64,000 nucleotides of DNA from Candidatus Cybelea septentrionalis (GTDB taxonomy: Bacteria; Vulcanimicrobiota; Vulcanimicrobiia; Vulcanimicrobiales; Vulcanimicrobiaceae), in contig PMHJ01000034.1 of assembly GCA_003158175.1 (NCBI GenBank), positions 40,776 through 104,775 of the forward strand, given 5' to 3'. The notes under the pieces were generated by a model, which saw only the letters and a program-made list of their open reading frames with translations, was not told the origin of the DNA and did not search any database. Below are positions 1 through 64,000 of the stretch, one piece after another (positions within the stretch are counted from its first letter, which is position 1; each line of letters starts with the position of its first letter). The position numbers were made by a program, and so were the translations under genes.

Positions 1-345
1 CTGTACCGTGAGGCGGTTTGCCGAGGGGTTATCAACGCACACAAACTCGACGCCCGACTGGTGAAGCATAGAAGTGACAGCGACACTCCTGGCTAGGCGA
101 TCGAGCTTGGCCACTACAAGGGTTCCTTTGCATCGCTTGGCATGGGCAATGGCCTTGCGAAGCTCGGGGCGGTTCCCTAGGGAGTCTTTCTTGCCCGTCT
201 CGACCTCCGTATACGTCGCCAGAAGCTCGGACCCAGCCTGGCGGATGTGTTGGGCAACGGCAGCGGCCTGAGCCTCGATTCCGAGCCCAGATAGGCCCTG
301 CTTATCCGTGCTAACGCGGAGATATGCGACCATCTTGCGCTTCAT
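1..345 (-). CDS. Serine recombinase (resolvase family), N-terminal part, cut by window edge
   Basis: The reverse strand reads an open frame from an ATG at 345 to the window edge, 115 codons with no stop. It starts MKRKMVAYLRVSTDKQ, the classic serine-recombinase N-terminus with the catalytic serine in YLRVST. It continues with the LVVAKLDRLARS segment that carries the conserved Arg residues of the resolvase catalytic domain. These enzymes cut and rejoin DNA through a 5'-phosphoserine link and act in resolution or integration of mobile elements. The C-terminal DNA-binding part is outside the window, so small resolvase versus large integrase cannot be decided. An XRE-type regulator lies just upstream on the same strand, suggesting the end of a mobile element. 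Confidence 0.9.
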   Translation of the reverse strand, partial: MKRKMVAYLRVSTDKQGLSGLGIEAQAAAVAQHIRQAGSELLATYTEVETGKKDSLGNRPELRKAIAHAKRCKGTLVVAKLDRLARSVAVTSMLHQSGVEFVCVDNPSANRLTVQ

Positions 346-455
346 GGCCCTATTGTAACATAACCATCAACGCTCGTTCAAGATATTGTTACACACGGCA
401 ATAATGCTTGGTCTGCCAAGCACTGTGCGGGCGCGGTCCCTGTGGGGCGCGGAAT

Positions 456-680
456 CTAGTCTCTGCGCAACAAGTCGGAGGCCACCGTTTGGAGGGCATC
501 AGCGAGTCTGCAAAGGGTGCGCAGCGTCAGGTTCAAGTCTCCAGGCTCCAGCTTCTGATAATGCCGGGTCGCGATCTGTATCCGCTCAGCCGCGTCTTCT
601 TGGGTGAGTCCTAGTTCCTTGCGTCTTTTGCGAAGACGTGTAGTTAGAGTCTTGATCGTAACTCGGTAGCTGCTTCGCAC
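456..680 (-). CDS. Small XRE-family HTH regulator
   Basis: This is a 74-residue protein starting at GTG 680. Almost all of it is a Cro/C1-type helix-turn-helix: RKELGLTQEDAAERIQIATRHYQKLEPG followed by the helix LCRLADALQTVASDLL. It has no extra sensor domain. It sits about 110 bases upstream of the serine recombinase on the same strand and may control it or be the repressor of that element. Functional assignment is by fold only. Confidence 0.75.
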   Translation of the reverse strand: MRSSYRVTIKTLTTRLRKRRKELGLTQEDAAERIQIATRHYQKLEPGDLNLTLRTLCRLADALQTVASDLLRRD

Positions 681-781
681 GTGCCGAGCCTAGACGAAGG
701 CCTGTTAGCATGCCACGCCAATATAATGGCGTTATTCGATTTTGCAATGACAAGATGATCGCACGGACGCTGGGAGCTATC

Positions 782-2071
782 ATGCGGATAATCACCCTTA
801 TATTTTGTGGCACGGTCCTGGTAAACTGCTCACGCGTGATCGGTTCTTTGCCAGTTCCGGCCGGAATGCCCATCGATAACACGTATGCGACGGAAGCGGG
901 CAGATTGCTCACAGTGCATTCGCGCACCGTTACCGGCTACGAGTCTCTCTACAGCTTCAGAGGCGCCACGGATGGCGCGAATCCGCATGCGGGCTTGACG
1001 ATTGTTAATGGAACACTCTACGGCACGACGGAACACGGTGGAAATGATCCAAGTGGTAATTGCGGAGCCGAAGGATGCGGCAGCGTTTTTGCGCTCAACC
1101 TTCCGTCGGGTCAGGAACGCGTGCTCTATTCTTTCCAGGGCCAGGGGAACGGGTACAGCGACGGCTCGGGCCCTGCTGCGGGCTTAATCGACGTAAAAGG
1201 CACTCTCTACGGCACTACGCAGTTCGGTGGTGGTGGCGTCGGCACAGTGTTCTCGTTCAAGCTCTCTTCGGGTTACGAAAGCGTCCTCTATTCCTTCGAG
1301 GGCGGGACGGACGGCGAGTTGCCGTTGGCGGGGCTAATCACTCGGAATAGCATGCTGTATGGCACGACGAGTGAGGGCGGCTGCATCAGTGGGTACTGCG
1401 GCTCCATTTACGGGACCGTCTTCGAGGTGAGCACGACGTACGGAACCGAAAGCGTCGTCCACAGTTTTGGGTCTGGCAGCGACGGCAGATTTCCAATTGC
1501 GGGCCTAATCGACGTAAAAGGCACGCTCTACGGCACCACGCTTGGCGGTGGTGGTTCAGGGTGTCGGCACGGTGACGGGTGCGGGACCGTCTTCGAGGTG
1601 AGCACGTCGGGGACGGAACGGGTCCTCTATAGTTTCAAAGGCGGGACGGACGGTTCAGGCCCTGCTACGGGCTTAATCGATGTGAACGGTATGCTTTATG
1701 GCACCACTGCTAGTGGTGGCGCAAAGGGTAATGGGACCGTCTTTGAGGTGAGCTCATCCGGCTCTGAAAAAGTGCTTTATAGTTTTAAAGGTCGTAAGGA
1801 CGGCTCGGAGCCGGAGGCTGGCTTGATCGACGTGAAGGGTACGCTTTATGGCACTACAGCTTTGGGTGGTGCGAACTCCGAAGGAACGGTCTTCAAGATT
1901 ACGACGACAGGCGTGGAAAACGTACTCCACAGTTTCAAAGGCGGAACGGACGGAGCATGGCCCGATGCCGGCTTGGTTGCCGCAAAGGGCGCACTCTATG
2001 GCACGACAGTTAGCGGTGGTGGTTACGGTCCGAGCGGTGGCAACGGGACGATCTTTCGAATCTCGCCATAA
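782..2071 (+). CDS. Exported GloVer tandem-repeat lipoprotein
   Basis: The frame is open from 710, but the first plausible signal starts at ATG 782 (MRIITLIFCGTVLVNCS), giving a lipobox LVNC and an outer-envelope lipoprotein of about 429 residues. The rest is seven repeats of about 45-55 residues, each with a VLYSFKGGTDG-like strand followed by GLIDVKGTLYGTT and a Gly-rich turn plus GTVFEVS. This matches the 'choice-of-anchor tandem repeat GloVer' proteins, presumed beta-propeller-like surface proteins of unknown role. Repeats 2, 4 and 6 share a nearly identical GLIDVKGTLYGTT core, suggesting recent internal duplication. It stands alone. Confidence 0.8.
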   Translation: MRIITLIFCGTVLVNCSRVIGSLPVPAGMPIDNTYATEAGRLLTVHSRTVTGYESLYSFRGATDGANPHAGLTIVNGTLYGTTEHGGNDPSGNCGAEGCGSVFALNLPSGQERVLYSFQGQGNGYSDGSGPAAGLIDVKGTLYGTTQFGGGGVGTVFSFKLSSGYESVLYSFEGGTDGELPLAGLITRNSMLYGTTSEGGCISGYCGSIYGTVFEVSTTYGTESVVHSFGSGSDGRFPIAGLIDVKGTLYGTTLGGGGSGCRHGDGCGTVFEVSTSGTERVLYSFKGGTDGSGPATGLIDVNGMLYGTTASGGAKGNGTVFEVSSSGSEKVLYSFKGRKDGSEPEAGLIDVKGTLYGTTALGGANSEGTVFKITTTGVENVLHSFKGGTDGAWPDAGLVAAKGALYGTTVSGGGYGPSGGNGTIFRISP

Positions 2072-2712
2072 CTGAACGCTAGTTGAAAGACGAACTCCCA
2101 AAGAAAATTCACTATCGTTCCGCATGGAAGTGGAGCTAGCCAAAATACGTGGGCCTGCCTCTATAAGGGGGTAGGGGGTTATCGAATATTTCTATTGGGT
2201 GGTGTGGGTGATGGGCCGCGATACCTGGCCCCTCCTCTGTTATTTTTTTGAACCCCACTTTTGCCTTATCGACCGAGGTCTCCCATTTCCAAAAAATTTG
2301 TGTACGAAAAAAGAAACCGGCTAGGTCTCGCAGCTAAATAGGTGCGCCGAATACTAAAAAGAAGCCTTATACTTCCCCTTCAGAACAGGGGGTCGGCGCA
2401 CGGATTGTAGACCTCCCACGCGCGTGCTTCATATCTCGTCTGCGGTTTGAGCTGAACGAAACGGCGAACCGCGCCGTTAAATATTGGGCATATGGGCCTG
2501 GTGAAGTCCTGTGCTCATGTTTATCCCGTAAGCAGCCCCTCGAATTAAGCTAAACCCGACTGTAAACCATCATGACGGCTTTGCACAAAAAACCCGACCT
2601 CGGCTGCCTGATCGGATATTTCGCCGGCAGCGGATCACACTCGATAACGTCGAGTATTGGCTCGTACGAGTGCCAAGGCGACACTCCTAAACGTCGCCTT
2701 GGCGAAACCTAT
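2072..2712. other. Intergenic region with no supported gene
   Basis: About 640 bases between two convergent genes. A weak terminator-like element for the upstream gene is at 2213-2249 (stem GGGCC/GGCCC, then a run of seven T). An exact hairpin lies near 2672-2703. A 61-codon frame at 2572-2757 overlaps the next gene's 3' end and has no protein-like features, so it is not called. Confidence 0.5.
2672..2703 (-). terminator. Hairpin behind the NHL lipoprotein gene
   Basis: GCCAAGGCGAC at 2672-2682 and GTCGCCTTGGC at 2693-2703 form a perfect 11-bp stem with a 10-base loop, 10 bases past the stop of the minus-strand gene. There is no T tract on either side, so termination may be inefficient or the hairpin may protect the mRNA 3' end. 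Confidence 0.5.
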
Positions 2713-3789
2713 CTAGTGAACGGCGACGCCGTCGGGGAGCCAAAGATCAGTGTTTGAGCCGACGATCATCTTGACTGGCGCGACATTGTTGTTTCCAGGC
2801 GCAAGGACTCCGAACGGGCTATACTTCGTGACATCGAAAGTCCCGTTGGCATTCTGTCCTATGTTCCCGACGAAAATCGCGCCGCCCGGTCCGACCGCAA
2901 TTCCTTCTGCTTGATTGAGATCTGTCAATGAACCGCTAATGGTCTTTAGCGGCGTCACATTACCATTGGCATTCGCACGGAAGATGGCTACCCCGTTCCC
3001 TCCCGCTACGTAGATGCGACCGACGGCTGGGGGACCATGATGCCAAGCAACGCCGATTCCACCAGGGTTAATCGTCCGGACTGGGGCCACGTTACCGTTT
3101 GCACCCGGGGGAAAGACTAGTATATTGCTTGAGTTTGCCACATAAAGGTTACCGGCTGGATCGGTTGCAAGCTGATATGGATGGGAGATTCCAGTCAACG
3201 CGCCGCTGATCGTCCGTAAAGGCGCAACATTTCCGGTTGCGGCGGGAGCGAACACGTTAACGCTTTGAGCCCCGGGTCCATTCTGGGCTGAACTCGAAAC
3301 GTAGATGTCTCCTGCTGCGTCCAGCGCGATCCCAAGGATATCAGAGAGCCCAGTGTTTGAGCCGGAAATCGTCTGTATTGGCGTGGCATTGCCAGATGAG
3401 CCCGCGGTGTAAACGGTTACCCGATCGGTGCCACCCTCGTTTGAGTTCGCCACATAGATTGTGCCCGTGGGACCGACCGCGATATCCCTGGGATAGAGTA
3501 GCCCTGTGTTAGAACCACCAATCGTGTTCGCGCCTGGACTGAAGTTACCGTTCGCGCTGACCGGGAAGATGTCTATAATACCGTTACCGAAGGGCCCGCC
3601 GCCCTCGTTCGCGACATACCAGCACGGACAGGCTGGAACGTAGCCAGGTCGCGCTCCATCTCGCTGTATTTTGGCGGCCTGTTGCGCGCTCGATGGTCCT
3701 GGTGCCACGGTTGAAGTGCTACCGCAAGCGCTAAGGGCTAGGGCGGCAAGGACAATCGCTGCCATTTTAAGTCGAGGCTGATCGATCAC
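2713..3789 (-). CDS. NHL-type beta-propeller lipoprotein
   Basis: 358 residues. The N-terminus MIDQPRLKMAAIVLAALALSACG is a lipoprotein signal with lipobox LSAC. The remainder has six or more repeats of about 50 residues built on GNVAPLRTISG, then an IAVGPTGTIYVANS strand, typical of NHL/SMP-30-like or YncE-like propellers. It should be anchored in the envelope, with a binding or scaffold role that the sequence does not reveal. The same propeller type forms the N-terminal part of the lipoprotein at 55675-58434. It is monocistronic and ends at a perfect hairpin. Confidence 0.8.
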   Translation of the reverse strand: MIDQPRLKMAAIVLAALALSACGSTSTVAPGPSSAQQAAKIQRDGARPGYVPACPCWYVANEGGGPFGNGIIDIFPVSANGNFSPGANTIGGSNTGLLYPRDIAVGPTGTIYVANSNEGGTDRVTVYTAGSSGNATPIQTISGSNTGLSDILGIALDAAGDIYVSSSAQNGPGAQSVNVFAPAATGNVAPLRTISGALTGISHPYQLATDPAGNLYVANSSNILVFPPGANGNVAPVRTINPGGIGVAWHHGPPAVGRIYVAGGNGVAIFRANANGNVTPLKTISGSLTDLNQAEGIAVGPGGAIFVGNIGQNANGTFDVTKYSPFGVLAPGNNNVAPVKMIVGSNTDLWLPDGVAVH

Positions 3790-3911
3790 GAAGTTCTCCT
3801 CTCAGAGCAGTAGCTTAGGGAAAAGCGTAACCCTCTAGCGGCATAGAGTCACGGGGCGAACCGGAACATGCCTACACGTTCCCTGCCTCTCATTTCAGTC
3901 CTATTGATCGC

Positions 3912-4139
3912 TTACCTCACGAGCACAATGGCAATCGCAGTGAGAAGCGTGATGAGGAGCGCGTCCGTTTGAATACGGCGCTGCATCTCATCGATCTCGA
4001 AGAAAAACAAGTAGCATTCTCTGAAAGCTAGCCCGACGGGAAGCAATGTCAGCAGGCCTGCAGCCACGTGGACAACGTCTAATCGATACGGTGGCAAGAA
4101 AATCGTCACAGTCGTCAACACGATTGCGTAAACGGCCAT
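3912..4139 (-). CDS. Small membrane protein with an EIDEMQRRIQ motif
   Basis: 75 residues starting at ATG 4139, directly after an in-frame stop. Predicted segments are a hydrophobic stretch near residues 4-17, another near 25-40, the conserved-looking FFEIDEMQRRIQTDAL cytoplasmic helix, and a hydrophobic C-terminus. The ELDEMQRRIQ-like helix is known from small integral membrane proteins of about 110-130 residues in many bacteria. This copy looks shortened at its N-terminus. Its function is unknown. Confidence 0.6.
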   Translation of the reverse strand: MAVYAIVLTTVTIFLPPYRLDVVHVAAGLLTLLPVGLAFRECYLFFFEIDEMQRRIQTDALLITLLTAIAIVLVR

Positions 4140-4790
4140 CTACACAAGGAAAAAAGAGTCGTCGTATTCCGCGAAGTTTCATAATCGGCGTAGTAAAGCG
4201 CACTTGACACAATGTCAAGCGTGCCTTACCTGAGTTCAGGGGGGCCATACACACTTGAGCGCCGATTCGCACAGCAGAACGGTGGCCGGCAGCAGGACCT
4301 GCTGGCGGGCTCTAAGCGTCTTGAAAGTGAAGCTCTGTTCCAATTAGATTTCAATTGAAGTGATCCAAATTTGAAGTGATCCAAATTTGTCCCGTTGTCA
4401 ATTAAGGAAATCGAAATCTGACGAGGGCGCGGAGTGGGCTGACCAGCTAGGAGGTCTTCTCCTTAAGAGTGGACTAAGCGATCCCGTAACGACAGAATGA
4501 AGCGGATGATTGTCAGTTTGAGCCGTTCGGCAAAACGCGCTTTCACCTGGCCAGCGACTATTAAAACGCGTGCCCCTCTCGTGGACCGGCTTTGCAGATG
4601 TCGGAGCGTTACTCAAAGCCGATTAAGTCTTGCAGACCTACTAGGCATGAGTTTATAGACGGCAGTCAAGGTGCGCCGCGCCGTAGCAAGTAATTTAGGA
4701 GCAGTTAAAGGTATCCACCCGAGCCCACAACGTTTCGGTGGAGTCACCTTGACACTGCTATGTCGGTATTTAAATTATTATATTTAGCGA
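4140..4790. other. Intergenic region with a short tandem repeat
   Basis: About 650 bases without a supported gene. It contains the 16-bp tandem duplication at 4355-4386. Short minus-strand frames here lack any recognisable protein features. Confidence 0.5.
4355..4386. repeat. Tandem 16-bp direct repeat, two copies
   Basis: The unit TTGAAGTGATCCAAAT occurs at 4355-4370 and again, exactly, at 4371-4386. The segment is AT-rich compared with its surroundings. Confidence 0.9.
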
Positions 4791-5222
4791 TCATTCTTTC
4801 CAAATCGCCCAATGCCCAGCGTCATCGTCGTGAATGAGACGCCGCATTTGATAAAGATAAAGCCGCTGCCTGTCCGTCAAGCCGCGTTCTGGATATGATT
4901 GCAAAACGCGTATCAAAGAGGACTTCGCTAGCGAAAGAGTTCGGTTAGCCTCATTGCTATAGCCAGCGAGATGCCAGAACGTGGCTGAGATCAAATATGA
5001 TCCGACCGCATCAAAGGGATACATTCCCTCTTTTGGAGCATCGCCTTGCGACATGCAATCCTCAAAAATGCGCGCGGCTCCCTCTCTTAGCGCGGCCGCT
5101 TGCGCATAACGGTTCGCATCTGCATAGTTACTCGACATGTTATACAGAGCGTAGAATGTAGGTCCACAGTCTGTGACTGTCGCGCCCAATATAGTACTAG
5201 CCAGTAAAATTATTGCAAACAT
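4791..5222 (-). CDS. Exported small protein directly behind the RHS gene
   Basis: 143 residues with an N-terminal signal (MFAIILLASTILGATVTDCG). The mature part is helical, with pairs such as YAQAAALREGAARIFEDC and HLAGYSNEANRTLSLAKSSL that resemble TPR-like helical hairpins. It starts 36 bases after the stop of the RHS gene on the same strand, the place where immunity genes usually sit in RHS/polymorphic-toxin loci. Because it is exported, it could equally be a partner or chaperone of the surface RHS protein. No family is recognised. Confidence 0.65.
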   Translation of the reverse strand: MFAIILLASTILGATVTDCGPTFYALYNMSSNYADANRYAQAAALREGAARIFEDCMSQGDAPKEGMYPFDAVGSYLISATFWHLAGYSNEANRTLSLAKSSLIRVLQSYPERGLTDRQRLYLYQMRRLIHDDDAGHWAIWKE

Positions 5223-5258
5223 TCTTAATCATCCTGCGATATTGCGGAAGCGTGATCG

Positions 5259-8200
5259 CTATCCTGGAGCTTCATAAACGTCATTTATCATGTCGAATGG
5301 GAGCCAGCTCGGGATACCTGCAAAAGGCTGTCGATATTCGGGATACCCTCCGTTAAACATCTGCCCATAGCCCCCGGCATCCCATTGCCAGCGAACCTCA
5401 GTATAATCTTGGGTAATCTCATTCCCCTGCGTATCGTTTAGGTAGATTTGGATCACTGTGGTCGAAAAGGCCATGGCGCCCGTTTGGCCGTCGCTAAATG
5501 ACGTAGCTAGAGCTGGCATACCGGCTATGCTACTCTCCGTCGCCCCGACTCCTTGGCCGGTAAGGTACGTTGACGCATTTTGAATAAGTTGAGATACACT
5601 TTGCGTGCCCGGCCGCGTCGTGCCGCCGTTAGGCAGCGTGGGGCCCGATAGGTATGACTGCGCCGCAGCGTCCAGCATCTGCTGTAAGGGAACGTTGCCC
5701 TTCGCCACCTGCTCCTGCTCCTGCAATACAGCGTTAGGAGTCGCTTGCATGTATCCTGGATCTCCTAAATAATAATCGGTAAAGAGCGGTTGTGCGCCGC
5801 TGCCGTCTTGTCCTTGGAAAATTGCATCATATCCAGTTGGATCACTGAATTGAACGGCGTTATTATTGTTCCACATGAACGGCTTTTGCGACATCGGATC
5901 GCTGATGTCGCCGGCGTAGGCGTCGGGAGTCAGCCACTGTCCGCTGACCGGATCGAATGTTCGTGCGCCCTGAACGATACCACCAAGCATTGCGTAACCG
6001 TCCCCTCGCTTCATAGGAAAAGCCACAGGGTCAGAAGGACACGTGTAAGTGATATCGTTACTCGGCGTAAAGTTACATGATCCCGCCAAGAATGGAATGA
6101 AATACTGTTTACCGGCCTTAGCTATGTAGATATTCCGGACAGTACCAATGTTCAACCCGTCATACCAATAATTGCCCTTCATCCAAGTGGGCGGCGCCGC
6201 CACGTACCCGTGCGCCGACATCCGTGAACCTGTTTGGTCACGATCGAGGATTACAATATCGCCGGCTAAATCCATCTCGCCAAGCTTACCGAGATAAAGC
6301 GCCGGAACGTCTGGCGAGCTTCCGGTCGAGAATAGCAGGGAGTTTCCATCCCAATGCGCTTGCTGGTCATCAGTTCCTCCGCTGGAATTGTTTTCGCGCT
6401 GCAAGCCGTCTGCTCCCCACACTGCGCTACCCGTGACATCACCGTTAGGGCTAGTAACATTCTTGATGTGGTTTTCAGCGTCGTAGTTGATACCCGATGT
6501 CGTGGTGGCGTTCGGCGTACTACAGCCGGAGCCATTAGGGTCGGTGCTTGTTTGCACTTGTCGACCGGCGCCGTCGTAGGTAAGCATTTCCGGACCAGTG
6601 GTTATTTGCAAGGCCCACGAAGTATCGGGGATGCAGACTGTCATGTTACTGCGGACGTCGAACTGCAGCGTCGTGGGAGGCACTTGGTAGAAATTTCCAA
6701 GTAGAGGCCCGTAGTCACCATTGCCTACTTGGGCGCCATTGGCGGACTGCGTTACCCCCTGCGTCGGAGGGTTAAGGTTGCCGGTGGTGCCATCTTGAAG
6801 TACCTCTCCACGAGCGTTGAGCGTGATAGGTCGGGCCGAGCCTCCGTTGCCATCACCGTAATTGGCCCCTGCAAGCTCATCGTCGGTGTCGTAGATGAGA
6901 GTCGATTCCTGATAGCCCTGGGGCAACGTTAGCCCTGAAACCCGGCCATACGAATCGTAACTATAGGTTGCCGGCTGCATTGTCACACCTGGACTACTAT
7001 TGCCCGGAGGAGTGTATGCGATGCCGGGGTTCGGCTGCTGCGCCAGTGGGTCGGTTTGGGTCTCTTCACGCTCGCTGGGGTAGTAGTTCCAGGAGAACAA
7101 ATCACTGAGGGTACCCCAAGTTACTTGCTGATATGTCAGTACGCCGTCGTTGCGGTACGCGTAGCTGAAAATGCTTGGCTGACTGATGCCGCCGTTGCTC
7201 GGCTGGCTTCGGAACGGGATGTTATTGCCGCTGCTGCTACACGTGTCAGTTAGAAGGCCGACCGATAGAAATTCCCGCAAGCCATCTCCGTAGTAGTGAT
7301 AGCAAATCAATGAGGCGGCCGGCTCCTGACTTGGCTCGGTAACGCTAATGTTGTTCCCATCTACGTCATAGGTGTAATAAAGGATGCCTAAATTGGCAGA
7401 GTCCGCCAGAGTGGTTCGCCCATCTGGATCGTAGGCGTAGTTCCGATTGCCCGCCAAGGGTAACGGAGCTCCGCTGAATTGGACGGTTTCCTGGCGCGCA
7501 TTGCCATCGTAGGTATAGGACTCGATTTGCTGTACAGCGTTTTCCGTTTGGCTCAGAAGACCATATTCGCCCGTGCCATCGTACGTATTTGTCGCAACAG
7601 CATTTTTGTTACTCTTGTCATATGCTAGCTCGTACTTGCTCACGGGCCGATCAAGAGCATCGAAGCTTGTTCCTCGCACATCGCTCCAGCCCGGGTTAGG
7701 ATACGACTGATTGTATGTCGCCACCATCGACGTGCTTTGCGGCAGATATTCTTGGGTCTTATAGAGATCTCCATAGCCCGCAAAGCGCGAGGTACTGCCC
7801 GTTTCGTCTGAGATCGTCAATTCCGCCGAGCCGCCGCTCATAGATAGGTCGTAAATATATCGATCCATCCACCGGAAGCTGTAGAATTCGTAATTTGCGC
7901 CGCCTGAGAATTGTCTAGTATCATAGGGCGCGACAGTTTCGACAAGGCGGTCGAGACCGTCGTAGTACTTGCAGGTGGTTCCGATTGGGTTGCTCGTCTC
8001 GCTGTTGTTGCAGACCGTCTGTGACACAAGTCCCGGGCACGCGGTATTCGTGTCGCAGCCTTTATGCGTAATCGTTTTTACCTGATCGCCGTCAAGGTCG
8101 TAATAGAAAGCATTGGCGTGAGATTGAGGGGAAGCGGGGCCGGCGAGAAGGGTGTTCGTACTAGGGCAGGTCGGATCGCTGTCCTGATGACGCTGCGACG

Positions 8201-10643
8201 GCGTTTCGGTGTAGAACACCGATCCGTCCGGGTAGTAGCAACTCATGGAGCTCTCGGTTAGCGGAATAAGACTATCGTTCTCGGTGCTCTGAACGAGCTG
8301 GTTATCGGGGCTGTAGGCAAGCGTCCAGGAATAGTCGATGTTGTTTGAGTTGTCGCGACCTTTGTTGTAGGTGAGCAGATTCCCGTATGCGTCATACGTG
8401 AAATTCTGCGTCGGCGTACGCGTAACATTATTGTATTGAGCTATTGCAGCGCCTTGCTCCTGGTTGGGCAGACCAAGTCCGCAGTTCCCGCTGCCGCCGG
8501 TATAACTGATCGTGGTACTGTATCCGCTGGGCTTGGCTATTCCAGTTAGACATCCCAACGGCTCGTTGGAGTCGTCGTAATTATAGGAAAGTTGCGTAGT
8601 TTTGTTATTGCCGCTGGGGCACAGACTTTCTCCGGGCGAATTATTCCAGGTTTTGTTGTTGTTATTTGTCCAGACTGGATCGCAGTATGCCGTGATGTTG
8701 TGATTACCGTCGTGCGAATAGTAGCTCAAGGGGCTCAACGTGATCGTGGCGTTATTTACAAAGAAGTCGGTTGCCGACGGAAGCTGCATCTCGACCATGT
8801 CCCCGGACCCGCCGCTGTCGTAGCCGTAGTCTGTCGCGTTGCCGTTAGCGTCGGTCGTGGAGGTCAGATCATTGTTTGAATCCCACCCTTGGGCGGTTAC
8901 AATCCAGGGCACCCCCGAGTTCGGGTCGCCGGTCGCGTCTTGCGTTTCGGTCACCCGGTCGCTGCCGTCCAGCATCCAGATGCTGCTATGGCCGTCGGTG
9001 TCGCACATCGTCGTTAAGCCGGCGTTGACGTTATTACAAGCTGACCCGGAGCCGTAGAGGAAGTCCTGGGTGTACCAAGTTTGATAGTCGTTTGACAGGC
9101 TGGGTTGCAGAAGCGTACCGGTACCGTCCTGTGGGGCAAAGTTGAGGACGCCTTGAACCTGCCAACTCTTCAGCCTCAACGATCCGTCGACGGCGAATAG
9201 CAATGAAGAACCATCCGTTGCATCATTGGGGTAGTTCTGCCACCATGACGCCGTGCATCTCGGGCCGCATGCTTGAGCCAGGGAGCTCGTACCTGAAGAA
9301 TACGCATAGGTTTCTGGTACGTAGCCTGTCAGCGGGTTGGGTCCACTTGGATTGGTCGGCAGGGAAAATGCAGAGTTATTTCCTGGCTTGTCGACCTGAA
9401 GGAGGTTTCCACTTGTATCGTATGAGTACTGCAGTGTGGCGCCGTCCGGGCGCTTGAGGGTCATCAATTCATTTATCGACGTGCTTGGAATGACGCCAAA
9501 CTTCATGATCAGCGAATGGCCGTCGCTGTGATTTGCGTCGATTTCCGTGATGTTCTCGGAGGTGTGAGGCGTTTGCGAATAAGAGTAGGCAAATGTAATG
9601 TTGTTGAGCTGATTGCGTCCAAGGATCTCTTGGATATGTCCGGTCTTCGCCTGGGCGATGCCGCAGCCGGTCTCGGAGTCATCGGTGTGGAACCAGTACA
9701 CCGTGCCGTTGGTTTTTGTCCAGGCATACGTGCAATCGGTTCCATCCGTGGGGATCAGTGTGGCGTATTCTCCCGTGCACGGCTGCCAGGTCCCATTTCC
9801 ATTTGCCGTGTACGTGCACGCTGCGCCGTCGATGTCGTAAACGGTGATAGTGTTAGCAGCCGAGTTGTAGACAATGTTGGCATCAAAGTTGTTCGTCCAG
9901 CGGTTGCCGAAGATGGCCGGGTCGCCGCCATCGTCGCCGTTGTAGTCATGAAGCGATTGCATGTTGTAGACGCGCTGAAACGCCAGGTCGATGCCCTGCT
10001 CGTGAACGTCAACGTCCGTCGCCGCGACGACGAGGTTACCGGTGCCGACGTTTACCATCGCCTTGCCAATGCCCGGAATGGTGCGCGCCTCGTAAGTCCA
10101 CCAGTGCTCAATTCCCGTAGTTGCGGTCGATGCGGTTAGATGCTTGACGCCGCCTCCCTTACGGGGAGATGCGGATGCTGCAGAGCGAGACGAACCAGAT
10201 GCCAGTAAGGAGCGCAACGGCTCTAGGGACGGCCCCGTCGGGCTACCGCTAGACACGAGCGGCCTGACATTCGAGCGACGCATTGCAAGTGGGTCCAGGC
10301 GACGCTGACGTGGATGCAGCTCGCTGCGAGAGGGCATGGGGAAGTCTCGCCGGACACCGATTCGACCGCGAGGCCGAAGAGCGACGCGGCGCATAATCAA
10401 TTTTCCGTCGAGGGATTTGATCGGCCGCTCCATGACTGGGCGCGGTGCGTGCGTTGCTTCATAGCGGTAGACCGAACCGGTCAGTTCGGCGTACACCTTC
10501 GAAGCCGTGATGGCGGAGCGTATCGGATCGACGACTGCGCCGAGATTCGGCACGGCCTGCCTGCCGGTTGTTCCTGCCATGGCGGCACCTGAGCTCTGAG
10601 AAACCATGAGTAGCAAGAGCACTGCGGCAAGATAACGACGCAC
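5259..10643 (-). CDS. Large exported RHS/YD-repeat protein
   Basis: About 1794 residues. GTG 10643 is preferred over GTG 10664 because AGGGGGA lies six bases before it and the product then opens with a clean signal peptide (VRRYLAAVLLLLMVSQSSG). A DUF6531-like N-part (GTGNLVVAATDVDVHEQGIDLAFQRVYN in two adjacent pieces) is followed by a long series of YD repeats (YDxxGN, YDGLDRLVETV, YDSYGRVSGL). The RHS core closes with RTFDPVSGQWLTPD and DPTGYD. After that comes a unique tip of about 188 residues, the position of a toxin or adhesion module, with no recognisable catalytic motif. It probably acts as a surface or secreted polymorphic protein. A small exported gene follows it. Confidence 0.85.
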   Translation of the reverse strand: MRRYLAAVLLLLMVSQSSGAAMAGTTGRQAVPNLGAVVDPIRSAITASKVYAELTGSVYRYEATHAPRPVMERPIKSLDGKLIMRRVALRPRGRIGVRRDFPMPSRSELHPRQRRLDPLAMRRSNVRPLVSSGSPTGPSLEPLRSLLASGSSRSAASASPRKGGGVKHLTASTATTGIEHWWTYEARTIPGIGKAMVNVGTGNLVVAATDVDVHEQGIDLAFQRVYNMQSLHDYNGDDGGDPAIFGNRWTNNFDANIVYNSAANTITVYDIDGAACTYTANGNGTWQPCTGEYATLIPTDGTDCTYAWTKTNGTVYWFHTDDSETGCGIAQAKTGHIQEILGRNQLNNITFAYSYSQTPHTSENITEIDANHSDGHSLIMKFGVIPSTSINELMTLKRPDGATLQYSYDTSGNLLQVDKPGNNSAFSLPTNPSGPNPLTGYVPETYAYSSGTSSLAQACGPRCTASWWQNYPNDATDGSSLLFAVDGSLRLKSWQVQGVLNFAPQDGTGTLLQPSLSNDYQTWYTQDFLYGSGSACNNVNAGLTTMCDTDGHSSIWMLDGSDRVTETQDATGDPNSGVPWIVTAQGWDSNNDLTSTTDANGNATDYGYDSGGSGDMVEMQLPSATDFFVNNATITLSPLSYYSHDGNHNITAYCDPVWTNNNNKTWNNSPGESLCPSGNNKTTQLSYNYDDSNEPLGCLTGIAKPSGYSTTISYTGGSGNCGLGLPNQEQGAAIAQYNNVTRTPTQNFTYDAYGNLLTYNKGRDNSNNIDYSWTLAYSPDNQLVQSTENDSLIPLTESSMSCYYPDGSVFYTETPSQRHQDSDPTCPSTNTLLAGPASPQSHANAFYYDLDGDQVKTITHKGCDTNTACPGLVSQTVCNNSETSNPIGTTCKYYDGLDRLVETVAPYDTRQFSGGANYEFYSFRWMDRYIYDLSMSGGSAELTISDETGSTSRFAGYGDLYKTQEYLPQSTSMVATYNQSYPNPGWSDVRGTSFDALDRPVSKYELAYDKSNKNAVATNTYDGTGEYGLLSQTENAVQQIESYTYDGNARQETVQFSGAPLPLAGNRNYAYDPDGRTTLADSANLGILYYTYDVDGNNISVTEPSQEPAASLICYHYYGDGLREFLSVGLLTDTCSSSGNNIPFRSQPSNGGISQPSIFSYAYRNDGVLTYQQVTWGTLSDLFSWNYYPSEREETQTDPLAQQPNPGIAYTPPGNSSPGVTMQPATYSYDSYGRVSGLTLPQGYQESTLIYDTDDELAGANYGDGNGGSARPITLNARGEVLQDGTTGNLNPPTQGVTQSANGAQVGNGDYGPLLGNFYQVPPTTLQFDVRSNMTVCIPDTSWALQITTGPEMLTYDGAGRQVQTSTDPNGSGCSTPNATTTSGINYDAENHIKNVTSPNGDVTGSAVWGADGLQRENNSSGGTDDQQAHWDGNSLLFSTGSSPDVPALYLGKLGEMDLAGDIVILDRDQTGSRMSAHGYVAAPPTWMKGNYWYDGLNIGTVRNIYIAKAGKQYFIPFLAGSCNFTPSNDITYTCPSDPVAFPMKRGDGYAMLGGIVQGARTFDPVSGQWLTPDAYAGDISDPMSQKPFMWNNNNAVQFSDPTGYDAIFQGQDGSGAQPLFTDYYLGDPGYMQATPNAVLQEQEQVAKGNVPLQQMLDAAAQSYLSGPTLPNGGTTRPGTQSVSQLIQNASTYLTGQGVGATESSIAGMPALATSFSDGQTGAMAFSTTVIQIYLNDTQGNEITQDYTEVRWQWDAGGYGQMFNGGYPEYRQPFAGIPSWLPFDMINDVYEAPG

Positions 10644-10744
10644 GTGAGATCCCCCTAACTGCACCGACTGAAAGTAGTGAACGCATCGAGCGGTCGGCTA
10701 TTCATACCCTAAGCCGGCCGTCCGAGAGACCCCCCGCATTCCGA

Positions 10745-10790
10745 ACCTATTAGGCGGCTCCTTGTGGATAACTAGCATAAATGCGCTAGC
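10745..10790. promoter_or_regulatory. CTAG-rich element between divergent RHS and secretin genes
   Basis: The 270-base divergent spacer contains ACCTATTAGGCGG near 10745 and CTAGCATAAATGCGCTAG at 10772-10788. Both resemble the CTAGCCTATTTAGG-type elements found upstream of several genes later in the window. The assignment as a promoter or operator is by pattern only. Confidence 0.4.
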
Positions 10791-10912
10791 CCATATCGGT
10801 TAGCAGCCAAAGGGAACGAAGAGTCGCTCGGGAACCGTGGCCGCGTGGCATCGCCGGAGCGGCCGTTCGGCGCTTAGGAGCCAGCCGCCTGGCATCCATA
10901 CTGGGGCTGGTT

Positions 10913-13387
10913 TTGCTTCCTGGCGCCCTCTGTGTGGCGCTATTACAACCAGCCGTGAGTGCGTCGAGCCACGCGCGCGCAACACCGACGCCGACGCCCA
11001 ATCCACCGGTCGTGATTAACTTTCAGGTGATCCCTGCTCGCCGTGCTGCAGCGATATTGGCCAGCGTCTATCCCAACGCCCGCATAACCGTTGATCCACA
11101 CGCCAACGCCGTGATCGTCGTCGCTCCAGGATACGAAGAACAAGGAATGCGCACGATCGCCAGCGGGATCGACACCAAGAACCCCACCGCCACGGCGACT
11201 GACACGTACCAGCTCAAGGTTCTTTCGCCGAGCACGGTCGCGCAGCGCCTTGCCGGCGTTTTTCCACAAGCGCGCGTTTTGGTCGCCCCGAATCGGACGA
11301 TCATCATTTTGGCGTCGCCGACAGACATGTCCCAGATAAAGGCGATCGTCGCGGCAATCGACACCGCGCCGCCAACGCCAACGCCTAAACCTCGCTATCC
11401 CGCCGAGGCCGTGCGGGTCACGCAACGTAATGTAAAGCAGGTAGCGCATGCGGTTGCCAACGAGGCACCAAATGTACGCGTGGCCATCTCCGGGAGCGAG
11501 ATTCTCTTGTCGGGTCCGCCGGATGACGTTGACCATGCGAAGCAACTCATCGCCCAGCTCGACGTACCGCAGATGGGAACGCAATACACCGAAGTCTATC
11601 GGCTTAAGTACATCGATGCGGGTTCGGTCGCCGATCTCTTCCGGCGGTCGTTCTCGAATCTTCCGATCGCCGTTGACGGCGACCTCAACGCGATTACCGT
11701 ATCCTCGAACTTGACGGTGCAACGCCGGATTGCCGATGCAATTAGCCAGCTCGACGTGCCGCCGCAAGGAACTCAGGGCGGCGGCGAAAACGGCGGCCCG
11801 GCGGCATCCGGCATCGAGGTGGTCGAGTTGAAAGCCGCCGTACCGGGGTTGCAAGGCGGCATTTCCACGACGGCAACCGACGTAGCCAATACCGTAACCC
11901 AGGCGCTTCAAGGCTCTGGTGGCGACTTGCACATCGTCGTGCCGCCCAATTCGACCGAGCTGGTGCTCACAGGAAGCCCCTACAGCATTAAGTTGGCCAA
12001 GGAGCTCATCGATAAGCTCGACCGTCCCCAAACAATGGTCGCCATGGACACCGAGGTGCTGGAGGTCGACGAAGGTACGATCAAACAACTCGGGCTTCAG
12101 TTCCCGACGGCAGCGGTCAGCACCACGTTTACGGAAGTGGCGCCCGTCTATCCGTCGGGCAGCGCGATGGCTGGGCAGCAGATCCCGTATCTCAACTTCT
12201 TCCCGCTGATTCGTAGCCCGATCTCCTTCGAGGCCGAACTCAGCTTCCTCATTGCCAACAACAAAGCCAGAATTCTCGAGGACCCGCGCATCACGACGGT
12301 TTCAGGCCGCACCGCGTCGCTGCGCGCGGGCGAAACGGTGAATATCCTTACAACCACCGGCGGCGGAACCGGCACCGTCGCGACGACTCAAGTCCAGAGC
12401 TTCCAAACCGGCGTAACTTTAGATATCACGCCGATCGTCAATGACGGCGACTACATCACTGTAACACTGCATCCGACGGTCAACTCCATCGCCGCGATCA
12501 GCGCCGCCGGCGTTCCCAACATCCAGACGCGCGATACGACCACGACGGTGGGGCTGCACGACGGCCAGACGATCGTCATCGCCGGACTGATCGAAGACAT
12601 GGACTCGCTCTCGGTGCAGAAGATCCCGTTCCTGGGGGACATTCCGTTGCTCGGGCGAGCGCTCTTCACGTATCAGAACGTCCAGAAGACCCGCAACGAG
12701 CTCATCGTGACGGTCACACCCCATATCGTGAGAGCGGGTGAGAGCGGCGGTATTGGATCGACGAAACTTGGACTTCCGCGCCCGGAAAATCTTCCGACCC
12801 TTCCGCCTGACGCGCAACTTCCGCCTCCAAGGCGCCTGGCTACCGAACCGCTGCAGGAACCGACTATGAGCCCGGAGCGAGCGCGTGAGCCCGCACCCGT
12901 CAATGCCCCACCGCTTCCGGCGATGCGTCCGCAGTCAAACACTCCGCCGCCCGGCGGTGTGACGACGGCAACGCCTTCTCCTGTCTCGTCACCTGTCGGC
13001 CTCACGCCGTTGCCCTTGCCGTCGGCGTTTTCACAAACCAACGTCTACACGTTTGGCCAGCCGCCGCAGAACAACTATGCCGCGCCCAACGGCGCGCCAC
13101 AGATCTTTTACGTCCAAGTCTCCCCCTCGGTGGTCAAGAACGGCCAGATGACGAGCATCGCCGCAATCACCACGACGAACGTCGCGCAACTCACCTTTGG
13201 CCCCAATGCGCTGCTTCCGATGACAACGCTGCAAAGCGTTGGCCCCGGTCAGTGGCAGGGCAGCTTCCCGTTCTCCGCCGCCGGGCTGCCGATCGGCCAG
13301 GCCAACGTCACGTTAACTCTTACTGCTACAACCGGCATGGGGTCTACAGTCAGCTTGCCGGTTCCGCTCTCATTGCTGGGGCCATGA
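10913..13387 (+). CDS. Secretin (type II/IV pilus-like outer-membrane channel)
   Basis: At least 824 residues. Five consecutive N-domain (NolW/N1-like) repeats, each ending in an IDT/LDVP-type strand, fill residues 30-390. The secretin channel follows (about 395-620), with EAELSFLIANNKARILEDPR and the signature VPNIQTRDTTTTVGLHDGQT then VIAGLI. After a Pro-rich linker, a beta-sandwich-like C-terminal domain of about 100 residues is present. The frame stays open upstream of the TTG at 10913 and encodes hydrophobic residues (LASILGLVLLPGALCVALL), so translation probably begins earlier. TAGGAG at 10875-10880 precedes in-frame CTG 10889. No pilus or secretion partner genes are nearby. The stop overlaps the next start (ATGA). 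Confidence 0.9.
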   Translation: MLPGALCVALLQPAVSASSHARATPTPTPNPPVVINFQVIPARRAAAILASVYPNARITVDPHANAVIVVAPGYEEQGMRTIASGIDTKNPTATATDTYQLKVLSPSTVAQRLAGVFPQARVLVAPNRTIIILASPTDMSQIKAIVAAIDTAPPTPTPKPRYPAEAVRVTQRNVKQVAHAVANEAPNVRVAISGSEILLSGPPDDVDHAKQLIAQLDVPQMGTQYTEVYRLKYIDAGSVADLFRRSFSNLPIAVDGDLNAITVSSNLTVQRRIADAISQLDVPPQGTQGGGENGGPAASGIEVVELKAAVPGLQGGISTTATDVANTVTQALQGSGGDLHIVVPPNSTELVLTGSPYSIKLAKELIDKLDRPQTMVAMDTEVLEVDEGTIKQLGLQFPTAAVSTTFTEVAPVYPSGSAMAGQQIPYLNFFPLIRSPISFEAELSFLIANNKARILEDPRITTVSGRTASLRAGETVNILTTTGGGTGTVATTQVQSFQTGVTLDITPIVNDGDYITVTLHPTVNSIAAISAAGVPNIQTRDTTTTVGLHDGQTIVIAGLIEDMDSLSVQKIPFLGDIPLLGRALFTYQNVQKTRNELIVTVTPHIVRAGESGGIGSTKLGLPRPENLPTLPPDAQLPPPRRLATEPLQEPTMSPERAREPAPVNAPPLPAMRPQSNTPPPGGVTTATPSPVSSPVGLTPLPLPSAFSQTNVYTFGQPPQNNYAAPNGAPQIFYVQVSPSVVKNGQMTSIAAITTTNVAQLTFGPNALLPMTTLQSVGPGQWQGSFPFSAAGLPIGQANVTLTLTATTGMGSTVSLPVPLSLLGP

Positions 13388-14077
13388 TGAAAACAACTCT
13401 TCCGCGCTACTGGTTTGCCCTAACGCTCTTTGCAACCGCGGTCGCCTGCACAAAGCTCGATCTCGGCGGCAGCGGACCCGTTCCGACGCCAACGTCGTCC
13501 TCGACGGCATCCCCAACACCGAGCGTATGCGGTACGCCGGCTGCGGGCTCCAACCTCGTCGTCGTTGCCATGGGAAACAATATCGGCGCCGTCACCGTCG
13601 CAAAATATGGCATCATCAACGGCTACACCGTGCTGCAGAACGGCAGTTTTTCGAACAAGGCTACACTGATCGACGAGTGGCTCAACCAGGGCGTGCTCTC
13701 ACCGATCACTTCGAACAACATCCTGCAGTTCACCAACGTCGATACGGGCGGGGCGCAGCATTCGGCAGTCGGGTTCAAAGGCAATGTGTTTCCGCCGATT
13801 CCCTACACGTTTCCCAGCGCGGCGGCATCGCCAGTGGCGACGGCAGTGAGTACCAGTACCCTATGGTCGACTGGGGCGCGTGGACGCGCCGACGTATCAG
13901 CAATGCTATTCGCAAGCCTTCACGCTGACGGCCGGAACGTACTACTTTGGCGATCTGGACTATTATAATCTCTCCAACTTCCGCGACGCGTTGATCGTTG
14001 GGACGCCTACGCCAGCGCCAAGGCTGACGCACACCAGCATAATAAGGCAAGAAAGCAGCTACATCTCAAGACACTAG
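13384..14077 (+). pseudogene. Lipoprotein coupled to the secretin, frameshifted near its end
   Basis: It starts at ATG 13384 (or 13387), overlapping the secretin stop, so the two are translationally coupled. The product opens with a lipoprotein signal (ALTLFATAVACTKLDLG) and a Pro/Ser/Thr linker. The first frame ends at 13968 with an unlikely tail, while the next frame from about 13870 continues sensibly (DAPTYQQCYSQAFTLTAGTYYFGDLDYYN) to a stop at 14077. A one- or two-base indel near 13860-13880 (GGGGCGCGTGG) explains this. It may be a pilotin-like or substrate partner of the secretin. Whether the frameshift is real or a sequencing error is open. Confidence 0.6.
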
Positions 14078-15066
14078 ATCGGTTATGTTCAGACCTTCGA
14101 GTTCGATACAGAGGCGGTCGTACTGTCATCAATCGGCGCACGATGCGGAAAATGTTTTTACGCGAATGGAAAGTGGACTAGCCTGGCTAACACGCAGCTC
14201 ATCTTCCCAGACCCCCAACGTGCCGATGCAAGATACTTGTGGTTTCAGCTTAACGATGAAGGGCGATGGCCTCGGTCGGAACGGGCCAACCGTTTATCAA
14301 GCCATCTGACGTAAGGGAACATCGAGTACTCCTGCCGACCCTGGTGGAACAACAGCGTATCGTTGCGATACTCAACCGAGCCGACGGAATATATAGGAAG
14401 CGGCGGGCCTCGCTGGAAAAGCTAGGGCAGCTAGAGTGGTCAGTGTTTTTTACGACATTTGACTTCGTCAGCATTCCGCGCCGTAGACTAGACGAGTTAG
14501 TGGAGGTAGAAGTGGGCCTCGTCGATCCAAGAAAGGAAGCGTACGGCGATTTACCACACATCGCGCCGCAACATATAATACGCGATACAGGCGAGCTACT
14601 GCCCTACCGCACAGCTCGCGAGGATGGCGTTACTAGTGGGAAGTTCCTTTTCGACAACGGATGTGTCCTCTATAGCAAAATACGCCCAAACCTAAACAAG
14701 GTGACGCTCGCGCCTGAGAAGGGTATTTGCAGCGCCGACATGTACGTGATACGACCGAAGCCAGGCTTGGCGACTCGCGAGTTCATTTGGTTTTTGTTAA
14801 GAAGCATTGATTTCCTGAATCACGCCTTGGCATTGTCGGACCGCGCCAACATTCCAAAGATAAATCGCGAGCAACTGCTGAGCTACCTCGCTCCCGCGCC
14901 GGATATCTACTTGCAGAGGAAGTTTGCGATGCACCTGGCAGCAATCGAGACGCTGGTGACGCGGTGCCGTACGCAGCTCGTGCATGCGGAAGCATTGCTA
15001 AGGTCGATCAAGAACGACGTATTTTCGACTGAACGTGGGCATTCCGTTCTAGAAGGGTGCCCTTGA
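14078..15066 (+). pseudogene. hsdS: HsdS remnant: Type I restriction specificity subunit, 5'-truncated and frameshifted
   Basis: From 14078 one frame reads the middle of a first target-recognition domain (EAVVLSSIGARCGKCFYANG, then NTQLIFPDP). Near 14270 it must shift frame to continue with GTGQPFIKPSDVREHRVLLP and TLVEQQRIVAIL. The latter is the standard end of TRD1 plus its conserved helix. A second TRD and final helix run to 15066. The N-terminal 60 or so residues are missing, replaced by the end of the preceding lipoprotein gene. HsdS subunits give Type I enzymes their DNA sequence specificity. No HsdM methylase gene is present, so this copy is not expected to function. Confidence 0.85.
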
Positions 15067-15130
15067 CCTTCGATGTCTTGCAAGCTCCGCGGTCGGCGCT
15101 TGTTAAGACCATTGAAGGTATGTAGTTTAG

Positions 15131-16909
15131 GTGTCCCAGTTCAGCTTTTTGTCGCCATATTTTGCTGAAGTACTGGAGCACGCAGAAAAGGCCTAATCGC
15201 TCGCTCATGCAGACCCACGCGGTTCGTGCTTCTATGCTCGCCTCGCGCTAGAGGTAGCGGTTAACTGGATTTACAATCACGACGTTACGCTGCGTGACCC
15301 GTATGAGGCGACGCTGGCGGCTCGAATCCACGAAACAACGTTCCGACAACTCGTTGGTAACGGACTTGTTGCGAAAGCCCGCGTTATTAAGGACTTAGGT
15401 AACAGGGCCGCTCACGATAAGGTTAGGATTTCGCAAGCGGAAGCTATTGCAGCTGTGCGCGAGTTATTCCATTTCTCATATTGGTTAGCTCGGACGTATT
15501 TGCCTCGAACAAAAGTCGATCCAAAGCTGGCGTGTTCAGTTGAATCGCTTCCGCGAGTCAGCACGATTGCGTCCACGACGCTTTCGGAACTAAAGGCCGT
15601 AGCTGCAAAATATTTCGAAAGGGTCGAGGCAGAGGAAACAGCACAGGCGGAGCGCTTCGCATCGGAAACGGAACGCGCCAGGCTCGAAGTCGAAGTCGCC
15701 AGGCTACGGGCCGAGATCGCTCATGTTAAGACAGAAAATGCTAAGACCCTCGACACCCACGACTACGACGAAGCAGCGACTCGCGACTTGTTTATCGATT
15801 TGTTGCTGCGGGAAGCCGGTTGGACGTTCGTAAAGCCCGGACATGACACGGAGTACCCCGTCACCGGCATGCCGACAAAGAAGGGCGACGGTTTCGTAGA
15901 CTATGTTCTGTGGGGGGATGACGGTAAACCCTTGGGCCTTGTAGAGGCCAAGCGGACCCGTCGGGATGGCCGTGAGGGGCAGCAGCAGGCACGGCTTTAT
16001 GCAGACTGTCTTGAAGCAAAGTTTGGCCAGCGCCCGATCATATTTTACACAAATGGCTACGAGCATTGGATTTGGGACGACCGGCGCTACCCACCGCGAC
16101 CGATTCAAGGATTTTTGACGAAGGACCAGCTCGAACTGGCGATTCAGCGCCGCACGATCCGAAAGCCGTTAGCAATGGAGCGGATCGACCGCACGATAGT
16201 TGACCGGCACTACCAAGAGCGTGCAATCCGGCGCATTTGTGAAGCCTTCGAGCGGGACAGCTCACGTAAGGGTTTGCTTGTCATGGCGACGGGGGCCGGG
16301 AAGACGCGAACGGTAGCGGCGCTAGCCGATCTGCTGATGCGAGCGAACTGGGTCCGCCGCGTCCTATTTTTGGCGGACCGCACTGCGCTCGTGAATCAGG
16401 CAGGTACTGCTTTCAAGAAGCATCTGCCTTCCTCGTCTCCCGTTAACCTCGTAACGGACAAGACGTCAACCGGGCGAGTTTATGTGTCCACATACCCCAC
16501 TATGATGGGACTTATCGACGAGACAGTTGATCAGAAGCGCCGATTTGGCAACGGGTATTTCCAGCTTATTGTCATCGATGAGGCGCACAGGTCGATCTAC
16601 CGCAAGTATGGAGCCATATTCGATTACTTCGATAGTTTGTTGATCGGGCTCACTGCTACGCCGAAAGACGAGGTGGATAGAGATACGTACCGTCTCTTTG
16701 ACCTTGAAAGAGGCGTGCCGACTGATGCGTATGGTCTTGAGGAGGCCGTCAAGGACCATTATCTCGTCCCGCCAAGAGCCGTGTCCGTACCAATCAAGTT
16801 TCCGCAGGAGGGAATAACTTACAGCGATCTCACGGAGTCAGAAAAGGAGGAGTGGGACGCTATCGAGTCACGGTTAAGGTGGTGGAGCGCCCGAGAAGTT
16901 TTTCAATAA
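15131..16909 (+). pseudogene. hsdR: HsdR remnant: Type I restriction motor subunit, stop codon plus 3' truncation
   Basis: GTG 15131 opens SQFSFLSPYFAEVLEHAEKA, hits an in-frame TAA at 15194, and the same frame then continues without break (DPRGSCFYARLALEVAVNW, RVIKDLGNRAAHD, AAVRELFHFSYWLARTY), matching the DUF4145-like N-domain of HsdR. A nuclease domain (GDGFVDYVLWG, LGLVEAKRT) and the SF2 helicase motifs (ATGAGKT, VIDEAHRS, GLTATP) follow. Homology ends near 16865 (EEWDAIES), about half the normal length of some 1000 residues, exactly where the opposite-strand ATPase gene also breaks off. A restart at GTG 15455 would give a 484-residue fragment. Confidence 0.88.
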
Positions 16910-17510
16910 CCGAGGCGGCCTCAACTACGACGTGCTCGCAATTGTCGATCACGAGCAGCACGCGACGCGAACGGAGGCGGTGCGCGATCTCGGTTAGGCC
17001 GTCGTCGCCCCGCAGCTGAACATTGAGCCGTGCCGCAATCTGGGATCGCACGAGATCTCCGCCGCGCAGCGGCAATAAATCAACGAGCCACATCGCATCA
17101 TACAAATGCTCCACCCGTCGCGCCACTTCGATCGCGATTCTCGTCTTTCCGACCCCGCCCGTTCCCGTAATCGTTAGCAGCCGGTGCGCGGCGAGCAGGT
17201 TTTGAAGCTCGTGGATTTCGCTGCGCTCGATGAAGGAAGTCAACGATTCCGGCAGGACTGAATCATCGGGACGCTGACGCCGGCGGGCCTGTGCCGCGGC
17301 GGCCTCAAACTCCCTGCGCGTCAACTCCGGCATGCCCAACGCATCCGAAATGGCGTCGACGGTGTCGCGGTGCGGCGCGCGGCGAATGCCCTGCTCAAGC
17401 GCCGCGATCGCACCGACGCTTAAGCCGGCTCGTTCTGCCAAGCCTTCCTGGGAGCACCCAGCTGCTCGCCGATACTGCCTGAGCAGCTCACCAAATCTTG
17501 TCTCGGCCAT
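16860..17510 (-). pseudogene. XRE-HTH plus NB-ARC-type ATPase regulator, C-terminally truncated
   Basis: ATG 17510 begins MAETRFGELLRQYRRAAGCS, a Cro/C1 HTH over residues 5-60. A linker leads to an ATPase domain with P-loop TITGTGGVGKTR and a Walker B strand RVLLVIDNCEHV. This is the layout of AfsR/LuxR-type regulators (XRE, NB-ARC, winged helix, TPR), which are usually 700-1000 residues. This copy stops after about 216 residues, at the junction with the truncated hsdR gene. The two genes were evidently joined by a deletion or recombination. The remaining HTH and partial ATPase are unlikely to be functional. Confidence 0.8.
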
Positions 17511-17873
17511 AGCGGAAGGCACGATTTCCGCACGCCGACGACGGTGCCTTGCGCAACGGGCGATCCTGGAGCTTTTTCGCTGATTTCGTAAGAGGCCTTT
17601 GCGCTTGCCCCGCACAAGCGCTCATCGGGCGCCACGCATGCATTACTCGGGCTTTCTATCCGCAGATCATAGTCGGAGCTTCCACCAGGTGACCGGTATC
17701 TTTCGCGGCTCGAGCGATTGCTATACGATTTGTCGTTAAGCATCTCTCGTGGAAGCCCAAGCGCCAAACTCCGTACAGCGTAAGGGATATCGTCCAGTCG
17801 GCGACTCGAAGCTTGATCCCTTACGTGGAATGTAAATTTCGTCAATTCCGGTCCCGGTGCCACAGGACGGGGA
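17511..17873. other. Upstream region of the truncated ATPase gene, no gene seen
   Basis: About 360 bases. Nothing protein-like is visible on either strand and no strong repeat or hairpin is found before the inverted repeat at 17874. Confidence 0.4.
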
Positions 17874-17906
17874 CTCAAAAAGTCTTATAAAATAATACTT
17901 TTTGAG
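17874..17906 (-). terminator. Hairpin after the tRNA-Ala relic
   Basis: CTCAAAAAGT at 17874-17883 and ACTTTTTGAG at 17897-17906 form a perfect 10-bp stem with an AT-rich loop. It sits immediately downstream, on the minus strand, of the tRNA-Ala 3' fragment, as expected for the original tRNA terminator. Confidence 0.6.
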
Positions 17907-17953
17907 TGGTGGAGATGAGGAGACTGGAACTCCTGCGCCCCCTTACATGCGAA
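17907..17953 (-). tRNA. tRNA-Ala(CGC) 3'-half relic, probable attachment-site scar
   Basis: On the minus strand the sequence reads from an anticodon loop (TTCGCAT, anticodon CGC) through the variable loop and a T-arm (AGGAG-TTCCAGT-CTCCT) to the acceptor CATCTCC, discriminator A and encoded CCA. U70 fits the alanine G3:U70 identity pair. The conserved purine of the T-loop (TTCGA) is replaced (TTCCA), and upstream of the anticodon the sequence no longer resembles a tRNA. It is therefore a 3' half only, the typical product of integration of an element at a tRNA gene. A complete copy is not in the window. Confidence 0.7.
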
Positions 17954-19126
17954 TTAAGTTGAGCACGAAGCACATCCATGGAATTCTTTTAAAACTGTGC
18001 ATTGTTGTGCACCTTTGTGCGCCAAGGTAGAAGGCATAGGTTGTAAATAGGTTGTAAATAGGTTGTAGTAGATTCTCCCCGATCGACATTGCCGAACACT
18101 GCTGCACAAGAACACAGCAACCGGCGCGCGACGGAGGACTCGGCACTGCTGAAGTGATTCCGGGTCAGATGAGCAATCCTCGAAAAAGCGGCGAAAACGG
18201 CGGAAAGTTTCGTAGCCATCGAATCTTTGATCTCTCGGAACATCCGCAAGCGTCCGGAACTTTCCAGAGTATTCCGCCAGAATGGTCGTCAAATGGTCGT
18301 CAGATCGCAGACTCTTGAACGCGACACAAACAGCTGACTTCGGCTCTCCACCGATCGGAGCACCACGTCGATGAGGAAGCCTTTACCACGGGCGCTGGGG
18401 CAGCTTGCGGCGGCTCAAAATTACCTGCGGCCGTCCGATGCGTCACCGCAAGCACGGCTAAGAACGCCGAGTCATGACTATCGTGACTTGCGAGTGCTGG
18501 TTGATGCTTAATCCGTTACCAAATCGTTACCAATGTCTGCATCCGGTAATTGATGCGCTGAGCCGCCAATCAGAGTAAACGGTCTAGACTTAGTCGAGCG
18601 CTTGCATTGATCTTCTAGCGTTGCTGCTGGCGATTTTTCTAGGTAAAGGGTGCGGCGGCGGCCGGAGCGCCGGAGCGCGCGCCCAGAGCCTCGAGCGCCC
18701 AGGCTGAAGTTCCGGAGCCAACAGTATCCACCACACACATATTCTCAAACGAGCTGGAAGGCTACCATCTTAAGAGGGACTTGCGGCACCTAGTTAAGAC
18801 ACGGACTTTCGAGCCCGGGCAGACCTGTGGTCTCCGACCGAAGCCGGCTCTGCAGCGGCGAAGGACCACCGAAGCGTCTTAATGGGTGAGGCCGCCTGGC
18901 AGGAGGGCGTTTTGAAAACGCGGTTGTGGCGCTCTGTTGCCATAAGCCTCCTCTTCAGACCGCCCATGCTCGCGCATAAGGGCGCCTGGAACTAAAGCGC
19001 GCCGCCGATTAGGTTGTCGCCACCGCGTCAGCGCGAAAGGAAGCTACTCCACGCCAGCAAATTAACCGCATAGTCTCTCAGCCAATCGGCTAACAGATTG
19101 CTTTGATCCGGTGAGGGTGCGAAGTC
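17954..19126. other. Long region without supported genes, next to the tRNA-Ala relic
   Basis: About 1.2 kb. It holds an 11-bp tandem repeat at 18037-18067. Several short frames near 17950-18290 and 18500-18740 overlap each other on one strand and show no domain. It is probably the eroded end of an integrated element. Confidence 0.45.
18037..18067. repeat. Three tandem copies of an 11-bp unit
   Basis: TAGGTTGTAAA occurs at 18037-18047 and 18048-18058, with a third partial copy at 18059-18067. Spacing of about one helical turn and the position 85 bases from the tRNA-Ala relic are compatible with integrase arm-type or replication-protein sites. Confidence 0.8.
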
Positions 19127-21433
19127 ATGAAGTCGCTCATGGTAGCTTTAGGCTCGATCGTCGCGGTGACGGCGGCCCCGGCGTCCGTGCAAGCCCAAGC
19201 GCCGGCTTCGCCGGCCAGAGTCTTTACGCCCGCACCGGTTGCCGTTCTAACGCAGCGGTATGATAACGCTCGGACCGCGGCCAATCTGAACGAACACATC
19301 CTCAACGTCTCAAGCGTGGAGAGCGGTCAATTCCAAAAGCTCTACACGATCGTCGTCGCGGGCCAGGTATACGCCCAGCCGCTGCTGGTACCACACGTTA
19401 GCTTTGCGGACGGCACCTACAAAAACGTACTCATCGTCGCAACGATGACCAACGAAGTGTATGCCTTTGAGATGAGCGACGCAATTTACGGCGGCCCGTC
19501 CTCTCCTATACTGCTCTGGAATACCCACGTTGGGACGCCCGTTGCGGGCGACTTCATGCCGATGTCGTCGTCGGTGTATCGGTGCGTCGGCAAACTCATG
19601 TGCGTTCCGACCAATCCTCGCCCCACCAGCAGTCCTTGGGCGTTGCCGCCGATAGGCCTAAGCCCGCGCGACGTCGTGAATGGTGGCTACGGCTCTTACA
19701 ACATCAATCCATCTATCGGTATCGTCAGCACGCCCGTCGTCGACGCCAACCTCGGCAGAATCTTCCTCGTAAGCAAGCAAATGACAAGCATGACGTACGC
19801 GACGGAGTCGGACCAGTGCGATTTTGGCGCCGCCACCGACAAGGCGTCGCCCGAGAACCGGCTGATCTCGCTTGACCTGCAAACCGGTGCCATACGCCGG
19901 TGCGTAGACCTCGGCCTTGACCCAAACAGTTGGAAGAGCGGCCTTGCGAGCGACCGAGATCCCGTCACGCACAAAATAAGGCTGAACAATCGAAACCAAA
20001 TGCAGCGGCCGGCACTGCTGCTACAAAATCACGAGATTTATGCGGGCCTGGCGTCTCACCAGGATACGCCTCCGTGGCATGGTTGGATCTTCGCGTACGA
20101 TGAAGATCTGCAATTCAAGAACGATTGGATTTCGACGCCAAATGCGATGGGCGGGGGAGTCTGGCAATCCGGCAGCGGTCTAGCTGGTGACTCGCAAGGG
20201 CGCGTCTACGCCATGACCGGAAACGGCGAGCGAGACGGCCCCTTGGGGCATGGGAGAAAGTGGCTCGATCTATCAACGTGGCCGTTACTTCACAACTATG
20301 CCGGAATGTTCGTGCAGCTTAGCCCGGACCTTCGCATGCTACGCCCGTATCCCACCGACGATGAATTGTATCGCGAGGTGTTCGATGAAGACGTTGGCTC
20401 GTCCGGCCCCGTTCTGATACCGGAAACGCCCTTCGTGCTGGGTGGAGACAAAGAGGCGAAGTTTTTCGTCCTCAACACGAACCCGGAGCTGAGCAAGCAG
20501 CAATATTTCCAAGCCGGACTCGAGGGGTGTGAGGAAAAGCACACCGGCGACGATTCAGCGGAGCGACGCAAAGCGTCGCTAAGGTCTATAGGGTGTCTCG
20601 CACCCCTGCAAAATCATCACATTCACGGCGCACCGGCACTATGGCGAAGCGAAACGATGGGACTCATGGCCTACGTATGGCCGGAGAGAGATAATCTTTT
20701 GGCATTTCGATGGAACGAAACCACTCAACGTTTCGACATGCCCCCGGCGCAAGAGAGCGCGATGACCTCGACGCCGTGCTACCCGTGCATGCCCGGCGGT
20801 ATGGTATCGGTTTCGGCAGATGGCAACAAATCCCGCACCGGAATCCTTTGGGCGTCGACGACGGATCGCAGCTTGACGAACAGTCTCTACAGCTTTCCGG
20901 CGACTCCCGGCGTCACCAATGTATCGCCGGGCGTGCTCTATGCTTTCGATGCTGAAAATCTGTCGCAACCGATCTGGTCCAGCGACACTAATCCTCAGCG
21001 CGACGGGACCGGACTCTTTGCCAAGTTCAACTTGCCCGTGGTCGCGGATGGGCGCGTTTATCTTGCTACATTCAGTAACGAAGTCGACGTCTTCGGTTTG
21101 AGGGAGTGGGCAAAATACCTCGAGATCCACCTATCTCAAAGCGCCGTTGCCACGGGCTCCTCTCTGACAGCGAGCGTGACGTTTTTGAACGCGGGGACGA
21201 CAACTTGGACCACAGGATCGTATGGTGTGGCCGGCACCAACGCCACCAGCGGGATCGTTCCATTGCGCTATGAACTGCCAGCCGACGTCCCACCTGGCAC
21301 GGAAGTGACGATTGACATCCCCATGACCGCACCCAAGACGCCCGGCACGTACAGTTTGCAGTTGCAGATGGTCGATTCTAAGTCCCAGTGGTTCGGTGAG
21401 GAGACAGACGTGACGAAATACACGGTGCAATAG
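19127..21433 (+). CDS. Exported PQQ-like beta-propeller protein with C-terminal Ig-like domain
   Basis: 768 residues with a Sec signal (MKSLMVALGSIVAVTAAPAS, cleaved near VQAQA). Residues 35-650 carry propeller strands of the PQQ-binding/quinoprotein-dehydrogenase type (VLIVATMTNEVYAFEM, GRVYAMTGNGERDG, GILWASTTDRSLTN, YAFDAENLSQPIWSS), followed by a beta-sandwich of about 110 residues with FLNAGTTTWTTG, reminiscent of the NBR1-like Ig fold. It is probably an extracytoplasmic binding or oxidoreductase-like protein. Its propeller is homologous in style to that of the lipoprotein at 55675-58434. Two small exported proteins follow closely and may form an operon. Confidence 0.75.
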   Translation: MKSLMVALGSIVAVTAAPASVQAQAPASPARVFTPAPVAVLTQRYDNARTAANLNEHILNVSSVESGQFQKLYTIVVAGQVYAQPLLVPHVSFADGTYKNVLIVATMTNEVYAFEMSDAIYGGPSSPILLWNTHVGTPVAGDFMPMSSSVYRCVGKLMCVPTNPRPTSSPWALPPIGLSPRDVVNGGYGSYNINPSIGIVSTPVVDANLGRIFLVSKQMTSMTYATESDQCDFGAATDKASPENRLISLDLQTGAIRRCVDLGLDPNSWKSGLASDRDPVTHKIRLNNRNQMQRPALLLQNHEIYAGLASHQDTPPWHGWIFAYDEDLQFKNDWISTPNAMGGGVWQSGSGLAGDSQGRVYAMTGNGERDGPLGHGRKWLDLSTWPLLHNYAGMFVQLSPDLRMLRPYPTDDELYREVFDEDVGSSGPVLIPETPFVLGGDKEAKFFVLNTNPELSKQQYFQAGLEGCEEKHTGDDSAERRKASLRSIGCLAPLQNHHIHGAPALWRSETMGLMAYVWPERDNLLAFRWNETTQRFDMPPAQESAMTSTPCYPCMPGGMVSVSADGNKSRTGILWASTTDRSLTNSLYSFPATPGVTNVSPGVLYAFDAENLSQPIWSSDTNPQRDGTGLFAKFNLPVVADGRVYLATFSNEVDVFGLREWAKYLEIHLSQSAVATGSSLTASVTFLNAGTTTWTTGSYGVAGTNATSGIVPLRYELPADVPPGTEVTIDIPMTAPKTPGTYSLQLQMVDSKSQWFGEETDVTKYTVQ

Positions 21434-21442
21434 GAGGGAACT

Positions 21443-22057
21443 GTGAAAGCTAACGTGCTCTGGTTTGCCCTTGGCTTCTTTTTCGCGTGGCCGTTCGCCG
21501 CGGCCGTTGGCTCCATTGGTGCTCAACAAGCCGTTTCCGACAAAACGAAGAGTGAAATCTCTGCGCGAGAGAATGAGTGGATGAGCGCCGTATTCGACAA
21601 GCATGGCGCACACCTTGCGCTTCGAAAGTTGTTTCCCAGCGCTTTAATTTTTGCACCGCTACCGGTGCCGACGATCAATCCAAATGCGCTCCGGAATGCT
21701 CCCAATGAGACTGCGTACCCGACCAAGTCTGCAATCGAGGGAAGCGACGTGACGTATCATATCGATCCCGATACAAGAAAGGTCGTACCGGCCGGCGGTG
21801 GCGCAGTGGTGGTGTCCGATTCTTTTACCGAGAGCGTCACCAAAGTTAGTTTCAACGACGAGCTTCTCAAGGCGACTGTCGCTGCGAATCCCAACTTCGT
21901 TTCCGAAGCCATTGCGAGAATCAAAGAAACGTACGCAGGCCGCTTTCAGCAGATCGAAGTATGGTACCGCGACGGCAACGCGTGGACGCTTGCCGCGGCC
22001 GAAGTTTCGCCCGCGGCGACGACGACGCACGGCCTCGATTGCGAATTGAAAGAATAG
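21443..22057 (+). CDS. Exported protein, possibly SnoaL/NTF2-like
   Basis: 204 residues. The N-terminus MKANVLWFALGFFFAWPFAAAVGSI is a signal or anchor. The next part (ENEWMSAVFDKHGAHLALRKLF) recalls the first helices of SnoaL/DUF4440 proteins, a small alpha+beta barrel used for many ligands, but the rest does not clearly confirm this. It begins nine bases after the propeller gene behind a GGAGGG ribosome site, and its stop is one base before the next ATG, so it is mid-operon. Confidence 0.6.
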   Translation: MKANVLWFALGFFFAWPFAAAVGSIGAQQAVSDKTKSEISARENEWMSAVFDKHGAHLALRKLFPSALIFAPLPVPTINPNALRNAPNETAYPTKSAIEGSDVTYHIDPDTRKVVPAGGGAVVVSDSFTESVTKVSFNDELLKATVAANPNFVSEAIARIKETYAGRFQQIEVWYRDGNAWTLAAAEVSPAATTTHGLDCELKE

Positions 22058-22058
22058 G

Positions 22059-22646
22059 ATGATTACGCCGCTGATTGCCTTTTGGTTTCTTGGCGCAAGC
22101 GTCACTGGCGGCGTTCCCGTTGGTCAGGTCGCGACGCCACAGGCTACGGGGTGCGAAGCTAAGGAGAGCACCTCGAGCGAGCCGATGGTGGTTGATACAT
22201 TTCCCAGGGCAGTTCACGTCGTCGTCTGCAATGAAACGACCGCCGTAGTTCACTACGCTGGGCGATCGAGTTCGTGGGGACGGTTTGCGACGGCACCAGC
22301 CTTGATGATCGCGCCGCTTTCCTATGACGAATTCGATACTGTCGCCGATTTTACAATCGCAGCATCAGTGCGATATTTTATTGGCTCAGCCAACATCGTG
22401 TTGGCGTGGAGCAATCCGTTCATCGGCAAGAACACGGCCGCGCACTCGGCGTCATCTCCGGACTTCGTTGTGGATAGGGTCGGTAATGAAGGTAATAGGA
22501 CGGTCCTCCAGTTTTTCATCCGCACTGCGATCCAGGGCCCGAATTCGTGCAACGTGCCGTGGCTCGCAAGCCAGTTCAGTACTTCGAAGCAAGGACAGTT
22601 GAGCTGGTATCGACGAGGCTACCGGCTTCATTTCCACGCCGTTTAA
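22059..22646 (+). CDS. Exported protein of unknown function (possibly frameshifted with next)
   Basis: 195 residues, signal-like N-terminus (MITPLIAFWFLGASVTGGVP). The mature part is beta-rich (VVHYAGRSSSWGRFATAP, SANIVLAWSNPFIG) with no recognised motif. Its last 15 residues (SWYRRGYRLHFHAV) look unnatural, whereas the frame of the next gene reads GIDEATGFISTPFKK just upstream of its ATG. A single indel near 22613 would fuse both into one exported protein of about 365 residues. Confidence 0.55.
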   Translation: MITPLIAFWFLGASVTGGVPVGQVATPQATGCEAKESTSSEPMVVDTFPRAVHVVVCNETTAVVHYAGRSSSWGRFATAPALMIAPLSYDEFDTVADFTIAASVRYFIGSANIVLAWSNPFIGKNTAAHSASSPDFVVDRVGNEGNRTVLQFFIRTAIQGPNSCNVPWLASQFSTSKQGQLSWYRRGYRLHFHAV

Positions 22647-22650
22647 GAAA

Positions 22651-23163
22651 ATGGACATTAGCGGCTGGACGGGGACCGGCTGCAAGGCCGTCGCCCAAGG
22701 TTATCCCGTCAACCGCATAGGCCACTCGACGGACGGCTTCTACACCCTCGATCTGAGGATCACGAGCGTGTCAATCGAAGGCACAAACGAGCCGTCATCG
22801 CCGGGACACTTTATTCGCGTAGAGTTTGAGCCTCACAACAGAGCTCATGAGAAGGTTGCCACCGTGGCGCAGTGCCTGAACCCTAGCACCGACGTCTTGG
22901 TCCGGGTCGGCGGCGTGGTAAAGATCGACGAAGACGGGCCGTTCCTCGAAATCCATCCTAACGACCCATACGGCGACTTCGAAATTCTTAACGATTGCTC
23001 TAGGGTTGAAGGCCCTGCGCCGTTATGCGCTTGCGCTGGCACGGTCATCAGGTACTGTGCGCCGACCGTTGTCCCGTCAACAATGGTAGCGTCCGAGTTG
23101 GGTTTGAATTTTACGCCGAGCATGCCCATAGGCATCTACCGACTCACGGCAGCACCGCGCTGA
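22651..23163 (+). CDS. Protein of unknown function, possibly C-terminal half of the preceding gene
   Basis: 170 residues from ATG 22651 with no signal peptide of its own. It is beta-rich, with four or more Cys near the C-terminus (NDCSRVEGPAPLCACAG). The segment VLVRVGGVVKIDEDGPFLEI resembles an OB-like strand pair. Sense reading in this frame extends upstream of the ATG as far as a TGA at about 22600, supporting a frameshifted join with the preceding gene. Function unknown. Confidence 0.5.
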   Translation: MDISGWTGTGCKAVAQGYPVNRIGHSTDGFYTLDLRITSVSIEGTNEPSSPGHFIRVEFEPHNRAHEKVATVAQCLNPSTDVLVRVGGVVKIDEDGPFLEIHPNDPYGDFEILNDCSRVEGPAPLCACAGTVIRYCAPTVVPSTMVASELGLNFTPSMPIGIYRLTAAPR

Positions 23164-23322
23164 CGCTATGGTATCCCGTGCACCCGGGTCCGCTTCCCCC
23201 CGATATGCGCTTGGTGCTGAGTCCGGGCGAGCCAGCGCCTATGCGGTACTTCACCGAAAGAGCGAACTGCTGGCACGCTGCCCGTGGCCATCCCCTGGCA
23301 CCAAGGGTATCGTTTTCCCCAC

Positions 23323-24200
23323 ATGCGTAAGTTCCGTTTCACCGAAGGTCAGATCGTTGGCATCCTCAAGGAGCTAAAGGCCGACGCGAAATCGACGTCG
23401 GTGTCTCGCAAATACGACGTGAGCGAATCGACGCTGTAAAGCTGCCGATCGAAGTACGGCGGCCTCGAGGTGAGCGATCTCGCGAAGCTACGTCAGGTCG
23501 AAGACGAGAATCGCCGGCTCAAGAAGATCGTCGCTGACCAAGCCCTCAACATCGAAGCCCTCAAAATGTCGCCCGGGGGGAAAATTCTAAGGCCTGTACA
23601 GCGCAGAGCCGGGGTGCAAGCCGCAAAGGAACGGCTTGGAGCGAAAGAGCGGTCGATCTGCCGCTGGATGGGCATCAATCGCAAGCCCCTCCACTATGTG
23701 TCGAAACGGAATGACGAGCGGCCGCGGTTGCAGTTGGTCGCATTGGCAACGGAACATCGTCGTTATTTCTTGCCGTGAATGATCGTTCTTCTTCGCCGCG
23801 ACGCCGTGCCGGATAACTATAAGCGGATCGGGCGGATTTACCGCGCGGCGGGGCTTCAAGTGCGTAAGCGCGTCCGCCGTAAACTCGCGTTGGGCCGCGG
23901 CCCTGTCGAGCGCACTGCTCTTGCTGCCAAATGGCCGGTGGTCGCTCGACTTTGTTTACGATCGGCTGCGAACGAACCGTCGGTTTCGGGTTCTCGCCGT
24001 CGGTGATGACTGCACGCGCGAGAACCTAGCCCTTGAAGCCGACTTCGCTTTTCTGGCGAGCGGATGACGCGAGTGCTTGATTCAATCGCCGCGCTTCGAG
24101 GCTATCCAAACCATCGTCATGGACAACGGGCCGGAAATGGTTTCTCTTGCGATGGTCCGATGGGCAGTCGAATCGTGGCGTACGCGCGGCACAACCTTAC
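23323..24200 (+). mobile_element. Degenerate IS3-family (IS407-like) transposase copy
   Basis: The OrfA part starts at ATG 23323 (MRKFRFTEGQIVGILKE), meets an in-frame TAA in place of the usual TYxxW segment, then continues in frame (YGGLEVSDLAKLRQVEDENR, LKKIVADQALN). OrfB follows in pieces with frameshifts: SICRWMGINRKPLHYVSKRN; RRDAVPDNYKRIGRIYRAAG with LQVRKRVRRKLALGRGPVER; then the DDE-domain fragment MDNGPEMVSLAM. The last catalytic Glu region is lost. No terminal inverted repeats could be assigned. It is a dead insertion sequence, of a different group from the copy at 39261-40507. Confidence 0.8.
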
Positions 24201-24214
24201 CGTCGTGATCAATA

Positions 24215-24300
24215 ACGGTAGCGAATCGAGTCTGCCAGGCGCTCTCGAGTTTGAGTTACGGTAGCGAATCGAGTCTGCCAGGCGCTCTCGACTTTGAGTT
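24215..24300. repeat. Tandem 43-bp duplication at the end of the IS3 relic
   Basis: A 43-base unit starting ACGGTAGCGAATCGAGTCTG occupies 24215-24257 and is repeated at 24258-24300 with one mismatch (GAG versus GAC near its end). Nothing coding is seen in it. Confidence 0.9.
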
Positions 24301-24376
24301 TTTGAGCAAAGTTTATAAGCCATCCTGCAGTCGGAGGGCCCGTGGATAGACGCGGGCCCCCGGACTAAGGGTGGTT

Positions 24377-24922
24377 CTATCTCCGGGTGACGGCCGGGTA
24401 AGAGTGACGTTTATAGAGTGATCCCGAGGCAGCGTAAGTGAATAATTCGTCATACGTGGCGTTTGTAGACGGCGTGGCAGTGCACGCCGTGAGTTCCGAG
24501 TTTGTGACCGAATACGAGAACGAGCTGACGTACTTAGTCGCAAACGTACAGTCTGTGGCCTCCGCGCCAGCGACACCGTACGATATATCTAGGAAGTTCG
24601 GAGTACCGCAACTGGTGTCGTATGTCAGGGTTTCGACGGTACTGTAGTCGCCCGGTGGTACTGAAGGTAAGGGGGTTGGCGAGATACTCCAGCACGCCGC
24701 CGACCCCATCCCAACAATGGTGCTGGACCCAGAGTTGTAGAATTTCACGCGAGTTGTGACCAGCGTGAGCGGGTGCGTTCCGTGTGTACCATTCGCGTTC
24801 TGCAGCGCTAACGGTGATGTCGCGGGTGACACGGCCGGAGGGCTACATCCTGCGACTACGGCGCCCGCGATTATGAAAAGCCCGAGGATGTTCCCGGGCG
24901 CGAAATATCTGGCAAGTTTCAT
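24377..24922 (-). CDS. Lipoprotein of a Cys-rich family, paralogue A
   Basis: 181 residues, lipoprotein signal with lipobox VAGC (LFIIAGAVVAGCSPPAV). The mature part is clearly homologous to the protein at 27620-28123. Shared elements are TTRVKFYNSGSSTIVGMGS / TTRVEIYNSGSATILGTGS, CWSISPTPLPSVPP, TPNFLDISYG, DCTFATKYVSSFSYSVTNSE and TACTATPS. Five cysteines are kept in both mature chains. Function unknown; an extracytoplasmic beta-sandwich is likely. A CTAG-rich element lies about 55-80 bases upstream. Confidence 0.7.
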   Translation of the reverse strand: MKLARYFAPGNILGLFIIAGAVVAGCSPPAVSPATSPLALQNANGTHGTHPLTLVTTRVKFYNSGSSTIVGMGSAACWSISPTPLPSVPPGDYSTVETLTYDTSCGTPNFLDISYGVAGAEATDCTFATKYVSSFSYSVTNSELTACTATPSTNATYDELFTYAASGSLYKRHSYPAVTRR

Positions 24923-25437
24923 GGGTGAGGCTTCCCTTCTGCGGACAGCTTGATCAAGAAGCCGCCCGATGGTTCTAGACTAGCCTGAACTAGCTAATTC
25001 GGGAATGGACAAACGAGCCGTAAGCTGCGCTAGTCGGTAGACTAACCGAGCTTGCCTTGACTGCACACGCACAGCGGTCAAGTTCCCGGGCGATGTAGGT
25101 ATGCTGGTGAGTCCGGACAGCAGAAAAGCGCGCGCATCGGGCCTGGAGAATCGACACACTGTCTCATAGCAAGCGTGGCGGGGACGATATGAACGCGGTG
25201 GCTTTTGAATGACTTCGTTGGAGTTGCTCCTCGCTGCAATAAGTCACCCCCGAACCTTGGCAGGACCTCGAGTTTGGAGTGGGCAGCGCCATATTAGCCT
25301 AGAATAGATAGTAAGCGCTCAATCGTCCTTGCCATCCATCGCTTTCCGTCGAACAAAAATTCCCCCAGGGCAGGTCGATTTATTAAGTACTGAATTGACT
25401 ATCCGCGGTAAATCGGCCATTTGCTGAGATCACACCT
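24923..25437. other. Intergenic region, no gene seen
   Basis: About 515 bases. The first 80 contain the CTAG-rich upstream element of the lipoprotein gene. The remainder shows nothing protein-like, apart from an isolated TTAGCCTAGAATAGATAG-type sequence near 25295. Confidence 0.4.
24975..25003 (-). promoter_or_regulatory. CTAG-rich element upstream of lipoprotein paralogue A
   Basis: Read on the minus strand it contains TTAGCTAGTTCAGGCTAGTC, about 55-75 bases from the ATG. The AGGCTAGTC part is also present at about the same distance before paralogue B. This supports a shared promoter or regulator site. Confidence 0.45.
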
Positions 25438-25779
25438 GTGTTTTTTGGTTCTCGCCCCAACTTTTTGGGACGAGATCCGTCTTCCCCAACTTCGAGAGAC
25501 AGCTTGTGTACGCTGGCTTATCACGAGTATGCACAGGAGCTCGCATTACCAATCGCCGGAGTCTACCGATTCAGCGCAATTTCGGCTGATACGCTCCAGG
25601 CGTTTGCGATGCAGGCTGGCGTGTCGCGGCGGATCGTGCGGCAGTGCTTCAGCGGGATGACTAGTCGCCTGAGGGAAGCGTGGCCGGACTTTCGAGATCG
25701 CCTCGAGGTTGAAACGGCGCGGGAGATTCTCAGCCAGCGGATTGAAAACGTAATGCCAGCGTTGGTGAAAAAGGAATAG
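25438..25779 (+). pseudogene. HipA-like kinase C-terminal fragment
   Basis: The frame encodes AYHEYAQELALPIAGVYRFS followed by ISADTLQAFAMQAGVSRRIV and a helical tail. This resembles the C-terminal end of HipA toxins, where the LALxIGGEYxx segment is followed by an HWEAFAxEAGL helix. About 300 N-terminal residues, including the kinase core, are absent and no HipB antitoxin is present. The first 25 residues from GTG 25438 do not look native. It is probably a remnant of a hipBA locus. Confidence 0.5.
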
Positions 25780-25922
25780 CGCCACGCCCTAGGAGTCCGA
25801 AGGTTCCAAAACTCACCTCGGCCCCCGATGATGGCGAGGCATTGCGGGTCCTAGGCCACGGTAGCCCTATTCGGAAGATAAAAGCGACCTTGCGTTCTCC
25901 ACCCTGGCGTGGTACTTTTTAG

Positions 25923-25948
25923 GTCTAGCCGTTTCTAACTAGTTCTAG
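25923..25948 (+). promoter_or_regulatory. CTAG-rich element upstream of the SH3 membrane protein
   Basis: GTCTAGCCGTTTCTAACTAG with a further TTCTAGCATC lies 27-51 bases before ATG 25975. Three CTAG tetranucleotides in 26 bases is striking. Confidence 0.45.
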
Positions 25949-25974
25949 CATCAACAGTCAACGGGGGGCTTGCC

Positions 25975-26880
25975 ATGGCAGATGTAAAATCACCACAGCC
26001 GCCGTCAAAAGGTCTTCCTCAGGTACTGCAAAATGTGGGGACAGTTGTAACTATTCTCGTGGCCGTCGCTGGTCTTATCGGTTCAATTCTTGGATACTTT
26101 GCCACCTTCAAATCAAACACGAACGCTGTAAACATCCAGGCCTTGCAGCAGCAATTCGACGAATCGGAAAAATTTGCGACCGACATTCACAGCGACAGTG
26201 CTGACATGTCGCGCCGAAATTCCAACGTTCAGGCGATGATTGCATATGTCAGCCTTTACGCCGCCTCAAACAACGTCGACCGAAAGTTTCTGGTTGTAGA
26301 GACCGCGCAGGCGGCGAAGGACACCCTCAGTCTAGGCGTCCTAGGTCAGCTGATGGACCACGATCTAGCCGTTCAAAGCCCGTCGCCTGAAGATGCCGAC
26401 AAAGCGGCGGCGATTCGTGCCGCACTGAAGAGCTCGAGCAGCGCCGCTTACAACACCAGCGCGTCACGGCCATTACCGCAAAACTACCATGATGTAGACT
26501 TAACCACCATCGCGAAGCAGAACCCGCTCGCTGCGGCAAACGGCCAAGTCGTCGCAGCCTTAACCAAGGAAAACGTGCAGGCGTGGGTCTTCATCGGCGA
26601 CGTTACAAATGCCAACGGCAACGCCATGGCGCCGCTCGCTGGTGATTACATTCAACCTAGCGCGGTACCGGCCGTGCATGCAACCGTTACAACGCGAACA
26701 GCGCTCAACCTCCGGTCGTTCCCGTGGGCGAACGGCCAGCTCGGCGAAATCGTTGGCATCGCGGCAACCGGAACGCAGCTTGAAACGATCGAGCCGGCGC
26801 GCCGGCATCTATATAGGCGCGGCGGTAGCGGGGCCACCTGGCAAGCAATTTGGATCCATGTAATCGTGGCAAAAAAATAG
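25975..26880 (+). CDS. Membrane-anchored protein with C-terminal SH3-like domain
   Basis: 301 residues. A short cytoplasmic N-terminus is followed by one transmembrane helix (VVTILVAVAGLIGSILGYFA, residues about 24-43). The extracytoplasmic part starts with a helical region (ALQQQFDESEKFATDIHSDS) and ends with a bacterial SH3-like module (TTRTALNLRSFPWANGQLGE, then IVGIAATGTQLETI). Such modules often bind peptidoglycan or peptides. The start is supported by a GGGGGGCTTG site just upstream. It is monocistronic. Confidence 0.65.
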   Translation: MADVKSPQPPSKGLPQVLQNVGTVVTILVAVAGLIGSILGYFATFKSNTNAVNIQALQQQFDESEKFATDIHSDSADMSRRNSNVQAMIAYVSLYAASNNVDRKFLVVETAQAAKDTLSLGVLGQLMDHDLAVQSPSPEDADKAAAIRAALKSSSSAAYNTSASRPLPQNYHDVDLTTIAKQNPLAAANGQVVAALTKENVQAWVFIGDVTNANGNAMAPLAGDYIQPSAVPAVHATVTTRTALNLRSFPWANGQLGEIVGIAATGTQLETIEPARRHLYRRGGSGATWQAIWIHVIVAKK

Positions 26881-27619
26881 CTCTTACGGGACTTTCTTGC
26901 GCAGCCCTGCGCAACGTGTTCTTGATCGCTTGATGGGCCTCAGTGGTCCTTGTCGCGCGAGGTGGGGCCGAAACACGATGTCGAGCTGCATTTTATCGGA
27001 CTGATGAGTGTTCCCAGCCCGCACACGCGAGGTTCCCTGCCACGTTAAATTCTGCTTGCACGATTCTGATAGAAGTGAATCGCGGAAAGTCTACTTCCGC
27101 ACACTCCCTTTTTGCACTGCGCACTCATCCTGGCTATGGAACACTCGCCGCCACATGCAGAGCGAAGCGTGTGGAACGTTCGACCGCGCAAGAGCCGTTC
27201 GGTGGCAAGGTCAAGGACGCGTGTCGTGACAAGTGTTCTACGCTATGCGGTGACCGCTGCAAAATAACCCCCTAGTGGCAGTGCCGTCTTAGGGTCGATG
27301 CGAAATTAACTCAGTAGCATTTAATGCATTTCGAGCATCCCTTCTCGCGCGAGCGGACGCGGTGTGTTACGGCCGCGCGCCGAGAAATCGAGAGTCCTGA
27401 TCTGGGCTTAGGCGAGCCATGGCAGTCAGCCAAACTTCCCCAAACATCACACACCTTTAGCGCAAAGGATCCGCTGGCTGGACTGCCGGCTGCCAACCCT
27501 GACCTCGTTGAGGACCTTCGTCGGAGGGGCTTGACTACCGTGGGATGCGCGAGAGTCGCTGCTCGGGAAATGCACGCGATGTCTGCGATTCGACGCACCT
27601 TCCACCCCCTCCGCCGGAG
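26881..27619. other. Intergenic region, no gene seen
   Basis: About 740 bases between convergent genes. Frames at 26943-27275 and 27324-27866 have no domain character, and the latter overlaps the opposite-strand lipoprotein. No hairpin with a T-run was noticed. Confidence 0.4.
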
Positions 27620-28123
27620 TTATCGGTGCCTGCGAAGAGATCCGGACGGATCGTATGAGAAGAGTTCATCGAACGCGACGTTGTGCGAAGGAGTCGCGGT
27701 GCACGCCGTACCTTCGCTATTATCGACTGAGTACGAGAATCCCACATCGTACGTCGTTACGAACGTGCAACTATCATCAGCTCCCACCGTGGGAGCGTAC
27801 GCAATATCGATGAAGTTTGGTCCAGCACACGTCGTATTGTACGACAAGCTGATCACACCACTATAGGTATCAGGCGATACTGAAGGCAACGGGGTTGGTG
27901 AGATCGTCCAACAGGCGCTTGAGCCCGTGCCAAGAATAGTGGCGCTTCCTGAATTATAGATTTCAACGCGAGTCGTCACAATGTCGAGGGAGTGAGCGCC
28001 TGATGCGCTGAGGCCGGCCGGGGACGAACCTAACGGTGATCCGGCTTGACTGCTGCATCCTGCAACAATAGCCACGGCTCCCACAAGTACAGCGACGAAT
28101 TCGAACGGTTTGTGAGTTTGCAT
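27620..28123 (-). CDS. Lipoprotein of a Cys-rich family, paralogue B
   Basis: 167 residues with lipobox VAGC (LVGAVAIVAGCSSQAGS). It is the paralogue of the protein at 24377-24922, sharing CWTISPTPLPSV, CAGPNFIDIAY, CTFVTTYDVGFSYSVDNSE, TACTATPSHN and DELFSYDPSGSLRRH. Conservation of Cys positions points to disulfides outside the cytoplasm. The two genes point the same way and are separated by a HipA fragment and the SH3 membrane protein. Unknown function. A CTAG inverted repeat lies about 50-60 bases upstream. Confidence 0.7.
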   Translation of the reverse strand: MQTHKPFEFVAVLVGAVAIVAGCSSQAGSPLGSSPAGLSASGAHSLDIVTTRVEIYNSGSATILGTGSSACWTISPTPLPSVSPDTYSGVISLSYNTTCAGPNFIDIAYAPTVGADDSCTFVTTYDVGFSYSVDNSEGTACTATPSHNVAFDELFSYDPSGSLRRHR

Positions 28124-28668
28124 AAATCATAACTCCTAGGTTTGCTGCCTGTCGGAATTTTCGACGGGACTAGCCTAACAAGGCTAGCACATAGCCCCCG
28201 CGGCAAGCAATAGCATAAACGAGAATGAGGTTGGTCGTGTAGAGGCCGAGGCGGCGCTAGTTTGGAGTATCCAGCGCTGTGAGTTCGGTCGCGGCGTGAT
28301 CCATCGGCTTGATGCCTTAGGGATTGTACAAAAAGCCTATAACTTTCCAACTATTGCACACAAAGTGTAGGTCAACCGGAGCTTTCGATACCAGCGCAGC
28401 CGTGAATGTGCAGATTAAAAGCCTTCCATGGACATTTTTGTTCGCGATCCGTCGCATCAAGCAAGTGAAATTCCGGATTGGCGCGCCGCGCGCGCAGGCG
28501 CTTTGAAAGTCTAGGTTTCTAGTTACCGGAGGGCAAATCCAGAAAAGCCCAATCCCTGGCGTGTGTCAAGAGGGACTCTGGAAAAGCGACCACGCACGCT
28601 AAGGCTTCCAGAATGTAAGTGCCTTACAGGCCGCACGTTCTATGGCTGATTCAGTTATTTCAGTCGTG
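28124..28668. other. Intergenic region, no gene seen
   Basis: About 545 bases. Except for the CTAG inverted repeat at 28170-28187 nothing protein-like or repeated is seen. Confidence 0.4.
28168..28190 (-). promoter_or_regulatory. CTAG inverted repeat upstream of lipoprotein paralogue B
   Basis: CTAGCCT (28170-28176) and AGGCTAG (28181-28187) form a perfect 7-bp inverted repeat around AACA, 47-64 bases before the ATG. The half-site AGGCTAG recurs before other genes in the window, suggesting a dimeric regulator site overlapping the promoter. Confidence 0.5.
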
Positions 28669-29151
28669 TTAGCCGGTCAGCTTCCTTTTCATTGCGGCAA
28701 CGACCAGCGCGAGTTAATGCCGACCTTCCTGTAAACAACCTTGAGGTGGTTCAAAATCTTATTTGAGGTGGTTCAAAATCTTATTTCGGCTTAACCCAAG
28801 CCGGTCAGCAATGGCATCTGTCGAGAGCCCCTCGCAGACAAGTCGCGTGACCGCGCCCTGCACCCTTGAAAGATCCGCAGCGGGCTGCGGGGACGGCTGC
28901 GCTATGGCGACATCCTTCACCAGCCACGATCACGGGTAGCGTTCGAGCTTATCTTCTGCCAAATGCAGCCACCGAGTCTTGCCCGTAGCGCGATGCCGTG
29001 CCAATGCCGTCGCGCCTGCGCGAACGTCGCATCCGATGCGATCGAAGACGCCCCAAGCGACCCGGAGTTGCTCTTCAGCGCTCTCCTTGTCGCCGGACGC
29101 CTGAGGCATAAGCCGCCATCGTTGGAAACCGGACGCGCTGATGGACTTCAA
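28669..29151 (-). pseudogene. Dead paralogue of the LuxR-TPR regulator (C-terminal part)
   Basis: The minus strand encodes RVAWGVFDRIGCDVRAGATA, RATGKTRWLHLAEDKLERYP, then a TGA where the intact gene has Arg. It continues SWLVKDVAIAQ and LVCEGLSTDAIADRLGLS, the LuxR-type HTH. The motif ILNHLK is then duplicated by an exact 22-bp tandem repeat that breaks the frame and brings a TAA. After another one-base shift, ALVVAAMKRKLTG ends at 28669. It aligns along its length with the C-terminal third of the intact regulator at 29837-31378. No N-terminal two-thirds were found with confidence. Confidence 0.85.
28741..28784. repeat. 22-bp tandem duplication inside the LuxR pseudogene
   Basis: TTGAGGTGGTTCAAAATCTTAT is present twice, at 28741-28762 and 28763-28784. 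On the minus strand it encodes the ILNHLK recognition-helix region of the HTH, and the duplication destroys the reading frame. Confidence 0.95.
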
Positions 29152-29499
29152 CCGGCTAGTATTATTAGCGCCGGGCGATTATCGCACCGACGCCGCATCG
29201 TACGCCAAATCGCTCAAGCAACTCAAAGCCGAGCTTCGGGAAGATCTCGTAGGCGGTCCCGTGCCAGGTGCCGCAGCGCCGGCAATGCTGATCGGCGCTC
29301 AATACACCCGGCGCTGCCAAGGGCTGCGATGATCGATGGAGATTCAATACTTCAGGCTTGAGGGAACGGTGCGCGCGCGGCGATAGCTGCGGCGCTAACT
29401 GCACGCTCGATCATCTTGGCGATATCTTCGCAAGCGAGGTCGTTATTCGGCGGTCGAACCTTCGCCGGTACCCTCTCACTGCTGGATAGGTCAGACCAG
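29152..29499. other. Region before the small lipoprotein, no gene seen
   Basis: About 350 bases. It could contain further eroded parts of the LuxR pseudogene on the minus strand (for example FPKLGFELLERF near 29200-29240), but the match is too weak to call. Confidence 0.35.
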
Positions 29500-29532
29500 A
29501 ACTAGCTAGAATAGGTCATATCTAATCTAGTC
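29500..29532 (+). promoter_or_regulatory. CTAG-rich element upstream of the small lipoprotein
   Basis: AACTAGCTAGAATAGG (29500-29515) and CTAATCTAGTC (29522-29532) lie 32-64 bases before ATG 29564. They match the pattern upstream of the paralogous lipoproteins. Confidence 0.45.
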
Positions 29533-29563
29533 AGGGCTTCGGCCCGGAAGGAAGGTATGTCCT

Positions 29564-29752
29564 ATGAAACCGCTTTGTGCTGCGGCATTGCTTGCTTTGG
29601 TGGCCCTTTTCTCTTCATCTTGTTCGGACGGCGGCGCGCTGCCGGCCGTTTCCTCGCAGGCTTTGAAGGCGGCCCATTCGGGGGGTGGCGTGACGCGCAA
29701 CGACTGCCAGAACGATTCGGGCGGGATCGCAACGGGAGACGGGACCTGTTAG
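29564..29752 (+). CDS. Small Gly-rich lipoprotein peptide
   Basis: 62 residues. ATG 29564 is preferred over ATG 29557 because the GGAAGGAAGG ribosome site then has normal spacing. The signal MKPLCAAALLALVALFSSSC ends in a lipobox, giving a mature chain of about 43 residues that is Gly-rich and ends with two Cys (TRNDCQNDSGGIATGDGTC). It precedes the LuxR-TPR regulator by 84 bases on the same strand. It could be a secreted signal or an envelope peptide. No family recognised. Confidence 0.6.
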   Translation: MKPLCAAALLALVALFSSSCSDGGALPAVSSQALKAAHSGGGVTRNDCQNDSGGIATGDGTC

Positions 29753-29836
29753 GGGTATATGGCCCGCGCTAGCCATTGACCACTAAAAGCCGGGGTGGCG
29801 AGGACTTACGACTCGCCACCCTAATCATCGCTATTC

Positions 29837-31378
29837 ATGGCAAGAAGCAACGTTCGGGTCGCGGGGGACTGGTTCTCGCAAATGCGGCGACTCTTCGACA
29901 GTGCCCACTATCGCGGTGCGGCTGAGTTATATGACGAAGTGATCGAGAACGGGGAGCGTCCCACGAACCAAGCGATCTTGCTGCGCGCTCGCATCTTCCT
30001 GAAGACCGACAGCAAGCGCATCGTGCCGTTTCTATTGAAAGAGGAACTGCAAAAGCCGACCCAGCCTCAAGTGGCGCGCCGGGCCATGTACCTCGGCACG
30101 GGGTACGCGCGCCTTGGCGAGTTCGCTGAGGCCGATAAGCACTTCGTGAAGGCAAAGGCCGTCTTTCGGGAAGGCCCTGCGCTAGCCGAACTTGCGGCGC
30201 ACATGACACGCCGATATTCGGATCAGCGGGATTTTGAGCCGGCCGAACAGTGGCAGAAAAAGAGCCTGCTCGACCGCAGCCTACGCGGCAAAATTCGCAG
30301 CGAACACCTGGCCGCGTATATCCATGCGCGCCGCGAGCAGTATCGCGAGCAGGCCGAGAGCCTCATCCGGGTTCTCAACTTGATCGGGGACAAGCGCGAG
30401 CAGTTCGTCGAGGATTGGTACGCCGCGGTTCACACCCTGTCAGTTCTGGCTCGAGAGTTGCCCTTGCCTGAGGCGGCGAAGCACGCCAAAGCGGAAGTGG
30501 ATTTGGACGTCGACTGGTCGAGCGATTTTGCCGTGAGCCTTTTCCAGTCGCTCAAAGCCGTTGCGTGGTGTCAGGCTCTGGCCGGCGACGAGCTGAGCTG
30601 CCTACGCTATCTGCGCCTTGCGCAGCACGTTGATATCGGGCCGGTCTGGAGGGTGATTCTGTATCTCGATCGATCGTTTTTCGCGTCGGTCGTCGGCGAA
30701 CATCAGTGGGCCGTCAACGAGTTTTCGGCGGCGGAAGAGCTGGCCGCGGGCATCGAGTGGGATGAGACGTCGGGCGACGAGCGCGTGGCACTGCTGCTCT
30801 TGGCGGAAGTGGCCGCGCGCCATGCGCCGAAACGCGCGCCGTTTTACATCGCTCGGTTCAATAATCTTGGGAAACTGCGAAACCACTTACAGCACTTCGC
30901 GTTCGACGACCGGCTCCAGGCGATGGCGGCGTACGCGACGGGGATCGTCAAGATCGCGTCGGGCGAGGGAGCGGCGGCGGAGGGGCCGCTGCGGACCGCA
31001 TGGGGCGTGTTCGACCGGATCGGTTACGACGTTCGCGCGGGGCTGGCTGCCATCGGTTTGCATCGCGCGACCGGGAAGGCGCGGTGGCTCGCGCTTGCCG
31101 AGGACAAGTTGGAGCACTATCCGCGGTCGTGGTTGGCGCGGAGCCTTGGCCAGATGTCGCCGACTGTTCAGACCGATGAGGCGACAGCGTTGTCGAAGCA
31201 ACAGACCGTTGTGATGCGGCTGGTCTGTGAGGGCCTATCGACAGAGGCTATGGCGCAGCGGCTCGGGCTTAGCCCTAACACGGTGCTGAACCACCTCAAA
31301 GTCGTCTATGGCAAGCTCGGGGTCAACTCCCGAGCAGCGCTCGTAGTCGAGGCGATGCGAAGGAAACTCGTGGGCTAG
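29837..31378 (+). CDS. LuxR-type transcriptional regulator with TPR-like N-terminus
   Basis: 513 residues from ATG 29837. Residues 1-430 are helical TPR-like repeats (YRGAAELYDEVIENGERPTN, RRAMYLGTGYARLGEFAEAD) that may sense a ligand or protein partner. The C-terminal 65 residues form a LuxR HTH: LSKQQTVVMRLVCEGLSTEA, MAQRLGLSPNTVLNHLKVVY, GKLGVNSRAALVVEAMRRKL. No receiver or ATPase domain is visible. It follows the small lipoprotein, possibly in one transcript, and a dead paralogue lies on the other side facing away. It is a candidate controller of the CTAG-element genes nearby (inference). Confidence 0.8.
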   Translation: MARSNVRVAGDWFSQMRRLFDSAHYRGAAELYDEVIENGERPTNQAILLRARIFLKTDSKRIVPFLLKEELQKPTQPQVARRAMYLGTGYARLGEFAEADKHFVKAKAVFREGPALAELAAHMTRRYSDQRDFEPAEQWQKKSLLDRSLRGKIRSEHLAAYIHARREQYREQAESLIRVLNLIGDKREQFVEDWYAAVHTLSVLARELPLPEAAKHAKAEVDLDVDWSSDFAVSLFQSLKAVAWCQALAGDELSCLRYLRLAQHVDIGPVWRVILYLDRSFFASVVGEHQWAVNEFSAAEELAAGIEWDETSGDERVALLLLAEVAARHAPKRAPFYIARFNNLGKLRNHLQHFAFDDRLQAMAAYATGIVKIASGEGAAAEGPLRTAWGVFDRIGYDVRAGLAAIGLHRATGKARWLALAEDKLEHYPRSWLARSLGQMSPTVQTDEATALSKQQTVVMRLVCEGLSTEAMAQRLGLSPNTVLNHLKVVYGKLGVNSRAALVVEAMRRKLVG

Positions 31379-31730
31379 GCGCACCTTAGAAGGAACCGAC
31401 GTGGCTTGCTGTTATTGAATGCCTGGTCGGAAGAGAAAGCTGGGTGTTAGCGTTCTGCTAATACCATTGACTGGGCGCGCAGGCTCGGAAGGCTTCCCGA
31501 GCCTGCACGAACGTCGACTTTCATCCCGCCGCTTCGGGTTGCTTTTCGCGGGCACGTCGTTCATCTCCGAGGCGTATCGAATGGCGATATTGAGCCGCTT
31601 GCCCTCGACAAAAGCTCGGATTGAATCTCGTCGAGGTCCTGCGCCGACTGCGCGACCATGTCCATGTGCGCGTCGACGAAGTCGTAATCGTAGACCTTCG
31701 CTGCGGTCTTGTCGGGCTCGACCCCGAAGA
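31379..31730. other. Region left of the IS110 element, gene fragment possible
   Basis: About 350 bases. On the minus strand, 31561-31741 reads a short acidic segment (PYLIFGVEPDKTAAKVYDYD, FVDAHMDMVAQSAQDLDEIQ) ending at a TGA. It looks like the tail of a real protein cut by the IS110 boundary, but the family is not recognised and no matching upstream part is found on the other side of the IS. Confidence 0.35.
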
Positions 31731-32794
31731 TAAGATACGGTGTTTCGTGTCAATGGCTTGCGTAGGTAGGGTCGAAGAGCTTACCCGACTTAAGCACACC
31801 GTAGGCGAGAGTTAAGAGCTTACGCATGACGGCTGTGATGATAGCCATGTTAGATTTACGGCGCTCGCGCAGTCGATCGGCAAAACGGCGAAGCAGAGGA
31901 TTGTAGCGCATAGCTGAGATCGCCGGAAAGTACGGCGCAGTGCGCAAGTTAGCGTTGCCGGTCTTGGCGATGCGGCTTGGTCGGCGAATCGATCCCGATT
32001 CGTAATGGCGAGGTGAGAGGCCAGCGTACGCGGCGACGGCCTTGACGTCGCGAAACTCGGCGATGTTCGGCATCTCACCTAAGATGCGAGCGGCCGTCGT
32101 CTCTCCGATGCCAGGAATTGACGTGAGCAGATCGCGCTGCCGGCGCAGCGGCGGATAGTGCTTGAAGAGCTGCTCGATTTCGTGATCGACCCGCTCGATC
32201 TCGCGATCCAGGTGGGTGAGCGTCGCTTTGATCGAAGCCTTAACCACCGAGGTGATCATGGGTGCTTGGAGCCGGTTCTGCACCTCTGTACGCATCTGAA
32301 TCAAACTCTGATATCGACGAACGAGCCCCTGTAGCATGCGGATTTCCGGCGCGGGAGGCACCCACGGCTCTGGCGCGTGCATTCGGCAAAACCGCGCAAT
32401 GAGAGCCGCGTCGATGCAGTCGGTCTTTGTCCGCAGCATCTCACTCCGAGCAAACGCCTTGATGCGGGTAGGGTTAACGAGGCTGACGACGTGGCCGGCC
32501 TTGTGCAACACAAGCGCCAGATCTTCGCTCCAACCGCCGGTGGCCTCGAGACACACGTGCACCCTCTCAACTTTGCGATTGCGCAACCAGGTTTGCAACT
32601 GCTTGAAACCGGTTGCCGAATTGGCAACGCTCCTCGATGTTGACCGCTCATGCTGCAGCAGAACCGCATGCATCTCGTGCTTTCCGACATCGATGCCTAG
32701 GATCTCCACAATCACCTCACTCGCCGGGCCGGCTACCCTACGCGACCACCCTGATGCATACAGGCTTCGCGACGTACGCGGCCTAAGATACGGT
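31731..32794 (-). mobile_element. IS110-family insertion sequence (tentative limits)
   Basis: The intact IS110 transposase gene is flanked by an 11-bp direct repeat, TAAGATACGGT, at 31731-31741 and 32784-32794. IS110 elements lack terminal inverted repeats and use a bridge RNA encoded beside the transposase. Only about 70 bases lie between the gene start and the right repeat, so the true right end may extend further. The repeats may mark the element's core and target sequences. Confidence 0.6.
31750..32715 (-). CDS. IS110-family DEDD transposase
   Basis: 321 residues, apparently intact. The RuvC-like domain starts EILGIDVGKHEMHAVLLQ, followed by VCLEATGGWSEDLA and TKTDCIDAALIARF, giving the D-E-D-D set. 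A coiled region and the Tnp20 domain follow (LTSIPGIGETTAARILGEMP, then AAYAGLSPRHYESG). These enzymes use a structured RNA to pick donor and target DNA. The start is GTG 32715 or GTG 32709. Confidence 0.92.
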   Translation of the reverse strand: MIVEILGIDVGKHEMHAVLLQHERSTSRSVANSATGFKQLQTWLRNRKVERVHVCLEATGGWSEDLALVLHKAGHVVSLVNPTRIKAFARSEMLRTKTDCIDAALIARFCRMHAPEPWVPPAPEIRMLQGLVRRYQSLIQMRTEVQNRLQAPMITSVVKASIKATLTHLDREIERVDHEIEQLFKHYPPLRRQRDLLTSIPGIGETTAARILGEMPNIAEFRDVKAVAAYAGLSPRHYESGSIRRPSRIAKTGNANLRTAPYFPAISAMRYNPLLRRFADRLRERRKSNMAIITAVMRKLLTLAYGVLKSGKLFDPTYASH

Positions 32795-32864
32795 CCGATC
32801 TCTTAGGATAGCAGTCATCGGGTCGGCCATCGATCTTATTTCCGGGCTCGAAGCCCAAGGCTTT

Positions 32865-33179
32865 TTAGGATGTGCCGACCCGCCCTTTCGGGTTAAAGGG
32901 CCGTTCAACGCGGCCCACTCGGTAACATATCAGGCTTTTCTCATCCGCGGCGCCGGCGAGTATCGATTTCTTGAAAGCCTCGAAGAACTCCAGGTGGGAT
33001 GGATTTAGGGCGATCCCCGTTCGCCTATAGTTGTCGACGTTGTCCTGGTTGACGCGGAAATAGTTGATCGTGCCGTCGGCCTCGATGCGGTACTTCGACC
33101 GCAGCTGCTCCAGCGTGAGGATCCGTTTTTTGCCGTCCTCACGAAAGAGCAGCAGGCGGTCGATGTTCTTGATTTGCAT
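32865..33179 (-). CDS. Small protein of unknown function
   Basis: 104 residues from ATG 33179. It is charged and soluble, with MQIKNIDRLLLFREDGKKRI and then YRIEADGTINYFRVNQDNVD, and no recognised motif. It begins 15 bases after the nitrobindin-like gene on the same strand, so it is likely its operon partner. The IS110 element lies just downstream. Confidence 0.6.
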   Translation of the reverse strand: MQIKNIDRLLLFREDGKKRILTLEQLRSKYRIEADGTINYFRVNQDNVDNYRRTGIALNPSHLEFFEAFKKSILAGAADEKSLICYRVGRVERPFNPKGRVGTS

Positions 33180-33194
33180 TCGCGGTTCAGCTTC

Positions 33195-34154
33195 TTACAC
33201 GACGGGCTCTTTCCGCAGAGTCCCCACAGTCACGTGAGGCCAGCTCAATCCGGCAAAGTTCAGCAGGACGATCTGAGTGTATTGCAGCTGGAAGAAATCG
33301 GGCGCGCCTTCGATCAGCTCGATCCAAAACGTCGCGCTGACGACGGCGGCGTCGGCGTTCGGGCCCGACCCCGGGGCGCCCTGAAGGAACGCCGTATTCG
33401 CGACGCCTCCGCCGGGAACGGGCGTGGAGTCGGTTGCGATGATCAACGTCGTGGTCTGCTTGACGGTCTTTCCGGCGAGCGCGGCTCTCAGTAATGAGTT
33501 CGGGCTGTTAACGGTATCTTGTGTGATGCCTTTGAGCAGCGGGTCCGGCGTACGAAACGCGTCCGGTTTGCTGAGGTTCAGATTGTCCTGAAACGTCGAT
33601 ATGAGCTTATTGGACGGCTGTCCGATGGGAAACGGAAAGAGATCGTTATCGGCGATCACGGGACCACCGGGATGCTGGAAAGCCGATCCTTGTGCGAGGA
33701 TCGCCGTTCCGTGTGGAATCGAGGCCATGCGCAGGACCGTCGGTATCTCAGTTGGATTGGTCGTTTTTGGAACGACCGCCCAAATGCCGGGCTCGAAATG
33801 GAGGCCGCTCTTCGCCGGATTGGCGATGTTCGCGTCCGAGATCTTTTGCAGATAGCTCACGCCGAACATGACGATGTCGGGCTGGAGCAGTCCGCGGTTG
33901 GGAATCTCTCCGGGTATCCGTTCGAAAAGAATGCCGTCGTTCGTTCGATTCAACTCGAGGAAGTGGTCGGACTGCGGCGTGCTGTTTGGGCGCCAGATAC
34001 AGTTGAACCCCTCGCCCACCCACTGCGCCGACTTGTCAGGGTCGAAAAGGAAGTCGTGGAGCGGGCCGAGATCGCCGTCTATCCCGGGAAACGGTGGCTC
34101 GGGCTTCGTAATGTCCGGTGCCGGCGGGAAGATAAAGTCTTGATTAAGCGTCAT
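33195..34154 (-). CDS. Nitrobindin-like putative heme-binding protein
   Basis: 319 residues, no signal peptide. The sequence follows a family often annotated as heme-binding protein: WVGEGFNCIWRPN near residue 45, FLELNRTNDGILFERIPGEI, NRGLLQPDIVMFGVSYLQ, LHFEPGIWAVVPKTTNPTE and RMASIPHGTAILAQGSAF. The early GxGFN and later His-containing strands fit a beta-barrel resembling nitrobindin/THAP4. Heme binding itself is inferred. It is divergent from the GH1/GMC oxidoreductase operon and shares a CTAG-rich intergenic element with it, suggesting co-regulation. Confidence 0.55.
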   Translation of the reverse strand: MTLNQDFIFPPAPDITKPEPPFPGIDGDLGPLHDFLFDPDKSAQWVGEGFNCIWRPNSTPQSDHFLELNRTNDGILFERIPGEIPNRGLLQPDIVMFGVSYLQKISDANIANPAKSGLHFEPGIWAVVPKTTNPTEIPTVLRMASIPHGTAILAQGSAFQHPGGPVIADNDLFPFPIGQPSNKLISTFQDNLNLSKPDAFRTPDPLLKGITQDTVNSPNSLLRAALAGKTVKQTTTLIIATDSTPVPGGGVANTAFLQGAPGSGPNADAAVVSATFWIELIEGAPDFFQLQYTQIVLLNFAGLSWPHVTVGTLRKEPVV

Positions 34155-34186
34155 CTCGCGTACCTCTAAAAGCGATGAGAGGAGAA

Positions 34187-34217
34187 CCTAGCTAGTTTGT
34201 GCTAGCCTATTTAGGCC
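34187..34217. promoter_or_regulatory. CTAG-rich element between divergent nitrobindin-like and GH1 genes
   Basis: The spacer holds CCTAGCTAGTTTGTGCTAGC followed by CTATTTAGG. The 17-mer GCTAGCCTATTTAGGCC at 34201-34217 recurs exactly at 40983-40999, and in both places it lies about 50-55 bases before the ribosome-site-supported GTG start. On the minus strand GGCTAG is about 48 bases before ATG 34154. Confidence 0.55.
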
Positions 34218-34255
34218 CCTTCAAAGTAAGGGACCTAAATTCGACGGAGATTAAG

Positions 34256-36472
34256 GTGACCTTGCGCGCTCTAGGTAAGAAGGCTACGCACCCCGCGCTG
34301 CCGCCCGACTTCCTCTTCGGCGTGGCGACGGCCGATCATCAGTGCGAAGCGTATAACGGCCAAGACGACATCCGCGACGTTTGGGAGCGCGTCCGCGAGA
34401 TGCAGCCGCGGCTACGGGCTACGGAGTTCTGGACGCGGTATCCGGAAGACGTTCGGCTCGCGCAAGGGCTCGGCTGCAAGGTCTTTCGCTTGTCGCTATC
34501 CTGGGCTCGATTGGAGCCCACGCGGGGCGCTTGGGATGCCGCGACGGCGCAGCACTATCGCGACGTGCTGAAGTGCATTCGCGCAGCGGAGATGAAAACG
34601 GTGGTGACGCTGCATCACAACACCTGGCCGGTGCACGTGCAGGCCGCCGGCAAGGGCGCAGGAATGCTCGATGACGACTTTCCGGCGTGCTTCGCCGAAT
34701 ACGCGCGCAACGTCGCGCGCGATCTGGGCGACCTCATCGACTACTACGTTACGATCAACGAGCCAAATCAGCTCGTGTACGGCTACATCAAGGCGTGGTG
34801 GATGCGATCGTATGCGATGCCTCCCGGGCTCGAACCGCTGGCGAGCGAGCAGGATCAGATGAGCAAAGTGCTTACGCTCATTCCGAACCTTTTTCGCGCG
34901 CACGCGCTCGCTAAAACGGCAATCCAAAATCTGCGTCCCGCCTCGATGGTCGGGAGCAATCCGTTGGTGCTGGGCTTACCCCGGTTTTTGCGCCGGCTCG
35001 TCGACTTCTGGGCCGCACGCGTGACCTCGCCCAATCTGCGCCTCCAACACAAAATGTTTTGGCAGGAACAAGCCTTTGGCCTCGGCCGCGTGGATCTCTC
35101 CATCGCACAGCTCACGCTCACTCCCGAACGCGCCGGCAAAGTTCTGTTCTCCGAGTCGTACTTTGCGGCGCACTTGTGCTTGCTGTACATGGCGGATCGT
35201 TCGCTGCCGCAGCCCCCGGCATCGTGGCAGGGCCGCATCGGCGTCACTGTGGGGACGGCGCCGGCCGACGAGGCAGCATCGTATTTTCCCAAGGCAACGG
35301 TCGAACGCTATTCGCAGACGGCCGACGCGGTTGCGGCGCTGCGGCGCCGAGAGATCGACGCCGTCTTCGACGACGACGTGTTTTTGCGACCTTTCGCCGC
35401 ACCCGATCTTCGGCTGGACGCCATACCTGCGCCCGATCAACCCTTTGCGATCGCGATGGCGCTCGGCAGCCGCAGCCTACTCAATGCCGTGGATTCCGCG
35501 TTGCGTCAATTCAAACGGCGAGATCCCGTGACGAACCAATCTCCGTGGGACGCGGCGATGTCGGCGGCGTTTCCGGGAGCGCACGGCGACCCGCCCAATC
35601 TCTACAATCGGAAGACCGTCGCCAACGTCGGCCGCTCGACCGCGCCTTTGCCGCCTGTTTCGCAAATCGCCGGAATGGACGGAGCGCTGGACGCGATTCG
35701 GCGGCGCGGTGAACTGCGCGTTGGCATCCATCCCGGCGTTCCGGGCCTCTGCATGGAGGAGGCGGGGGAGTTCGTGGGACTCGAACCGGCGCTGACGCGA
35801 TACATCGCCGGCCAAATTCTCGGCACGGCGACGCCGCATGTGGAGTTCGTTGCGCTCGACCTGGGCGAGCGGGTCACCGCATCGCGCTCGCAGTTATGGT
35901 TCTTAGAGCCGCTGCGCAAGACGCTGTCGATGCTCACCACGATCGCCGCTGCCGACTGGTGGCACCTCGGAATGGCCGGGAAGCTGCCGAAATTCCTCTG
36001 TCCTCCCGAGTGCGTCGGCAAGCTGGATTTCGTGGGAATCGATTACTATTGGGGATTCGACAGCGTCGCGGCGGCATTGCGTCTGCCCAACGCGATGAAC
36101 TTCCAGTACGCCGGCGCGCCGGTCTTTCCGGGTGGTCTGTACGACCTCTTGGTTATCGAGCACGAGCGTTTTCCCGATAAGCCCATCTTGGTTATCGAAA
36201 ACGGCTGCGTCACCGTTGCCAGCGGCATGGAACGCGCGGATTATCTCTCTTACCACGTAGCGGAGCTGCAACGCGCCGTGCGCGAGCGCGTACCGGTCAG
36301 GGCGTATCTCTGCTGGAGCATCACCTCGAACCGCGAGTGGGGATTGCGCTTCAACGACAACAGCGATTTCGGTCTCTATCATATAGCACTCGACGCCGAT
36401 CCGTCGCTGACGCGAGACTCTACGCCGGCCAGCGCGCGCTACGGCGAAATCATCTCCGGGAGGTCTGCGTAA
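34256..36472 (+). CDS. GH1 glycosidase with inserted, circularly permuted solute-binding domain
   Basis: 738 residues from GTG 34256, supported by GGAG six bases upstream (the frame is open to 34199 but that overlaps the promoter element). Residues 12-256 are the first half of a GH1 barrel (PPDFLFGVATADHQCEAYNG, acid/base Glu169 in TINEPN). Residues about 278-419 match the second part of an SBP_bac_3 domain (VDLSIAQLTLTPERAGKVLF, IGVTVGTAPADEAA, EIDAVFDDD). After a linker, residues about 477-543 match the first part of the same domain (ALDAIRRRGELRVGIHPGVP, EFVGLEPALTRYIAG). GH1 then resumes (WWHLGMAGKLPKF, DFVGIDYYWG), with nucleophile Glu648 in VIENG and a WSITSNREWG loop. No signal peptide. 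The GMC oxidoreductase follows after one base. Confidence 0.8.
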   Translation: MTLRALGKKATHPALPPDFLFGVATADHQCEAYNGQDDIRDVWERVREMQPRLRATEFWTRYPEDVRLAQGLGCKVFRLSLSWARLEPTRGAWDAATAQHYRDVLKCIRAAEMKTVVTLHHNTWPVHVQAAGKGAGMLDDDFPACFAEYARNVARDLGDLIDYYVTINEPNQLVYGYIKAWWMRSYAMPPGLEPLASEQDQMSKVLTLIPNLFRAHALAKTAIQNLRPASMVGSNPLVLGLPRFLRRLVDFWAARVTSPNLRLQHKMFWQEQAFGLGRVDLSIAQLTLTPERAGKVLFSESYFAAHLCLLYMADRSLPQPPASWQGRIGVTVGTAPADEAASYFPKATVERYSQTADAVAALRRREIDAVFDDDVFLRPFAAPDLRLDAIPAPDQPFAIAMALGSRSLLNAVDSALRQFKRRDPVTNQSPWDAAMSAAFPGAHGDPPNLYNRKTVANVGRSTAPLPPVSQIAGMDGALDAIRRRGELRVGIHPGVPGLCMEEAGEFVGLEPALTRYIAGQILGTATPHVEFVALDLGERVTASRSQLWFLEPLRKTLSMLTTIAAADWWHLGMAGKLPKFLCPPECVGKLDFVGIDYYWGFDSVAAALRLPNAMNFQYAGAPVFPGGLYDLLVIEHERFPDKPILVIENGCVTVASGMERADYLSYHVAELQRAVRERVPVRAYLCWSITSNREWGLRFNDNSDFGLYHIALDADPSLTRDSTPASARYGEIISGRSA

Positions 36473-36473
36473 C

Positions 36474-38192
36474 ATGGACGAACGCTTCGATGCCGTCGTC
36501 ATCGGTTCGGGTTTTGGCGGTTCCGTGATGGCCTATCGGCTGGCGGCAGCCGGAAAACGCGTCTGCCTGCTCGAGCGCGGAAAGCCCTATCCGCCGAACT
36601 CCTTTGCGCGCACGCCGTTCGAGCTGCGCAACAACTTCTGGGATCCCAGCGAGCAACGATACGGACTCTTCAACATCTGGTCGTTTCGCGGGATGGCGGC
36701 AATCGTCTCGGCCGGCCTTGGCGGCGGCTCGCTGATCTACGCCAACGTCTTCATTCGCAAGGACGCCAGTTGGTTCGCCGATCCCCTCCTCGGCGGAGCG
36801 GGCACGTGGCCCATCACGCGCGGAGACCTCGATCCGCACTACGATGCAGTGCAAGCCGTCGTGCAGCCAGAGATCTATCCGAGCAGCTATCAGTTCGACA
36901 ACAAGACGTCGGCGATGCGCGCCGCGGCCGCGAAGCTCGGCATCGCGCAGACCGACGGGGACGGAGATCCCTCCAAGCCGCAGTGGTACCTGCCCCACCT
37001 CGCCGTCACGTTTACCGAACCGGGCGCCGACACCGCGCGGCCGGGCCGCGTGTTCGATCAAGGGAACAACTATCACAAGATGCCGCGCGAGACGTGCCGG
37101 CTGTGCGGCGAGTGCGACGTGGGCTGCAACTACGGTGCGAAGAACACGATGGATTACACCTATATCACGCTCGCGCAGGAAGCCGGCGCGGATATTCGGG
37201 CGCTCTGCGAGGTCAAAGAGTTCGCGCCGTCGCCCGAGGGCGGCTACCGCGTGAGCTACGTCGCGCACGACATCGAGAAAAAGACGACGCCTGGGATTTT
37301 GCCGGTCGGTGAAATGGTGACGCTTCACGCCGATAAGCTGATCGTCGCGGCGGGCACGTTAGGGAGCACGTATCTGTTGCTGAAGATGCGCCGGCAAGGT
37401 CTGCTCCCCGATTTGAGCCCACGGCTGGGTTCGCGCTTTTCGGGCAACGGCGATCTGTTGATGTTCGCCTCGCGCTGCACCGAGGCGGGCGGGCGGCCTG
37501 TCCGTCTCAACGCGTCGCGCGCGCCGGTCATCACTAGCACGTTTCGCTTTCCCGACGGCGAGGACGATGGCGGAGCCGAACGCGGCCTTTATTTGCAGGA
37601 TGCCGGTTATCCGTTGGCGGTGGATTACATCTGGGAGATGCTCGATCGCGGACTGCTTCCGCGCGCAGCCGCCGCGGCGTGGGAGTTCGTCAAAACGGAG
37701 TTTACCGGCGACGTGCGCGCCGAGATCGACCGGCAGTTGGGAACGGCGGTCGGTGAGGGAACACTCTCGTCGACGTCAATGCCGCTCTTGGGCATGGGAC
37801 GCGACCTGCCCAACGGCGTGATGTCGGTCGCCGACGATCCGGCCACCGGCGTTCCGCTGCTGCAGTTGCGGTGGGACGACGGTCCGTCGAAAGGCTATCT
37901 CAAGGGCGCGATGCAACACGGACGCGACGTCGCGGGCGCGCTGGGTGGGTCGTTTGCCGAGAATCCGCTGACCCGGCTCTTCAACGACCTCATCACCGTC
38001 CATCCGCTCGGCGGCTGTCCGATGGGACGGTCGAGCGACGACGGCGTGGTGAACGAACGCGGCGAGGTTTTCAACTATCCCGGGCTGTACGTGGCCGACG
38101 GATCGGTGCTGCCCGGTCCCGTAGGCGCGAATCCGAGCTTTACGATCGCCGCCGTCTCCGATCGGATCGCGAGCTTCATGATGGAGGGTTAG
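36474..38192 (+). CDS. GMC/cholesterol-oxidase-like FAD oxidoreductase
   Basis: 572 residues. The N-terminal FAD dinucleotide site is FDAVVIGSGFGGSVMAYRLA. A GLGGGSLIYANVF strand follows, then a Cys-rich insertion CRLCGECDVGCNYGAKNT of the type seen in ferredoxin-like or cholesterol-oxidase-type members. The C-terminal catalytic region has HPLGGCPMG, NYPGLYVADGSVLPG and NPSFTIAA. It probably oxidises an alcohol group, possibly on a sugar or aglycone released by the GH1 enzyme one base upstream (inference from coupling). No Tat or Sec signal is seen. Confidence 0.88.
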   Translation: MDERFDAVVIGSGFGGSVMAYRLAAAGKRVCLLERGKPYPPNSFARTPFELRNNFWDPSEQRYGLFNIWSFRGMAAIVSAGLGGGSLIYANVFIRKDASWFADPLLGGAGTWPITRGDLDPHYDAVQAVVQPEIYPSSYQFDNKTSAMRAAAAKLGIAQTDGDGDPSKPQWYLPHLAVTFTEPGADTARPGRVFDQGNNYHKMPRETCRLCGECDVGCNYGAKNTMDYTYITLAQEAGADIRALCEVKEFAPSPEGGYRVSYVAHDIEKKTTPGILPVGEMVTLHADKLIVAAGTLGSTYLLLKMRRQGLLPDLSPRLGSRFSGNGDLLMFASRCTEAGGRPVRLNASRAPVITSTFRFPDGEDDGGAERGLYLQDAGYPLAVDYIWEMLDRGLLPRAAAAAWEFVKTEFTGDVRAEIDRQLGTAVGEGTLSSTSMPLLGMGRDLPNGVMSVADDPATGVPLLQLRWDDGPSKGYLKGAMQHGRDVAGALGGSFAENPLTRLFNDLITVHPLGGCPMGRSSDDGVVNERGEVFNYPGLYVADGSVLPGPVGANPSFTIAAVSDRIASFMMEG

Positions 38193-38482
38193 CCGTCGCG
38201 CGGGGCTCGTAGAACAACGCGCAGGGGGCCACGCTACGGAACTCCCGCCGGGCTACGCTGACAGTCCCTGGCCCTAAAGTTCGCGAGAAAGACGCAATCG
38301 GCGACCCTTGCAAGGCTGCATTAGAGGGTTAACTGCTCTGGGTCAACCTTTAATGTGCTTAGGATGCGGTGACCCCTGGCTGGAAAAGACTAGGCCCCCG
38401 TCGAACCCTCCGTGCCTTTGAAACTGTTAGCGATCGAGGTCAGCCCAACCGAGTCCGTTCTCTAGTCAGAAAGGAATCGCCC
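38193..38482. other. Intergenic region, no gene seen
   Basis: About 290 bases. GACTAGG near 38387 and TCTAGTC near 38461, 20-95 bases before the next start, are weak relatives of the CTAG element. Otherwise nothing is found. Confidence 0.35.
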
Positions 38483-38908
38483 ATGAAGTACAAAGGGTTC
38501 GTAGCTTCCCTAACGTTGTTCGTAATTTTCGGTCTTTCAAATCAGTCGCTCGCCTCGACGTCACCGCCGATGGGAAGCTGGAACCTAGTTAACGCCACGG
38601 CAGTCAGCGCAATAAAAATGAAATCAGGCATCAAATTGTACGCTGCGCTCGTCTTACCAAATCCCTGCAATAACACGCGAATCCAAAAAGTGATTCCAAC
38701 CGATCCGAAGTCACCGCAATTCCTCATCCAAGGACAGGTGCGGCCGGGCGTCTGCAATCAAGTTATCACTCGGTGCGTCGTATCGCGCGGATTCGTTATG
38801 CTCCCGATTCCGGGACAGGTTGTGGTCGCGAGTGAGCGTAAGCTCAGGCGCGTATCGGTCGGAATTGAGTCGCTTCCCGGTCAATCTTGTCGGTTCCAAG
38901 AACCATAG
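38483..38908 (+). CDS. Exported Cys-containing protein
   Basis: 142 residues from ATG 38483, which has an AAAGGA ribosome site and a clean signal (MKYKGFVASLTLFVIFGLSN). The mature part is a small beta domain with LPNPCNNTRI, GVCNQVITRC and LPIPGQVVVASERK. The same layout, including C-x6-C, forms the C-terminal 90 residues of the exported protein at 44563-45423 (LPLPCYDTRI, GLCAGMRYEC). Function unknown. Confidence 0.65.
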   Translation: MKYKGFVASLTLFVIFGLSNQSLASTSPPMGSWNLVNATAVSAIKMKSGIKLYAALVLPNPCNNTRIQKVIPTDPKSPQFLIQGQVRPGVCNQVITRCVVSRGFVMLPIPGQVVVASERKLRRVSVGIESLPGQSCRFQEP

Positions 38909-39078
38909 AAATCCCTCCTAGCGGTCCTGGCCGTTCCGCCTGGCTACTGAATGGAGCGATATGGTAAGGGCTTTCGCGATGCCTGATTCCTAACCGATAT
39001 GACCCTGCTACGGCAGCCGGCCGCAGATCCTCGACGGGAGCAGCGAAAGAAGCGGCAGATACCGTGAGTTCAGGACCA

Positions 39079-39113
39079 AAGGGGGCAGCGAGTAGGCTGC
39101 GCCCCTTTTCAAT
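39079..39113 (+). terminator. Terminator-like hairpin before the IS3 element
   Basis: GGGGGCAGC and GCTGCGCCCC pair around GAGTAG (with one small bulge) and are followed by TTTT. It lies about 180 bases after the exported protein gene at 38483-38908. Confidence 0.5.
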
Positions 39114-39314
39114 AGACGGGATACTTCGCGCCTAGACCTGCTAGGTGAACATCACCGTGGATGCGCATCCCCATCTGAAACTTGATAGGTAAAAGTGGCA
39201 TAACCTGCGCTCGTTGCGTTCCACGTGCACTCCGTCCGACTGCGGTTAACTACAGTTATTTGGAGCTGACCCGGTTTCGTGGAGTCTTTCCGCTTTGCGG
39301 AGAAGCACCCCACC

Positions 39315-39626
39315 ATGGCCAGAAAGCGCGTCTATCCTCCGGAGTTTCGGGCTAAGATCCTCGAGCTGGCTCGCTCCGGTAGGAGCGCCAATTCGATGGC
39401 TCGCGAGTACGAGATCGCGCGTCTCACAATCACCAACTGGTTGAAGCAGGACGATCTCGATGCCGGCCGGCGTTCCAACGGTTTGACAACTGCAGAAAGC
39501 CTTGAGGTCGCGAAGCTGCGCAAAAAGGTCCGCGCGCTTGAGGTCGAGCGAGACATTTTAAAAAAAGCCGCGGCGTGGTTCGCTCGCGAGACCGATTCGG
39601 TACCCGCAAAGTCTTCGAATTCGTGA
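39315..39626 (+). CDS. IS3-family OrfA (HTH transposase subunit)
   Basis: 103 residues from ATG 39315. It has an HTH_Tnp_1-type helix-turn-helix (RKRVYPPEFRAKILELARSG, MAREYEIARLTITNWLKQDD) and a leucine-zipper-like helix (AKLRKKVRALEVERDILKKA). It usually fuses to OrfB by -1 slippage at the A-run near 39560. Confidence 0.85.
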   Translation: MARKRVYPPEFRAKILELARSGRSANSMAREYEIARLTITNWLKQDDLDAGRRSNGLTTAESLEVAKLRKKVRALEVERDILKKAAAWFARETDSVPAKSSNS

Positions 39627-40472
39627 AGGCGCCATGCCATTTGGCCCGTTGCTACGCAATGCCGCGTTCTGAACGCCTCGGTCAGCGTGTATTATGCGTG
39701 GCTCAAGCGTCCTACGTGCGAACACGCGTGCGCCGATATCGCGATTGGAGACGCGCTGGAAGTATACTTCGAACGCTCGCGTTCAACGTATGGCCGGCCA
39801 CGCCTCGCCGGCGACGTACGCGATGCTGGTATTCGGACGAGTGAAAAACGGCTAGCGCGCCTCATGCGGGAACGCAATATTCATGGAGCAAGCCGCCGTA
39901 AAGGCTTCAAGACCACCGTTCGCGATCGCGATGCCCGACCTGCCCCCGATCTGGTCGATCGCAACTTCTGCACGCCTGCCTCTGACAGACTCTGGGTGGC
40001 CGATATTACGTACGTTCCGACATGGAGCGGGTTCTTGTTTCTGGCCGTCGTGCTCGACGTCTTTAGTCGGCGCATCGTCGGTTGGGCGATGGCGAGACAT
40101 CTACGTACAGAGCTCGTCCTCGACGCCCTTGAGATGGCGATCCATCAACGAAAACCTACGGCCGTGATTCATCAGTCAGACCAGGGATGTCAATACACAT
40201 CGATCGCGTTTGGCAAACGGTGTAACGAAGCCGGAGTCCAGCCATCGATGGGATCGGTTGGCGACTGTTTCGATAACGCGATGTGCGAGAGTTTCAATGC
40301 GACGCTGGAATGCGAGCTGCTCGCCACGCGTCGGTTCAAGAATCAGCACGAAGCTGCGCTGGCGGTCTTCGATTTCATCGAGGCTGGTACAATCCGCATC
40401 GCCGCCATACCTCGATCGGAAACATCTCGCCAGCAGAGTACGAACGGCGGAATCAAGCCGCCTGATGTTTAA
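39627..40472 (+). pseudogene. IS3-family OrfB (DDE integrase), frameshifted
   Basis: From about 39687 one frame gives YYAWLKRPTCEHACADIAIG and the DDE core: DITYVPTWSGFLFLAVVLD (first Asp), HQSDQGCQYTS (second Asp), GDCFDNAMCESFNATLE (Glu). Near 40385 the frame is lost; the expected ending YNPHRRHTSIGNISPAEY lies in the next frame and stops at 40465. Upstream, CRVLNASVSVYYAW and FEFVKA are also in different frames. The enzyme is therefore probably inactive. Confidence 0.8.
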
Positions 40473-40507
40473 TCCAAACCCGTCCACGAAAGTGGGCCAG
40501 CTTCAAA

Positions 40508-40844
40508 GTAGAGCAGCTGACTTCCGGCCAGCACCGCGAGTGTCTGGTTATTCACGTCGGGCAGCGACTGCACGTGAGGGTTATTCAGAACGGTCAAGAG
40601 GTAGTTTAACGCGAGCCAGAGCGTGACGGCTGTGAGCTGCACGCGCTCCGGGCTGAAGTAGCGTGTCCCGTCCTTGCGCATTCCGTAGAGCAGATATTGC
40701 GCGTTGATGCTTGCCGTTAAGCAATCGCGTGACGAGCACGCCGCCCAACGCTACAAAAAATCCGCCGATAACCCAAGTGGCCAGTTCCACGCTGCCCGCC
40801 ATCGAGATCGCCGCACCTTTCGCCAAAGGATAGCCAGCTTGCAC
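40508..40844 (-). pseudogene. Small membrane protein gene, frameshifted and cut by the IS3 end
   Basis: On the minus strand MQAGYPLAKGAAISMAGSVE and the hydrophobic ATWVIGGFFVALGGVLVTRL start at 40844. Near 40715 the sense reading moves to another frame (INAQYLLYGMRKDGTRYFSP, then ERVQLTAVTLWLALNYLLTV) and runs into the IS3 inverted repeat. It resembles a membrane protein that lost its C-terminus to the insertion. Family unknown. Confidence 0.5.
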
Positions 40845-40982
40845 TGTCCCGGTTTAGCCAATATAGTGCCGGACTCCGGGTTTGACAAGCCCGGCCGCTT
40901 GGGCGTCAGCTGCGCGAGATTTGCCAAGCGCTGACCGAGCGCCATATTGGCTCGCTCCGCTCGACTGATGTATGATTAAGTG

Positions 40983-40999
40983 GCTAGCCTATTTAGGCC
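40983..40999 (+). promoter_or_regulatory. Second exact copy of the 17-bp CTAG element
   Basis: GCTAGCCTATTTAGGCC is identical to 34201-34217 and lies 36-52 bases before GTG 41035. Because the downstream frame is also open through it, it could be mistaken for coding sequence, as at the GH1 gene. Confidence 0.55.
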
Positions 41000-41034
41000 A
41001 AGCGAGGAAGTTTTGCCCAACAGGAGGGCCCCAC

Positions 41035-41742
41035 GTGTTTGTATTTCCGCCCGACTTCCTCATGTGGGTGATCTCGCTCTTATTCGGCGCGTTCTGCGTT
41101 TTGATCGCTTATCGGATTACGGTAAAACTCGGTCAGACTGCTAGCCAACAGCTCTTGCAGGGCGGTGACGCTAAAGAGCCCGCGCAGGGCGGTGACGATA
41201 AACAGGCCGTGAAGGATGATGGCGGTGGTAATGGGATCGAGATACACATCGGGGAATGGCTGCAGATCGCTACCAAAAGCCCCGCTGTCGCGTTTTTCAT
41301 TTTGGGAGTCTGCAGCGGATTGGCCCTTCCCGCCTTTTACTCATGGCTTTATAGTCCACAAGGCGCGAAAGGTGCGCAGATTATCACTGCGCGCGGACAG
41401 TTCAATCCTAATATTGCCAACGTGTGTTTTCAAACCGATCAAGTAGTCAGCTATTCGGCCGGTTATTCGCTCAAAATCCCGCGGCAAGTGCGTAGCATCA
41501 CATATACCATTCAAGCCCCGGGGATGTCGGGTGCGAATCTTCTCATCGAGCAAGACGGCAGCGGCGCGGACTATTCGATTGATGAAGGTCCGCTCAAACC
41601 TGCTGCGGTCGACCACGGCGGCAACCTCGCGATCGGCGATCCGATTCCGCTCATCAACAACACGCAAGTCGCCACATTAAAAGTCGGTGACGGCGCTCGG
41701 CCAGCAGACTGTGTCCAACATTTCGAACGTCTTAACGGGTAA
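41035..41742 (+). CDS. Two-helix membrane protein of unknown function
   Basis: 235 residues from GTG 41035, preferred because AGGAGGG lies eight bases upstream. Transmembrane segments are MWVISLLFGAFCVLIAYRIT and, after a charged loop with two similar QGGDxK stretches, AVAFFILGVCSGLALPAFYS. The C-terminal 120 residues are probably extracytoplasmic and beta-rich with two Cys (ANVCFQTDQVVSYSAGYSLK, RPADCVQHF). No family recognised. An exported CnaB-like protein follows after three bases. Confidence 0.6.
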   Translation: MFVFPPDFLMWVISLLFGAFCVLIAYRITVKLGQTASQQLLQGGDAKEPAQGGDDKQAVKDDGGGNGIEIHIGEWLQIATKSPAVAFFILGVCSGLALPAFYSWLYSPQGAKGAQIITARGQFNPNIANVCFQTDQVVSYSAGYSLKIPRQVRSITYTIQAPGMSGANLLIEQDGSGADYSIDEGPLKPAAVDHGGNLAIGDPIPLINNTQVATLKVGDGARPADCVQHFERLNG

Positions 41743-41745
41743 ACC

Positions 41746-42081
41746 ATGATGCGCTATCGCGTTTTCTGTTTCGCCGCTACGTTGGCTGTCCTGGTGACGG
41801 CGAAGGCGCTCCCACAAAGCGTCGCGCTGACCGGCTCGCTCCGCACCGCGAACGGCCCGGTTAGCGGTGCCAACGTTTACGTCGTCCAAACAAAAGACGC
41901 TAACGGTAGCTCCGTGAACGGAAGCCGCGTTGGACCGGTGGTTACGAGCAGCACGGGTGCGTTTACATTTTATAACCTGCCTGCCGGACTATATGCCGTC
42001 ACGGCGAGCGTGCAGGGAACGACCGTCTGGAGCGGCACGGTGCAAGTTCCTGGTCGGCTCAGTCCGATTGTCTTACACTAA
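41746..42081 (+). CDS. Exported carboxypeptidase-regulatory-like (CnaB-type) domain protein
   Basis: 111 residues, signal MMRYRVFCFAATLAVLVTAK. The mature part is one Ig-like unit: LTGSLRTANGPVSGANVYVV, STGAFTFYNLPAGLYAVTAS and a closing strand TVWSGTVQVPG. Such domains are common as surface or transport-related modules. It sits three bases after the membrane protein, with which it probably acts. Confidence 0.75.
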   Translation: MMRYRVFCFAATLAVLVTAKALPQSVALTGSLRTANGPVSGANVYVVQTKDANGSSVNGSRVGPVVTSSTGAFTFYNLPAGLYAVTASVQGTTVWSGTVQVPGRLSPIVLH

Positions 42082-42183
42082 GCCGAATCGCTGCTGGCAC
42101 TAGAGGCGATGGAATCGTAGAAGATATAAATAGGACATAGCGTTATGTCTCAAACCCAGGGTAGGTCGGATACCGGCAAATGG

Positions 42184-42660
42184 TTATTTCACGTCCGTGT
42201 GCCCCGTCCGATTGTACATGATCCGGGCGATCGGGAAGATGAGTGCATTGTAGGTGACTTGCATGACCTTGGTTCCCAGCGGCGATTTTCGGCGACCCTC
42301 GTCGGCATCGAGTATCACGAGAAGGATGCCGTACCTCCGGACGAAGTGCCGATTGAATGCGGCAACGTCGCGCGCCATCTTCCCCGCACTCTGCAATACG
42401 ACCTGACCGGCTCGCTTATCGTCCGGTTCGCTGCGCACGATGCGGCGAATATCCAGCTCCGTTAGCCCGAGGAAGCTCAGCAATCTAGCGTCCAAGTAAT
42501 CCCGGTCACCGAATAGATAGCTCCCCAGGGCGGCGTCTCCGCAATCTTCCGCCCGACGGGCTTTCTCAAGGAGCGGGCCAAGCCAAATGCAACCTGCCAA
42601 CTCATCGTAACCAGATCGTTGCGGTTTCCAAGTCGATAGAGACTCTTTCAACGGAGGATC
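42184..42660 (-). CDS. DUF5069-family protein
   Basis: About 160 residues. Characteristic parts are TWKPQRSGYDELAGCIWLGP, LLEKARRAEDCGDAALGSYL, FGDRDYLDARLLSFLGLTEL and, at the C-terminus, LDADEGRRKSPLGTKVMQVT, YNALIFPIARIMYNR. The family is widespread but uncharacterised. The frame is open to an ATG at 42720, but that would overlap the divergent phosphoesterase start. A TTG or GTG near 42640-42680 is more likely, so the start is uncertain. Confidence 0.7.
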   Translation of the reverse strand, partial: DPPLKESLSTWKPQRSGYDELAGCIWLGPLLEKARRAEDCGDAALGSYLFGDRDYLDARLLSFLGLTELDIRRIVRSEPDDKRAGQVVLQSAGKMARDVAAFNRHFVRRYGILLVILDADEGRRKSPLGTKVMQVTYNALIFPIARIMYNRTGHTDVK

Positions 42661-42663
42661 TCG

Positions 42664-43984
42664 GTGGAACTCATCAATCACCTCGTAGTACTCATGATGG
42701 AAAACCGTTCCTTCGATCACGTCCTTGGCGCGCTCTCACTACCGGGAAGGAGCCACATTAATGGGATTAGCGATCCCCTAGAAACAAACCCCGCACCCGA
42801 TGGCTCCGCGGTGCCTCAGTGGTGCATGGACGGCGCGCCGTTCACATACAACGTGCCTCACCTACGCCGAGACGCCGTCGAACAGTACGATGGCGGCGGC
42901 ATGGATGGGTTCGTTAAGGCCTATGCGATGGAAAATCCCGGAGACTCTCATTGGAACATCCCGATGGGTTACTATACCGCAAAGACGTTTCCGGTGCTCT
43001 ACGCGCTTGCATCTAAGTTTACGGTCTGCGACGCGTGGTTCTCATCGATGCTTACTCGACGTGGCCGAATAGGAAATATTTCCACTCGGGTCAGCGAGAC
43101 AAGGATGACGACACGCAGACGCTGCCGGCCTTCCCGGGATTTGGAACAACCCGGCTATATCGAGCGCTCGAGACAACTCCAGATCTAATACGCTCGGGCC
43201 ATATGCTGACCTGGAAGTCATACTTTTCGGATCTTCCATTCCTAGCTTTTTGGTATGCGTTCGCGGCGACCCATCTTTTAAATTTTGCAACCATCGATCA
43301 GTTCGCCGATGACGGTATGGCCAGATCGCTGCCTCACGTATCGATCCTGGACCCTCCTTTCACGCTCGCTGACGACCATCCGCCGCACAATCCTGCGCTT
43401 GGCGAAAAATTTATCGGCTTGGTGGTAGACGCGCTAACGACGAGTCCGGCTGGCAAGATACTCTGCTCTTAGTTCTGTACGACGAGCATGGCGGATTTTA
43501 CGATCATGTCGTGCCGCCGGCGCCGGCAGTTCCGGGGAAGTGGGGCGACACGCCGCTTGGCTATCGCGTTCCTGCGTTAGTAATAAGCCCGTCTTCGAGC
43601 AACGTCTCGCACATAAACTATGAACACACCTCTTTTATGAAGACCGTGAGCGAGCGTTGGGGGGTCTCGTTTCCCGATGAGACCTATGACGTGCGATGGG
43701 CCTCCGCCCAATCGATTTGGTCGACCCTGACCGAAACAAATGGTTTGCCAACTGGAATCTCCACGGGGGTAGATCGAGCGGACAACATCGCCTCTCTGAA
43801 TTGGGCGACCGGAATTTACGATCGGCTCGGCGATGATTTCCAGCGATTCGAGGGACTTCTCGACCGGATTTTTGTTCTGCCCGAGCTGAAGGCGCTGGAT
43901 AATCGTGCCGACGTTTTTCGGTCGCTCTTCGAGCACAAGGTAGTCACCCAGAAGGGAATGCATGTCGCGGCCGAAGGAACCTGA
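42664..43984 (+). pseudogene. Phospholipase C-like phosphoesterase, two frameshifts
   Basis: GTG 42664 has a GGAGG site eight bases upstream and opens the phosphoesterase-family N-terminus (INHLVVLMMENRSFDHVLGA). Near 43040 the sense reading jumps frame (STWPNRKYFHSGQRDKDDDT), and near 43450 it jumps again (GWQDTLLLVLYDEHGGFYDH, then TPLGYRVPALVISP) to end at 43984. MENRSFDH and YDEHGGFYDH are metal-binding motifs of this alkaline-phosphatase-like family. Two breaks make it nonfunctional unless they are sequencing errors. Confidence 0.85.
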
Positions 43985-44039
43985 GGAGGTCCACTTCCTA
44001 AGTACATCAACCGCCTTGGATTAAGAAGGGAATATCGCC

Positions 44040-44480
44040 ATGACGAAGATGACAGGTCGCATATTGGATCCCAAGAGTCCCGGCTGGGATAAAGCCCGTC
44101 GCGATTTTTGTTCCCGCATCAACTGCGACGAGCGATTTCCTCGTGCGGTGGTCTTCTGCCAGAATCGAACCGACATCGTAAACGCGATACAATGGGCTCG
44201 CGAAAACGGCGTCCACTTCCGCGCCCGATCTGGTCGGCACAGCTACGAAGCGTATTCGGTCGCGGCCGACGGTCTCGTGATAGATGTTAGCGAGATGGAC
44301 GAGATCAGCGTCTACCTCGACAGCAGGGTCGCCCGCTGTCTTTTCGCAATCGCCGCGGTATCGCGACCCGTAGAACGCAGCGGCAACTCGAGGAATCAGA
44401 GGCGTACCAACACGGTTCTGCTGACTGGCCCTGCCTTAAGACGATTTTTGCGCGTGTACTTGGACGACCTATCAACCTGA
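44040..44480 (+). pseudogene. FAD-binding (berberine-bridge type) oxidoreductase fragment
   Basis: The first 95 residues match the N-terminal FAD-binding half of BBE-like oxidases: GRILDPKSPGWDKARRDFCS, FPRAVVFCQNRTDIVNAIQW, RARSGRHSYEAYSVAADG and LVIDVSEMDEI. After residue 100 the similarity stops and the frame continues as unrelated sequence. Full-length enzymes have about 450 residues. It follows the broken phosphoesterase by 55 bases, so both decayed together. Confidence 0.8.
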
Positions 44481-44562
44481 TCGCCGGAGTCATCCTCGTC
44501 TCGAGCTCACGCAAAGGTGTGGCCACGAATGCTCACACCTGCGCGGGTTCCTGAATCCAGGT

Positions 44563-45423
44563 TTACGTCGCCGGCTTCCGGCAGGGTCCTCCTGCCACTT
44601 TTGGTGGTTTTGGATCGATCGGCACCGTCCATTTTCGTCCCTTCGAGTTGACCTCGATCGATCGTGAAATGGGCAATCGGAAAGCATCACTGACGATCGT
44701 GCACTCGTAGCGCATCCCAGCGCATAAGCCTGCCGCGCGCCGTTGCTCGACGAAAAAGCGCCACGGCGTGCTCTGATTCATGTGAATTCGCGTGTCGTAA
44801 CACGGTAGCGGCAGCATAACGGCCGCTTGGATGGCGAACTTCGAACGAGCGGTTAAACCGGCGCCGACCGCGTTGGCCTCAGCTGGCTCCCACGAACCGC
44901 TCGCTGTGGACTTGCTAAACTGCGTCCCAACCCCCGCGGCAAAGAGGGCGTCGGATGTCTTTGTGCATGTGCCGCGCCAATAAGCGTATCCTTCTCGAGT
45001 GCGGGTCGTCACGTCGAGGCGAAGCGTATCACGCCAAAGCACAAAGTGTGAATCGGAGTTGATAGAGCCCTTGGGATTAGACCATGCTATGGCGTTATCG
45101 GTGAATACGAGATTGGCTTTCTCGATCGCGGCTTCACTTCCGATGTCTGGTATATCGGTAGAGATGTGCGGCATATCGAGCCACGTAGCCGTCTTGCTGT
45201 AGGGGTCGATGACAAAATCGTATTCATCGCTTACTCGGAATTTCCCGACGCAAGAGGTTGGTTCGTCAGGGTTCGGCGTCGCAGCAAGTGGACGACACCA
45301 GTACGGAATCACAGGGCAATCCAGTTGCGCCGGTACTGGTGGCTTCGCCGGAGCCCTACCGCCCATCGCTACGCCTAAGATGAAAAGGCCGAGCGCCACT
45401 CTGGCAATGATATGCACGTTCAT
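44563..45423 (-). CDS. Exported protein with C-terminal Cys domain
   Basis: 286 residues with a signal (MNVHIIARVALGLFILGVAM). The N-terminal part has several Cys and beta strands (DEYDFVIDPYSKTATWLDMP, DSHFVLWRDTLRLDVTTRT). The C-terminal 90 residues share LPLPCYDTRI and GLCAGMRYEC with the small exported protein at 38483-38908. Function unknown. It follows the next gene on the minus strand by nine bases (operon). Confidence 0.65.
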   Translation of the reverse strand: MNVHIIARVALGLFILGVAMGGRAPAKPPVPAQLDCPVIPYWCRPLAATPNPDEPTSCVGKFRVSDEYDFVIDPYSKTATWLDMPHISTDIPDIGSEAAIEKANLVFTDNAIAWSNPKGSINSDSHFVLWRDTLRLDVTTRTREGYAYWRGTCTKTSDALFAAGVGTQFSKSTASGSWEPAEANAVGAGLTARSKFAIQAAVMLPLPCYDTRIHMNQSTPWRFFVEQRRAAGLCAGMRYECTIVSDAFRLPISRSIEVNSKGRKWTVPIDPKPPKVAGGPCRKPAT

Positions 45424-45432
45424 AAGGGCCTC

Positions 45433-46755
45433 CTACGGCGGTGGCTGCGCTTTGGGTCGATAGATAAACCACTCGCACTGCGGTTGAGGAAACGCTGTCT
45501 TACCGGGTGGCGTCGACGCGCAAGCCCACATAAGGTCGTCGAAGAGTTTGGGAAGTACCTGCTTTATCGCGTCGGCTGCCTGGCCATCCGGGCTGGGCGA
45601 CTGGAAGATGTACGAGGAGCTAAAAGCCGAAGCTACCGACGCGGCCGTCGTCGCTTCAGTGCTTCCGAAGGTGCTTTGCGTGTACGAAGTTGCGTACGGC
45701 TGCCCCGGAGGGTGCGTATGCGGTGGGTACTTATACGTCGTAGTCTTTGGATTTTGAAGCCCCGCCACCATCGCAAGAACTCCCAAGGCGGTCGAAAGGT
45801 TCAAGTAGTAGCGCGAGCCTCTTCCGGCTTTTACGTGTGAAAGCCACGTGAAATAGGCGGCATTATTCACGTAGGCGGCGCTAGTCGGTTCGCAGTCCAG
45901 CACCATGAGCTGCAAGTTCAAGTATGTCCATGAAGACCCGAAGATCAAGTTATATGCGTTGCTCTGCGTTCCCGGTTGCACGGCGACGATTGCACCGGCC
46001 GTTGACGGATCGGTGAAGCACTGCTGCTGGTAGTCTGCGAGCTTCCAAGTTGGCATAGCCGCGACTTCGTACAACACGGGTCGATCGCTGTAGATGTCCG
46101 GTTTTGGCAGGTCGGAACGCATTTTCGGCGATCGAACGGCATTCGCCAGCTGAAGCGACAGTTGCGCGGCCACACCGGGGTCGGACGCGAGGCCTAGAAC
46201 ATAGATGACTTTCGTCCACGGATCCCCCGAGCCCGGAAACGGGGTGTGGAACCCGATGGGCTGCGGCGTAGGTGTCCCCGGCGACGGAGGCGGCGGCACG
46301 TTGCCTGCGATCCACCTTATGCAGAAGGTCAGTGCGGAATAGAGGGCGATTGGTTTGTAGTTCGCGTAATTCGTGTATGGCTGCGTGCTACAACCAGCGG
46401 GGAACGTGGGGTTCGGCGAGGGCGTTGGGAGCGCCGGCAGTCCCGGAGGATTCCGCGCGATTATCGCCGGGGCCGATAACCCGGCGATGTACTTATAGAT
46501 GACGGACTTGCACGCGCCGATTCGCTGCTGAATGAACGTCGTCGCATCCAAGGGATCGTGCTGCAGCGGTCCGCCCCTGCCGAGAAGCGTCATTACGTCC
46601 GACGTATCGCAAATGGCGATGGCTTGCGGAGGTGGTTTTTTCGACGATTTGACGGCCGCTGCGTTCGATGAAGCGCCGAGTCCAACAATAACGATCGCAA
46701 GCGACAACAGGAGAATCTTGAACCCGAAGCTCGTGATCATGCGCGTTTGCTCCAA
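45433..46755 (-). CDS. Exported protein of unknown function, first gene of a two-gene operon
   Basis: 440 residues (or 435 from the second Met), signal SFGFKILLLSLAIVIVGLGA. The mature chain has Pro/Thr-rich linkers (PSPNPTFPAGCS, PPPPSPGTPTPQPIG) and several spaced Cys. It also has aromatic-rich helical parts (GSSWTYLNLQLMVLDCEPTS, YVNNAAYFTWLSHVKAGRGS). No family recognised. A TTCTAGCCT element lies about 40-60 bases upstream, linking it to the CTAG set. Confidence 0.65.
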   Translation of the reverse strand: MEQTRMITSFGFKILLLSLAIVIVGLGASSNAAAVKSSKKPPPQAIAICDTSDVMTLLGRGGPLQHDPLDATTFIQQRIGACKSVIYKYIAGLSAPAIIARNPPGLPALPTPSPNPTFPAGCSTQPYTNYANYKPIALYSALTFCIRWIAGNVPPPPSPGTPTPQPIGFHTPFPGSGDPWTKVIYVLGLASDPGVAAQLSLQLANAVRSPKMRSDLPKPDIYSDRPVLYEVAAMPTWKLADYQQQCFTDPSTAGAIVAVQPGTQSNAYNLIFGSSWTYLNLQLMVLDCEPTSAAYVNNAAYFTWLSHVKAGRGSRYYLNLSTALGVLAMVAGLQNPKTTTYKYPPHTHPPGQPYATSYTQSTFGSTEATTAASVASAFSSSYIFQSPSPDGQAADAIKQVLPKLFDDLMWACASTPPGKTAFPQPQCEWFIYRPKAQPPP

Positions 46756-46794
46756 GTGTGAATGACCTCGTCCTGACAGATCGAGGCCGACCCG

Positions 46795-46815
46795 TTCTAG
46801 CCTGTACGAATCCTG
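46795..46815 (-). promoter_or_regulatory. CTAG element upstream of the two-gene exported operon
   Basis: On the minus strand ACAGGCTAGAACGGG lies 40-55 bases before the start at 46755. AGGCTAG matches the half-site of the inverted repeat at 28170-28187. Confidence 0.4.
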
Positions 46816-47959
46816 CCCTCCTGGCTATTCGGTCGCCCGGACGCCAGCGCAACGCCGGAGATAATCTTGCCGGCCCGTACCGGGTTAGAGTGAATCTCTA
46901 CCGCATGCCCTCGCGCCTCGCATCAACGGCGTGGGCAACGGCGCCGGCGATTGGCAGGCCCTGCCGCTATGCCCCGATCGGCGTCGACGATTTCACATTG
47001 CCGGATCTGGTGGGGGATTACTCGTAGCAGACGCAAGGCGCGTTCGCCGCGCCGTTTGTCGGGACGAATGTCGGGGCAACCTGCTACGACGCTTTCACCA
47101 TCACGCTCGATTACAACGGCTCGACCGTGCCGTTGTTGTAACGCGGTGCTCGCCGATCCGGACACCTACGAGTGGTCGGACTCTTCCGGATCCGCCGCGG
47201 CCGCATGACCGTCGCGCGCGGCGGTACGCCGGGCGGCGAACGCGTCAAAGCGATGGGCTCGTTTTAGGCGCAATCGCCACGTTGCTGCTAATCGCCGAGG
47301 ACGGCACCCAGAGCTCATCCATCGTGACTACGTGTAAGCCCCCACGCCGCTCTAGCCGTATGCAGCCGGAGCTTGCGGGCGCCGGAAAGGGGTTTATCTG
47401 CAGTATCGCTTTCGATTCACGTTGGCGCTGGCAAACTTTTCATTATTGTGATGGACTCTCCTCGTGCTTGATGCTCGGAATCTAACAGCTGTCTAACAGA
47501 TCGCGAAAAGCGCTCGTACTCCATCCGCGGCCTCGATACGGGCGCCGCCATCGGCCAGGCTACCGCCCTGGCGCTCCGACGCGCAAGGCAACCCGTGACG
47601 CGGCTGCGCTCCGCTGCGGCCTTGCGCGTGGGTCCCTGCGCGCGGTTACTCCGCCGTGCAGCAGCGCCAGTGTCGACGCCGCGGGAGGAAAGCGATGATC
47701 GAAGTCTATGGCACAACCTTCGCGCGCGACGGAGATTAAACGCGGCATGCTGGTCCGGTGGCTCGCGGGTTTCCACGTAATCGTAGACGTGGGTCTACAC
47801 ACGATGATGCGGTCCGTCTGTGGCTTGAGGACGGAAGCACGATTACCCTTGGACCAAGCGTTCTTGTCGAAGTGGGGCGGTGAGCCATCCGATTCAAGTT
47901 GATGACCAGGTGCAACCTGAAGTTGAATTCCGTATGCGTCGCGAGCCTACGCGTCGCGA

Positions 47960-48236
47960 GCCTTGACTCTTTTCGAGCAGCGAGCGATAATTCTTGAAGG
48001 TCGCGTCGGCGCTCAGGGACCGTGGGTTTGAGTTTCTGAATCAGCTTTCGCGTTTTTACGAGAGTCGCCGGATATCGCTTACATAAGGAGTCGCACAATT
48101 GGCTTTTACCGGAAGCCACTCGGCCAGAAAGCGAGACGATACGCTCGGGAGCTCGATCGGCGTCGCCCACCCTTATATGTCCAATCTGCACGCTCAGGAA
48201 CGCGATTGTCTGTACTAAAAGCGCACGAATTCGCAT
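47960..48236 (-). pseudogene. P-loop nucleotide kinase-like fragment
   Basis: The frame starts at 48236 with MRIRALLVQTIAFLSVQIGH and has a Walker A motif in RIVSLSGRVASGKSQLCDSL, followed by a helix-rich segment (RYPATLVKTRKLIQKLKPTV). That is the start of a dNMP/adenylate-kinase-like or AAA protein. Beyond about 90 residues the sequence becomes low in protein character although the frame remains open to 47736. Most of the domain is missing. Confidence 0.45.
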
Positions 48237-48750
48237 TTTCCTTGTCCCTTTTTACGTCCCTTCAGACGTGACGCGCCTTGGAGGCGCGAGACCACGATCC
48301 GGCGGAGGACCGTCAAGGTGATTATTTTCAGCAGTGCCGCTTTAGTTCCGAGCTCACGTTCTGCATGTTGTGCAAAAGGCGCGAGAAGAGTTATCAAGAG
48401 CGTACGAAGGAGATTGCGAATCTAGGCTTTTCGATCGGGGAGCGCTTCGAAGGCGGCCGCAACTTGCTACGCGAAATGCGGCGATCGGTTACGGCCGCTT
48501 GTCTGGAACCGCGACCCCAGCACTTTGGGCGGCCGGCTCTGGAGCGTGAGGACTTGTGTAAGCGGGCCTGGCAGGAGGGTCCCCTCAGGGCATAGCCATC
48601 AGCTTGAGCAGGCCCGGGAACGCCCGTTTACCTAGGCGGAGCAAGCAGCCCGGGAGCAATAGACTGGACTCTTGATTCACCGACAAAAGGGGCCTCAAGG
48701 CTCCAAATTCTCTTGCGCTTGCCAGTAATTCGGGGTAAACTGATGAAGCA

Positions 48751-49347
48751 ATGAGCACCTTTGGGACACTGAAAGAGGCCGTCGAGGCTGCCCCCGCCGG
48801 AGCCCTTTTTAATACGGGCGACTTCGAAGTGTACGGATCGCGGACTTCGATCGAATCGGCCCTGTCACGCCTCGTCCGGTCTGGTAGCCTTTGTCGTGTC
48901 CGCCGTGGCATCTACTTTAGGCCCGCGATTTCCAGATTTGGAAAAGGTGGCGTATCAGGCGTTGCGGCTGCTCTAAAATATGCTGCCGATCGAGCCGCTG
49001 GGCCGGTAGGACCGACCGCTGCGGTGATGCTGGGGCTATCCACCCAAATGGCCGCAGCACCAGAAATCGCTGTCGTAGGAAGGCCACCGACTTCTATTCC
49101 TGGCGTTCATTTCCGCGAGCGCTCGAATATGAGGCGCGTTGCTGTGAATTTGCGCCCAAAGGAAGTTGCTGTTCTGGAGCTAGCCCGCGATGGCTTTGCG
49201 TCAGTGGAAGTTCCTTTTTCGGAAGTGAAGGCTCGTTTCCAGGAGCTTGTGAGAACTGGCGAGATTGACCCAGGCAGAATTAATGATGCCGCGAAAGGTG
49301 AACCTAGATCAGCGCAGCGCTTTGTGGCGGAGATGTTGCCCGCCTAG
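48751..49347 (+). CDS. AbiEi-like antitoxin (type IV toxin-antitoxin)
   Basis: 198 residues from ATG 48751. An N-terminal winged-helix part (ALFNTGDFEVYGSRTSIESA, LSRLVRSGSLCRVRRGIYFR) precedes the AbiEi C-domain (GPTAAVMLGLSTQMAAAPEI). Members of this DUF6088/AbiEi group neutralise the AbiEii nucleotidyltransferase and repress their own promoter. Its stop overlaps the GTG start of the toxin gene. The pair confers phage abortive infection in known cases. Confidence 0.85.
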   Translation: MSTFGTLKEAVEAAPAGALFNTGDFEVYGSRTSIESALSRLVRSGSLCRVRRGIYFRPAISRFGKGGVSGVAAALKYAADRAAGPVGPTAAVMLGLSTQMAAAPEIAVVGRPPTSIPGVHFRERSNMRRVAVNLRPKEVAVLELARDGFASVEVPFSEVKARFQELVRTGEIDPGRINDAAKGEPRSAQRFVAEMLPA

Positions 49348-50297
49348 TGCCGCTGCTGCGCGACAATCACGATGATTTCTTGGCGCTCGTTGCTGCCACG
49401 GCGAGGGATATCTCCTACCCAGAAGGTTGGGTCGAGAAAGACTACTGGATAACGGAGATTCTGAGGTCGCTCTCGGAGCCGTTCGCGGATTTTCTCGTAG
49501 TATTCAAGGGCGGCACAAACCTCTCCAAAGCCTGGCGCCTGATCCAACGCATGTCTCAGGATGTGGACATCCTCTTGGTTCCTCCGCAAGGCGCGGGCTC
49601 CAACGCAAGAGACACAGGCCTAAAGGCTATTACGCAACGAGCAGTTGATGCTGTAAAAATGGAGCCCGCCCTAGTCACATCCAGCACTGGTATTCATCGT
49701 GCAACAAATCTCAAGTACTCACCAGCGTTTCTGGATCCCGTCGTTCCTCCGGGGGTGCTTTTAGAGATGGGAGTGCGCGGTGGCCCTGACCCAAATGAGC
49801 GTATGCACGTTCAATCCTTTATTGCTGAATACGCGCTCGCGAAAGGAGGGGCAACTATCGATGAATTCGACGAACTCAGAACCGTTGAAATCAGTTGCCT
49901 TAGGCCTGAACGTACACTTGTCGAGAAACTCTCGGCGCTGCATCAGTTAGCGACGAAATGTGTGGGCGGCGAGCAGATCAAGATCGGAACCTCTATGCGG
50001 CATTACTATGACATAGCTATGCTGCTTGGAAACAACGAGATCCTGGATCGAATCCAGCAGGGTTCAGTGGCGGCTATTGCCACTGATGTCGATGCGCGCT
50101 CGGCCGCTGCGGGGTGGGCTTACACTGCCCGACCTCCGGGCGGATACGCAGATAGCCCCGCATTCTCGCGCGCCTTCTTGTCGCGTGAAGACGCCAGCAA
50201 AGCGTATAGCGCTGCCCTAGAACTCGTAATCGGCGGCCCACGCCCAACTCTAGACGCTGTTATTGAACGGGTTCGCACGGTAGCCGGTCTCTTGTAA
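49347..50297 (+). CDS. AbiEii-type nucleotidyltransferase toxin
   Basis: 316 residues from GTG 49347, overlapping the antitoxin stop codon. The nucleotidyltransferase motif is FLVVFKGGTNLSKAWRLIQR with SQDVDILL, that is GG..S..D.D. RPERTLVEKLSALHQLATKC and MRHYYDIAMLL are the conserved later motifs of the AbiEii/AbiGii family. Known members are GTP-dependent or tRNA-modifying toxins. The gene appears intact. Confidence 0.88.
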   Translation: MPLLRDNHDDFLALVAATARDISYPEGWVEKDYWITEILRSLSEPFADFLVVFKGGTNLSKAWRLIQRMSQDVDILLVPPQGAGSNARDTGLKAITQRAVDAVKMEPALVTSSTGIHRATNLKYSPAFLDPVVPPGVLLEMGVRGGPDPNERMHVQSFIAEYALAKGGATIDEFDELRTVEISCLRPERTLVEKLSALHQLATKCVGGEQIKIGTSMRHYYDIAMLLGNNEILDRIQQGSVAAIATDVDARSAAAGWAYTARPPGGYADSPAFSRAFLSREDASKAYSAALELVIGGPRPTLDAVIERVRTVAGLL

Positions 50298-50455
50298 ACC
50301 GATCGGAGAGATCGATGGATGCAGAAGCGTTCGCAGCTTATGTGTTGACCGCCGACATTGTCGATGACGCTCCAGGTGTCGCAAGATCCGTTTAGTCCCG
50401 TCGAGAGCGCCTTGTTCCAGTCAGTGCACCATGCGCATCGCACCACGCGCCTAGC

Positions 50456-51025
50456 TTACGGGCAAGCTCGCATCTCAGTCGCCAGTTCTTTTCTAATAGC
50501 TTCAATCTGCTCGGGAACAGGACGGCTATATTCGGCATAATCGACCTCGCGTATGTCGCTGTTAACGAGTTTAAGAAGAGTTGTTAGCTCAAACGCCTGC
50601 TCTATGGCCTCGTGGAGAACAACTGACGCTTCGGGATCCGCTCCCGTGCTGACGATGTCTGTCGCAGCATTATAGCTGCCGACTATAAGGCCTCCGGGAA
50701 TCCAAGGGATGTTCTGCCCCTTCCTTGGTGGAGAGAACACGCGCTCGAAAACGTGCGCCACGTCGTTCCTCAAGCGATACCAGCGCCGGAGATGCTCCTC
50801 GAACCTCTGGCGAACTTTCTCGAGGCGCGGATTCAACCTGCAAGCGACATTTGTCCCCTCATTCATGGAACCGAGCGCCACCAGCAATCCGACCAGTACG
50901 ACGTGGCGGCCAGCGCCAGATTCTACCGGAGTTCTTAACATATCATAGCCCGCCACGAGCTGGCGGTTCTGGATATCAAAGAAGTTCCAGGCATCCCATA
51001 TATTTGGTGAACCGTCGTCGGTCAT
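50456..51025 (-). CDS. HEPN-motif protein, downstream partner of the DUF4209 gene
   Basis: 189 residues, no signal or membrane segment, mostly helical. RRWYRLRNDVAHVFERVFSP contains an R-x4-H motif (RNDVAH), the signature of HEPN nucleases and MAE_28990/Cthe_2314-like HEPN proteins. It is last in a minus-strand set of three genes (53218 to 50456), 100 bases after the DUF4209 gene, which also carries an R-x4-H. Fold assignment rests on this motif and helical character. Confidence 0.55.
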   Translation of the reverse strand: MTDDGSPNIWDAWNFFDIQNRQLVAGYDMLRTPVESGAGRHVVLVGLLVALGSMNEGTNVACRLNPRLEKVRQRFEEHLRRWYRLRNDVAHVFERVFSPPRKGQNIPWIPGGLIVGSYNAATDIVSTGADPEASVVLHEAIEQAFELTTLLKLVNSDIREVDYAEYSRPVPEQIEAIRKELATEMRACP

Positions 51026-51125
51026 GTGAGTCCGCTTCGACGAGCGGTTTCTGGTTCATGGGACCTACGCGCGACATTCGGTCCAACAACTTGTCGGTTC
51101 CCAATAGATTAGAAAACGCCGCGCA

Positions 51126-52967
51126 CTATCCTGATAGCTCGTTTTGAGGTAGTGGGTTCGGGCCATAGAAACACAGACACCGAAGAGCCAGCCACCAAAC
51201 GAATGCGGCATCTACGGAATTGCTTTCGGAATCCGTCATTATTCCGTGGGCTACGTGGTTGCGGATATTCGCCCCGAGGCGCTCGGCGAGTACGCAATCG
51301 AGGGCAAAGATGTGATCGTCATCAATAATCTGCGCAAGCCGAGGGTGGTCGAGAATCACCTCTAGAGAAATCAGACTCTGAACGTCATTGCGCGTCACAT
51401 AAACGACCTCGCCAGAGGCCCGTAGTATGGTTCGCAAGGCGTTTTCGACCTGTGGCGCTAGCAAATGTACGGCAATATCGTATTCGCCAACCAGGCCAGC
51501 GTGTATTGCTTTTGACCATAGTAGACAATGGCCGGCTGGAACCAAAGGACGAGTTGTTATCGCTTGATGTATCTCGGTCAGGGTATAGTCGTGGTTGATT
51601 AATAATTGTCGGCGCCCCGGCTCAATCGCGTCCAGTACGGCTTGCATCCTACCATACATCGCGTAGTTTCGCATCTGGGATTTGAGCACTTGCTCCCGGT
51701 CTTCATTGCGACTTCCGATGGATCCAGGTATGTAACCTTCTTGTCGGCCATCATGTGCGACTGGGCGACGGCCAAAACCAAATGCAAAGACATATTTAGA
51801 AATGGATTCTTCGGCATGTTCGCGAGCCTTCGAGCGCGAGTTTAGAACGGGGAGCGCTGCGAGACGCCAGAGTCCTTCAATAGGTTCCGTATTTCGCAAC
51901 AAAGCCCGAACGTGCTCGGCGGTTACCCCGAGGTTTAAGGATGTAGTCACAGCGCTCATCTCATGAACCGCGAGAGCTTGAGAAACGTCCAGCATAGCAG
52001 CAATATCTGCGATGCGCTCCCGGGAGGCACCGCTATCGAGTAGTTCAGTTCTCGCCTTTCGCAAGAAAACACTACGCTGCGTGTCCGTGGGTGACATCGT
52101 GGCTTCCTGGACGTATGTTTCAGCGCGCTCTAACCGCAGGCTTCGTGCACGATCTGCATACCCAGCATGGCGCTCAAGTTGAATCGCAAGGCTAAGATAC
52201 GTCCTCGCTCGATCAAAGTCACGGGAACCAAGAGCGGAATCGACAATGAGACGCACGCGTCTCGTTAGATCGTCTGTTTGACCAGGCGCAAGTGTTTCTA
52301 GAATTCGAGAAATAATACGTTCAGTGTAGTAAAGATGGTCGTTACTCTCGAGGCGCTGTAAGAACACCCAAGCTTGTGCTATTACAGCTTCGAACTCCGC
52401 ACTACTCTGGCCCAGGAGGATGGCAATGCTAAATGCGCGGCCGAAGTGCTGTTCGGAGATGACCCAATGATCGGCGTCAAAAGTGTCCGCGGCGACCTTG
52501 AGATAGGCTTCAATAGCTCCGCGAGCGTGCTCCGGCTGACGCGGTGTTATACGATGCCATAGAACGTCGGCGATTCTCGCGCGCAAGATCGGCGTCTGTA
52601 TTGTAGGCAGCATAACAATGAGCGCCCGAACGTGTGTCTCGGTCAGGTGTTCGGGCAGCGGTGTATGCCAAGGACGACCATCATCAAAGTTGCCTGCAGC
52701 AGCGTGGCCAAAAGGCGACCGGGCGTCGTCGGAAAGCCCGAAGTTCGCTACGACGAGCAGTAACTGAAGCGCGTCGGCTGCGATGATGTTACCTGACTCC
52801 GCTGCTTGGTCCCGAGGGGCTAACAAAAGCTGAGCAGCGCGGAAAAGCCCTAGATCGAGCGATGCACCTGCGATGACTGAGTCTACTTGAAGGTCGCGCG
52901 CAAACTCCTCGGTAAGTTCAAAGTCGTCGGGCAACCCAAGAATAGCTGGAGCTAGACCGCCGTTCAT
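51126..52967 (-). CDS. DUF4209-like protein with C-terminal HEPN motif
   Basis: 613 residues from ATG 52967. The first 400 residues are helical repeat-like (RTYLSLAIQLERHAGYADRA, SLRLERAETYVQEATMSPTD). The C-terminal part fits DUF4209: GHCLLWSKAIHAGLVGEYDI, VHLLAPQVENALRTILRA and ERLGANIRNHVAHGIM with the R-x4-H motif RNHVAH. DUF4209 is related to the HEPN fold, and members cluster in defence islands. The start overlaps the stop of the small upstream gene (ATGA), so they are translationally coupled. Confidence 0.7.
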   Translation of the reverse strand: MNGGLAPAILGLPDDFELTEEFARDLQVDSVIAGASLDLGLFRAAQLLLAPRDQAAESGNIIAADALQLLLVVANFGLSDDARSPFGHAAAGNFDDGRPWHTPLPEHLTETHVRALIVMLPTIQTPILRARIADVLWHRITPRQPEHARGAIEAYLKVAADTFDADHWVISEQHFGRAFSIAILLGQSSAEFEAVIAQAWVFLQRLESNDHLYYTERIISRILETLAPGQTDDLTRRVRLIVDSALGSRDFDRARTYLSLAIQLERHAGYADRARSLRLERAETYVQEATMSPTDTQRSVFLRKARTELLDSGASRERIADIAAMLDVSQALAVHEMSAVTTSLNLGVTAEHVRALLRNTEPIEGLWRLAALPVLNSRSKAREHAEESISKYVFAFGFGRRPVAHDGRQEGYIPGSIGSRNEDREQVLKSQMRNYAMYGRMQAVLDAIEPGRRQLLINHDYTLTEIHQAITTRPLVPAGHCLLWSKAIHAGLVGEYDIAVHLLAPQVENALRTILRASGEVVYVTRNDVQSLISLEVILDHPRLAQIIDDDHIFALDCVLAERLGANIRNHVAHGIMTDSESNSVDAAFVWWLALRCLCFYGPNPLPQNELSG

Positions 52968-53218
52968 TTCAAAACGTGGTGCCTCATACGCTCTCGCCTA
53001 GCTGTTGCTAAGTGTAAAATCGTCTCGGTTCCGTGTCGAAAGCAATAAACGAGAGGTCCAATGGTCACTATGCCTTCTCTTGCCGTGCCGTCTGTGTTGC
53101 GCGTGCGGTTAAGGATCATCGAATCGTGCTCGATTTGACGCGTGCCGAAAAAGCTCCGCCCCGAGATGTGCCAGGCTGAGCCGCGATCTCTAAGGTTCCA
53201 CGCGTAACGATTTTTCAC
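52964..53218 (-). CDS. Small protein coupled to the DUF4209 gene
   Basis: 84 residues from GTG 53218, basic, no membrane segment. It contains strand-like stretches REGIVTIGPLVYCFRHGTET and ILHLATARRERMRHHVLK. No family recognised. The ATGA overlap with the DUF4209 gene argues that it is translated and belongs to the same system, although the start codon has no strong ribosome site. Confidence 0.45.
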   Translation of the reverse strand: MKNRYAWNLRDRGSAWHISGRSFFGTRQIEHDSMILNRTRNTDGTAREGIVTIGPLVYCFRHGTETILHLATARRERMRHHVLK

Positions 53219-53327
53219 TGACCGCCTAGAGTGGGAACGGATGGACTTACACTCTCAAGCCGCGCAGGGCGAGTTGATAAAGCATTGGTCGAAACGCCCA
53301 CTGAGGGCTGGAGCTAGCGCCTGCCCC

Positions 53328-53552
53328 TCTAACGGCCGTCTAACGGATTACGCAAACCTCATCGGGATTCGAAGGGACTAGTCGGGACTCCAAAACGCGA
53401 AAACCCGACAGGAAAGGATTCTCGGGTATTCGACGGGAGCGGCCGGGACCCCGATACACGGGTTCGATTCCCGTTGGCGCTAACGGAAAACTGGTTACTC
53501 TGCTTGCACTTTTCCAGATTCGACTGGTCCTCGTCTAACGAGCGTCTAACGG
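53328..53552. promoter_or_regulatory. att-like site: core flanked by paired direct repeats
   Basis: TCTAACGG or TCTAACGA occurs at 53328, 53339, 53534 and 53545, that is two pairs with 11-base spacing, on either side of the tRNA-end-like core at 53458-53482. A further CTAACGG is at 53480. Core plus paired arm-type repeats beside xis and int genes is the layout expected of a tyrosine-integrase attachment site. Confidence 0.55.
53440..53482 (+). other. tRNA 3'-end-like sequence (T-arm and acceptor), probable att core
   Basis: ACGGG-TTCGATT-CCCGT (53458-53474) is a perfect T-arm, followed by TGGCGCT and A as an acceptor 3' strand. No matching 5' acceptor (AGCGCCA), D-arm or anticodon arm precedes it, so it is a partial tRNA end and not a gene. 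It is not the end of the tRNA-Ser at 55498. Confidence 0.6.
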
Positions 53553-53996
53553 TCGATCGGGAAGGCACGCTCTGAGACCGCGACCCCGATGCCACTGGAA
53601 ACGATTTGCCCCTGGCGGGAGGGCGGGCTCACGACACCGTTCACCACACAGAATCGGCCAAAAGCGGCCTGCGATTTCTATTGGCCTTCGTAGCCCTATG
53701 CGCAAAACGGTCAGTACTATCAGGGACTTTCGAGGCTCAGTGGGTAGTGGCGGGGACGCTAGGAGAACTTCCTACACGCTCCCGCCGATAGAGTCCCTAT
53801 GCTACCCGATTTAGGGCCACTGAACCGCTTGACGCCGCTATTCCGAAGCGCGATAATTGTGGTGCGAACCTCCGTTCGACTTTCGCCCGCATTTAAATGC
53901 GGGTGAAACTCGACGGTCCAACCGCAAAGCACAGGCCTCCGGGCCTCTTTTTTTTGATTTGCCTTCTCCAATGGTTCTGCTGAGGTTTATCGAGCA
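53553..53996. other. Region upstream of xis, no gene seen
   Basis: About 440 bases. It contains the exact 18-bp palindrome CCCGCATTTAAATGCGGG at 53886-53903 and a rho-independent terminator at 53933-53955. The 61-codon frame at 53606-53791 has no protein features. Confidence 0.45.
53933..53955 (+). terminator. Rho-independent terminator upstream of xis
   Basis: AGGCC (53933-53937), loop TCCG, GGCCT (53942-53946) and, after one C, eight T form a compact terminator on the plus strand. With no convincing gene before it, it may end a short RNA or insulate the xis-int operon from read-through. Confidence 0.7.
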
Positions 53997-54251
53997 ATGG
54001 TAGGTACGAAAACATCAAACCTGTCGTGGGAGAGCGCTCCCGACGTCCTAACGGTCAAGGAAGCCGCCACGCTTCTCCGTGTCTCGACCGGCGCTGTTTA
54101 TGCTGCAATACGGCTTGGCCTGTTGCCGGCGGCGAACTTCGGCAAGCGTCAGACTCGCATAGCCAAGCACGCTCTAAGGGAGGAACTCGTAAAGAAGGGC
54201 GAACTACTCGGGCTGACCGTCGCCTTCGGCCACATACCGGAGGCTAACTAA
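53997..54251 (+). CDS. Excisionase-like HTH protein
   Basis: 84 residues. The core PDVLTVKEAATLLRVSTGAV, YAAIRLGLLPAANFGKRQTR is a winged-helix MerR/Xis-type (HTH_17) DNA-binding domain. Its stop overlaps the start of the integrase (TAATG), the usual xis-int arrangement. It probably directs excision of the element by bending the att DNA. Confidence 0.8.
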   Translation: MVGTKTSNLSWESAPDVLTVKEAATLLRVSTGAVYAAIRLGLLPAANFGKRQTRIAKHALREELVKKGELLGLTVAFGHIPEAN

Positions 54252-55438
54252 TGAAAGGCTATCTCCATAAAATTGGCAAGGTATGGTACACGACTGTAGA
54301 CTTGCCAAGGCTACCTGGCGAGAAGCGACGCCAAAAGGAAATAAAGCTCGGCGCGCTTTCGAAAAGCGACGCCCAGGCGAAGGAACGCGACGTTCTGCGC
54401 GGGATCGAGAATCATCCCGTTTTCGAGGTTGCCAACGTAACGGTCGAACAGCTCTTACGCTCATGGCTTTCGCACATGGCTCCGACCGCGACATCGCAAC
54501 CAATCTCACCCAAGACCCACGAAAGGTACGCTTCAATCGTTCGTAATCAGTTGATACCCAATTTGGGTAGGTTTCCGCTTGCAAAGCTCAATCCGCGGAG
54601 CATTACGGAAATGCAGACAAACCTAAGGCAACAAGGGTTGAGCGGTACGACCTGCTTGCACGTTCATCGTGTGCTTCACACAGCATTGAACTTCGGAGTT
54701 AAGACCCTAAGGGTCGTAAAAGCTAATGCTGCATCTGAAGTTCGACCGCCGAAGCCCTGTATTCGAAGACTGCACGTTGACGAGAAGGGCGTAGTCATCC
54801 TCTTAGAAGCGACGACAGGCACTCGTCTGGAAATGCCCGTCGTACTAGCGGCGATGACTGGCGTTCGCCGGGGAGAGCTGTTGGCGCTCCGTTGGCAGGA
54901 TGTCGACCTCGAGCGCAAGCGTCTTGTAGTCTCCGAGTCTCTTGAGGAGACAAAGGACTTCGGACTTCGGTTCAAGGGGCCAAAATCGGGGAGAGTGCGG
55001 GTAGTCCCGATCGCGGATGCCTTGGTCGATGCGCTCGGCGATTACAAGGTAAAGCAGAATGCGGAGCGGCTCCGACTAGGGCCGGCCTACGCAGACCAGG
55101 GACTGGTATTCTGCAACGAAGATGGGTCGCCGTGGCCGCCCGACACGTTAACCAAGCAGTTCGCCAGCGTGGCGAAAAGAGTCGGTATGAAAGGCTTTCG
55201 GCTTCATGACGTGCGTCACTGCTTCGCCTCAATAAGCCTCAAGCAGGGAACCTCCGTAAAAGAGGTTTCCGAGTTACTCGGACATTCTTCTCCCTTAGTA
55301 ACATTATCAACCTATGCTCACACCATGGAAGGGGTCGCCAGGGAGGCTGTTAACAGGCTGGCAGATTCCCTGCTCTCTAACCGTGCTCACGATGGAGCGT
55401 CCGTGAGAAAATGTGAGAAACTGGCGGTGGCGACGTGA
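54251..55438 (+). CDS. Tyrosine-type integrase
   Basis: 395 residues, apparently intact. It has an N-terminal arm-binding strand region (GYLHKIGKVWYTTVDLPR), a SAM-like core-binding domain (VEQLLRSWLSHMAPT) and a catalytic domain with Arg in GVRRGELLALRWQDVDLE, LHDVRHCFASISLKQG, GHSS and the nucleophile Tyr in STYAHTMEGVA. It catalyses integration and excision at att sites. tRNA-Ser starts 60 bases after its stop, but lies with its 5' end towards int, so the tRNA-Ser 3' end is not the obvious target. Confidence 0.93.
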   Translation: MKGYLHKIGKVWYTTVDLPRLPGEKRRQKEIKLGALSKSDAQAKERDVLRGIENHPVFEVANVTVEQLLRSWLSHMAPTATSQPISPKTHERYASIVRNQLIPNLGRFPLAKLNPRSITEMQTNLRQQGLSGTTCLHVHRVLHTALNFGVKTLRVVKANAASEVRPPKPCIRRLHVDEKGVVILLEATTGTRLEMPVVLAAMTGVRRGELLALRWQDVDLERKRLVVSESLEETKDFGLRFKGPKSGRVRVVPIADALVDALGDYKVKQNAERLRLGPAYADQGLVFCNEDGSPWPPDTLTKQFASVAKRVGMKGFRLHDVRHCFASISLKQGTSVKEVSELLGHSSPLVTLSTYAHTMEGVAREAVNRLADSLLSNRAHDGASVRKCEKLAVAT

Positions 55439-55497
55439 CTTCGTGAGAAACTCGGTTAGGCAAAAACCCCAATAATCATAAGGGCTTGCGGGGGCTT

Positions 55498-55584
55498 GGA
55501 GAGGTGGCAGAGTGGTTGAATGCGGCGGTCTTGAAAACCGCTGAACCTTTGCAGGTTCCGTGGGTTCGAATCCCACCCTCTCCT
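55498..55584 (+). tRNA. tRNA-Ser(UGA)
   Basis: The acceptor stem GGAGAGG/CCTCTCC, the anticodon arm GCGGT-CTTGAAA-ACCGC with anticodon TGA, a long variable arm (GAACCTTTGCAGGTTC) and T-arm GTGGG-TTCGAAT-CCCAC are all present. CCA is not encoded. The discriminator reads T in place of the usual G, which is odd for tRNA-Ser. Confidence 0.95.
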
Positions 55585-55674
55585 CGGAAACGGCTCGTTG
55601 CACTTAAGTCTCTGCAACCGTGTCAATCTGCCAAACCGTGCATGCAACCGGAGTGGGATAGAGTTTGACTTAGG

Positions 55675-58434
55675 TTAGCGATCGGCGGGCCACGACGCCT
55701 CCGAGGGCTTCGCGCGTACGATCGCGACGGCATGCAGAACGCCCGCAGCGTCGTATTTTCCCCTCGCGTTGAAAGGCTTGCCCGCGACTAAGTCGCCAAT
55801 CCGCTCGTGTCGAGCCGCGTCAGAGTCGTCGACCTGAACGAGCTTTCCGGTGCGGGTCCGTAACGTAAGCAACGAACCGCGGACGGTAAGGAGCGTCCCG
55901 GTAACTTCGCTTGGAGCGTTGATAGTACTGCGGAGCGCAACGGCGTGGGCCCTTGCCGCAGTGGCGTTGGCAGCCGTACCGCCGAGTCCGAAGATCTCGA
56001 GCTGTTGGTAACTCGCAACGTAGACTTTGCCGTTTGCTACGACAGGGACGAGATTTGCGTCTGCATTCGGTGACGCCCAGTATCCGGCCGTCGCTTGGTA
56101 GAGCGTTTTCAGCGAACTTCCACGCTGAGGCCCAGAGGTGAACGCGAAGAGGGTCATGGTTCCGGGAGCCGTCTGCGGGCGCGCGAGCGCCCAAATGATT
56201 GCGTTGCGGCCATTTCGGGCCGACGAGACGCTCGTGAAAAAACCTGGATCTTGCGCGCCTGGCAACCCCGGCGAAGTTCCGGTCAAGACCAGCTTTACCG
56301 AGCCCGAGTTTTCAACTTTCCAGACCATCACGTTGTTGCCGCCGCTCGCAACGATGCTTTGATGGAGACCCTTCGTGGCAAAGTACGACTGACCGCACCA
56401 GCACCCGCCGATCTGCACCTCGTCGAGGTCGTTGTTCGGGCCGCTCTTCGTGTATCCGCCCAAACTATTCTGGTCGAGCAGGTACATGGTCCCGTCTTTT
56501 CCAGCCGCGGCGGCGAGTGGCACCGACGAGGAGAGTAGGGGCAGTAGCAGCACGCCACCGGATCCGAAGTCTTCATCTCCTTGATCGAGACTCCCGACGT
56601 CCGACGGCGTAAAGATGCTGAGGAGTTGTGTTAGATCGGGACTGACCTTGACCACGCTCTCTTGAATATTCGTCACGCCGTTGTACGTCGTTCCGGAATA
56701 ATCAGAATTCCCGGTAACGAAGTAGACATTCCCCGAAGAATCAGCTGCAGGGCCGTATCCGGACATCCAAATCGACGACAAAAAGAACATGTTGGGTGAC
56801 GTCGCGAGGCTGTCGTTCAACCGGTTCGCCGGGATCGGCGTAAGGCTCCCGGTCTGCCAACCGAGCAGCCAGCCGCGCGAGTATGTAGCACTGTAGTCGC
56901 AGAAACTACCGAATCCGGCGTAGACGTTTCCGTTCGCCTCGAGTAGCGCCGGCCGCTGTCGCTCGTAGGTCGCGTTGAAAGAGTAGAGCGCGCCGTTGTT
57001 CAACCCGTGCGACGCGGAGACTACGACCGAGGGTACGACGTCGGTGAGATTTGATAGGCTAAGTTCGTGAATACGATAGGTCGGCGACCCATTTTCCTGC
57101 GTATAGGCAATGACGTACATCACGTTCGTAGATGGGTCGATTACCGGCGTACTCGTGATTCCGACGTTCGGTCCGTTATTGTTACAACCCAGCGGCGTCG
57201 AAACCGGAGTGCCCAAACTCTGTTGGAAGAGAATCGTCCCGCTCGATGCGTCTATTGCATAGACGGTATCATTCTCGGTTGCCACGTACACCACGTCGTG
57301 CAGACCCTGCGTCGTCCCGCGCGTTGTGGTTTCATTGGGGACAACGAGCGGTTGTGAATCTACCTGATCGTCGAGAGTCACCGTCTTCAGCAGACCGAAG
57401 GAACTGCTGTTGACGTTGCCATACGTCAACGACGACTCGCTATCGTTCCAGCCCGTTCGCATGTTGTCGTAGTGATAGGTGGTGACCGCGACTTCAGCTG
57501 CCGAGGCTCGGCTGACCGTCGCGAATTGCGGCTGGCCGGCATCTTCGATGCTCTTCAAAGGGCTGCCACCCTGCGGGTAGCTGTAGAATAGCAGGCCGGC
57601 GGAGCTGGGCACGACGATGCTTCCACCGTGAATCCAAAGCTGAAGGGGGCTTCCAGCGCCCTTGAGTGTGGTCTCGCCGATTAGTGTGGCTCGCGCTCCG
57701 CTGACCGCATAGCGAAATACCGTCGTCGGCGTGGCGCGGTTTCCCGGACTTTGTATTGCTAGGTACTCGCCGTCCCACTGGACCGATCCGAGGTGCGGGG
57801 GGCGCGTCCCGTTCCAGGCGACGTCGGTAAATCGCGTGCCGCCCTTATGAAGCTCGAAAAGCTTGCGGGTCGTGCTCTCGATGAAGAGATTGCCTTCGTC
57901 GTCATACGCGACGGCCCCGTAGCCGCCGCCAGCCCGGTAGATTTTGGCGCCGCCTTTAGCATTAGCGTAAATTGCGACGCCTGATTTGCCTCCCGAAACG
58001 GCGAGGTTTCCGGTTGTGGTGTCGACGGAGCAGGATTGGACGGCTCCTCCTAATGGGTTACGCAGTACCGCGATCGGCCGCATACCCCCATGGACATATT
58101 CGAGTACTTCGTTGCCTTGCGGGATGAAGACGTCGCCGTTGTTGTTCGAACAGAGCCCGTTGGCCCGTACGTTTGGAAGCCGGCCTTGCGATTTCGCCTC
58201 CGGATAGGAGTAGACGTAGACGCCCCCATCCTTACGATCGGACACGTAGAGGAGGTCGCGCGTTTGCGCACCGGAAGCCATCCACGCGCCTCTAGCCGGC
58301 GCAGTAGTCGCGCGGCTGAATCCGCTCGGAACGAGGGAGTTCGTCTGCGTCTGCGATCCCGCGCAGCCCGCAGCCAGAACGAGAACCGCGCACGCGCCTA
58401 ACGTACAGCGAATCGACCCGAAGCAAACCGTCAT
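55675..58434 (-). CDS. Lipoprotein with NHL and PQQ-like beta-propellers
   Basis: 919 residues. The signal ends in lipobox AAGC (CTLGACAVLVLAAGCAGSQ). Residues about 60-320 form an NHL-like propeller (LLYVSDRKDGGVYVYSYPEA). Residues 330-790 form a PQQ-type propeller (VVYVATENDTVYAIDASSGT, NVYFVTGNSDYSG, GKDGTMYLLDQNSLGG). The last 90 residues are a DUF5666-like strand domain (GTLLTVRGSLLTLRTRTGKL). The central part resembles the protein at 19127-21433. Likely an envelope-anchored binding or redox scaffold, role unknown. Confidence 0.8.
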   Translation of the reverse strand: MTVCFGSIRCTLGACAVLVLAAGCAGSQTQTNSLVPSGFSRATTAPARGAWMASGAQTRDLLYVSDRKDGGVYVYSYPEAKSQGRLPNVRANGLCSNNNGDVFIPQGNEVLEYVHGGMRPIAVLRNPLGGAVQSCSVDTTTGNLAVSGGKSGVAIYANAKGGAKIYRAGGGYGAVAYDDEGNLFIESTTRKLFELHKGGTRFTDVAWNGTRPPHLGSVQWDGEYLAIQSPGNRATPTTVFRYAVSGARATLIGETTLKGAGSPLQLWIHGGSIVVPSSAGLLFYSYPQGGSPLKSIEDAGQPQFATVSRASAAEVAVTTYHYDNMRTGWNDSESSLTYGNVNSSSFGLLKTVTLDDQVDSQPLVVPNETTTRGTTQGLHDVVYVATENDTVYAIDASSGTILFQQSLGTPVSTPLGCNNNGPNVGITSTPVIDPSTNVMYVIAYTQENGSPTYRIHELSLSNLTDVVPSVVVSASHGLNNGALYSFNATYERQRPALLEANGNVYAGFGSFCDYSATYSRGWLLGWQTGSLTPIPANRLNDSLATSPNMFFLSSIWMSGYGPAADSSGNVYFVTGNSDYSGTTYNGVTNIQESVVKVSPDLTQLLSIFTPSDVGSLDQGDEDFGSGGVLLLPLLSSSVPLAAAAGKDGTMYLLDQNSLGGYTKSGPNNDLDEVQIGGCWCGQSYFATKGLHQSIVASGGNNVMVWKVENSGSVKLVLTGTSPGLPGAQDPGFFTSVSSARNGRNAIIWALARPQTAPGTMTLFAFTSGPQRGSSLKTLYQATAGYWASPNADANLVPVVANGKVYVASYQQLEIFGLGGTAANATAARAHAVALRSTINAPSEVTGTLLTVRGSLLTLRTRTGKLVQVDDSDAARHERIGDLVAGKPFNARGKYDAAGVLHAVAIVRAKPSEASWPADR

Positions 58435-58556
58435 AGCAACGCTCCTCCTATAGCCCGCGGTTCGCTACGGCGCCTTCGCCAGCCTATTGCTTGACATCCC
58501 TGAATGAAATCGAGTCTCGACGAGAGAAGGGGCGGGCCCCCACCTGGAGATGAAAA

Positions 58557-59078
58557 ATGACTGCTCTAAAAATTCCGTCTATCTCGCGAAGCGGCATACT
58601 CGGGCTCGCAGCATCGTTTGGAGTATTCGCAGCGATCGGCAACGTGACCGCGAGTGCCGAGCCGCGCGAGGGCGTCGTGGGTGCTTGGAGCCTGGTGACG
58701 TTCGACACCGACGAACGAGGTGGCGCCTTCAAACCTCGCTTCGGGCAAGACCCCGTCGGCTATTTGCTCTATACCACCGATGGGCACATGGCCGCGGTGC
58801 TCGCCGGAACGCATCGTCCCGAGTTGAAATCGCCGTCCGGAAGCTCGTCGACCGAAGAACAGCGCACGCAGTCTCTGGCGAATTTCCTCGCATACGCCGG
58901 TCGCTACGACATCCGCGGCGATCGCGTCTTCCACCACGTCGACGTGAGCGTGTTTACCAATCTCATGGGAACCACACTCGAGCGTCAATTCAAAATCGAA
59001 GGCGACCTGCTGACCATTCGCACCGTGCCTCCTGAAATTTGGGGCAGTTCAAATATCCTCGTTTGGAAGCGCGCCTGA
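58557..59078 (+). CDS. Exported lipocalin-like domain protein
   Basis: 173 residues from ATG 58557. A signal (LGLAASFGVFAAIGNVTASA) is followed by one Lipocalin_5-type domain: GVVGAWSLVTFDTDERGG, DPVGYLLYTTDGHMAAVLAG, LANFLAYAGRYDIRGDRVFH, and the closing LLTIRTVPPEIWGSSNILVW. Such proteins are thought to bind small hydrophobic ligands. It is divergent from the PQQ/NHL lipoprotein. Confidence 0.85.
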   Translation: MTALKIPSISRSGILGLAASFGVFAAIGNVTASAEPREGVVGAWSLVTFDTDERGGAFKPRFGQDPVGYLLYTTDGHMAAVLAGTHRPELKSPSGSSSTEEQRTQSLANFLAYAGRYDIRGDRVFHHVDVSVFTNLMGTTLERQFKIEGDLLTIRTVPPEIWGSSNILVWKRA

Positions 59079-59091
59079 GGACCCCTCGCAG

Positions 59092-59815
59092 TTAGGTTCC
59101 CTTGGCTGCCGCCGTGATTGCGGCGACGGTCGCTTCAGGATGCTGGATCATGCTCGGATGCGAACCGTTTACGTGCGTAATGGTTGCCTTCGCGCGTTGA
59201 GCCATCATGAGTTGTACAGCCGGCGGGATGACCAGGTCGGCGTCGCCGACGACATACCATGACGGGATCGTCTTCCAGCCTTGGGCGGGCGACGCTTTCT
59301 CATTGAGTGCGCCGTTGGTTAGCGGACGCTGCGTTACCGCCATGAGCGACGCCGTCGCGGCCGGAACGTCTGAGGCAAAGACCGCACCGTAATATTTCGG
59401 TGTGAAGTAGAGGTCGACGTCGCCGCCCGTCGGAAGCGGAACGGGGGTGAAGAAGTCTGCGGGCGGCGGCGGACTCGAAGGTAAAACACTGCTGCAGCTT
59501 TCACCGGCCTCCAGCGCAAATGCATCGATGTAGACGAGCGCCTTGACGTTGGGATTGTTCGGCGACGCGGCGCTGATGACCGCGCCTCCGTACGAATGAC
59601 CGACGAGAACTACCGGACCGGGGATCGATTTAACAAATGCCGCGAGCGTTGCGGCATCCGATGCCATACTGCGCAAGGGGATTGGGCGGCGCATAAACCG
59701 TATAGCCCGCGGCTTGTAGTTGCACAATGACCCCATTCCAGCTCGATGCATCGGCCCACGCACCGTGCACCAGGACAATGGCCGGTTTCGTGCCGTCAGA
59801 CGGCTGGTCGAACAT
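59092..59815 (-). pseudogene. Alpha/beta hydrolase, one-base frameshift
   Basis: ATG 59815 opens SDGTKPAIVLVHGAWADASS (oxyanion HG motif) and runs to YTVYAPPNPL. At the GGGG run 59677-59680 the frame must shift by one base to continue with SMASDAATLAAFVKSIPGPV, VLVGHSYGGAVISA (nucleophile Ser in GHSYG), WYVVGDADLVIPP and NGSHPSMIQHPE (catalytic His). All three catalytic residues exist, so a one-base sequencing error in a homopolymer is as likely as real inactivation. Esterase-like, substrate unknown. Confidence 0.8.
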
Positions 59816-59831
59816 AGAAGCCTACCTTTCG

Positions 59832-62117
59832 TTACAAGCGCACGAGTTCGACTCGGCGGTTAAGTGCTTTACCCTGGTCGGTCGCATTCGAAGCGATCGG
59901 CTTCGTCAAACCGTATCCTTTCGCGATCATCCGGCTACGCGCAATTCCGTAGCGTTTGACAAGGTCGTCGACGACCGCTTGAGCGCGGCGTTGCGATAGA
60001 GCCAAGTTGTACGCCGCGCCGCCGTCGGAGTCGGTGTGGCCTTCGATCTGGAAGCGCCAACTCGGATTCTCCCGCATAATTTGCGCGATTTCGGCGATTA
60101 CCGGTTCGGAGCGCGCCTGGATGACCGCGCTGTCGACGTCGAAGTGGATGCCGTAGATGCGAATGCGCTTTTGGGTGGGCGTGAACTGCTTCTTGAGGGG
60201 CGCATTCCCAGTGAGCGTGATCGATGCTCGCGCGGTTTTTCCCACGCCGTTGCTTGCGTTTACGTTGACGGTATAGACGCCGGCTTTCGTCGAGGCCGGA
60301 ATCCCCACGGCAACGGTGAGGTTCATCGTGCCGCCCGCCAGGTTGAAGCTGTCCGGAGTGACCGTAGCGGGAAGGCCGCCCGTCGTTTTAATCGTGACCG
60401 GTCCGCTCCAGCCTTGGTTTGCGAGTACCTCCATCGGTACGCGAATCGTCTGCGCCGAGCCGGCGGCAAACGACGCTTCCCCACTGGGCTCGAGGATGAA
60501 CGATTCGGTGACTAGCTCCGAACACGGAAGGCCGGCCGGTACGGGAAGATCGACTTCGAGTTGACGAATGCGTTGCAGCGTCGGGTTATCGTTATCTCCG
60601 TTGAAGCCGTCGTAAATGAGCATTCCGCCGCCATCGACCGCGTAGGTTTGCACGAACCCGTTCACATTGGTCGGTTTGGCGACGAAGAGATGGCCGCACC
60701 AGTGCGGATCGGTCGTCGTGACCGCCGCCGCGTTAGCCAGGTTGTTGTTGGGGCTTTGAACGTACGCATCGACGTCTACGAAATGGGGAGCATCGTTCTT
60801 GTCGTTGGTGCCCAGCGCGCTGTTCTCGATTTGTATTAGGCTGGCGTGCGTCGTCTCGGGCCCGGGCCCGACCGAAGTAAATGGATAGGGAAGCCAAGTA
60901 AAGTCAGACCCGTTTCCGCATTCCCCTCCTGCGAGCAGCAACTTGTGCCCTGCGGCGACCCACTGCAGCAGCAATCTCTGCTGTTCCGGGGCCATCAGAT
61001 CGGGTACCTTGCACGTGTCGCGTGCGATCGCGGCCTCTTTCCCGGCGAACGCGCCGCTGTCGAGCATGCTCCCGCCGATGCTAGTGAAAGTGTATCCCGG
61101 GACCGCCACCTGGCTGTCGGCTGGGTAGAACGTTCCCATCGGATCTTGGTCGAGTACCAAGATTCCGTGCGCGCCGGTGCCGGCGGAACGAGCCATGCAA
61201 TAGGCGGGCCGTTCGGTCGTGCGTGAAAAGAAAATCGGCGTGCCGCCCACGTTTGTTCCGGCGATGATCGAGGCGTCGTCGTTAACGACGGCACGGACGG
61301 CGGTGGGATTGCCGTGTGTATTTCCCGGGTATCTAGCATCCCAATTTCGGCCCGCAAGCTGACCGATGTAGGGCCCGAACAAGTCGGTTTGCGTGCATTC
61401 GGTTCCGACGAGTGCGGAGTTGACCCTGACGAAACGCACGCGTCGGTCTCCGTCGTGCGCTCCGGTCGCCACGAATGCGCCGTTTTTGTCCGGATTGGTG
61501 TCCTCGACGAAAACGCCGGTCGGGTCGAGCGCCGGCGGCGATGCAACCGTTCCGGTGGCGGCCACCGAGTTGAAGAGCTGGTTTGCCGTGACGCGCACCC
61601 AGCGGGCCTGCGTATTTGCGGACAACGTCGTGCTTCCGCTTGCGATCGTACCGACGTCGCTAAAGCCACGATCGGCACCGGTTGTTGAAACCGCAAACGC
61701 GACGCTCGGCGTCGGGCCATTTTCTGCTGCGGCGCGCAGGCTGGCTTGGAATCCGCTGATCGTTGCAAGGCCCGGCAGTTCGAAGGTAAACACGAACGGC
61801 GGTTTCGCCGAATCCGGGAGTTCAACACCGATCCCGTCGGCGGCGTTCGCGAGGTTGCCGTCGTTCATTCCATCGAGCGCCGCAGGCGAATAGCTGCGTA
61901 GGATCGTGCCGTTGCCCGTGCTCAGCAAGTTTGGATCGGCCGTCGGCGTGGGTGCCGAGATCGGCGTTCCCGCGACTGCCGGCGAGCCGGTTTCGGCCGA
62001 GCTAGCCGTCGCGGTCGCCGACGCACCGGCTGCCGAGTTCGATTGTCCCCCGCCGCCGCACCCGGTCAGACAAAGCGAGAGTGCCGTGATAAAAACGACC
62101 CGCTGAGGTATTCGCAA
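59832..62117 (-). CDS. OmpA-like lipoprotein with large extracytoplasmic domain
   Basis: About 761 residues from TTG 62117, which has GGAGGAG five bases upstream and gives a direct lipoprotein signal (VVFITALSLCLTGC). The front 500 residues are an unassigned beta-rich region with Cys pairs and GGGMLIYDGFNGDN. An Ig-like domain follows (KAGVYTVNVNASNGVGKTAR). The C-terminal OmpA domain is typical (IHFDVDSAVIQARSEPVIAE, FQIEGHTDSDGGAAYNLALS, RRAQAVVDDLVKRYGI, NRRVELV) and should bind peptidoglycan. Confidence 0.88.
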   Translation of the reverse strand: MRIPQRVVFITALSLCLTGCGGGGQSNSAAGASATATASSAETGSPAVAGTPISAPTPTADPNLLSTGNGTILRSYSPAALDGMNDGNLANAADGIGVELPDSAKPPFVFTFELPGLATISGFQASLRAAAENGPTPSVAFAVSTTGADRGFSDVGTIASGSTTLSANTQARWVRVTANQLFNSVAATGTVASPPALDPTGVFVEDTNPDKNGAFVATGAHDGDRRVRFVRVNSALVGTECTQTDLFGPYIGQLAGRNWDARYPGNTHGNPTAVRAVVNDDASIIAGTNVGGTPIFFSRTTERPAYCMARSAGTGAHGILVLDQDPMGTFYPADSQVAVPGYTFTSIGGSMLDSGAFAGKEAAIARDTCKVPDLMAPEQQRLLLQWVAAGHKLLLAGGECGNGSDFTWLPYPFTSVGPGPETTHASLIQIENSALGTNDKNDAPHFVDVDAYVQSPNNNLANAAAVTTTDPHWCGHLFVAKPTNVNGFVQTYAVDGGGMLIYDGFNGDNDNPTLQRIRQLEVDLPVPAGLPCSELVTESFILEPSGEASFAAGSAQTIRVPMEVLANQGWSGPVTIKTTGGLPATVTPDSFNLAGGTMNLTVAVGIPASTKAGVYTVNVNASNGVGKTARASITLTGNAPLKKQFTPTQKRIRIYGIHFDVDSAVIQARSEPVIAEIAQIMRENPSWRFQIEGHTDSDGGAAYNLALSQRRAQAVVDDLVKRYGIARSRMIAKGYGLTKPIASNATDQGKALNRRVELVRL

Positions 62118-62265
62118 ATTAACTCCTCCAGCATCGGTGACCGGAAAGCCACCGAGCATACAGGTCAGGCGCGCCGGAGCATTTTCCCTTTTGCGATGGA
62201 ACTGAGGCGTCGCGGCGAATCCATACCGGCCGTCGATATCGCTTCACGCTTCGGGAGGTTAGGCG

Positions 62266-63237
62266 ATGAGAGTCTCACGTTTTGGCCGTCGTGCACTTTG
62301 CGTAACGTCGAACGCCTTATTAGCGGCGCTCCTCTGCGCCTGCTCGACTCATGGCGGCAGCGGAACATTGCCCGGCTTAACTGGGTCGGGCACCGTCTCC
62401 GCGGCGGAAAATACGCGAACGTTCGAATACACGGGGCACCAGCAGACGTTCGAAGTACCCACTGGAGTGAGGGCGATCAAAATTCGCGCCTTCGGTGCGA
62501 GCGGCAGTGGTTCCACGGATGGCTACGGCAGTGAGTCCAGCGGTGCCGTCGGCGGCAGCGTTAAGGCGACGATCCCGGTCACGCCCGGAGAAAAACTCGC
62601 GGTCTTCGTCGGCGGCGAGGGTGCAACTGCCGGTGGATTCAACGGCGGAGGGAACGGTGGCAGTACTAAGGGGAGCGGCGGAAATGGCGGCGGCGGAGGC
62701 GGCGCCTCCGACGTGCGCCAAAGCGGTCGTGCATTGGCGGACCGCGTCGTCGTCGCCGGAGGCGGCGGCGGTGGCGGCGGCCCCAGCGTTTTTTACGGCA
62801 CCGGCAACGGCGGGCTGGGCGGCGGAAGCACTGGCAGCGCAGGCGGCGGTGACTGCTACCGAGACGGCCCCGACGGTTGCGGTGGCGGAGGCGGCTCCCA
62901 GAGCGCCGGTGGAACCGGCGGCGCCGGCGGCCAGCGGTTTGCCTATCAGCCCGCCTATGAGACCGGAAGCCCCGGCCAATCCGGCAAGCGCGGTCGCGGT
63001 GGCCATGGCGGGAGCGGCCCCAGCAGCGGAAGCGGGGGCGGTGGAAGTGGTGGCGGCGCGGGCGGCGGCTATTACGGCGGCGGCGGCGGCGGTGCCGGCT
63101 CGCGGAGCACGAGCGGCGTCGGCGGCGGTGGTGGCGGCGGTGGTGGTTCGTCGTACGTCGAGAAAAGCGCAACCCATGTCAAAAGCCTGCAAGGCGCGGC
63201 GCCCTCGGGGAACGGGCAGATCGTTATCTCCTGGTAG
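62266..63237 (+). CDS. Glycine-rich lipoprotein
   Basis: 323 residues, signal with lipobox LCAC (ALLAALLCACSTHGGS). A short domain (RTFEYTGHQQTFEVPTGVRA, IKIRAFGASGSGS) leads into a very Gly-rich region with GGNGGGGGGASD and VVVAGGGGGGGG, ending YVEKSATHVKSLQGAAPSGN and GQIVISW. This is the layout of glycine-rich proteins related to the ALK/fibrillar Gly-rich domain. Long frames on the other strand here are by-products of the GGC repeats. Confidence 0.8.
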   Translation: MRVSRFGRRALCVTSNALLAALLCACSTHGGSGTLPGLTGSGTVSAAENTRTFEYTGHQQTFEVPTGVRAIKIRAFGASGSGSTDGYGSESSGAVGGSVKATIPVTPGEKLAVFVGGEGATAGGFNGGGNGGSTKGSGGNGGGGGGASDVRQSGRALADRVVVAGGGGGGGGPSVFYGTGNGGLGGGSTGSAGGGDCYRDGPDGCGGGGGSQSAGGTGGAGGQRFAYQPAYETGSPGQSGKRGRGGHGGSGPSSGSGGGGSGGGAGGGYYGGGGGGAGSRSTSGVGGGGGGGGGSSYVEKSATHVKSLQGAAPSGNGQIVISW

Positions 63238-63264
63238 CAACGCATAACACGGAGGACGCAAAGC

Positions 63265-63906
63265 GTGACGCAGACTCAACGTCAATCGAAGAGTTCGGTA
63301 AAGACCTACAGCTTACAGGGCACGCTCCTCGAAGCGTGTTCGTGCCGGACGTTGTGTCGCTGCTGGATCGGTGAGGATCCGGACGGCGGTGCCTGCGACT
63401 CGTTCCTTGCGTATAACATCGAGAAGGGCGAGATCAACGGCATCGACGTAACCGGGTTGACCTACGTGGAAGTCGTCAAAATTCCGGGAAACGTTCTCAC
63501 GCCGCAAAGCTGGAAGCGCGTAAGTTACGTCGATGCGCGAGCAACCGGCGAACAGCGGGCGGCTATTCTCGACGCGTGGCACGGGCGCTTAGGCGGCCCG
63601 TTGGCCGACCTCAACGCCTTGGTTGGGGAAGACGTCGCGGTTGAGACGGCAGCGATCGAACACGACCTCAAGGGCGGTGAGGGCACGCTTGTTGTCGGCG
63701 ATAAAATTCGCGCGACCATGGCGCCATATCGCAGCGCGTATGGGGCGGTCACGACGCTGCGCGACAGCATCTTTAGTACCATCCCCGGCGCGCCCGCATA
63801 TATCGCTAAGGCCTCCGAACACGTCGTCAACATTCCCGAACACGGAATGGTTTGGACCTTTAAGGATCGCAATGCGATTCAGGGCGACTTTCTGCTAGAG
63901 GCGTAG
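63265..63906 (+). CDS. DUF1326-family protein
   Basis: 213 residues. The family mark is the Cys-rich start YSLQGTLLEACSCRTLCRCW followed by GGACDSFLAYNIEKGEINGI and the closing HGMVWTFKDRNAIQGDF. The family is of unknown function and usually stands next to a DUF2182 membrane protein, as here. Start ATG-equivalent GTG at 63265, 27 bases after the glycine-rich gene. Confidence 0.88.
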   Translation: MTQTQRQSKSSVKTYSLQGTLLEACSCRTLCRCWIGEDPDGGACDSFLAYNIEKGEINGIDVTGLTYVEVVKIPGNVLTPQSWKRVSYVDARATGEQRAAILDAWHGRLGGPLADLNALVGEDVAVETAAIEHDLKGGEGTLVVGDKIRATMAPYRSAYGAVTTLRDSIFSTIPGAPAYIAKASEHVVNIPEHGMVWTFKDRNAIQGDFLLEA

Positions 63907-63910
63907 TTTT

Positions 63911-64000
63911 ATGGCCGCGAGCGCCGCGTACCGGCACGTCCGCTTCAATGCCGTCGGAGTTCTGGCTTGCGCGATCGCGGCCGCGTGGGGGGTCTGCGCG
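63911..64000 (+). CDS. DUF2182-like membrane protein, N-terminal end only
   Basis: ATG 63911, four bases after the DUF1326 stop, opens MAASAAYRHVRFNAVGVLAC and a first hydrophobic helix, then runs off the window. DUF2182 proteins are multi-helix membrane proteins that commonly pair with DUF1326. The assignment rests on this context plus the hydrophobic start. Confidence 0.55.
   Translation, partial: MAASAAYRHVRFNAVGVLACAIAAAWGVCA

Follow-up and report, generated by a model that had tools for sequence, protein, structure and literature searches.

The window analyzed here is a 64,000-nucleotide stretch on contig 3 of a 3.19-Mb metagenome-assembled genome of Candidatus Eremiobacterota. It carries a gene whose product reads as a family 1 glycoside hydrolase (GH1) interrupted by the two parts of a solute-binding protein (SBP) in reversed order. 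Is this arrangement real, and what would a ligand-binding clamshell do inside a glycosidase?

A GH1 enzyme with a nested binding domain

The initial annotation had proposed an open reading frame with two GH1 halves enclosing an SBP insert of two segments, and profile searches confirmed this. On the window protein, the Pfam GH1 profile PF00232 matched in two stretches (138.9 bits, cut-off 22.6, 2.2e-40), and SBP_bac_3 (PF00497) matched residues 276-421 between them (5.8e-9). With NCBIfam, the whole protein matched TIGR03356 (beta-glucosidase) and TIGR01096 (amino-acid SBP), both under their own cut-offs. The two catalytic glutamates, described earlier as remaining, were found in the motifs TINEPN (E169) and VIENG (E648). 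Profiles, homologues, an empty insertion site, and a structure model together strongly support a permuted SBP nested in a GH1 enzyme with intact catalytic residues. The features of the gene are the following:

34199: possible alternative upstream GTG start
34256..36472, + strand: GH1 with nested permuted SBP, 738 residues, GTG start at 34256
34295..35071, + strand: GH1 N-terminal part, residues 14-272, beta1 to beta5 and the following helices (PF00232, model, continuity with homologue L124)
34760..34762, + strand: E169, GH1 acid/base (TINEPN), present in 33 of 33 full Eremiobacterota forms
35072..35575, + strand: SBP segment 1, residues 273-440, the normal second part of an SBP (profiles, model)
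35129..35131, + strand: R292, counterpart of R169 of Mycobacterium tuberculosis GlnH, a ligand backbone contact (alignment)
35168..35431, + strand: SBP lobe 2, residues 305-392, absent from short forms (homologue comparison)
35372..35374, + strand: D373, counterpart of GlnH D250, in 29 of 33 full forms
35576..35674, + strand: variable linker, residues 441-473, connecting the native C terminus of the SBP to its native N terminus (lowest conservation)
35675..35878, + strand: SBP segment 2, residues 474-541, the normal first part, beta1 to beta4 (profiles, model)
35870..35872, + strand: R539, at the permutation junction, counterpart of GlnH R147, which contacts the ligand side chain (invariant)
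35879..36469, + strand: GH1 C-terminal part, residues 542-738, beta6 to beta8 (PF00232, model, L124)
36197..36199, + strand: E648, GH1 nucleophile (VIENG; invariant)

The binding domain is permuted within lobe 1

Putting the window insert in normal order joined its two partial SBP_bac_3 matches into one continuous match of 45.5 bits, covering profile positions 1-118 of 132. The same insert scored 36.2 bits in native order (cut-off 26.4) and 40.1 bits as two pieces. In the homologue L120, the un-permuted domain reached 93.5 bits over positions 1-130, while its own order gave 82.9 bits in two stretches; once un-permuted, it also matched the glutamate-binding protein of Enterococcus faecium (5eyf) over its whole length (4.7e-42). 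The reversed order of the segments, as first proposed, was thus borne out. The proposal that the domain is permuted at its hinge did not hold, however. Segment 1 contains the end of alpha2, beta5, lobe 2, and the return to lobe 1, both interlobe hinge crossings are intact, and the chain is broken inside lobe 1, at the junction of beta4 and alpha2. A permutation at the interlobe hinge is therefore ruled out.

The fused form is widespread in Eremiobacterota and occurs in a second phylum

A full-length paralogue, 55% identical, is encoded on another contig of the same genome. Relatives with the same segment order are 46 to 60% identical over their full length; 52 of 149 Eremiobacterota genomes matched at an E value of 1e-20 or below, the majority encoding the full-length form. 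Another phylum, which is probably Chloroflexota, has the same form in four genomes, where it is 50 to 56% identical to the homologue L050. In every fused homologue the second SBP part precedes the first, the reverse of the usual SBP_bac_3 order. The initial annotation had taken homologues in normal order as the sign of an assembly rearrangement. Metagenome-assembled genomes can be misassembled, but the reversed order in the paralogue and in dozens of separate genomes rules out such an artifact, which would be exceedingly improbable. Among the plasmid records searched, no match covered 80% of the query.

Some loci deviate from the common form. One open reading frame of the second phylum (L097, 9226-10041, contig 196 of genome G349) consists of SBP segment 2 and the GH1 C-terminal half only, 52% identical to L050. 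Its partner half was not found in that genome, and it may be a remnant, a split gene, or a chimeric contig. In L057 (6800-8782, contig 58 of genome G009), the frame changes between the GH1 N-terminal half and the remainder, and either gene decay or a sequencing error may account for this. In two further proteins (L051, 6791-9106; L052, 2021-4375), tens of additional low-complexity residues follow a conserved GLC in SBP segment 2; they look like an in-frame translation of a palindromic repeat element.

The insert sits between beta5 and beta6 of the barrel

A GH1 relative from the second phylum (L124, 467 residues as called) has no insert and represents the empty site. Its GH1 domain is 54 to 56% identical to those of L120 and L123 and 47% identical to that of the window protein, and at the position of the SBP in the fused forms its sequence is uninterrupted (VARRT-AAKKALHSLLG). 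Because L124 is continuous through this junction, the insert corresponds to about residues 273-541 of the window protein, give or take a few, and these roughly 270 residues lie in the connection between beta5 and beta6. The SBP is also lacking in more distant GH1 relatives (L125 to L127). Two of these, L127 (2960-4504) and L125 (6556-8127), carry SBP-free extra residues of their own at the same position, suggesting that the beta5-beta6 connection may be prone to insertions.

An AlphaFold2 model of the full-length window protein, built with 42 homologues, had a mean pLDDT of 88.6 and a pTM of 0.88. The GH1 fold is kept in the model (Z of 43.2 over 384 residues, 2.6 A, to Thermotoga maritima 2j7h by VIA-align). 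By visual comparison with the GlnBP topology, which we take as the reference, the secondary-structure order of residues 276-541 fits a permuted type II SBP. The matches listed in the fold search were GH1 structures, which filled the list, and SBP structures were absent among the matches listed. Placing the insert on the barrel's active-site face was considered and withdrawn, since alignment with ordinary GH1 enzymes puts it in the alpha5 region. Junction 1 enters the strand beta5 that carries the ligand-contact counterparts Q285 to R292, and junction 2 leaves just after R539, seven residues before the GH1 helix 546-560.

Ligand-contact positions are conserved, and a gated enzyme is proposed

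M. tuberculosis GlnH touches its ligand through S164, R169, and D250 at the backbone and through R147, T162, and W232 at the side chain (PMC6069109). By alignment, their counterparts in the window protein are T287, R292, D373, R539, Q285, and T355, respectively; T287, R292, D373, and R539 are kept, while T162 is replaced by Q285 and W232 by T355. None of the 33 full Eremiobacterota forms lacks R292, and 8 of the 9 short forms, those without lobe 2, have it as well. R539 is found in all 42 rows of our alignment (33 full and 9 short) as well as in the four forms from the other phylum, and Q285 is kept in every short form. L120 has a near-canonical pocket (Arg, Thr, Thr, Arg, Tyr, Asp), with a tyrosine in place of the tryptophan as in 5eyf and Campylobacter jejuni PEB1a, and a lysine where PEB1a also has one. 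The SBP is probably of the aspartate/glutamate-binder type. Glutamine occupies position 285 in the Eremiobacterota forms, and most of them no longer have an aromatic residue at 355, so their ligand may differ or bind weakly. Pairwise omega ranged from about 0.02 to 0.18 for GH1, from 0 to 0.32 for the lobe-1 pieces, and from 0.13 to 0.33 for lobe 2. These values, well below 1 throughout, indicate that all regions, lobe 2 included, are under purifying selection. No leader sequence was seen by eye, and the family proteins start near the GH1 start (e.g., MRPFPPxFRFGVATADHQ).

The explanation we favor, which stands about even between right and wrong, is a cytosolic beta-glycosidase gated allosterically by a ligand resembling an acidic amino acid. 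The protein would act in the cytosol, as no signal peptide was seen, as a retaining GH1 enzyme with the permuted amino-acid SBP in its beta5-beta6 connection. Both junctions would wire lobe 1 to the barrel, leaving lobe 2 as the free lobe. The ligand closing lobe 2 onto lobe 1 would be an acidic amino acid or a related small acid that carries an alpha-amino group. Because lobe 2 is the free lobe, closure would act beside the junction helices, and their shift would change barrel activity or substrate access. Such control is plausible because the ligand-contact residues are conserved and located at the junctions.

Lobe 2 is absent from several lineages

Exactly lobe 2, residues 305-392, is missing from nine proteins in three genera, with the chain cut at both hinge strands (between VLFSEPY and YAVAMALGSR). 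Four changes in the state of lobe 2 are needed in our tree, at least three of which are required by well-supported branches; a smaller tree requires at least two. L035, a full form of genus g21, has the short forms L053 and L055 as its sisters, which points to repeated loss of lobe 2, with the direction of change inferred. A model of L053 (pLDDT 76) brings the hinge strands next to each other (E291-298 and E304-309), which we read as a hairpin. Lobe 2 is also the least conserved part of the SBP domain (40% mean identity). As lobe 2 is gone in at least three lineages that keep lobe 1, the clamshell is not always needed, and its repeated absence argues against an obligatory clamshell sensor.

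The main rival to allosteric gating, which we consider less likely, is that lobe 1 is a fixed structural or substrate-recognition module, such as a wall of the aglycone site or an oligomer interface, with the arginines binding an acidic group of the substrate or making internal salt bridges and lobe 2 being an optional remnant. The losses just described are what such a module would allow, and lobe 1 is better conserved than lobe 2. The lobe-1 arginines are retained despite the repeated absence of lobe 2 (R539 in 9 of 9 short forms, R292 in 8 of 9, along with Q285), supporting a role of lobe 1 in its own right. Yet most members hold a lobe 2 under purifying selection, and D373, a residue with a role only in the closed clamshell, is kept in nearly all full forms.

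Loss of lobe 2, together with an insert that evolves faster than GH1, would also fit a neutral insertion that is tolerated and slowly decaying and has no function of its own. We find this improbable, given that pocket residues are invariant across two phyla and omega is well under 1 in every part. In addition, L124 is the only uninserted relative branching near the fused forms, its placement in the tree being tentative.

Less probable still is a protein with reduced GH1 catalysis serving mainly as a sensor or binding scaffold. In its favor, the motif LNYY on beta6 has aspartate (D596) for the usual asparagine throughout the family, the uninserted sisters among them. Against it, every one of the 33 full Eremiobacterota forms retains both catalytic glutamates together with the glucose contacts Q29, H121, N168, W687, E694, and W695. 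The acid/base (NEP), the nucleophile (ENG), and the glucose-site residues are likewise kept in all four forms from the other phylum. The short form L092, from the same record as L032 and with low coverage and ambiguous residues, has an alanine at the position of E169.

Oxidoreductase genes adjoin the fusion gene

The gene lies in the window among the following neighbors:

31750-32715, - strand: IS110-type transposase, flanking the heme-binding-like/GH1-SBP/GMC region
33195-34154, - strand: FMP-type heme-binding protein, divergent neighbor (NCBIfam, 224 bits, cut-off 150)
36474..38192, + strand: GMC oxidoreductase, cholesterol-oxidase-like, one base downstream of the GH1-SBP gene
39687-40472, + strand: IS3-like integrase-core open reading frame, flanking the same region

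The one-base gap to the GMC oxidoreductase gene, pointed out in the initial annotation, is real (stop codon ending at 36472, start at 36474), and the two genes are likely co-transcribed. The divergent neighbor had been called nitrobindin-like; instead, it matches the NCBIfam model "heme-binding protein, FMP" and no nitrobindin model, and no Pfam match was found for it. The stretch between the IS110-type and IS3-like frames may be a mobile or rearranged neighborhood. A GMC partner was found at only three of the family loci examined, namely, the window, L075 (same strand), and L085 (opposite strand), which rules it out as a general partner. In most Eremiobacterota loci, about 30, a divergent SDR dehydrogenase gene adjoins the fusion gene within about 100 bases (e.g., L054, 6489-7241, - strand). 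The SDR neighbor is 69 to 92% conserved and was not found in the four loci of the other phylum. Its divergent position at this distance suggests a shared control region. SDR and GMC enzymes both oxidize alcohols, so oxidation of the released sugar or aglycone would fit. No ABC permease or ATPase recurs as a neighbor at the family loci; the recurring partners are only SDR or GMC enzymes.

Relation to known systems and significance

The window protein shares the barrel fold, the catalytic glutamate pair, and the minus-one-site residues with GH1 beta-glucosidases (T. maritima 2j7h/1od0, Paenibacillus BglB 4hz8) but differs by the 270-residue permuted SBP between beta5 and beta6 and by the LNYY substitution. 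The best whole-length matches of the un-permuted L120 domain were aspartate/glutamate SBPs (5eyf, GlnH 6h1u, PEB1a 2v25). Like these, the family keeps the backbone-contact residues and the counterpart of R147; unlike them, its domain is permuted and nested in an enzyme with no signal peptide seen, and the side-chain pocket is altered in Eremiobacterota. The lytic transglycosylase MltF likewise uses an amino-acid-SBP fold, an SBP_bac_3-type module, as the regulatory part of a glycan-cleaving enzyme, and its SBP module (6hqh) was among the matches. In MltF, however, the domains are arranged end to end, in normal order, and in the envelope, whereas here the SBP is nested and permuted and the enzyme is a GH1. 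The family could be another case of an SBP fold reused as the sensor part of a different protein, with a hypothetical regulatory role.

Searches of the open literature, of incomplete coverage and weak as evidence of novelty, returned no matching paper on natural permuted SBPs, GH1-SBP fusions, or MltF. We regard the architecture as established and, within the reach of these searches, undescribed. Engineered switches pair maltose-binding protein with beta-lactamase or yield fluorescent sensors (PMC6335823, PMC3265398). As in GH1-SBP, binding protein and output domain are nested there, often via permuted termini. Those switches are artificial, however, and usually hold the output domain inside the binding protein, whereas in GH1-SBP the permuted binding protein lies inside the enzyme. 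The family resembles, in natural form, the ligand-controlled enzyme switches made by engineers, and it bears on the open question of how often evolution permutes and nests binding proteins as engineers do.

Returning to the ligand-gated reading, we tentatively suggest that a natural one-chain switch couples the intracellular level of an acidic amino acid to glycoside hydrolysis and that several lineages may have fixed one of its states by excising lobe 2 at both hinges. L124 without the insert, the full permuted clamshell in dozens of genomes, and the lobe-1-only forms in several lineages appear to make up a comparative series. The proteins look soluble and of ordinary size, and each step, from inserting and permuting a sensor to losing it, could be examined in them in turn.
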